Positions 1-26,287 of a stretch of 26,287 nt of DNA are shown piece by piece. The stretch comes from a virus. The stretch's first letter is position 1, and each line of letters opens with the position of its first letter. The notes under the pieces are model-generated. The model did no database searches and was not told where the DNA came from. It saw only the letters and a list, made by a program, of their open reading frames with translations. The position numbers and the translations under genes are program-made. The DNA is taken from the IMG/VR virus record IMGVR_UViG_3300005086_000113, positions 1 to 26,287 of that record; one strand, 5' to 3'.

Positions 1-1669
1 CAAATAGCGAAGCATTTAATGCCGTAGCATTCTGAACCCAGGTACCAATTTGTGACGCTGGTGCTAGGTTGGTAATTTTCCATATAGTTCCATCTGACCG
101 GAATTCTAGTCCACCTTCTGCACCTAGTTCACTAGTAACATTAACACTTAAAATGGAAGATAATGGTAAACTAACATTCCCGCCGCCGGGCTTAGTTGAA
201 TATGGATTTTCGTCAATTACAATATATTTTGCTTCTTCTGGCGTTGTTGTATCTAAATACACTTCGTTAACTGTGCTTGCATCGAGTTCGCTTTCGTCGG
301 TTGTGTAAAAACCAAAACTAAATGATCGAGGATATTGATTTTCTCCTGCTTTAGCAGTTAACACAAACTGCAAAACAAATGATTCTTCGTCATAATCAAT
401 TGCGTCGGTATTTACTGAAAGCGTCTTATCTGTTAAAGTAACATACGGCGGAAGTGCGCTATTGTCTGGAACAATAACTTCTGTTACTGTGTCGCTTACT
501 GACAAGACAACTTCATGTGTGCCACTATTTTTCTTAAAGTTTGCAATTCGTCCAGATGACGTAAACCAAACTTCGCCGTAATATCTGTTTGGTACATGCG
601 CCAATACGTTGTTTGTTCCTGCTTCTGCCATGTCTGCTGGAAGATATAGAACGTCTTGTAAACCGTAGCTAACAATTTCACTCTTAATGTAAAGTGCATG
701 TTTTGCAGGATCTTTTTCGATGAACATTGCTGCAACAGCAGAAATGATTGCAGCCGATACACTAGTACCACTTGCTGGCGAAACAGTTCCGTCTAACGCT
801 GCAACTGGAACGTCAACACCTGGTGCAAACATGTCAATTTCTGCTCCATAGTTAGGACCAGCTGTACCAGCACTAATCGCCGATGCGTTGTTATTATAAG
901 CAACACCACGATCGTATTCGTCGCTAGCTGCAACAGTAATAATGTCATTAATACCTGCAGGACTAAATTCGTTAACAGGACGATCGTCGTTGCCTGCGGC
1001 AGCAACCATAACAAGGTTTTTGTTAAGTAGTTCGATCACTTTAAGATCTAGCAAGTCGTTTTTAGCAATATTCCACGACATGTTAACTACTTTAGCCTGG
1101 TCAGCAGTAGCTAAGTGATCAGATAAAATTGCATCAAACGCATCAAGTAAGTCTGCTAATGTAGTAGAATGTGACGGGTCTGTGATTTTAACATTCTTAA
1201 TTTTTGCTCCAGGAGCAACACCAACTGTTTTGCCTGCAATCAACGATGTCATTGCAGTTCCGTGACCTTTTTCATCATCGAACTTGCCAGCAACTACACT
1301 AAAAAGATCGCTAATGTCTGCATCAACAAGTTCTGGATGAGATTTGTCAATACCGCTGTCCATTACATATACAGTTGCTCCTTGGCCTGTGTACTTTGCA
1401 TCATATGTGTCGCGCAAAGGTAGCATTTTTGTTACAAGTCTTGCTTTGTGCCACGGCACTTCTGTTGTAAACATTTCGACTTTAACAGTCGGCGATTCTT
1501 TTGCTAATAAGCCAGGCACTTTGTTGATGTCGGCTGCTTTACCTTTTACTTCGAACGTAAAGTCTAAGTGTTTATGTTCTTTAACAATTTCAATTGACTT
1601 TTCTTCGAAGTATTTTTTAACATCATCGATGTTTTGCTTTCGGTCAATTACAATTAAATATTTTCTCAT
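1..1669 (-). CDS. Subtilisin-like serine protease (peptidase S8) with beta-rich C-terminal region; 3' end cut by window edge
   Basis: An open frame runs from ATG at 1669 to the window edge (556 codons, no stop), so the protein is C-terminally incomplete. Residues about 1-70 look like a subtilase pro-region (inhibitor I9-like: YLIVID start, a helix, and VKVEMF before the VPWHKARL junction). The catalytic domain shows Asp104 (VMDSGID, then SHPEL), His136 (KGHGTA), the oxyanion Asn227 (AAAGNDD) and the nucleophile Ser303 (SGTSVSAA). The usual Pro after GTSxA is replaced by Ala, which is unusual. No signal peptide is visible. The region after about residue 340 is rich in Thr, Ser and Val and looks like Ig/cadherin-type beta domains, as in tail adhesins. 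The start overlaps the stop of the PP-loop gene as ATGA, which implies translational coupling. The family assignment is firm. The role is inference: a virion-associated protease that cuts host surface proteins, or one that matures a phage protein. Confidence 0.92.
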   Translation of the reverse strand, partial: MRKYLIVIDRKQNIDDVKKYFEEKSIEIVKEHKHLDFTFEVKGKAADINKVPGLLAKESPTVKVEMFTTEVPWHKARLVTKMLPLRDTYDAKYTGQGATVYVMDSGIDKSHPELVDADISDLFSVVAGKFDDEKGHGTAMTSLIAGKTVGVAPGAKIKNVKITDPSHSTTLADLLDAFDAILSDHLATADQAKVVNMSWNIAKNDLLDLKVIELLNKNLVMVAAAGNDDRPVNEFSPAGINDIITVAASDEYDRGVAYNNNASAISAGTAGPNYGAEIDMFAPGVDVPVAALDGTVSPASGTSVSAAIISAVAAMFIEKDPAKHALYIKSEIVSYGLQDVLYLPADMAEAGTNNVLAHVPNRYYGEVWFTSSGRIANFKKNSGTHEVVLSVSDTVTEVIVPDNSALPPYVTLTDKTLSVNTDAIDYDEESFVLQFVLTAKAGENQYPRSFSFGFYTTDESELDASTVNEVYLDTTTPEEAKYIVIDENPYSTKPGGGNVSLPLSSILSVNVTSELGAEGGLEFRSDGTIWKITNLAPASQIGTWVQNATALNASLF

Positions 1670-2571
1670 TTTTTAACCCCAGATAGATTGGTTATTTCTT
1701 GTTTTAACAAATCATTTAAAATCAATTTTATTGGCAAGTCTGGATACCTTGTTTCTATTGGTTTTCTAAACAATTTGTCAAACATTCTTACAGTATGTTG
1801 TTCATTATATTTATCAGAATAATATCGTTTTATATTTTCAAATCCGGTATATTTAGTGCGGCGATCAGTAACAAAACCGCCAGCTTCTATCAAAAAGTGC
1901 TTTGCACGAAATACACTTGCACCATGATATCCATGCTCATGCAGTTTTTTGTGTGCTTTTAATGTAGATGCAATTATACCAGGTGATGCCACACCCATAT
2001 TACCGATACCTTTCTTCCCTGTTAATGCAAGATAACGGTAATAGCACATATACATGTAATTTTTAAACAAACTTAATTTTCCGTCTATTAATGTAACTAA
2101 GTCTCCACCAAGAACAACAAAATCGTCGATTTGGTCCATTAGCCACATATGACAACATAATTGCGGACTGCGACATTTATAACGGTCTGCATATAATATG
2201 AAGTCGCCGGATTCTAAAAAACTAGGCAAGTCAAGGTCGTAAAATTGATAACTTACATTATTCTTCTCGCAATACTTTAATGCGTATTCGTAATCATAAT
2301 CGTTCATTGGCTTTCCGTCGATTATGTATCTCATTATAGCAGCTTCGTATTTTTTATTTGTTTCCTTTAATGCTTCTAAGACAATTTCGCTGTCAATCCC
2401 GCCACTATACAAAACAACAATCTTATCTGCGTCAACTTTATTTAATACGTTAACGTATTCGTCTTTAACTGACCCTATAGTATTTGGGTCATAAACACAG
2501 CCACTAAGATTTATGTTTACAACATCAGCTTGCTCGTCAACTTTTATAAAATCATGTATAGTGTATTGCAT
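1666..2571 (-). CDS. PP-loop ATPase (adenine nucleotide alpha-hydrolase / asparagine-synthase-like fold)
   Basis: This 301-residue protein carries a PP-loop signature at residues 56-61 (SGGIDS), preceded by the strand KIVVLY and followed by the helix EIVLEALKE. Proteins of this fold adenylate a carboxylate, carbonyl or nucleobase with release of PPi (asparagine synthetase B, QueC, TilS, NAD synthetase and others). The acidic DSEIVLEAL context recalls asparagine-synthase-like domains, but no glutaminase domain is present, so ammonia or another nucleophile would be needed. The middle contains a Cys pair (RSPQLCCHMW) and a GGDLV segment. The start overlaps the upstream gene by 20 bases and has only a weak ribosome site, and the stop overlaps the protease start (ATGA). 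It lies downstream of several glycosyltransferases, so sugar or peptide amidation is possible. The substrate cannot be read from the sequence. Confidence 0.8.
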   Translation of the reverse strand: MQYTIHDFIKVDEQADVVNINLSGCVYDPNTIGSVKDEYVNVLNKVDADKIVVLYSGGIDSEIVLEALKETNKKYEAAIMRYIIDGKPMNDYDYEYALKYCEKNNVSYQFYDLDLPSFLESGDFILYADRYKCRSPQLCCHMWLMDQIDDFVVLGGDLVTLIDGKLSLFKNYMYMCYYRYLALTGKKGIGNMGVASPGIIASTLKAHKKLHEHGYHGASVFRAKHFLIEAGGFVTDRRTKYTGFENIKRYYSDKYNEQHTVRMFDKLFRKPIETRYPDLPIKLILNDLLKQEITNLSGVKK

Positions 2572-3604
2572 TTTTTAAATTCAATTCCCATTGGCTTTGC
2601 AATGTTTTTAGCAATTGCTTGTTGTATATGTGCAACTCTTTATCATAACTAATATTACTATTTAGTAATTCTTCTGCACAATCTAATGCAGCACTTAATC
2701 TAACATCGTCGCCCAAGTTATCATAATCACTGTCGAATTCTTTGGCAATTTTAAACCCTAAGCGTTTTAAAAACTTTAGATAATGCTTGTTTGAAATTAC
2801 AACAAACGGGTGCCCGTTGTCGAACACTTTCCATGTTTTTTCAGTAGGGAATAAAAAATCTCCGTAATATGTGGTTTCTGTAATGACACTAAATAGCGAT
2901 TCGTCCCACAAATTAGTTGGAATTGTATTTTGGTCGGTGAAGCGTGTATTTGTATTTAAAAACACATTGTCGACAGACATGACAATATTTTGTTCAACGA
3001 AGTTTCGCTGTTCATCTGTTAATAAACTTCGATAACTTTTTATTATTTGCTTAGGGCTTGTTCTTAATGTATTGAAACTAATGTAATTATTTGTTAATTT
3101 TCGTCGTATTAGCTCAATCATCACGCTAACACGATGTGGCCTAACTGTGCCGTTTAAACACATAAATTTATTTTGTGTTCCTTTTGCTAAATTATTTCTA
3201 GCAATAGGGTTAGACGAAAGATACCAACGAAGCGTGTCGTTATAGTGTACATATTTGCATACACATGTCTTGTCTTTATAATTCCCTAATACAAAAACAA
3301 TGTTATTAATGTCTACATCTGCAGCTTCAGCGCATAGCAAAACAATTTTCTCTAAATCGTATGTTCTATTACCGATGCCTTGTGTTTGTGATATTGGTGT
3401 AGGTTCGATCGAACGCTCTAATACTATTTTTTTACCTTTATGGTGTTTAAGCAATCGAGTAAACGACATTTTGCTGACTGGCAATTCAGGTTCGAACATC
3501 ATGCTAGTTGTTCGTTTTGTGTTTATGTCAACTACAATACAACCCGGCACCAAACGCCTAAACGAATGGTGCCTTTCTATCAATTGTGGGTGTACATTAG
3601 ACAT
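2552..3604 (-). CDS. Probable GT-B-like glycosyltransferase
   Basis: The 350-residue protein has a mid-protein segment MCLNGTVRPHR (about 148-158) followed by a basic helix. Its C-terminal part contains FPTEKTWKVFDNGHPFVVIS (about 252-271) and then a helix with KFLKRLGFK. A TEK(T/L)-x(5)-G-PFV segment followed by a 'LGFK..' stretch is typical of the donor-binding half of fucosyltransferase/exostosin-like GT-B enzymes and of related phage proteins. This is motif resemblance seen by eye, not a proven assignment. The start ATG at 3604 has no good Shine-Dalgarno sequence, and it lies 13 bases from the stop of the preceding transferase. The 3' end overlaps the PP-loop gene by 20 bases. The context (three DAD-type transferases upstream) supports a sugar-transfer role. 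Confidence 0.55.
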   Translation of the reverse strand: MSNVHPQLIERHHSFRRLVPGCIVVDINTKRTTSMMFEPELPVSKMSFTRLLKHHKGKKIVLERSIEPTPISQTQGIGNRTYDLEKIVLLCAEAADVDINNIVFVLGNYKDKTCVCKYVHYNDTLRWYLSSNPIARNNLAKGTQNKFMCLNGTVRPHRVSVMIELIRRKLTNNYISFNTLRTSPKQIIKSYRSLLTDEQRNFVEQNIVMSVDNVFLNTNTRFTDQNTIPTNLWDESLFSVITETTYYGDFLFPTEKTWKVFDNGHPFVVISNKHYLKFLKRLGFKIAKEFDSDYDNLGDDVRLSAALDCAEELLNSNISYDKELHIYNKQLLKTLQSQWELNLKNAIHYT

Positions 3605-3617
3605 TACACTTGTAAAT

Positions 3618-4619
3618 CTATTTATTAAGTCGTCTTAATTCTTCCATTTCTGCTTCAGTAACATAAACGCCTGTTCGTGGGACACCGTTGTATGTCTTTT
3701 TAAAGAATTTGCTATCGTTTTCGTCTAACTCAGAAATTTCTAATTTTAGGTCACGACGCAAAATGTCGCCAAGTCGTTTAATTTCGGACATAAGCAGATC
3801 GTTGTCCCATGCATAATCTGTTCTGTGACATTTGTGTTTGCTGTCTTCCTTGGCAAACTTAGGTGCAATTTCATTGTGCCACATATTATTTAAGTATTTA
3901 AAATCGCGCACATTAACAAAGTCCCAATCTGTTAATGTTGTCATATAACAACCCAGTCTTGCACCATACATTGCCCACAAGCCATTTTCGACATCAGCGC
4001 CCACGCTACACCAAACAAGCAATCGTTGATAATTGCCATACCAAATTGTTTCTTCAAATCTTTCCGGTGGGACACGTCCGCCTTTAACTGTGTCAAGGCT
4101 CATTTTAACACCTTCTCTAAATCCAGCACGAAATGCTTGATGTGGCGATCCATTGTTATATGTAACACAATAACGATTGTTCATTTGTACATAGCTTTCT
4201 TCCCAACAAAAATCAACTTGTGCTTTTATATCGTCGGGGTCTGCTGCTTCATGTGACTTCATTTCTAGCACATATTTAACTGGCCAACATTTTAGACCGC
4301 CGTTGCCGTATTCTAATGCATTGATTGCATTTCTTGCGCTCCAGCTAACAACTTTGTCTTTAAACTTTTCATGCTCGAAATCAATTTCTTGGTCAAAGAA
4401 TTCGATGTCAACAATGTTGTCTGCGTCAACACTAATAAAACGATCAGTTTCTGATAATTTCGCTGCCGCTTTGTGTGCTGCGTCACTGCCGTCGACGCCA
4501 TGAACGCGCTTAGCCCACGGCACTTTTTGTAATAAATCTGCATAGTTTTCGTCTGCGTTTGGTTCGTCATAGCTAATAAAAATTACATCTAGCATTGTAA
4601 GTGGTGTAGGTTCTGACAT
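3618..4619 (-). CDS. Glycosyltransferase-like protein with DAD motif
   Basis: The 333-residue protein opens with LDVIFISYDEPNADENY (about 10-26), then VPWAKRVHGVDG, and an ISVDADN motif at about 62-68 (Asp65 and Asp67 as the DxD metal/sugar-nucleotide site). This order of a beta strand with an SYDEPNA signature, a PWAKRVHG segment and DAD fits a compact GT-A fold transferase seen in T4-like marine phages. The remaining part contains GGLKCWPVKYVLEM and many aromatic residues, and the C-terminus is charged and helical (TEAEMEELRRLNK). The start at 4619 has a clear ribosome site (GGAG, seven bases upstream). The gene follows the 211-residue unknown by 22 bases. Transferase class is likely. Donor and acceptor are unknown. 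Confidence 0.68.
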   Translation of the reverse strand: MSEPTPLTMLDVIFISYDEPNADENYADLLQKVPWAKRVHGVDGSDAAHKAAAKLSETDRFISVDADNIVDIEFFDQEIDFEHEKFKDKVVSWSARNAINALEYGNGGLKCWPVKYVLEMKSHEAADPDDIKAQVDFCWEESYVQMNNRYCVTYNNGSPHQAFRAGFREGVKMSLDTVKGGRVPPERFEETIWYGNYQRLLVWCSVGADVENGLWAMYGARLGCYMTTLTDWDFVNVRDFKYLNNMWHNEIAPKFAKEDSKHKCHRTDYAWDNDLLMSEIKRLGDILRRDLKLEISELDENDSKFFKKTYNGVPRTGVYVTEAEMEELRRLNK

Positions 4620-4641
4620 TTGTTTCTCCGTCTTTTTGAAG

Positions 4642-5277
4642 TTATTTTTTGTAGTTTATGCAATAGTTATCAAATATTTTTGTTGCGTATATGCTAAATC
4701 TGGATGGAACTTCGTATTCAATTTCTACTTTGTCATTTACTAACTCTTCGACACTAACTGCAAGCTCGCGGTGCAGAGCATCGGGATTTTTTTCTGCTGT
4801 TATAAAAAAGTATAACATTTGTCGGCCGGCAATATGATACTTTTCATTTGTGTTTTCTAGTATTTCATTTTTAATTTTGTCTGACAATTCAAACACAAAT
4901 TTGTCTTTGTAGATGTTGATTTTTAATCCGTAATCACCGTCACTATTGTGGCGTATTTCAGTTAAATAGTTTTCTGGTCCGCGAAAGTAAGTTTCATTAC
5001 TAGCTTTTTTAATAATTACATATTTTGCAATTTTGCCTTTTCTGAGCTTTACAATGTACTCGCTTGGATTTATTTCGCCGCTAATAAATCTCTTAACACT
5101 ACTAACAGGAAACTTTGTTACCGAAAACTTTGCTGACATGTTTTCGTCTTCAATTGGTGTTATACATTTAATATTGCCGTGGTCATCAAAGTACACAAAC
5201 ATTCTTTGTTCGTCGGAACTTTGCTGTCTGTGTGCTGCTAAAGCGTTACTAAATGTTGTTGATTTCTTTTCGGCCAT
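4642..5277 (-). CDS. Unrecognised protein, 211 aa
   Basis: I do not recognise this family. The protein begins with a Lys/Ser/Thr-rich segment (MAEKKSTTFSNALAAHRQQ), has a strand-rich middle (RMFVYFDDHGNIKCITP; KYVIIKKASNETYF; GLKINIYKDKFVFEL) and ends in SIYATKIFDNYCINYKK. No signal peptide, membrane segment or catalytic motif is visible. The start ATG at 5277 is supported by GGAG upstream and lies inside the end of the preceding glycosyltransferase gene (29-base overlap). The stop is 22 bases before the next transferase. It is clearly expressed with the sugar-transfer module. An accessory or structural role in that module is possible but unproven. The gene itself is secure because of its length, spacing and ribosome site. 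Confidence 0.75.
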   Translation of the reverse strand: MAEKKSTTFSNALAAHRQQSSDEQRMFVYFDDHGNIKCITPIEDENMSAKFSVTKFPVSSVKRFISGEINPSEYIVKLRKGKIAKYVIIKKASNETYFRGPENYLTEIRHNSDGDYGLKINIYKDKFVFELSDKIKNEILENTNEKYHIAGRQMLYFFITAEKNPDALHRELAVSVEELVNDKVEIEYEVPSRFSIYATKIFDNYCINYKK

Positions 5278-6103
5278 TATATAATTTCTCCATTAACTGA
5301 ATATGTTCTTCTGTAAGCCACGATTTTATATGATAGTGAATTGGCGCTGTTTGTAAATAATTTCCGATTTTTATATTGCTGTCGTTATCTATATATGTGG
5401 GTATGTGCTTATTCCATTCTTCTGTAATAAATTGCATTGGAACTTCTTGCAACTTGCTTTTCATATGAACAAAAGTAGGATATTCGCTGTCAAGTCTAAT
5501 GTCATGTATTTTGGCACTAATTGCAAACACTGCGTCGCCGCTAACCGGTGCTTCTCCAATTGGTGCAAATTCTCGTTTATAATCTTCCCAGTTATGATAT
5601 ATGTTTTTACATGTCTCAAAAAATGCTTTTGCATTTTTTGTCTTTTTAAAATAGAAGAAAGCAGTGTACACATTGGGTAAATTATTGTTTCGAAACAAAC
5701 TGCGATATGCATTGTCTTTTGCATACCTTCCTTTGAAATTTAAAACTTTATTTGTATAATATATGTTGTGTTCAGACAAAAAATCCCACCAATGAGAAAT
5801 ATCAGTTGTAAACACCATGTCTGCGTCTAGAATAACAGTTTCGTCAAACGGAGACATTTCGTAATATTTCCATTTGTTGTTTATCTTCCAGGTCGAATCT
5901 TTTGCCTCGTCGTTAGGTATTTCGATAATATAATCAAAAACGTGCCTGTATTGTGTTGGCACACAATCGCGACTTTCTACACACACAGCAAAATTATTAA
6001 CACCTTTTTGTGTTAACTTTATGCTAAGTGCTAAAGCATAAGCCTGTTTAATATAATCAACAGATCCGCTGTTTTGTGCAAGTGTTATATACCCTCTGGC
6101 CAC
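5249..6103 (-). CDS. Glycosyltransferase, GT-A type with DAD motif (paralogue of the next gene upstream)
   Basis: The 284-residue protein starts with MARGYITLAQN and SVDYIKQAYALALSIK. It carries KYYEMSPFDETVILDADMVF with the catalytic DxD at Asp93-Ala-Asp95. The pattern of N-terminal strand, donor-binding helix and 'S P x D E T x x x D A D' resembles GT8/GT-A retaining transferases. It matches the upstream 302-residue protein in the same places (AYELSPYDETLFIDAD), so the two are tandem paralogues. A later segment, APIGEAPVSGDAVFAI, corresponds to FRNDWAFAI in the paralogue and may bind the acceptor. The start is GTG at 6103, with AAGGAG seven bases upstream. The gene overlaps its upstream neighbour by 19 bases and its downstream neighbour by 29. 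Donor sugar and target are unknown. Confidence 0.78.
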   Translation of the reverse strand: MARGYITLAQNSGSVDYIKQAYALALSIKLTQKGVNNFAVCVESRDCVPTQYRHVFDYIIEIPNDEAKDSTWKINNKWKYYEMSPFDETVILDADMVFTTDISHWWDFLSEHNIYYTNKVLNFKGRYAKDNAYRSLFRNNNLPNVYTAFFYFKKTKNAKAFFETCKNIYHNWEDYKREFAPIGEAPVSGDAVFAISAKIHDIRLDSEYPTFVHMKSKLQEVPMQFITEEWNKHIPTYIDNDSNIKIGNYLQTAPIHYHIKSWLTEEHIQLMEKLYNGRKEINNI

Positions 6104-6993
6104 AACGACTCCTTATATATTTCTATCAATTTATCAGAATTTCTTAATAGACCAAACTTATTCATAACGTGAACATCGACATCTTTAACATTACTTAGCA
6201 CAAATCCGCCCGCATCTGGTGCTTGTAACATAAACACCAAATCATTTATTCCGTTTACACTAATTAAATCGTCGTGGTCAAATACTTTTAACAATCCGCC
6301 AGCAAGAGGTATACGCGGAACCAATGTGCAATCTTTAAAACCATTATACTCGTGTACTGCTATTGCAAAAGCCCAATCGTTTCTAAACATTCCATTGGGG
6401 AAGTTATACCTTTGTTTATAGAAATTATAATTGTCTAGTACGTGCTTGACTTTGTCAAATATGCTTTTTGCTTCTAGTGATTTCTTAAAGTAAACAACAG
6501 TTGCCCAATAAAGCCTTATACTAAACGGATCAATCCATTTGCTAATTGACTCTCGATTAAAATATGCTTCTTGCATATTGTCACAAATCATAAAATTATG
6601 TACTGAACCCCAGCAGCACTTTAGCGCATCGCTTTGTATTAAGTAGTCTGCGTCGATAAACAATGTTTCGTCATACGGTGACAGTTCGTATGCTTTATAG
6701 TGGTTATAATTTAAAAACTGCAACGACGAAGAGTCTTTGTTTGCGTCGCGATAGGTCCGACGATTGCTTCGCTTATTACTGTCAATTGAACTGTCAACAA
6801 TAATGTTGTCAAAAAGCTTATCTAAAAATTTCTTTTCGAACTGTGCTTTTGCATTGTTGTATGTTTTTTGATCTACAACAACACTCACTGGAACTCGAAG
6901 ATTTTTCCGAACCATAAGCGAATTTACAACAGCGATTTTAAAATAATCGACTTTCTCGTTGTTGTGTGCAAACATAATAACGCCGCGAGACAT
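6085..6993 (-). CDS. Glycosyltransferase, GT-A type with DAD motif
   Basis: The 302-residue protein begins with SRGVIMFAHNNEKVDYFKIA, has AYELSPYDETLFIDADYL with DxD at Asp114-Ala-Asp116, and contains MFRNDWAFAIAVHEYNG further on. The start, the DAD block and the downstream 'W/V-FAI' block line up with the next gene, which indicates a duplication. An Arg/Asn/Asp-rich insertion (about 71-90, SNKRSNRRTYRDANKDSSS) distinguishes this copy. The start ATG at 6993 has GAGG upstream and overlaps the preceding stop by one base (TAATG). It is probably a soluble cytoplasmic enzyme with no membrane helix. It could glycosylate virion proteins, DNA or host glycans, and the sequence does not decide between these. 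Confidence 0.78.
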   Translation of the reverse strand: MSRGVIMFAHNNEKVDYFKIAVVNSLMVRKNLRVPVSVVVDQKTYNNAKAQFEKKFLDKLFDNIIVDSSIDSNKRSNRRTYRDANKDSSSLQFLNYNHYKAYELSPYDETLFIDADYLIQSDALKCCWGSVHNFMICDNMQEAYFNRESISKWIDPFSIRLYWATVVYFKKSLEAKSIFDKVKHVLDNYNFYKQRYNFPNGMFRNDWAFAIAVHEYNGFKDCTLVPRIPLAGGLLKVFDHDDLISVNGINDLVFMLQAPDAGGFVLSNVKDVDVHVMNKFGLLRNSDKLIEIYKESLWPEGI

Positions 6994-7349
6994 TACTTTT
7001 CCTCTTTGTAGTTTGCTGCCGCTGCACAGTTTCTTGCTTTTCTAAGCTCAGTAAATTCTTCGTATATTGCCTTAGTGACAGTGTTGTATATCTTACAAAT
7101 TTCGCTCTTAAATGTTGCTAAATCATCAATAAAAATGGGTGAGTCGGAGTTGTCAATTATAATTGCCTCGTTACTATCCTTTGACATTACATCAACAAAT
7201 GCAATAAGCTCCGGTGTAATAGAAAATGTTCCGCCGTTTGCAGAATAGTGTAACTTTGTTTTCAGTTTATATCTTAATTGCTCAAATTGGTTTAATAAGG
7301 TTAAACGATATTTTGAATTTTTTAATGCATCATCTATACTTCGATCCAT
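6993..7349 (-). CDS. Small conserved-type phage protein of unknown function, 118 aa
   Basis: The sequence opens with IDDALKNSKYRLTLLNQFEQLRYKLKTKL, followed by an ANGGTFSITPELIAFVDV segment and ends in a long charged helix (about 85-118). I recall similar short proteins (NSKYRLTL...LKTKL...NGG.F.IT.ELI.FVD) in T4-like phages of marine bacteria, usually hypothetical and near fibre genes, but I cannot name a function. It is predicted to be mostly helical and soluble. The start at 7349 has AAGGG about seven bases upstream. The leader holds a late-promoter-like box and an inverted repeat (see those entries). This is the first gene of the accessory module, and its stop overlaps the glycosyltransferase start by one base. 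Confidence 0.72.
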   Translation of the reverse strand: MDRSIDDALKNSKYRLTLLNQFEQLRYKLKTKLHYSANGGTFSITPELIAFVDVMSKDSNEAIIIDNSDSPIFIDDLATFKSEICKIYNTVTKAIYEEFTELRKARNCAAAANYKEEK

Positions 7350-7358
7350 ATGAGTCCC

Positions 7359-7390
7359 TTCTGCTTAACAATTTTACTTATTTAGCAGAA
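7359..7390 (-). promoter_or_regulatory. Inverted repeat in the leader of the 118-aa gene, overlapping the ribosome site
   Basis: Arms of seven bases, TTCTGCT at 7359-7365 and AGCAGAA at 7384-7390, are perfect complements separated by 18 bases. On the minus-strand transcript the downstream arm (AGCAGAA) runs into the Shine-Dalgarno AAGGG. The upstream arm overlaps the late-promoter-like box at 7377-7386. A read-through RNA could fold and mask the ribosome site, while an RNA started just after the box would lack the first arm. The stem is short and AT-rich, so this is a suggestion only. Confidence 0.3.
7377..7386 (-). promoter_or_regulatory. Late-promoter-like box (minus strand GCTAAATAAG)
   Basis: The minus strand reads GCTAAATAAG, which differs by one base from the GATAAATAAG boxes found ahead of the 193-aa gene and gp25. 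It sits about 30 bases before the 118-aa gene in a 68-base gap. T4-type late promoters need only a TATAAATA-like -10 element. The single mismatch lowers confidence. Confidence 0.4.
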
Positions 7391-7417
7391 AAGATTTTAC
7401 AGTGTGCAATAGTGTGA

Positions 7418-7999
7418 TTACGATATAAACGGCGATGCTTCTGTTGAATATCGACGCTCATCGATGTAAACAGTTAATGTTCCATCTACAGCTTCGTCGA
7501 TGGTGCCATCGGCACCGTCTACAACAAAAATTCTAAATTCGATGCTAATTGGCCCTGCAATTCTCGCTGATATAGTTAACGAATCATTGCTATAAACGCC
7601 AGTTCCCGATGCAGTTAAAATTGGTTGAAAAGATGTGGTTAAAGCTGAATACCCAATTGGATTTGCTGTTCCAACAGTACCCGAACGTGTAGTGGTTGTT
7701 TGTCCAAATGCTAATACACCAACATTGCTTAACATATTAGAAATTGATGCATTTTGGTTATTGGGTGTTGCGCCAGTATGCGAAAATGTTAGACGAATTT
7801 GTCCACCAGTTGCGAAGTAATCGTCTCTTGCTTGGCCGCTTGCAAAAGTTACATTAAATGTTGTGTCATTTGGACTTGTCCAATTTGCTGACTTAGCAAG
7901 TATGGCTAATGTCCCGCCACTAGTTGTCACAAACGAAGCAAAGTCGCCTGCCTTTATTAACCCAGAAGTTAACTTAACACCACTTATTTTTATAACCAT
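7418..7999 (-). CDS. Tail-fibre/adhesin-like protein, 193 aa, shares a domain with the 312-aa neighbour
   Basis: The protein is small-residue-rich (Thr, Ser, Gly, Ala) and strand-rich with no catalytic motif. Its body matches the C-terminal half of the upstream 312-residue protein in order. YFATGGQIRLTFSHTG aligns with YFFNSGGEIRWSGNYT, IGYSALTTSFQPI with LGYYGLTTSYSII, and TISARI with VLSARL. Both finish with a 'DGTLTVYIDERR' or 'NGTLTSNVDQRK' motif. This copy lacks the N-terminal segment of the longer one. It has its own late-type promoter box 24 bases upstream. A receptor-binding or decoration domain is the likely role, by inference from composition and location next to other fibre-like genes. 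Confidence 0.7.
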   Translation of the reverse strand: MVIKISGVKLTSGLIKAGDFASFVTTSGGTLAILAKSANWTSPNDTTFNVTFASGQARDDYFATGGQIRLTFSHTGATPNNQNASISNMLSNVGVLAFGQTTTTRSGTVGTANPIGYSALTTSFQPILTASGTGVYSNDSLTISARIAGPISIEFRIFVVDGADGTIDEAVDGTLTVYIDERRYSTEASPFIS

Positions 8000-8023
8000 A
8001 AATACATTCTCTACTTTATAACT

Positions 8024-8031
8024 TATTTATC
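8024..8031 (-). promoter_or_regulatory. Late-promoter-like box (GATAAATA, minus strand)
   Basis: In the 45-base gap before the 193-aa gene the minus strand reads GATAAATAAG, about 24 bases from the ATG at 7999. The ten bases are identical to the box ahead of gp25. This matches the TATAAATA core of T4-type late promoters, which have no -35 element. Identity and placement in a rare intergenic gap support it. Confidence 0.6.
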
Positions 8032-8044
8032 ATTATTGCAATTC

Positions 8045-8983
8045 TTAGCTACCGCTAAAGACTACTGTGGTGTATGTTGGTTCTGTGACAACAATTTGGC
8101 CGACACTTTTTCTTTGATCAACATTACTAGTCAGTGTACCGTTTAATACACGATCGGCAGCCGGGTCAGTAATAAATTCAACTTTTATACGAACTACATT
8201 AGCACTTGCATTTGTTAGTCTTGCACTTAGCACTATTTGTTCGCCGGCGTATGTAGTATTATAAACACCACCTGTAACAATTGTTTTTACATTAATAATC
8301 GAATATGATGTTGTTAATCCATAATATCCTAGAGACTGTTGAAGGCCTGAGCCAGATGTTGCATAGTTTGCACCAATTGTTACTGTTTGTATTGCAGCAA
8401 TGCTACTGCTCCACGCCGTTTCTTCGGAAGACTCGTCTGGTGTTCCTGGTGTATAATTACCCGACCAACGAATTTCGCCGCCCGAATTAAAAAAGTATCT
8501 TGCTTCGTCTACGTTTGCAAAGCTAACATCAAACTCATGCACAACACTATTTGTCCAGCTTTGTGTTCTAACTTCTGACAACTTGGCGCCACCTGAAGTA
8601 ACTGCCGCTTCTGCAGGTGCTATATTAAGTCTGTTGCCCCTAATGTCATTTATGACATTTGGTAACCCGCCCGCACCAACTAGTGCTTCAATTAAATTGC
8701 CTGCTGATACACTTTGCGGCACAGACCCAGTGCCAATGCCTTGATGTGTTGCACATTTATGAAGTGCGTCAAACAAAGTCGTCCATTGTGCAGCAGTTAT
8801 TAAGTCTCCTGACGAAACTAAAGGAATTTCTGGAATTTGTCCATATCCATAATCGCCAACTCCGGGTGTTCTGTTACCAGGGTGAGCATCACCATACACT
8901 TCATTAATCAGTGTTGCAAGCTCGTTGTAATCGTCAAGCGAAAGCCCGTTGGCTTCGATTATTTCTCCTGGTTGATAAGCCAT
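8045..8983 (-). CDS. Tail-fibre/adhesin-like structural protein, 312 aa
   Basis: The N-terminal part (about 1-110) contains YQPGEIIEANGLSLDDYNELATLINEVYGD, a GDYGYGQIP segment, then DLITAAQWTTLFDALHKCATHQG. This type of 'I t a s h w n . L . . a l n k' segment is common in phage tail-associated proteins and probably forms a helical attachment region. The C-terminal part (from about 150) is strand-rich and is shared with the 193-residue protein downstream. The gene starts at 8983, one base after the preceding stop, with TAGGAG upstream. Its location among baseplate and fibre-like genes suggests a short fibre or distal tail component. Specific function is not identifiable. Confidence 0.72.
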   Translation of the reverse strand: MAYQPGEIIEANGLSLDDYNELATLINEVYGDAHPGNRTPGVGDYGYGQIPEIPLVSSGDLITAAQWTTLFDALHKCATHQGIGTGSVPQSVSAGNLIEALVGAGGLPNVINDIRGNRLNIAPAEAAVTSGGAKLSEVRTQSWTNSVVHEFDVSFANVDEARYFFNSGGEIRWSGNYTPGTPDESSEETAWSSSIAAIQTVTIGANYATSGSGLQQSLGYYGLTTSYSIINVKTIVTGGVYNTTYAGEQIVLSARLTNASANVVRIKVEFITDPAADRVLNGTLTSNVDQRKSVGQIVVTEPTYTTVVFSGS

Positions 8984-8984
8984 T

Positions 8985-9776
8985 TTACTTTGCTCCTACA
9001 GCCGCCAATACAGTTCCTGTGTTGGAATCTTCTAATGCTCGTCCTATGATTGCTAATGGATTTATCATGCTTAACATGTCTTCAGTTAGTACAGTTGCAA
9101 AGCCTTCTTTATCGCTTGCAATTAGGCGTTGACCTTTAGTAACTGCACAATCGACTTTTACTGGAACTTGTCCAGCTAGCGCAACAGGAACATAAACGCC
9201 ATCTTCGTTACCAATGTCTGCATTAAGCAACACACCAGGCTTTGTACTAACAACACCAAAAACGTCAAGTGTTCCCATTTCTTTTGACGCTGTCACTTGC
9301 TCTGAGCCGCCAATAATAACAACTGTTCCTGGCTCATATTCTTTGTCTGCTTTATAGTTTTCTGCTAAGTCTGCGTATCTTGCTGACGTAGCAACACCAT
9401 CGAAGACATTTGCATAAACAACATTAAATTTGTTTGTTGGTGAGCCAATGTTAGACACACCATTACTTAATGGTTCTATGTCTCCGTTTGATGTAGGATC
9501 TATGCTTACCAAAACTTTTGTATTGCCTGCATTGTCAGAAAACACCTTGAGCTCGTCAGCAGAAGTGTCGTACCAGATTTGGCCACGAACGGGATTAGCT
9601 GGCGGCGTATCGCTAGCAAAGTTTTCTAGCATGTGTACAGTGTTCCTAGCAACTGTAAGGCCGTAGTCTGTAGCATTAAGTCCAACTAAACCAACGGAAA
9701 ATTGACTTGTATCAATTTGTTCGTCGTTGACTGTAACTGGAGTTGTATTGTCTGATCTTAAAAAATTATAAGACAT
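8985..9776 (-). CDS. Tail fibre-like structural protein with 'DLAENY' C-terminal domain
   Basis: The 263-residue protein starts with SYNFLRSDNTTPVTVNDEQIDT, then DYGLTVARNTVHMLENFAS, then PANPVRGQIWYDTSADELKVF. That last piece is the familiar 'P.nP..GqlWyd....l.v' motif of phage tail-fibre proteins. From about 115 comes GVSNIGSPTNKFNVVYANVFDG, and from about 133 YADLAENYKADKEYEPGTVVIIGG. The rest has GVVSTKPGVLLNAD and PVALAGQVPVKVD. This layout is known in cyanophage and other marine myovirus fibres, where the C-terminal part resembles trimer-forming or self-cleaving chaperone domains. I saw no clear catalytic dyad to claim cleavage here. The start is supported by GAGGAA upstream. It is probably a trimeric fibre component. 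Confidence 0.75.
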   Translation of the reverse strand: MSYNFLRSDNTTPVTVNDEQIDTSQFSVGLVGLNATDYGLTVARNTVHMLENFASDTPPANPVRGQIWYDTSADELKVFSDNAGNTKVLVSIDPTSNGDIEPLSNGVSNIGSPTNKFNVVYANVFDGVATSARYADLAENYKADKEYEPGTVVIIGGSEQVTASKEMGTLDVFGVVSTKPGVLLNADIGNEDGVYVPVALAGQVPVKVDCAVTKGQRLIASDKEGFATVLTEDMLSMINPLAIIGRALEDSNTGTVLAAVGAK

Positions 9777-9789
9777 TTTTAATTCCTCG

Positions 9790-10365
9790 TTATGATACTT
9801 GTATTCTTAAAGTATATTCAATTTCTATTTCGCGATTAGCAGACTTTTTAACAGGATGAAACATTACATGTGTTAGCATTAGTTCATTACTATCGCCTGA
9901 ATCATACAAAGCAATTTCATCAAATACAAAATCGCCTTCAATATTTCCTTCGCCGTCTGTGGCGTCTTGTGTTGCAGGTTCGCTAAAAGTAAGTGTTGCT
10001 AATATTGAAATGTCTGTGTAATTAGCAGAACCAGTTGACACAACTGTAATCTTATTATTGGGGTCTGTTAAGCTCGATACATCTTTGCGATATGTTTCGT
10101 TATAAAGTCCGGCACTTGCATCAACAACACTACTAACATTTGGTGCTTTATAATTGATGATTCCTGTTGAGTCAATTTGTGTGCCGCCATTGCCGAAAGC
10201 CATGTACTTTATATGGCCTGCATCATTCCCAGCTAATGCTCGTGCCATAGCGTTGGAAAAGTTTCCAAAGTGGATGGCATTATTTTTGTCGACCAATACT
10301 TCTTTTGTGTGTTTATCGCGGATTGTTAGAAACCCAATAACATTATTGCTATTAATATCGAGCAT
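9790..10365 (-). CDS. Tail/baseplate-associated structural protein, 191 aa
   Basis: The frame is open up to an ATG at 10440, but I place the start at 10365 (MLDINSNNVIGF). AGAGG lies five bases upstream, and the extra 25 residues are Lys-rich and out of step with a competing small frame. The protein contains LTIRDKHTKEVLVDKNNAIHFGNFSNAMARALAG, YMAFGNGGTQID, and a late DFVFDEIALYD segment, and ends in IEIEYTLRIQVS. The combination 'L.v.....nAih..N.s.alA...' with 'maFGNGG' and 'f.ElalyD' is typical of structural proteins encoded near baseplate genes in large myoviruses. It directly follows the giant structural gene. The exact position in the virion is unknown. Confidence 0.7.
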   Translation of the reverse strand: MLDINSNNVIGFLTIRDKHTKEVLVDKNNAIHFGNFSNAMARALAGNDAGHIKYMAFGNGGTQIDSTGIINYKAPNVSSVVDASAGLYNETYRKDVSSLTDPNNKITVVSTGSANYTDISILATLTFSEPATQDATDGEGNIEGDFVFDEIALYDSGDSNELMLTHVMFHPVKKSANREIEIEYTLRIQVS

Positions 10366-10366
10366 T

Positions 10367-10489
10367 TTATCCTCTTTTTTTAACAATTTCTTTTTTTGAC
10401 TGCTTGTCGCGTATAACAATTTTGTCAAACGCCTTGCCATTAACGGGTAAGACGTTTTTACTATTTTTGTTTTTATTATCTTTGCTCAT
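10367..10489 (-). CDS. Candidate small protein, 40 aa, Lys/Asn-rich
   Basis: An ATG at 10489 opens a 40-codon frame (MSKDNKNKNSKN ... IVKKRG) that stops with TAA at 10367-10369, one base before the next gene's ATG. The late-promoter-like box GATAAATAAT ends only six bases before the ATG, so an RNA from it would be nearly leaderless. No Shine-Dalgarno sequence is visible. The product is very basic. It fills a 152-base stretch that would otherwise be long for this compact genome. It may be real, or only the leader of the 191-aa gene. Confidence 0.35.
   Translation of the reverse strand: MSKDNKNKNSKNVLPVNGKAFDKIVIRDKQSKKEIVKKRG
10371..10375 (-). promoter_or_regulatory. Ribosome binding site deciding the 191-aa start
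   Basis: The minus strand reads AGAGG followed by five bases and ATG at 10365. No comparable site precedes the alternative ATG at 10440, so this decides the start. Confidence 0.6.
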
Positions 10490-10495
10490 TGCTAT

Positions 10496-10503
10496 TATTT
10501 ATC
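10496..10503 (-). promoter_or_regulatory. Late-promoter-like box (GATAAATA, minus strand)
   Basis: The minus strand reads GATAAATAATAG in the 28-base gap after the giant gene. It shares GATAAATAA with the boxes ahead of gp25 and the 193-aa gene. It would drive the 40-aa frame and the 191-aa structural gene. Confidence 0.5.
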
Positions 10504-10517
10504 ACAATTAGTCAATA

Positions 10518-13500
10518 TCATTTTGTACGAATGAATCGCCCTTGCGGTGTTCCACTCAACACAATACTATCACCTAGTCCGTATAACTTGCTACCTTGCT
10601 CAGTAACCCAAGCACCATCTAAACCTACTTGGTTAAATGTAGATGCACTTGGTATTTGTTCAGTAGAACCACCATACACAACTACATCGCCAACATTGTG
10701 ATCGACTTTTGAAGTATTACGAGTTCCGCGAGTTATACCTTTAAGTGTATTTCCTTCTTTTACTGTATAGGTGATACGTTCGGCGCCTACCCATATAACC
10801 TCTGGGCGGCTTAGCGTAGCACTTGGTAGTTCACTGGCATCATTAACAACAATTTCTGTTGAGTTTTTGTCTATTGGATGTGCTAGTGTTATGCCTTTAT
10901 CAACGATTCGTTCCCTATACAGTGTGTTATCCATGTCGCGTTGTATTCGATAGTTTGCATCAGGATAAACAATTTCAATAGTTGATCCAGTTTGATCTTC
11001 GTTAAAATTAATGGTGTAATATGATGTGTCCCATGTTCCATCATCAAATGCAAAGCTATCCCACGGTTTCGGTGGTTCTATTGTGTAGTCTGTTCTTACA
11101 ACACCGTCGACACGAACTTCTGTAAATAATTCGTCTACAATAGGGTATAAGCCGTTTGCTTTGCCAGGCAATGTCACAGTAACCCCTTGGGTCTTAACAG
11201 TCAATACAAGACCTTCTAGAGGGCTCAAAGGCACTAGTTCTTCAGCAGATCCAGCAGTTATTTCTGGCTGTAAGAAGTTTTGTGCATTAATTGGCTCAAT
11301 TTCATATAATTTTACCACATCTGTTGCTAATAACGATTGTGGTAGGTATAGCTCAGTTCCTACAATATAGTAATTTAGTGTTTGTTCGTCATTTATGTAA
11401 ACTGCTAAATTACTATAATCAGTAATACTTGGAGGTATTGTTACATTTGATCGAACTTTACCGTTATCTATTGTAGCTTGTAAAAAATCATTACCAGTTA
11501 ATGTTGCCGAAGCAACTGGTGGTAATGAGCTTGACTCAACAAACCGTGTGCCTTTGTAATAGTCAACTGGTAGTGGACCATCCCACGGGAATGTACCAAA
11601 TTCAACGATATCCCAAGGATATGTATCGTGTATGAACGAACGTCCGTCAAATGTTCTCACTTTGTTGACTGGTGCAGGCGTTGTTCGGTTAAACTTAATT
11701 TTAATTTTTTTATTATCAAACTCGTCAACATTTGCAGATACTACATCTAGTGTTGAAAAACTATTTTTAAAATCCCTTAGCTTAGTGCTGTATGGTTTAA
11801 CTTCGTTTACATACTCAACAAAACTATCAAACGGATTGTTTTCGAGCGTTGGTTTTTGTTCTAACTCAATTTTATCTTGTTTTATGGTTAAATAGTTAGT
11901 CTTAAATACCCAATCGACATCGTTTTGCTCTGACAACACATAATTAATTAACGCAAAGAATAATTTGTTTTTGCGAACAAGGTAGCTGCCAGTAAATACA
12001 TGATTGTTAAGAGCATTTAAAATTTCTCGAAGTTCATTTCTAAGCATGTTGCTGCGGTGTTCTTTGTAAAGTGTTTCTTTTAATTTAATTGCTGCATTTT
12101 CTACTGCAACAACACCACGCCCCACTTCGAAATAAAATGCTTCTTCGTCTTCTGGTTCTACTTTAATAATATCGCCATCATTGGTGTTTAGTCCCGAAAC
12201 GTCAGTCAGGCTTGTAACAATGTGTTTTGGCGACAGGTCATCTTCTGTGAGCCCATCTGCTAACCATAACGTATATTCCCAATAAGTGTTTGTTGACACA
12301 AGACTGCTAAAGTCAATATCGTTCGACAGCAAATTAATATCTGCTAGCAACTCATTTGCAGCTTGCACAAACACTTTTCTAGCAGAAGCAGGATCAACAA
12401 ACCAATTTTGTCTTGGGCGGTATTGTGTACCGTACTTTTCAAATAGACTTAGCGCCGGGTCTGGTACAACTAAATAATATGTATTATCGTCAATTTTTTG
12501 AGCGCCTGACAAAGTACCGATGTTTGGCATTTCTGTAATGCTTATGCCTTTTGTTGATTCACACAAACTGTCAACTAATTTGTTCCAATGTGTTTCTTTC
12601 ACTAATGAATCTTCTTTGCCTTCGGCAATTAAATACCATTCTTTGTGGTCATTAACTTCTTTGGTAGTTCTTTTATAATTAAGTTGTATAACTGCTTCAT
12701 TGTTGTCTAATATAGTCTCGGAATTTGCAACAATAAAATGCTTATCTGTGATCGGAGAGAACCACATGTATCCTTGTGACTTTGGATTTTTAAGTAATTG
12801 TTCCAACAATGCAGTCGTCATTGTGTGCGAATTACTTGTTACTTCAACTGATTCTTTTGATCGAACCCAGAAGTAATATAAATTGTATTCATATCCCGTA
12901 ACAGGATTGCGCTGCCTCACAACTGTATAATCAGTAGTGTTTTTGGGCGTACCTTTTCCTTGATACGACGCTGGCGGATCAACACTTTCTGTCCATTCGT
13001 AAATTGCAGGATCGCTACCGTTACTTAAACGACCCCAATTGTTGCGGCGATATGTTAGTGAATCTTGCTCATATTCCAAATACGCAAAACTGTTTAAATC
13101 GAGCCATCTCATGCCGACTTCTTTCTTGCCAAACTTTTGGGCTAGGTCTATGAGTGCAGGATTGCTAGCATTAGTGTATTTTGCTGGGTCAGTGTATGTT
13201 TTTATGTCCACGTTTTGTTCTACTGCACCAGGTATTAACCCTTTTAATGGGTCGTACACAGGCAACATAGTTAATGTGTCTTTAGTTTCTTTGTCATACA
13301 AAAATGCATTTTTAAATAGCCTTGTGTTGACTTTTTTGTCTTCTGCTCTTACTAAAGACCAACCGCCAGTTGGGTCGTAATCTGCAACAACCCAGCTTGG
13401 TGTGCCGAACTTATTGTCGCGCACTACCCAATATAACCCTTCATGGACTAACGGCAACGAGTCTAATACGGTAAAGTCAATGTGCTTTCTAATTTCTAGT

Positions 13501-16500
13501 AAATGTAAGGTTGCAGACGTAATCGTTGCCGACAGCGGCTGACCTTCTTCGTCTGTTATAATGTATTGATTTCCTGTCCCTGTATATTCTATGTTGTAGA
13601 ACTTTCCAAAAACACCTACAACATTTTGCAAGGCAGAAACCGGAATCGAAGAGTCGAGTGTAACTTCAGCTCCGTCATTAGCAACAACCGAAACAGGACT
13701 TAGTGTTGTATGGGCGCGATAAACGTCCCATTCGTTTTCGTTGTTTTTAGAAACATGAATATAATCGCCGTCGTTGTATGTTTTACCTACCATATCTGCA
13801 ATAGTAAAGTACGAAGCATTATATTCATCTGTCTTTATGAAGCCTGCATAAGGCATTAAATTCTTTTGTGTTCCTGCTGGAGACATTTGCCATAGGTCTT
13901 TTGGACCATTCTCTCTTATAGGGTTTGTCAACCATGCATCTTTATCATCGAAGTCGATTGTAATTATTTTGTCTAACAACGAATCTTCAGTAACTTCTTT
14001 TTGTATTACTGCTACTGCACTATCAGCAGTTACGACGCCAGCGGCTGTTTTTATAACAACTTCAGGTTCTTGCTCATAGCCTGTGCCTGGGTTAGTAACA
14101 ACAATTGATGCTATTTTTCCGTTTTCGTCTAGTGTTGCAATTGCTTCTGCACCAGTTCCGCTGTCTGCTGACACAATTTCGACAATCGGTGTGTCACGAT
14201 AAACAAACGATGCATTTGTCACTATTACTTCTTTGATTCCGCCAGTTGCGCTAGCAGGATACACCAATTCAATTATTTGTGGGTTTGATTTTAATCTAAC
14301 TGGTTTTAACACCAGGTCTAATTGTTCGATCAGACACGTATTACCAAACTCGCCAAGCTTAATTGCATACTCTTCAAAAACATCAATTGATTTATTGCTG
14401 CTCAATAAATCTGATCTTAAAATTTTGCTTATTGTTTCGGCAGTACCTTTTTGTCTTATCATTCCTTGATAAAACTGATACTGTGTATCTTGTATAATGT
14501 CAATGTTGTCAAGGTAGTCTTTGTTTTCAAAGCCAATAAGGTGCCTTGCAACATCTTCGATTTGAGATCGATCAAGTCTTGTTTCTGTGTCGTAGAATCT
14601 TCTAATCGACTCAGCAAGTGTGTCAAAGTTTGGTAGCAGTTTGTTGTCGCTTGTAATGATAAACCCAGGCGCTTCTTTTTTGCCTGTCCAGTTTGCTGAT
14701 CTTAGTCCTCTGAATTCGAGTCTATTTTGTCGAACACCAAACAAAGGATCAAATATAACATCTTCAAACGATGTTTTATTATCTGCTGTGATACGATGCT
14801 CTGTTTCGTATGCATAAACCCGCATTAAGTATATTTGCGAATTGGTGTTCTTTGGTTCAACAACAACGGTGTTGTCGTCACGCATAACCGATACATTTTT
14901 ATTTTCTATAATTGCGCCGTTTTCGTCTATCAGGTTGTATACACCGTTTACAGTGCTTGTGATTTTGTCAGCATAACCTTTGTTAATTTCAATCTTTGCA
15001 CGTTTTCCGAGCGGACTTAATCTTAATGCAGAGCCTGCTTGCCACGAATTGTTAACCCAGAACAAAAATTCTTTTGCAGATGTTAACCAATTCTTAACAC
15101 TATTACTAATCGGATCAACTTCATCAAAGACCCAACCAATTGATTGCAAATAATCGCCATAGCTAATTAAGAAGTCGAAAACGTCTTGTGTTGTGTCAAA
15201 TACTGTGCCGTACGGGATAGTTTCAATCTTATCCATTCCGTCTTTAATATAAGACACAGTAACTCCGCCAGTTGACGGCAAATTAGGCAGTTTGATCCAA
15301 TCGCTAGGGTCAAAGCGGCCGCTGTTCTCTATTTTTGTTTTTGCTTGGTAAAATACACCATTGTACTTAACAATGTCGTTTATGTTATATGTGTTACCTT
15401 GCGTGTAAAGTCTAAATGGCTTGTTATTTGCGCCAACTGTTATTTGTTTCTTTGGAGCAGTTTTTAGTCTTGGAATAATTTTAAATTCCAAGTTGATCAT
15501 GTCATAGCCACTAACAATAAATTTTCCTTCGTTTGTTATACCAATTATTACACCAGAATATGTAAATGAGTCAATAGCTGGCGAATCGTGTACTTTTATG
15601 TTTACATTCTCACTAGGAATTAATAGACCATCACTCACTGATACAGCAGACGTCGACTCTAAATAAAGTTTTGCTGTATCTGGGTTTGTGAAGCCGCCCA
15701 ATTTGTGCCCTAGCTTAACTCCTAGACGTCGGACTAAATCGCCAAATTCTGTTGCAGGCGACAAGTTTAAAAATTCAAGTCGGTCTGTAACCCACTGCTG
15801 ATATCCAGCTTTGTATAAACGACCATCGTTATCAGTCTCGCCGTGTACAGAAACATTTTCTAATTTAACACTTTGCAAGGTATTATTGTCAATGAGACGA
15901 TCGTTAATATAAGTCGTTCCTAGTGTGTCGAAAAATACATAACCAAATTTAGCAGGCTTAGTTAAGAACAACAATTCACAAACGTCAAATGGAAACACTT
16001 CTGTATTGCGCCACCCGTTTTCAGTCGGGCCAATTTCGCCTACAGCCCAGTCTTTGTCAGGGTCTACAGCGCCTGTTGTAATTCCTAAACTAAGCGGGTC
16101 TGTTAATGTGTATACTGGTGGAATACCTGGTCGAGCGTAACGTATGTCTACGCCTTGACGACTGCCACCACGAATGTAACCTTTTTCAACGTCAGACCAA
16201 AGCAACGGGTCATTGATGCCAGTGTAGGCTGTATCCCAATAATCCGGCTTTTGCGAAAATCCGAACATTTCCCACGGTGCTTCATAGGGGCGCACAGTGC
16301 CATAATGTTTTAAATAAATTTTCTTCCAACTGCCTTCAGTAAAATTCCATGTCATCCAATCAAGTGGATTGTAAGTTGAATTTGTAGTAATGTTGGCTCG
16401 AACAGTGCTTGCCCATTTAGACAGCATGTGTTTATAAATACTAGATATTTCTTCGTCTTTATATCCTGTGTTGTAAAATTCGCTTGGTTGTACATCTTCT

Positions 16501-19286
16501 AGTGTTAACAGCGGAAGATAGTCTTTGTCTCTAAATTTGCTATCAATGCCGTTATAAATTCTTTTTTCCAGTTCTAATATTAATTCATCAACTAAATCAA
16601 TTCCAGTCACTGGTGTTCGCGAACCGTCATGCCCAATAATTACTTCGAACGGTTCGGTATATGTGTTGTCGATTGTTCGCTCTGGTTTATACACTTTGTA
16701 TAATCCTAGCTTTGAAGGTGTTGCTGGCATAAACGACGATTCAATGTTAGGGTAAATTCTTACTCTTACTTCGCCTGTTGCAGGTTGTTTAAACTGAATT
16801 TCGATTGGGTTGTCGTTTACAATGTCATAGTCGTAATCAACTAATTGAAGAACACCGTCAACATACACATAAACTTGTGTATTTGGCTTTGTAATATCTT
16901 CGATTGCTTGGACAACATAGTTTGTGTTGCCGGCTGTAAACACTTCTTCAACAAAGCCGCCGAATGCAAACATATACGAATTTTTAAAACATGTTGTTAT
17001 TTCGTTTGTTTCGACAATTCGTTCAATTACTTCATTAAATGCTTTAGCAATTGTTATTTCGTCTAGCGATGGCAACACAGAAATATTTTCTGTCGAAAGC
17101 TGCGTTGCAACTTTCACAAATTTATTTCTATATCTTGTGTATTCGCGTTTTGAATGTCTTATACTTTCGATAATGTCTAAGTTTTTGCTTGAAGACATTA
17201 ACATTGCAAGCAAGGCAGGCGAGTCAGTTTGTAACATGTGCTGCCCTTTATATAATTCTCTTGCTGTGTCACGATATTTGTTGTGCAGACCCAATCCGCT
17301 TACATCACCAAGGTTGTCTTGTTCTTCAATAATACTAATGAAGTGTTTAGACATTTCGTTGAGCGATGCTTCTGTAACTTCTTCGTTTTGCGGATTGTTT
17401 TCTAATACTTCTGGAATTTCATAGTATCCAAATTCTTCTCGCGAAGGTAAGCCAACTGTGTCGCTATATGTTTTAATTTCAACTACGTCGCCTTTGAATA
17501 TTTGATAGTTTGTTAATACGTGTCCATCTTGATATAACAAGTTTTCTTTCGGTACACGGCGACCATTGACAAACATCACAAAGTTGTCAGATGTAATACT
17601 GTTTTTAAATTTGTTTACGCCGTCTTGTATTGCTTCGTACTGATCAACAACATATTGTTTATTAAATTCGCGACGTTCTGGCGACATAGCACTTATTTGG
17701 TCGCCTGTGCTATTAGTTGTGTTGATTTTAGTAGCCCAACAATTAGACTTTTGTCCAGTTATTAAATCATTATAGAAATAGTAGCCAAGGACTTCTGTTT
17801 GGTCAGTTCCTTCAACATCTGTCCAAAACACACGATCGATGTGTATGTTATTTTCGAATACGATGTCGCTAACTTGCCCAAGCCCTTTATATTCAAGCGG
17901 AAATCCTAACTCTGTATCTACAACGGGACTAAACTCGTTTTCTTTGTAAGAAAAGATTTTATTTCCTGCAAATGTTGAATTAGGATAAATTGTTTCGTCG
18001 TCTAATGGGTTTCCTAAGTAATCGTATGCGTTAAACAAAGGCGCTTGGTTAATGCCTTTCTTTTGTACTGCTGATTCAACCCAATTGGTGCCGTCGTAAT
18101 AAAATGCTTTTCCGCGATTGCCGACACCTGTATTAAAGTCTGGGATTGTTCCGCTTTCTGAAATAACAATGTCGCCTTCTGACACAGTCACACTAGCAGG
18201 AATTAAATTAAATGTTCCCGAAGTTGTATCAACTGTGTATAAGCCTTTTTGTGTTCCGTTTGCAATCAATATTGTGTCATTATTATCAACAACAATGCCG
18301 TCGAGTGAATCAGTTATTGGGGCACCCTGTATAGCACCATACAATTTATCTGTCACAATAACACGAACATATTGCAGGAATTGTGTTCCTGACCTATATA
18401 ATTCAATATTTTTAGTAAATTCGATAATAGGGCGTTCTGCAATTTTATACTTCGGCGGCTCTATATTGAGGAACGACAAAACAGCAAATACAACGTCTTT
18501 ATGATACCAGCGGTTTGTTCTAGACCAACCATTTTTGTCAATTGCTCCTCGCTCGATTGTTATGTAATCGTATGGAAGGCCGATGTTTTGTGCGTCCCAA
18601 GGCAACGAGTCCCACGGTTCAAAAAAGTTATCCCATTTTAAAGGCTTGTATTGATCAAATGGTAATACAAATTTGTCAATTTCTACTAGCTCGACTGTAC
18701 GACCTTTTTGATGATAGATAAACTCCTCAGTTGTATCATTCGGTTTAATATGCATACCAGTTGATAGCGATATGCTATTAGACCCATTTGTAACAACAAT
18801 TTCATCGTCATTTGGATTATTTGTAAAGTAGTTTATAATGTCTGCTTTAGGTAAATCGACGTCAATTGTAGGTAACCCATTGGCTACCCAAAAATAGTTT
18901 TGATAGTTGATAAATTTGCCAAAATCAATCGGCGGCGCAAACGAATGTCTTGTGCTTCTAAATAACCGTTCGTGGTTGTTTGCGATGCCTTTGTGTTGCT
19001 CGATATAATTTAAAAAATCGTCATAGAACACAACATTTCTTTCATCAAGTGTCACCGGGTCTTTAGTGTATGCAACAGGCTCTAACTGGTAGTGCATTCG
19101 CTCTAATGTGCTAGACGACAAGTAATAGTCGTCATCACTAAAGCGTCCGCCAACACGGCGACCAATAAACCCTTGCTCTTCTGTGCTTTGCTTTTTTTGA
19201 AATAATTGTTCAAAAGTTGCTTCGAAGAATTTCTGCTGAGGTTTTGTTTGTAATACTATTGGTAATTTTTTAATTATTTTACTCAT
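10518..19286 (-). CDS. Giant tail/baseplate structural protein, 2922 aa (in the T4 gp7 position)
   Basis: A single uninterrupted frame of 2922 codons begins at ATG 19286 directly after the gp6-like stop (TAAATG). No enzyme motif is evident. The N-terminal region has RRVGGRFSDDDYYLSSST and HSFAPPIDFGKFINYQNYFW. Around 1296-1332 is a short carbohydrate-binding-like module (YNINDIVKYNGVFYQA, then FDPSDW). Around 1725-1745 is a GTGYEQEPEVVI repeat typical of phage beta structures. Near 2280 is KYGTQYRPRQNWF, and at 2828-2870 a 'VIWVGAERITY...GITRGTRNTS...H..GD' motif is shared by many tail proteins. PWD motifs recur near 224-232, 2554-2580 and 2740-2752. Position next to gp6 suggests the wedge role of T4 gp7 (about 1030 residues), which this protein nearly triples. 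The gp7 link rests on gene order, not sequence. Confidence 0.75.
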   Translation of the reverse strand: MSKIIKKLPIVLQTKPQQKFFEATFEQLFQKKQSTEEQGFIGRRVGGRFSDDDYYLSSSTLERMHYQLEPVAYTKDPVTLDERNVVFYDDFLNYIEQHKGIANNHERLFRSTRHSFAPPIDFGKFINYQNYFWVANGLPTIDVDLPKADIINYFTNNPNDDEIVVTNGSNSISLSTGMHIKPNDTTEEFIYHQKGRTVELVEIDKFVLPFDQYKPLKWDNFFEPWDSLPWDAQNIGLPYDYITIERGAIDKNGWSRTNRWYHKDVVFAVLSFLNIEPPKYKIAERPIIEFTKNIELYRSGTQFLQYVRVIVTDKLYGAIQGAPITDSLDGIVVDNNDTILIANGTQKGLYTVDTTSGTFNLIPASVTVSEGDIVISESGTIPDFNTGVGNRGKAFYYDGTNWVESAVQKKGINQAPLFNAYDYLGNPLDDETIYPNSTFAGNKIFSYKENEFSPVVDTELGFPLEYKGLGQVSDIVFENNIHIDRVFWTDVEGTDQTEVLGYYFYNDLITGQKSNCWATKINTTNSTGDQISAMSPERREFNKQYVVDQYEAIQDGVNKFKNSITSDNFVMFVNGRRVPKENLLYQDGHVLTNYQIFKGDVVEIKTYSDTVGLPSREEFGYYEIPEVLENNPQNEEVTEASLNEMSKHFISIIEEQDNLGDVSGLGLHNKYRDTARELYKGQHMLQTDSPALLAMLMSSSKNLDIIESIRHSKREYTRYRNKFVKVATQLSTENISVLPSLDEITIAKAFNEVIERIVETNEITTCFKNSYMFAFGGFVEEVFTAGNTNYVVQAIEDITKPNTQVYVYVDGVLQLVDYDYDIVNDNPIEIQFKQPATGEVRVRIYPNIESSFMPATPSKLGLYKVYKPERTIDNTYTEPFEVIIGHDGSRTPVTGIDLVDELILELEKRIYNGIDSKFRDKDYLPLLTLEDVQPSEFYNTGYKDEEISSIYKHMLSKWASTVRANITTNSTYNPLDWMTWNFTEGSWKKIYLKHYGTVRPYEAPWEMFGFSQKPDYWDTAYTGINDPLLWSDVEKGYIRGGSRQGVDIRYARPGIPPVYTLTDPLSLGITTGAVDPDKDWAVGEIGPTENGWRNTEVFPFDVCELLFLTKPAKFGYVFFDTLGTTYINDRLIDNNTLQSVKLENVSVHGETDNDGRLYKAGYQQWVTDRLEFLNLSPATEFGDLVRRLGVKLGHKLGGFTNPDTAKLYLESTSAVSVSDGLLIPSENVNIKVHDSPAIDSFTYSGVIIGITNEGKFIVSGYDMINLEFKIIPRLKTAPKKQITVGANNKPFRLYTQGNTYNINDIVKYNGVFYQAKTKIENSGRFDPSDWIKLPNLPSTGGVTVSYIKDGMDKIETIPYGTVFDTTQDVFDFLISYGDYLQSIGWVFDEVDPISNSVKNWLTSAKEFLFWVNNSWQAGSALRLSPLGKRAKIEINKGYADKITSTVNGVYNLIDENGAIIENKNVSVMRDDNTVVVEPKNTNSQIYLMRVYAYETEHRITADNKTSFEDVIFDPLFGVRQNRLEFRGLRSANWTGKKEAPGFIITSDNKLLPNFDTLAESIRRFYDTETRLDRSQIEDVARHLIGFENKDYLDNIDIIQDTQYQFYQGMIRQKGTAETISKILRSDLLSSNKSIDVFEEYAIKLGEFGNTCLIEQLDLVLKPVRLKSNPQIIELVYPASATGGIKEVIVTNASFVYRDTPIVEIVSADSGTGAEAIATLDENGKIASIVVTNPGTGYEQEPEVVIKTAAGVVTADSAVAVIQKEVTEDSLLDKIITIDFDDKDAWLTNPIRENGPKDLWQMSPAGTQKNLMPYAGFIKTDEYNASYFTIADMVGKTYNDGDYIHVSKNNENEWDVYRAHTTLSPVSVVANDGAEVTLDSSIPVSALQNVVGVFGKFYNIEYTGTGNQYIITDEEGQPLSATITSATLHLLEIRKHIDFTVLDSLPLVHEGLYWVVRDNKFGTPSWVVADYDPTGGWSLVRAEDKKVNTRLFKNAFLYDKETKDTLTMLPVYDPLKGLIPGAVEQNVDIKTYTDPAKYTNASNPALIDLAQKFGKKEVGMRWLDLNSFAYLEYEQDSLTYRRNNWGRLSNGSDPAIYEWTESVDPPASYQGKGTPKNTTDYTVVRQRNPVTGYEYNLYYFWVRSKESVEVTSNSHTMTTALLEQLLKNPKSQGYMWFSPITDKHFIVANSETILDNNEAVIQLNYKRTTKEVNDHKEWYLIAEGKEDSLVKETHWNKLVDSLCESTKGISITEMPNIGTLSGAQKIDDNTYYLVVPDPALSLFEKYGTQYRPRQNWFVDPASARKVFVQAANELLADINLLSNDIDFSSLVSTNTYWEYTLWLADGLTEDDLSPKHIVTSLTDVSGLNTNDGDIIKVEPEDEEAFYFEVGRGVVAVENAAIKLKETLYKEHRSNMLRNELREILNALNNHVFTGSYLVRKNKLFFALINYVLSEQNDVDWVFKTNYLTIKQDKIELEQKPTLENNPFDSFVEYVNEVKPYSTKLRDFKNSFSTLDVVSANVDEFDNKKIKIKFNRTTPAPVNKVRTFDGRSFIHDTYPWDIVEFGTFPWDGPLPVDYYKGTRFVESSSLPPVASATLTGNDFLQATIDNGKVRSNVTIPPSITDYSNLAVYINDEQTLNYYIVGTELYLPQSLLATDVVKLYEIEPINAQNFLQPEITAGSAEELVPLSPLEGLVLTVKTQGVTVTLPGKANGLYPIVDELFTEVRVDGVVRTDYTIEPPKPWDSFAFDDGTWDTSYYTINFNEDQTGSTIEIVYPDANYRIQRDMDNTLYRERIVDKGITLAHPIDKNSTEIVVNDASELPSATLSRPEVIWVGAERITYTVKEGNTLKGITRGTRNTSKVDHNVGDVVVYGGSTEQIPSASTFNQVGLDGAWVTEQGSKLYGLGDSIVLSGTPQGRFIRTK

Positions 19287-22200
19287 TTATTTAACTCGTA
19301 AATTTGTTTCTGTTAGCGATCGTACAATATCCACTTGGTCAACTTTAGCAGTTGACAAAAATAGCTCGTTTGCGTTTGCTTGAATTTGGAATAAGTTTCC
19401 AAATTCTGATTCTGCATCAGTTGGAACAATTATTACAGATGCTACACTGTTCTGCATACGACTATGAATGTATGCTGCTAATTCGGTATAGTAAAACGAT
19501 TCGCCGAAATCCCAATTTTTAATATCAAAAAATTCGTCAATTGCGTTTATTACACCCGACTTTATTTCGTTGTCGCTTAATACAGCATTTGGCAGTTTAA
19601 CTACTTTAAATCGTGCCCGCAGTTCTTCGGCTGCTTGTGGCCCAAACAAAACTTTAAATTTGCCCGACTTAAACACAATCTGATCTGACATCATTTTAAA
19701 TTTATCTAATTCGCCAAACTGTGCTCTAAGTTCGTGGGTCGTTGGCGGACTTGGCATGATGCTTGCTAATCCGCTTTCTTCTTTCCATATTAAGATGTCG
19801 TTATAGTATGACTGTGTTAAAACTAGCATATCGTGTATATTGCTAATGCTAGGATCTATGCGGTTTACTGATGGTGCAAAATGCTTCCATTTGTATTTAT
19901 ATATTCCTTCGGCACCGTTATACTGATTTACAAATGACTTTCCAATTCTTTCGTAGTGGCTGTTATCTTCTGCTAATGCAAAAGCAGAACCGTCGTCAAT
20001 AATTGTGTAATATGTTCCGTTTGTACTTCTTACAACTGTTCCTAATACATTTGCATTAAAGCGATAATCGTCGTAGAATGTCCCTGAATTTAAGTTAGCT
20101 AAGAATGTAGCATTTGGGACTGTTAATCTAATTAAGTCTATGTCTTCTACATTTTCGTTACTAATAATTAAGTTGCCGTTTACTTCAGTTACTGTTCCGT
20201 CGGAATCAACAAACAAACCGTGCCATACTCTAAAATATTCATATCCGTCAAAATCAGTGAATCGTTCAAAATAAACACGATCTACAGCTTGATTGACAAG
20301 CAAGTTGAAACTATTTGGAACTTCTGGTGTTTTGTCTTTATCTAAATCAACTAATTTAATTTCTACTTTTCTTTGGTCAACATAACCGTCTGGCTGAACA
20401 AAAACATCTTTGATGTTCCACTTAACGTCTTGCCCGACTTTTGCAGACGACTTATACACTATAGTTAGTGTGTCGCCAATTGTTTGACCAATTGTAGTTG
20501 CAACGCCGTTAACAACAGTGTCGATTGTTGTGCTTCCAGTTGCTTGATAATCGATGTCGTTAAGCGATATGTCGCGAGAGGCTAAAACAAGCTGATTTCC
20601 TGCTAGTGGTGCAACACCGTTTAATTCCCACCCCGAAGCAGTATATGTCCATGTTTCTGTTTTTGTATAATCGTTTAATGCCGAAATAATAATTTCGTCT
20701 TGCAAACTTTTGCCAGACATTATGTCAAATATTTGCTGGTCTGGGTCAAAAAAGAAACGAACTTCGCTCTTTGACTCAAAAATGTATTTTACTCCGCGTG
20801 TATAAACATTGTAAATTGGAAAATTTATGTTATCACTAACTTCGTATTCAATGTATAACATCCAATCGTTTATGTTATCGAATGTATCGTTTATGTCGGG
20901 GTTGTCAATAAATGTCCAGTCAGAGGTAGTATAGTCATAAACCATTCCGAAGTTGTTTTCGTTTTCGATTTTTTCTACTAACTGTTCTTTTTCTAAATCA
21001 GTTAATTTCGGTCTTAGCGTCGGAATAATTTCATCAACTTCATACCCGTATGGAACTTTAGTTGACAATGTTAATGGACCTAGAACATTGACGTCATTTG
21101 GGCTGTCTAATACACTTACAACATTAACCCACACAAAGTCGTCGGGGTTTAACGGATTTTTAAATTTAATTCTCGCGCCGTTTGTGACGTGAGTGTTTGG
21201 CGAAATATTTACACCGTTCAGAACGCCGGTTGTCCCTTGTTCAATATTAATATTTGATGACGAAGGATCTTGAGCCCAAGTAGCAGATAAAGTAATTGGT
21301 GGTACAAGACCTAAATATTCGTCATAAAAGAATTGTATTAATTTTTGTTCTTTAATTTTTGATTCTACAAAATTTGCTACAGTGTCACTAATTACACCAG
21401 CATTCATTTCGATGCTATCTCGTGTTCGGTCTAGTTCTTTGTAAATTGCACCATCTTCAGCATCAATAATTAAGTCAGAGTGTGTTCCTGTTGGGTCATT
21501 GACATCGATATATCTACTATGTCCAGCATACGTTCTGTTTATTGTTCTCAGCTTTGCAATTTCGTTGCCGCGTGTCAATGGGAAGGTATTGTAGTCTTCG
21601 CGATTGACCATTCTGTTTTGTGTGTAAAATACTTGCGGTGCGTTTTTGCGAATATCTTCTGTTGTTTCTGACGGTTCGCCATTTGCTACAGTCGTTTCTA
21701 ACGACAATGTAAGTGTTAATATATATTCGCGATTATCTTTTCCAATGTAGGGGATATTAATCGTCTTATCTGTAAACTCTTCTGGCTTAAAAACAACTTT
21801 TTGATTTGCGCTACGTCGTGTCCACACACGGAACAGCCCTTTTGGCACTTCGCCAAAATTACCGTCGCTAAACTTTAGTGTAACAGTGTCGTCTAACCCC
21901 GAAATTACTGAATATATTTTTTTAACATCTGTATCTAAATCGTTGTACGCAATATTATTACCAGTTAACGCAGGCACTTGTGTCCATTTTTCTAATACAT
22001 TGCCAAGCTCGTCAACTTTTTGTACATAAACATCTTGGTTGTTTATGTTTGTGTTTGCTAATTCTTGTAATCGGTTTTCAATTGGTTGATCATAAACAAA
22101 GTCTTCGTTACTTAATTCGCCTTGTTTGAAGTAAACAAAAAATCCTGTATCTGGACTTGTAAGTCCATTAGAGTCATTTCTGTATACAACATGAAATGGT

Positions 22201-22901
22201 TCGGCAGGGTCTGGGTGTCTTTCTTTAAAAGCAATGCCGTCGTCGAAATCAACATTTACAATATCAACGGGATACGATTTGCCATTACTTAATGCAGACA
22301 CACTGTATGCTATGTTTGACGACGGTGTTGTATTGATCTTGTAAAGTTGTGTGTCGATGTTGTTTACTTTTCCTTTCTTAAACGGTCGTCCAAAAACATT
22401 GCTACTTGAAAAGGCAGAGTTAAGAATTGCAACAAATTGTTCGTATGCTGCATCATTATTGGGATCTTCCCATGCAATTGTAACATTAGATAGATTTTGC
22501 CCTAAACTATCTAATACTCGTTCTGTTGTTCTAACAGCAGAAATTTTAAGCAAACCTTGTGTTGCAATGTTTCTTTTTGGTTGGTAGCTCAGCATTCTTG
22601 CAAGTCTAATTATCGACTCGCGGCGCTGTGCAGTATCTAAAAAGTTTTCGCGACTATTTAAGTCAACACGAAAACTTAAACTAGTCCCTAAATATGCGAG
22701 CAATTCAATGATTGCAATAAATTCGGAACTTTCTACATAGTCGTTAAAATCTTCTGGATAGTATGTTCTGATATATTCTACTAACGCCGACTTTATCGTG
22801 TCGAAGTCGTATGCTTGAAAGTCTACATTTTTAAATGCAAGGTATGCTTTTGTAAAATCTTCGCCAGCAAATAAGTTTGATTGTCTTATGCTTTGTGACA
22901 T
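19287..22901 (-). CDS. 6: Baseplate wedge protein, T4 gp6-like, enlarged
   Basis: The 1204-residue protein has the N-terminal signature of marine T4-like gp6: YLAFKNVDFQAYDFDTIKS, DFNDYVESSEFIAIIELLAYLG, and FRVDLNSRENFLDTAQRRESIIRLARMLSY (about 21-106). A later segment has NAPQVFYTQNRMVNREDYNTFP, the conserved 'R.v...DYn..p' feature of gp6/baseplate-J proteins. T4 gp6 is about 660 residues, so this one carries several hundred extra residues, mostly in the C-terminal half. In T4, gp6 dimers form the continuous ring of the baseplate wedge and hold gp7 and gp53. The start at 22901 has GGAGG seven bases upstream. gp25 lies just upstream with one small frame between, as expected for the gp25-gp6 pair. 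Confidence 0.9.
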   Translation of the reverse strand: MSQSIRQSNLFAGEDFTKAYLAFKNVDFQAYDFDTIKSALVEYIRTYYPEDFNDYVESSEFIAIIELLAYLGTSLSFRVDLNSRENFLDTAQRRESIIRLARMLSYQPKRNIATQGLLKISAVRTTERVLDSLGQNLSNVTIAWEDPNNDAAYEQFVAILNSAFSSSNVFGRPFKKGKVNNIDTQLYKINTTPSSNIAYSVSALSNGKSYPVDIVNVDFDDGIAFKERHPDPAEPFHVVYRNDSNGLTSPDTGFFVYFKQGELSNEDFVYDQPIENRLQELANTNINNQDVYVQKVDELGNVLEKWTQVPALTGNNIAYNDLDTDVKKIYSVISGLDDTVTLKFSDGNFGEVPKGLFRVWTRRSANQKVVFKPEEFTDKTINIPYIGKDNREYILTLTLSLETTVANGEPSETTEDIRKNAPQVFYTQNRMVNREDYNTFPLTRGNEIAKLRTINRTYAGHSRYIDVNDPTGTHSDLIIDAEDGAIYKELDRTRDSIEMNAGVISDTVANFVESKIKEQKLIQFFYDEYLGLVPPITLSATWAQDPSSSNINIEQGTTGVLNGVNISPNTHVTNGARIKFKNPLNPDDFVWVNVVSVLDSPNDVNVLGPLTLSTKVPYGYEVDEIIPTLRPKLTDLEKEQLVEKIENENNFGMVYDYTTSDWTFIDNPDINDTFDNINDWMLYIEYEVSDNINFPIYNVYTRGVKYIFESKSEVRFFFDPDQQIFDIMSGKSLQDEIIISALNDYTKTETWTYTASGWELNGVAPLAGNQLVLASRDISLNDIDYQATGSTTIDTVVNGVATTIGQTIGDTLTIVYKSSAKVGQDVKWNIKDVFVQPDGYVDQRKVEIKLVDLDKDKTPEVPNSFNLLVNQAVDRVYFERFTDFDGYEYFRVWHGLFVDSDGTVTEVNGNLIISNENVEDIDLIRLTVPNATFLANLNSGTFYDDYRFNANVLGTVVRSTNGTYYTIIDDGSAFALAEDNSHYERIGKSFVNQYNGAEGIYKYKWKHFAPSVNRIDPSISNIHDMLVLTQSYYNDILIWKEESGLASIMPSPPTTHELRAQFGELDKFKMMSDQIVFKSGKFKVLFGPQAAEELRARFKVVKLPNAVLSDNEIKSGVINAIDEFFDIKNWDFGESFYYTELAAYIHSRMQNSVASVIIVPTDAESEFGNLFQIQANANELFLSTAKVDQVDIVRSLTETNLRVK

Positions 22902-22903
22902 GA

Positions 22904-22990
22904 TTATACCTCCGCTAGCATGTTCACAGTTTGTGAAATGCTTTTTCTAATTTTCTTTTTTATATTATCTGTATGACTTTTTACATACAT
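22904..22990 (-). CDS. Candidate small protein, 28 aa, between gp25 and gp6
   Basis: ATG at 22990 opens MYVKSHTDNIKKKIRKSIS... and ends with TAA two bases before the gp6 ATG. GAGG lies seven bases upstream of the ATG, a better ribosome site than many certain genes here have. Its last codons contain the gp6 ribosome site, so it may serve as a translated leader that couples gp6 to gp25. The peptide is basic and probably helical. Its size makes it uncertain, but spacing and ribosome site favour translation. Confidence 0.45.
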   Translation of the reverse strand: MYVKSHTDNIKKKIRKSISQTVNMLAEV

Positions 22991-23024
22991 TGGATTATCC
23001 TCACTTTTAATTTTTATCTTGCAT

Positions 23025-23396
23025 TTATGATATTGACTCGATGTCTCGCGTGAACTGCAAAAAGAGGTTGTCTGCAATGTCACCTGGCTGAAAAATTAAT
23101 TCAATGCTTACTTGTATTAAGTGATCGAGGGTATCGATATTCATATTAACTAATTCAACCCTTGGGTCAGCATTGATAACATCCTTTAATTCTTCTTCTA
23201 TCTTTTTAACAACAATACTGTCATTGGGTTCCATAATGTAGCTTTGGATATTTGTTCCAAACGCCGGCATCATCACTCTTTCGCCTTTTTGTGTATGAAT
23301 ATGATTTAACAAATCTTGTTTAACAAGCTCGATGCCTTCTAATGTGAAAGCATTGCTATTTGAATTTGTACTAAACCCTTTATATATTGCAGTCAT
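23025..23396 (-). CDS. 25: Baseplate wedge protein, gp25-like (GPW/gp25 family)
   Basis: The 123-residue protein matches the gp25 family in length (T4 gp25 is 132) and in motifs. A helix (EGIELVKQDLLNHIHTQ) is followed by the hallmark KGERVMMPAFGTNI at about 37-50, then a helix with NDSIVVKKIEEELKDVI, DPRVELVNMNI, and a closing strand. gp25 is part of the wedge core with gp6 and gp53 and helps nucleate sheath assembly. This family is also found in type VI secretion (TssE). The start at 23396 has AAGG upstream, and a late-promoter box lies about 23 bases before it. Confidence 0.92.
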   Translation of the reverse strand: MTAIYKGFSTNSNSNAFTLEGIELVKQDLLNHIHTQKGERVMMPAFGTNIQSYIMEPNDSIVVKKIEEELKDVINADPRVELVNMNIDTLDHLIQVSIELIFQPGDIADNLFLQFTRDIESIS

Positions 23397-23416
23397 TGTG
23401 AAATTCCTTATCTTAA

Positions 23417-23426
23417 CTTATTTATC
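23417..23426 (-). promoter_or_regulatory. Late-promoter-like box ahead of gp25 (GATAAATAAG, minus strand)
   Basis: The minus strand reads GATAAATAAG, identical in all ten bases to the box ahead of the 193-aa gene, about 20 bases before the gp25 ATG. No -35 element accompanies it, as expected for T4-type late promoters. It sits in the divergent 137-base gap shared with the plus-strand island. Confidence 0.6.
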
Positions 23427-23453
23427 ACATTTATAAACAGACGCTTTAATTAG

Positions 23454-23483
23454 TTGACAACTCATACATAAATGTATTATAAT
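23454..23483 (+). promoter_or_regulatory. Sigma70-like promoter for the plus-strand island
   Basis: Consensus TTGACA (23454-23459) and TATAAT (23478-23483) are separated by 18 bases. This is the only promoter in the window with both hexamers perfect that I noticed. Transcription should start near 23490, giving a leader of roughly 44 bases before the first ATG. It looks like an early or host-polymerase promoter, unlike the late boxes on the other strand. Confidence 0.75.
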
Positions 23484-23489
23484 GTAGGC

Positions 23490-23501
23490 TGTGTAAACAC
23501 A
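23490..23501 (+). promoter_or_regulatory. Short palindrome at the predicted transcription start
   Basis: TGTGTAAACACA has five-base complementary arms around a two-base centre and covers the expected +1 of the island promoter. Such a position would suit a repressor operator. It is short and could be chance. Confidence 0.25.
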
Positions 23502-23519
23502 TTAGTATTCCACACATTA
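23497..23519 (+). repeat. Two direct copies of ACACATTA in the island leader
   Basis: ACACATTA occurs at 23497-23504 and again at 23512-23519, 15 bases apart, between the predicted start of transcription and the ribosome site. It could be a protein-binding pair or chance. Confidence 0.3.
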
Positions 23520-23533
23520 AAGGAAACACAAAA

Positions 23534-23803
23534 ATGAAAGAAAACGATGCCGGTATGCAACCAGTGACAGTGTCGCTAGAGTTTGCATCTAATAATTATT
23601 GCGATCAATTTAAGCAATATATCGCAAAGTATAACAACTATAGCGCGGAGTTGAAAAGTCAGGAAAATTCCAAACTTACATACATTGTTCCTCTCAAAAT
23701 GCTAAATAAATTTGTGCGTCAACGTTCATGCATTGATAAGCGTGGCGTTGTTAGCACAACATCGACCTTTCCATTAACAAAACCATTAACGTGGAGTTTA
23801 TAA
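23534..23803 (+). CDS. Unknown small protein, 89 aa, plus-strand island gene 1
   Basis: The product begins MKENDAGMQPVTVSLEFASNN and contains YCDQFKQYIAKYNNYSAELK, LTYIVPLKMLNKFVRQRSC, and a Ser/Thr-rich end (STTSTFPLTKPLTWSL). I do not recognise the family. It has two Cys, no membrane segment, and a mixed alpha/beta look. AAAGGA lies about nine bases before the ATG, and a consensus promoter lies upstream. The stop overlaps the next ATG as TAATG. It runs against the surrounding structural genes, so it is probably a later insertion or an early-expressed gene. Confidence 0.75.
   Translation: MKENDAGMQPVTVSLEFASNNYCDQFKQYIAKYNNYSAELKSQENSKLTYIVPLKMLNKFVRQRSCIDKRGVVSTTSTFPLTKPLTWSL
23793..23796 (+). 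promoter_or_regulatory. Ribosome binding site deciding the start of island gene 2
   Basis: GGAG lies six bases before ATG 23803. It overlaps the alternative in-frame GTG at 23791, which has no such site, so the ATG is preferred. Confidence 0.6.
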
Positions 23804-24048
23804 TGACATCACTATCAAGAAAAGAAATCGTTGCCCGCTTTGATAAAGCAGTTGAACTAGCTGAAGCTTATAATTCTTCTAGCAGGTCTATTAAGCGGTT
23901 TTACCCTATTACTGAATATCGCCGAGGAAAACTCGACACAATCGGGTTGTACGATTACAAAACTAAAAAGTACATCTTGGGCGACATTTTGTCATACAAC
24001 ATTGCTGAAGTTTTAGAAGAGATTGAAACGCTCGTTAACAATGCGTAA
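23803..24048 (+). CDS. Unknown small protein, 81 aa, plus-strand island gene 2
   Basis: Starting at ATG 23803 the product is MTSLSRKEIVARFDKAVELAEAYNSSSRSIKRFY..., with a basic helical N-terminus, a TEYRRGKLDTIGLYDYKTKKYILGD middle and an acidic helical end (AEVLEEIETLVNNA). No family is recognised. The Lys/Arg-rich first half and amphipathic C-terminal helix would suit a small regulator or adaptor, but that is guesswork. It is translated with gene 1 through a one-base overlap and followed after 28 bases by a strong terminator. Confidence 0.75.
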   Translation: MTSLSRKEIVARFDKAVELAEAYNSSSRSIKRFYPITEYRRGKLDTIGLYDYKTKKYILGDILSYNIAEVLEEIETLVNNA

Positions 24049-24076
24049 CTCTTTAAATTGTTGTTAGTAGCAAAAC

Positions 24077-24106
24077 AAAAAGAAGGACTTTTTAGTCCTT
24101 CTTTTT
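24077..24106. terminator. Bidirectional intrinsic terminator between the island and the spike gene
   Basis: A perfect 12-base-pair stem (24077-24088 with 24095-24106) closes a six-base loop and is flanked by a T-run on the plus side and an A-rich arm that gives U-rich RNA on the minus side. It ends the plus-strand island and can also end the spike transcript. The spike stop codon TAA (24092-24094) lies in the loop, so the last spike codons form one arm. Confidence 0.85.
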
Positions 24107-25771
24107 TTCTGGGCATGGTTCGCGTGTTAACCACCGTGGTATTAATGTCTTTATGTCTTTATTTCTAACATTGTCAATTAATTTTTGTATTGCACTCTTT
24201 ATATCAGGTAACCCCAAGTCTTCGTTTTTTATATTTGTTTTTGTTATTGTTTCTTTCTTAGGAACTTCTTGTGCTGTGTTGGCTGCTGATGCTGCAGGGC
24301 CAGTTACAGCTGGTGCTGAACCGCCTGCTGAGTTTGGCGTTGCAGTATCTGTTAGTGGGTTAGGACCCGGATTATATTTATGCTTGTGTCCAACTAGGCC
24401 AATAGACGGTGCTTTAAAGTCTGGAGCAAACATTTCGCCATCAGAAGCTATTGTGCCAGTTACTTTTGTATTTCCTGAAGTGTCGAGGTTTATATTTCCG
24501 CTTTTAATGCCAACTTCAGATGCATCAAGCTTATAAGTTGACGACGACTTAATGTCAAATGTAGATAACGATTCTAATGTTATTGCCCCTTCTGATTTAA
24601 CACTAGTGCTTTGTTTTGTGTTTATTGTTGTGTTTCCTGTTTTAATATTAATGTCTAAATTGCCGTCATTAACTGTTAGCAATGCATTATTTTTTACTAA
24701 TAACTTAGCATCGTTTCTTGCTTCGATGTAAATATCGCCGCCTGCACCGGCGTCTTCGTCTGTTGGGTGTTCACCAGTTGCTTGGTAGTTTTTGGCAGCC
24801 TTGATATGTACATTTCTGCCTGCTTCAAAGTTTATGTCTCGGTCAGCACGAATGTTAAAATCTTCTTCTGCTCGCAATGTTACATTTTTTGCACTAAATA
24901 CATCAACATTGCCTTCGGCATCCATTTCTATCCATGCAGTGCCATCTCTGTTGATGAAGTAAACAATGCCGTTAGTTTCGTCTAAAAGCATTTGTGCGCC
25001 GCTTCTTGTGCGTATTCTAACTTTTTCGTGACCTTCTTTATCGTCCATAATAAACGACGAACCGCCTTTGCGTCGTGTGCTTTTTTCGTCAATTTTTGGA
25101 CCAGGTGTGTTTATTCCATACACTTCGCTTTGTGCATCACGACGGGCACTAGCATAGTCGATGCCGCGGATTGTGTCTTGTATTAATCCTTGCTTTGTAA
25201 GCCCTTCTGCATGATATTTTGCATACGGACGCAAATATGTTTTATCATCTTTTGCTTCAACTGCTTGTTGTCTAGGGTTGCTTAATGTTTTATTATATTC
25301 TGCTTGCGGAACATCGGTTTGTATAACATCGTTTTTTCCTGCATTTGTATGTGCTTTTCCTGCAGCCACAGCTGGAACCATTCTATTTGCGTATAAATCA
25401 GGCATAACTCCTAACCAAACACCAGTTGACTTAGAGCCGTTAATAAATCCTACAAGGACTCGGTTGCCTGGGTCTGGAGGCACAAACCACATGCCGTAAC
25501 TTGTTTGTGTTGCTTCAAATGTTTCTTTTTCTTCGTTTTTACTTACAGGCGTTGATCCAAAAAATGGAGAGCAATAATTTACTGTTATCCACGACGAAGC
25601 ATCGTCTTCAGATGTGCCCATTTCTGCAATCCATACTTTTAAGCGCCCGGAGCCGCTGCTATCGAGTACCTCTTTAACTACACCAACATATAGCCCGTGA
25701 TATACAGGCTGTCTTCCTATTGGTTCTGATTTTAAATTTTTTGTAACTTTTGTTGAACGTTGATATGCCAT
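24092..25771 (-). CDS. 5: Central baseplate spike, gp5/VgrG-type, no lysozyme domain
   Basis: The 559-residue protein has an N-terminal OB-fold (about 23-130: YHGLYVGVVKEVLDSSGSGRLKVWI, PFFGSTPVS, then YGMWFVPPDPGNRVLVGFI). A linker follows, then a repetitive beta-helix from about 232 to 455 (GGSSFIMDD, VRIRTRSGAQMLLDE, and successive short strands such as VTLRAEEDFNIRADRDINFEAG). An HxH pair, His462 and His464 (GHKHKYNPG), matches the iron-binding tip motif of membrane-piercing spikes. About 95 residues follow the tip: a Pro/Ala/Thr linker and a basic tail (LIPRWLTREPCPEKKKD). T4 gp5 has a lysozyme domain between OB-fold and helix, and none is visible here. The start has AAAGG upstream, overlapping the previous stop. 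Confidence 0.87.
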   Translation of the reverse strand: MAYQRSTKVTKNLKSEPIGRQPVYHGLYVGVVKEVLDSSGSGRLKVWIAEMGTSEDDASSWITVNYCSPFFGSTPVSKNEEKETFEATQTSYGMWFVPPDPGNRVLVGFINGSKSTGVWLGVMPDLYANRMVPAVAAGKAHTNAGKNDVIQTDVPQAEYNKTLSNPRQQAVEAKDDKTYLRPYAKYHAEGLTKQGLIQDTIRGIDYASARRDAQSEVYGINTPGPKIDEKSTRRKGGSSFIMDDKEGHEKVRIRTRSGAQMLLDETNGIVYFINRDGTAWIEMDAEGNVDVFSAKNVTLRAEEDFNIRADRDINFEAGRNVHIKAAKNYQATGEHPTDEDAGAGGDIYIEARNDAKLLVKNNALLTVNDGNLDINIKTGNTTINTKQSTSVKSEGAITLESLSTFDIKSSSTYKLDASEVGIKSGNINLDTSGNTKVTGTIASDGEMFAPDFKAPSIGLVGHKHKYNPGPNPLTDTATPNSAGGSAPAVTGPAASAANTAQEVPKKETITKTNIKNEDLGLPDIKSAIQKLIDNVRNKDIKTLIPRWLTREPCPEKKKD

Positions 25772-25779
25772 GATTACCT

Positions 25780-26287
25780 TTATAATGTGCTGTCTATTAG
25801 CTTGTTAATTTCGTCTGCAGGGACTCTAATTTCTCGATATGAAGACAATGTTTGTGTATAAGCACCGTCGCTAAAATCGTGTGTTACTGATGTAACAAAG
25901 TATAGCCCAGTTATTGTTCTGTTTATACGAGATGCTGTTGAACTTATAACGCCAGTTTCTATGTCGTTTTGTTCAGAAGCAAAAACTCTTACTAATACAC
26001 CGGGCGGTGAACTATTTATATTTACTGTGTTTGGTATGCTGTCAACATATTCTAAACGATATAATTTTTGTCTATTTAAGCCATATGTTTTAGTTGCTAA
26101 CCAAAATGGGTCACCTTTTATTGTAAATTCTGCTTGCAACAGGTCGCCTGATTCGTTTTTGTTCATTACTTGATTGAACAATGCATTAAAATATAAACGC
26201 GAGCCATCTGGCGGTCCATCTTGTCTTGCAGTTGTGTCTTGTCCTAATGTATTGGGGTTTGCTGCAACCAATGTATTGACTGCATTG
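25780..26287 (-). CDS. Probable baseplate hub protein, C-terminal part (5' end outside window)
   Basis: The frame is open to the right edge (...NAVNTLVAANPNTLGQD), so only the last 168 or so residues are present. The TTG at 26271 is not the true start. Visible features are LQAEFTIKGDPFWLATKTYG, LVRVFASEQND, and GLYFVTSVTHDFSDGAYTQTLSSYRE near the end. The 'F.i.GDP.wl' and 'Y.V..v.H.f..G.ytQtL...r' motifs recur in hub proteins that carry the spike (gp27/gpD-like). It is followed by the spike gene after eight bases, which fits a hub-spike pair. Family assignment is moderate. Confidence 0.6.
   Translation of the reverse strand, partial: NAVNTLVAANPNTLGQDTTARQDGPPDGSRLYFNALFNQVMNKNESGDLLQAEFTIKGDPFWLATKTYGLNRQKLYRLEYVDSIPNTVNINSSPPGVLVRVFASEQNDIETGVISSTASRINRTITGLYFVTSVTHDFSDGAYTQTLSSYREIRVPADEINKLIDSTL

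Follow-up and report, generated by a model that had tools for sequence, protein, structure and literature searches.

A PP-loop enzyme gene and a subtilisin-type protease gene kept side by side in viral records: a probable two-part protein-processing system

On the minus strand of the virus record IMGVR_UViG_3300005086_000113, which was analysed over its full length of 26,287 bp and is referred to here as the window, the stop codon of a gene encoding a PP-loop (N-type ATP pyrophosphatase) protein and the start codon of a gene encoding an S8 (subtilisin-type) protease share a single ATGA, as had been described in an initial annotation made from the letters of the window. This arrangement raises the question of whether the two genes are chance neighbors or belong together and, in the latter case, what their products may act upon.

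The gene pair and its surroundings in the window

The PP-loop protein was assigned to its superfamily on the basis of an SGGxDS motif and the HUP-type fold of its AlphaFold model (pLDDT 83, pTM 0.86). The SGGIDS motif varies little among its relatives, and residues S56, G57, G58, and D60 are invariant in both the 15- and the 12-member alignments, as are K240, G243, and E245 in the 12-member alignment. It is treated as a member of an unnamed family because all Pfam and NCBIfam models remained below their cut-offs, the protein yielding sub-threshold matches to PP-loop families, among them QueC (PF06508; 17.6 versus 22 bits) and the NCBIfam models of NAD synthase, TilS, MnmA, and LarE (15 to 23 versus 64 to 284 bits). 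Asn_synthase (PF00733) was not among the listed matches of the window protein, and its homologue in locus L114 scored 18 versus 21 bits; among 15 family members, eight weakly matched PF06508 and two PF00733. The best solved-structure matches of the model were LarE, NcsA, MnmA, TilS, and NadE, carbapenam synthetase (1q15) giving the highest query TM-score of the PDB matches listed (0.43), and most of its nearest counterparts in a viral structure library (TM up to 0.73) are uncharacterised and come from uncultured phages. When the family was compared by hhalign with AsnB, NadE, QueC, and MnmA, only residues 30 to 119, in the N-terminal part, aligned with AsnB, and MnmA scored higher.

The partner protein belongs to Peptidase S8 (PF00082; 1.6e-26, 93.8 bits versus a cut-off of 21.8), retains D104, H136, the oxyanion asparagine N227, and S303, and also matches PHROG 3677 (2e-44), aqualysin, and proteinase K. 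Its stop codon is not visible because the window is the entire record, past the edge of which the open reading frame (ORF) runs. Beyond the catalytic domain and the N-terminal part, the full-length AlphaFold model is poor; the N-terminal part is modelled as strands at residues 2-8, 27-31, 38-43, and 54-58 and helices at residues 14-23 and 45-48, and may serve as a propeptide. No obvious signal peptide was found at the N terminus of the protease, and its site of action is, therefore, probably intracellular or in the virion.

Upstream, the start of the PP-loop gene is overlapped by 20 bp by a 350-aa ORF, and the gene is, therefore, part of a chain of overlapping genes. Placement of the pair at the end of a glycosyltransferase operon, as originally suggested, was not confirmed: the candidates carry DxD-like motifs (DADN, DADM, and DADY) and have no Pfam or PDB profile match, one of them matches a PHROG to which no function is assigned, and the other loci in which the S8 and PP-loop genes are linked do not show the sugar-transferase context. 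The DADM and DADY ORFs (5249-6103 and 6085-6993) are tandem paralogues with 28% identity and a 19-bp overlap, possible glycosyltransferases without database support. Homologues of the DADN-bearing gene, gA, are present in PP-loop loci L114-L118 and L124-L128, and gA precedes another PP-loop gene in L124, L126, L127, and L128, in three of these four loci together with a 118-aa gene and a GT2 gene.

In its baseplate block (gp5, gp25, and gp6), the phage resembles T4; gp6, however, is nearest to its counterparts in the jumbo phages PA5oct (41%), Atu_ph07, and SCTP-2. Between this block and the gene pair lie tail-type genes and the overlapping-ORF chain. Two adjacent tail-type ORFs (7418-7999 and 8045-8983) fall into one homology cluster by way of proteins from L002 and L124 and are probable paralogues.

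Table 1. Features of the window and arrangements of the PP-loop (PP) and S8 genes in linked loci
Feature	Position or loci	Strand	Details
S8 (subtilisin-type) protease	2..1669	-	at least 556 aa; ATG at 1669, open to window edge
C-terminal beta-rich region of S8, from ~residue 341	2..650	-	low-confidence model
S8 catalytic domain, residues 70-333	671..1462	-	Pfam, catalytic residues, aqualysin/proteinase K matches
Catalytic Ser303 in GTSVSAA; Ala at Ser+4 (subtilisin Pro225 position)	749..769	-	alignment
N-terminal beta-alpha-beta domain of S8, residues 1-60, propeptide-like	1490..1669	-	AlphaFold, moderate confidence
ATGA, PP-loop gene stop and S8 gene start	1666..1669	-	from sequence
PP-loop (N-type ATP pyrophosphatase) protein	1666..2571	-	301 aa; unnamed family
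FDKLFRKP, residues 264-271	1759..1782	-	third signature (FxxxFRxP) of S8-linked PP-loop subfamily
KYTGFE, residues 240-245	1837..1854	-	second signature of S8-linked PP-loop subfamily
SPQLCCH, residues 135-141	2149..2169	-	signature of S8-linked PP-loop subfamily
SGGIDS, PP-loop motif, residues 56-61	2389..2406	-	within VLYSGGIDSE
350-aa ORF upstream of PP-loop gene	2552..3604	-	EKTWK motif; homologue in L110
gA, 333 aa, DADN motif	3618..4619	-	glycosyltransferase-like by motif alone
Two paralogous ORFs, 284 and 302 aa, DADM/DADY motifs	5249..6993	-	glycosyltransferase-like by motif alone
Arrangement: PP then S8, overlapping	window
Arrangement: divergent, ~80 bp between	L206, L207/208, L215/216		three lineages
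Arrangement: PP, opposite-strand gene, S8	L209-L212, L214		PP and S8 co-directional
Arrangement: S8, oxygenase-like gene, PP	L213
Arrangement: S8 then PP, 3 bp apart	L220

Association and parallel divergence of the two genes

Relatives of the PP-loop gene were sought by motif (VLYSGGIDSE and V[LF][YF]SGGID) and by alignment scans, which yielded 23 loci with roughly 17 to 36% identity, no isolate being among them; S8 genes were absent from all 22 searched virus records with related PP-loop genes. Peptide scans with single window proteins as queries returned no relatives. The view of the pairing as a one-off, to which the 22 S8-less records had led, was overturned by a scan from the protease side. 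The patterns of the PP-loop-side scan favor other subfamilies: most S8-linked PP-loop copies read [CM]LSGG[IL]DSQ.

An S8 alignment scan of IMG/VR produced 25 loci, in 12 of which, representing eight lineages, a PP-loop gene of the window's family lies at most 0.8 kb from the S8 gene; these 12 linked S8s are among those closest to the window protease (31 to 40% identity). A PP-loop gene of this family was absent anywhere in the remaining 13 records, which comprise 12 distant S8s and a fragment, L224, that is identical to L209 and cut inside the S8 gene. In IMG/VR, no intact S8 from the clade of the window protease was found without an adjacent PP-loop gene (12/12 records), which supports the suggestion that the two genes belong together. 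With near-duplicates collapsed, linkage by lineage is 8/8 versus 0/~12 (Fisher p ~1e-5), a contrast between loci from one S8 query whose S8 clade was named after the linkage had been seen. Each linked record holds one S8 gene and one PP-loop gene, with the exception of L220, which holds two PP-loop genes. The association is kept in records of 318 and 172 kb, in which the chance of adjacency within 3 kb is ~2-3%, and a rescan with the linked S8 set found nothing new and no exception to the linkage.

These counts come from pattern scans of one virus collection; which loci were sampled follows from the patterns chosen, and fragments make up most of the records. At the sensitivity of tblastn, searches of 50,697 phage isolate records did not turn up the pair, which would, therefore, be missed by isolate-based work; one family member was likewise not found in 72,556 plasmid records. 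No description of such a phage module was found in the open-access literature. Occurrence of either gene alone in unrelated contexts, which the initial annotation had held to speak against coupling, was seen for other subfamilies of both proteins and not for those of the window.

The ATGA overlap, in turn, proved not to be a conserved feature: the two genes are divergent in three lineages, separated by an intervening gene in four, and in reverse order in one (Table 1). It is proximity that is conserved instead, of which the overlap is one local form.

The linked S8s, including that of the window, form one clade (98/98 support), and the linkage label requires a single change on the S8 tree versus 6.6 with shuffled labels. 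On the PP-loop tree, the linked label is also clustered (3 changes versus 8.4), the window copy branching between the linked and the non-linked groups at a weakly supported node; the AU test did not reject a clade uniting it with the linked copies (p = 0.107; p = 0.42 when L119 was added). Three motifs, SPQxxxH, [KR]xTGFE, and FxxxFRxP, are common to the window and the S8-linked PP-loop proteins and nearly absent from 18 non-linked copies. The SPQ signature is present in the window and all eight S8-adjacent copies tested and in 1/18 non-linked copies (L119), [KR]xTGFE occurs in one non-linked copy (L122), and FxxxFRxP is confined to S8-linked copies, with variants in L207 (FNTRYRRP) and L220 (FDTLFRYS). 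The window protein, which possesses all three motifs and an adjacent S8, was assigned to the S8-linked PP-loop subfamily as defined in this analysis, its placement on the tree being weak.

Pairwise identities of the PP-loop and S8 proteins are correlated (Mantel r = 0.93, p = 0.0002; r = 0.88 with one near-duplicate dropped). Proximity kept through rearrangement, coupled with such parallel divergence, is predicted by functional coupling and not by a shared neighborhood alone. Loss of PP-loop or triad residues, envisaged earlier as evidence to the contrary, was not observed, the catalytic residues being kept in linked copies of both proteins. At the position equivalent to subtilisin 225 (Ser+4), 8/9 PP-linked S8s carry alanine or glycine, versus proline in 10/10 other aligned viral S8s.

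Only the S8 and PP-loop genes are common to all nine lineages: no third conserved family, and no ORF of at least 50 aa conserved beside all pairs, was found. Neighbor functions were taken from Pfam, PADLOC, and PHROG matches, several of which are below cut-off. Two oxygenase-type genes occur near the pair in four lineages, the first with a sub-threshold Asp/Asn-hydroxylase match and the second with a PADLOC 2OG match and, by eye, an HxD...H...R pattern, and a GNAT gene is likewise found near the pair in four. Acyl carrier protein (ACP), AMP-binding, and GNAT genes are present among S8-linked loci, and radical SAM genes near some pairs. In four lineages, represented by the window (baseplate genes), L206 and L207 (a PAAR protein), and L220 (tail tube), the pair has tail or structural genes nearby; no tail gene was recognised near the pair in the other five. 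PADLOC, applied to selected proteins, returned matches to its general subtilase model and weak matches to its IetS (4e-4) and QueC models. A small protein encoded near the pair in L209 (10699-11244, minus strand) has a signal-peptide-like start and, by eye, resembles an outer membrane barrel.

Possible function of the pair

The PP-loop and S8 proteins are probably an undescribed two-part protein-processing system, and the best reading of the sequence data is that of a two-enzyme protein- or peptide-modifying module. Specifically, we tentatively propose, at a little under an even chance, that the pair forms the two-component core of a module of large uncultured tailed phages whose members act in turn on one polypeptide. 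The two genes would be inherited together and kept adjacent despite changes in gene order; the PP-loop enzyme would adenylate a carboxylate with ATP and couple it to an amine or comparable group of this polypeptide or its precursor, and the subtilase, with its propeptide-like N-terminal domain, would cleave a phage or host protein. A tail or baseplate (virion) protein is the leading substrate candidate because the pair adjoins tail or structural genes in four lineages. We infer that both enzymes share a substrate, that it is a protein, and that it is of the virion, as well as the type of reaction. In addition to the association itself, the single S8 clade, the shared PP-loop motifs, and the parallel divergence, a protein- or peptide-modifying pair is favored by the propeptide-like domain, the Ser+4 change, the tail context, the precedent of Cap9 (see below), and the oxygenase-like and GNAT neighbors, which are of a protein-modifying type. 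Counted against it are the failure to find a third conserved gene, the five lineages in which no tail gene was recognised near the pair, the weak placement of the window copy on the PP-loop tree, the many related PP-loop proteins which occur without an S8, and the fact that oxygenase, GNAT, ACP, AMP-ligase, and radical SAM neighbors fit small-molecule synthesis too.

Such neighbors could indeed indicate that the pair lies within a cassette which makes or decorates a small molecule (a surface glycan, acylated sugar, or lipid), with an intermediate amidated by the PP-loop enzyme and the protease only activating a pathway enzyme. PP-loop relatives sit with TauD, fatty acid desaturase, radical SAM, and SDR genes, as well as ACP and Rieske genes, S8-linked loci contain ACP, AMP-binding, and GNAT genes, and the window has sugar-transferase-like neighbors. 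These neighbors, however, vary by lineage whereas the protease is present throughout the linked clade, and proteases are unusual in such pathways, which leaves this explanation somewhat unlikely. The tail context may also be read as a virion protease beside which the PP-loop gene is a mere neighbor, the two persisting as a mobile two-gene cassette or an inherited hotspot; the S8s of Phosso and Atu_ph07, located next to tail genes without a PP-loop gene, agree with this, as does the tail or structural context of the pair in four lineages. Absence of functional coupling is nevertheless considered unlikely, given that proximity is kept over several arrangements with largely non-homologous flanks and correlated divergence, and that the gene order of a mobile cassette would be expected to stay constant.

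A more elaborate form of the protein-modifying reading, which we regard as distinctly unlikely, is a viral cut-and-join machine in which the altered subtilase would form an acyl-enzyme with a target protein or expose one of its ends, to which an ATP-activated group supplied by the PP-loop enzyme would be joined, an undescribed modification kept by selection in large phages. A host-takeover or anti-defence role, in which the PP-loop enzyme would tag a host protein for removal by the protease, or the reverse, finds some encouragement in the use of QueC-type PP-loop proteins in CBASS and Qat defence and in the PADLOC matches to the general subtilase, IetS, and QueC models; as these matches reflect superfamilies only, and conservation next to the pair does not extend to any other defence-like gene, it appears less probable again. 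The enzyme classes also correspond to those of ribosomally derived peptide (RiPP) pathways, in which AsnB-like enzymes act on lasso peptides and subtilases on cyanobactins, and the Ser+4 change could suit an S8 maturase working with a PP-loop ligase. A RiPP system, however, is very improbable, no third ORF of at least 50 aa being conserved and the divergent pairs leaving only ~80 bp between the genes.

Among defence systems, IetAS combines an AAA ATPase with a subtilase and thus resembles the pair as a two-gene system with a subtilase, but here a PP-loop enzyme takes the place of the AAA ATPase, and the IetS model was matched only weakly (4e-4). The QueC-type PP-loop enzyme Cap9 of type IV CBASS conjugates CDG to a protein N terminus, and the same is proposed for QatC (PMC13279940). 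The window protein shares with both a PP-loop ATP pyrophosphatase domain, in enzymes that act (Cap9) or are proposed to act (QatC) on a protein N terminus (PMC13279940, PMC13329287), yet it falls below the QueC Pfam cut-off and is partnered by a protease, and no CD-NTase, Cap10, or QatA/B/D gene was recognised in the window, a fragment record. With asparagine synthetase, beta-lactam synthetase, and the synthetase domains of lasso-peptide C proteins, it shares the PP-loop fold, and its C-terminal K...RxKxxGxE recalls, by eye, the K...RxK of AsnB; unlike this group, it has no glutaminase domain.

With the S8s of the jumbo phages Atu_ph07 and Phosso (PHROG 3677), the protease has in common the catalytic domain, an extension at the N terminus, and additional domains at the C terminus. 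These jumbo phage enzymes differ in lying outside the linked clade (Atu_ph07 is L227), in keeping the Ser+4 proline, and in occurring without a PP-loop gene of the window's family. The Phosso (L005, 9512-13375) and Atu_ph07 (L007, 7560-11315) S8s are 1250-1290 aa in length, with long C-terminal extensions past the protease domain, and are encoded near tail genes. Subtiligase/peptiligase is an engineered subtilisin carrying S221C and P225A (PMC7921005), and the natural alanine or glycine at the Pro225 position in 8/9 linked S8s recalls the latter substitution. The linked S8s, however, keep the catalytic serine, and ligase activity is not implied; the Ser+4 change is thus a hint of altered S8 specificity and, because that serine is kept, no evidence of ligation.

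PP-loop enzymes have only recently been found to act as protein modifiers, as in Cap9, and a protease-coupled viral family would extend this idea to phages. Such a family would also provide a defined two-gene system in which to look for its substrate, and the marker motifs, together with the S8 clade, allow others to find it.

Additional observations on PP-loop gene loci

PP-loop cousins in Alphaproteobacteria MAGs are without the S8-linked motifs, and no function was assigned from them. At L133 (848-2937), an alphaproteobacterial cousin is followed by an ORF with a similar N terminus in which SGGIDS is replaced by a degenerate AGGPLA. Pairs of PP-loop genes from two subfamilies are located in biosynthetic-looking phage cassettes at L114 (6684-15463) and L124 (3789-14129); the former encodes TauD and Asp/Asn-hydroxylase-type oxygenases, a fatty acid desaturase, which is present in L124 also, and a B12-type radical SAM protein. 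At L110 (8727-9830) and L096 (1534-2640), an ORF which by eye resembles S-adenosylmethionine synthetase overlaps the start of a PP-loop gene that is not S8 linked. Acyl carrier protein genes lie near PP-loop genes at L214 (7760-7984) and L123 (9591-9815), that of L123 overlapping the PP-loop gene start.
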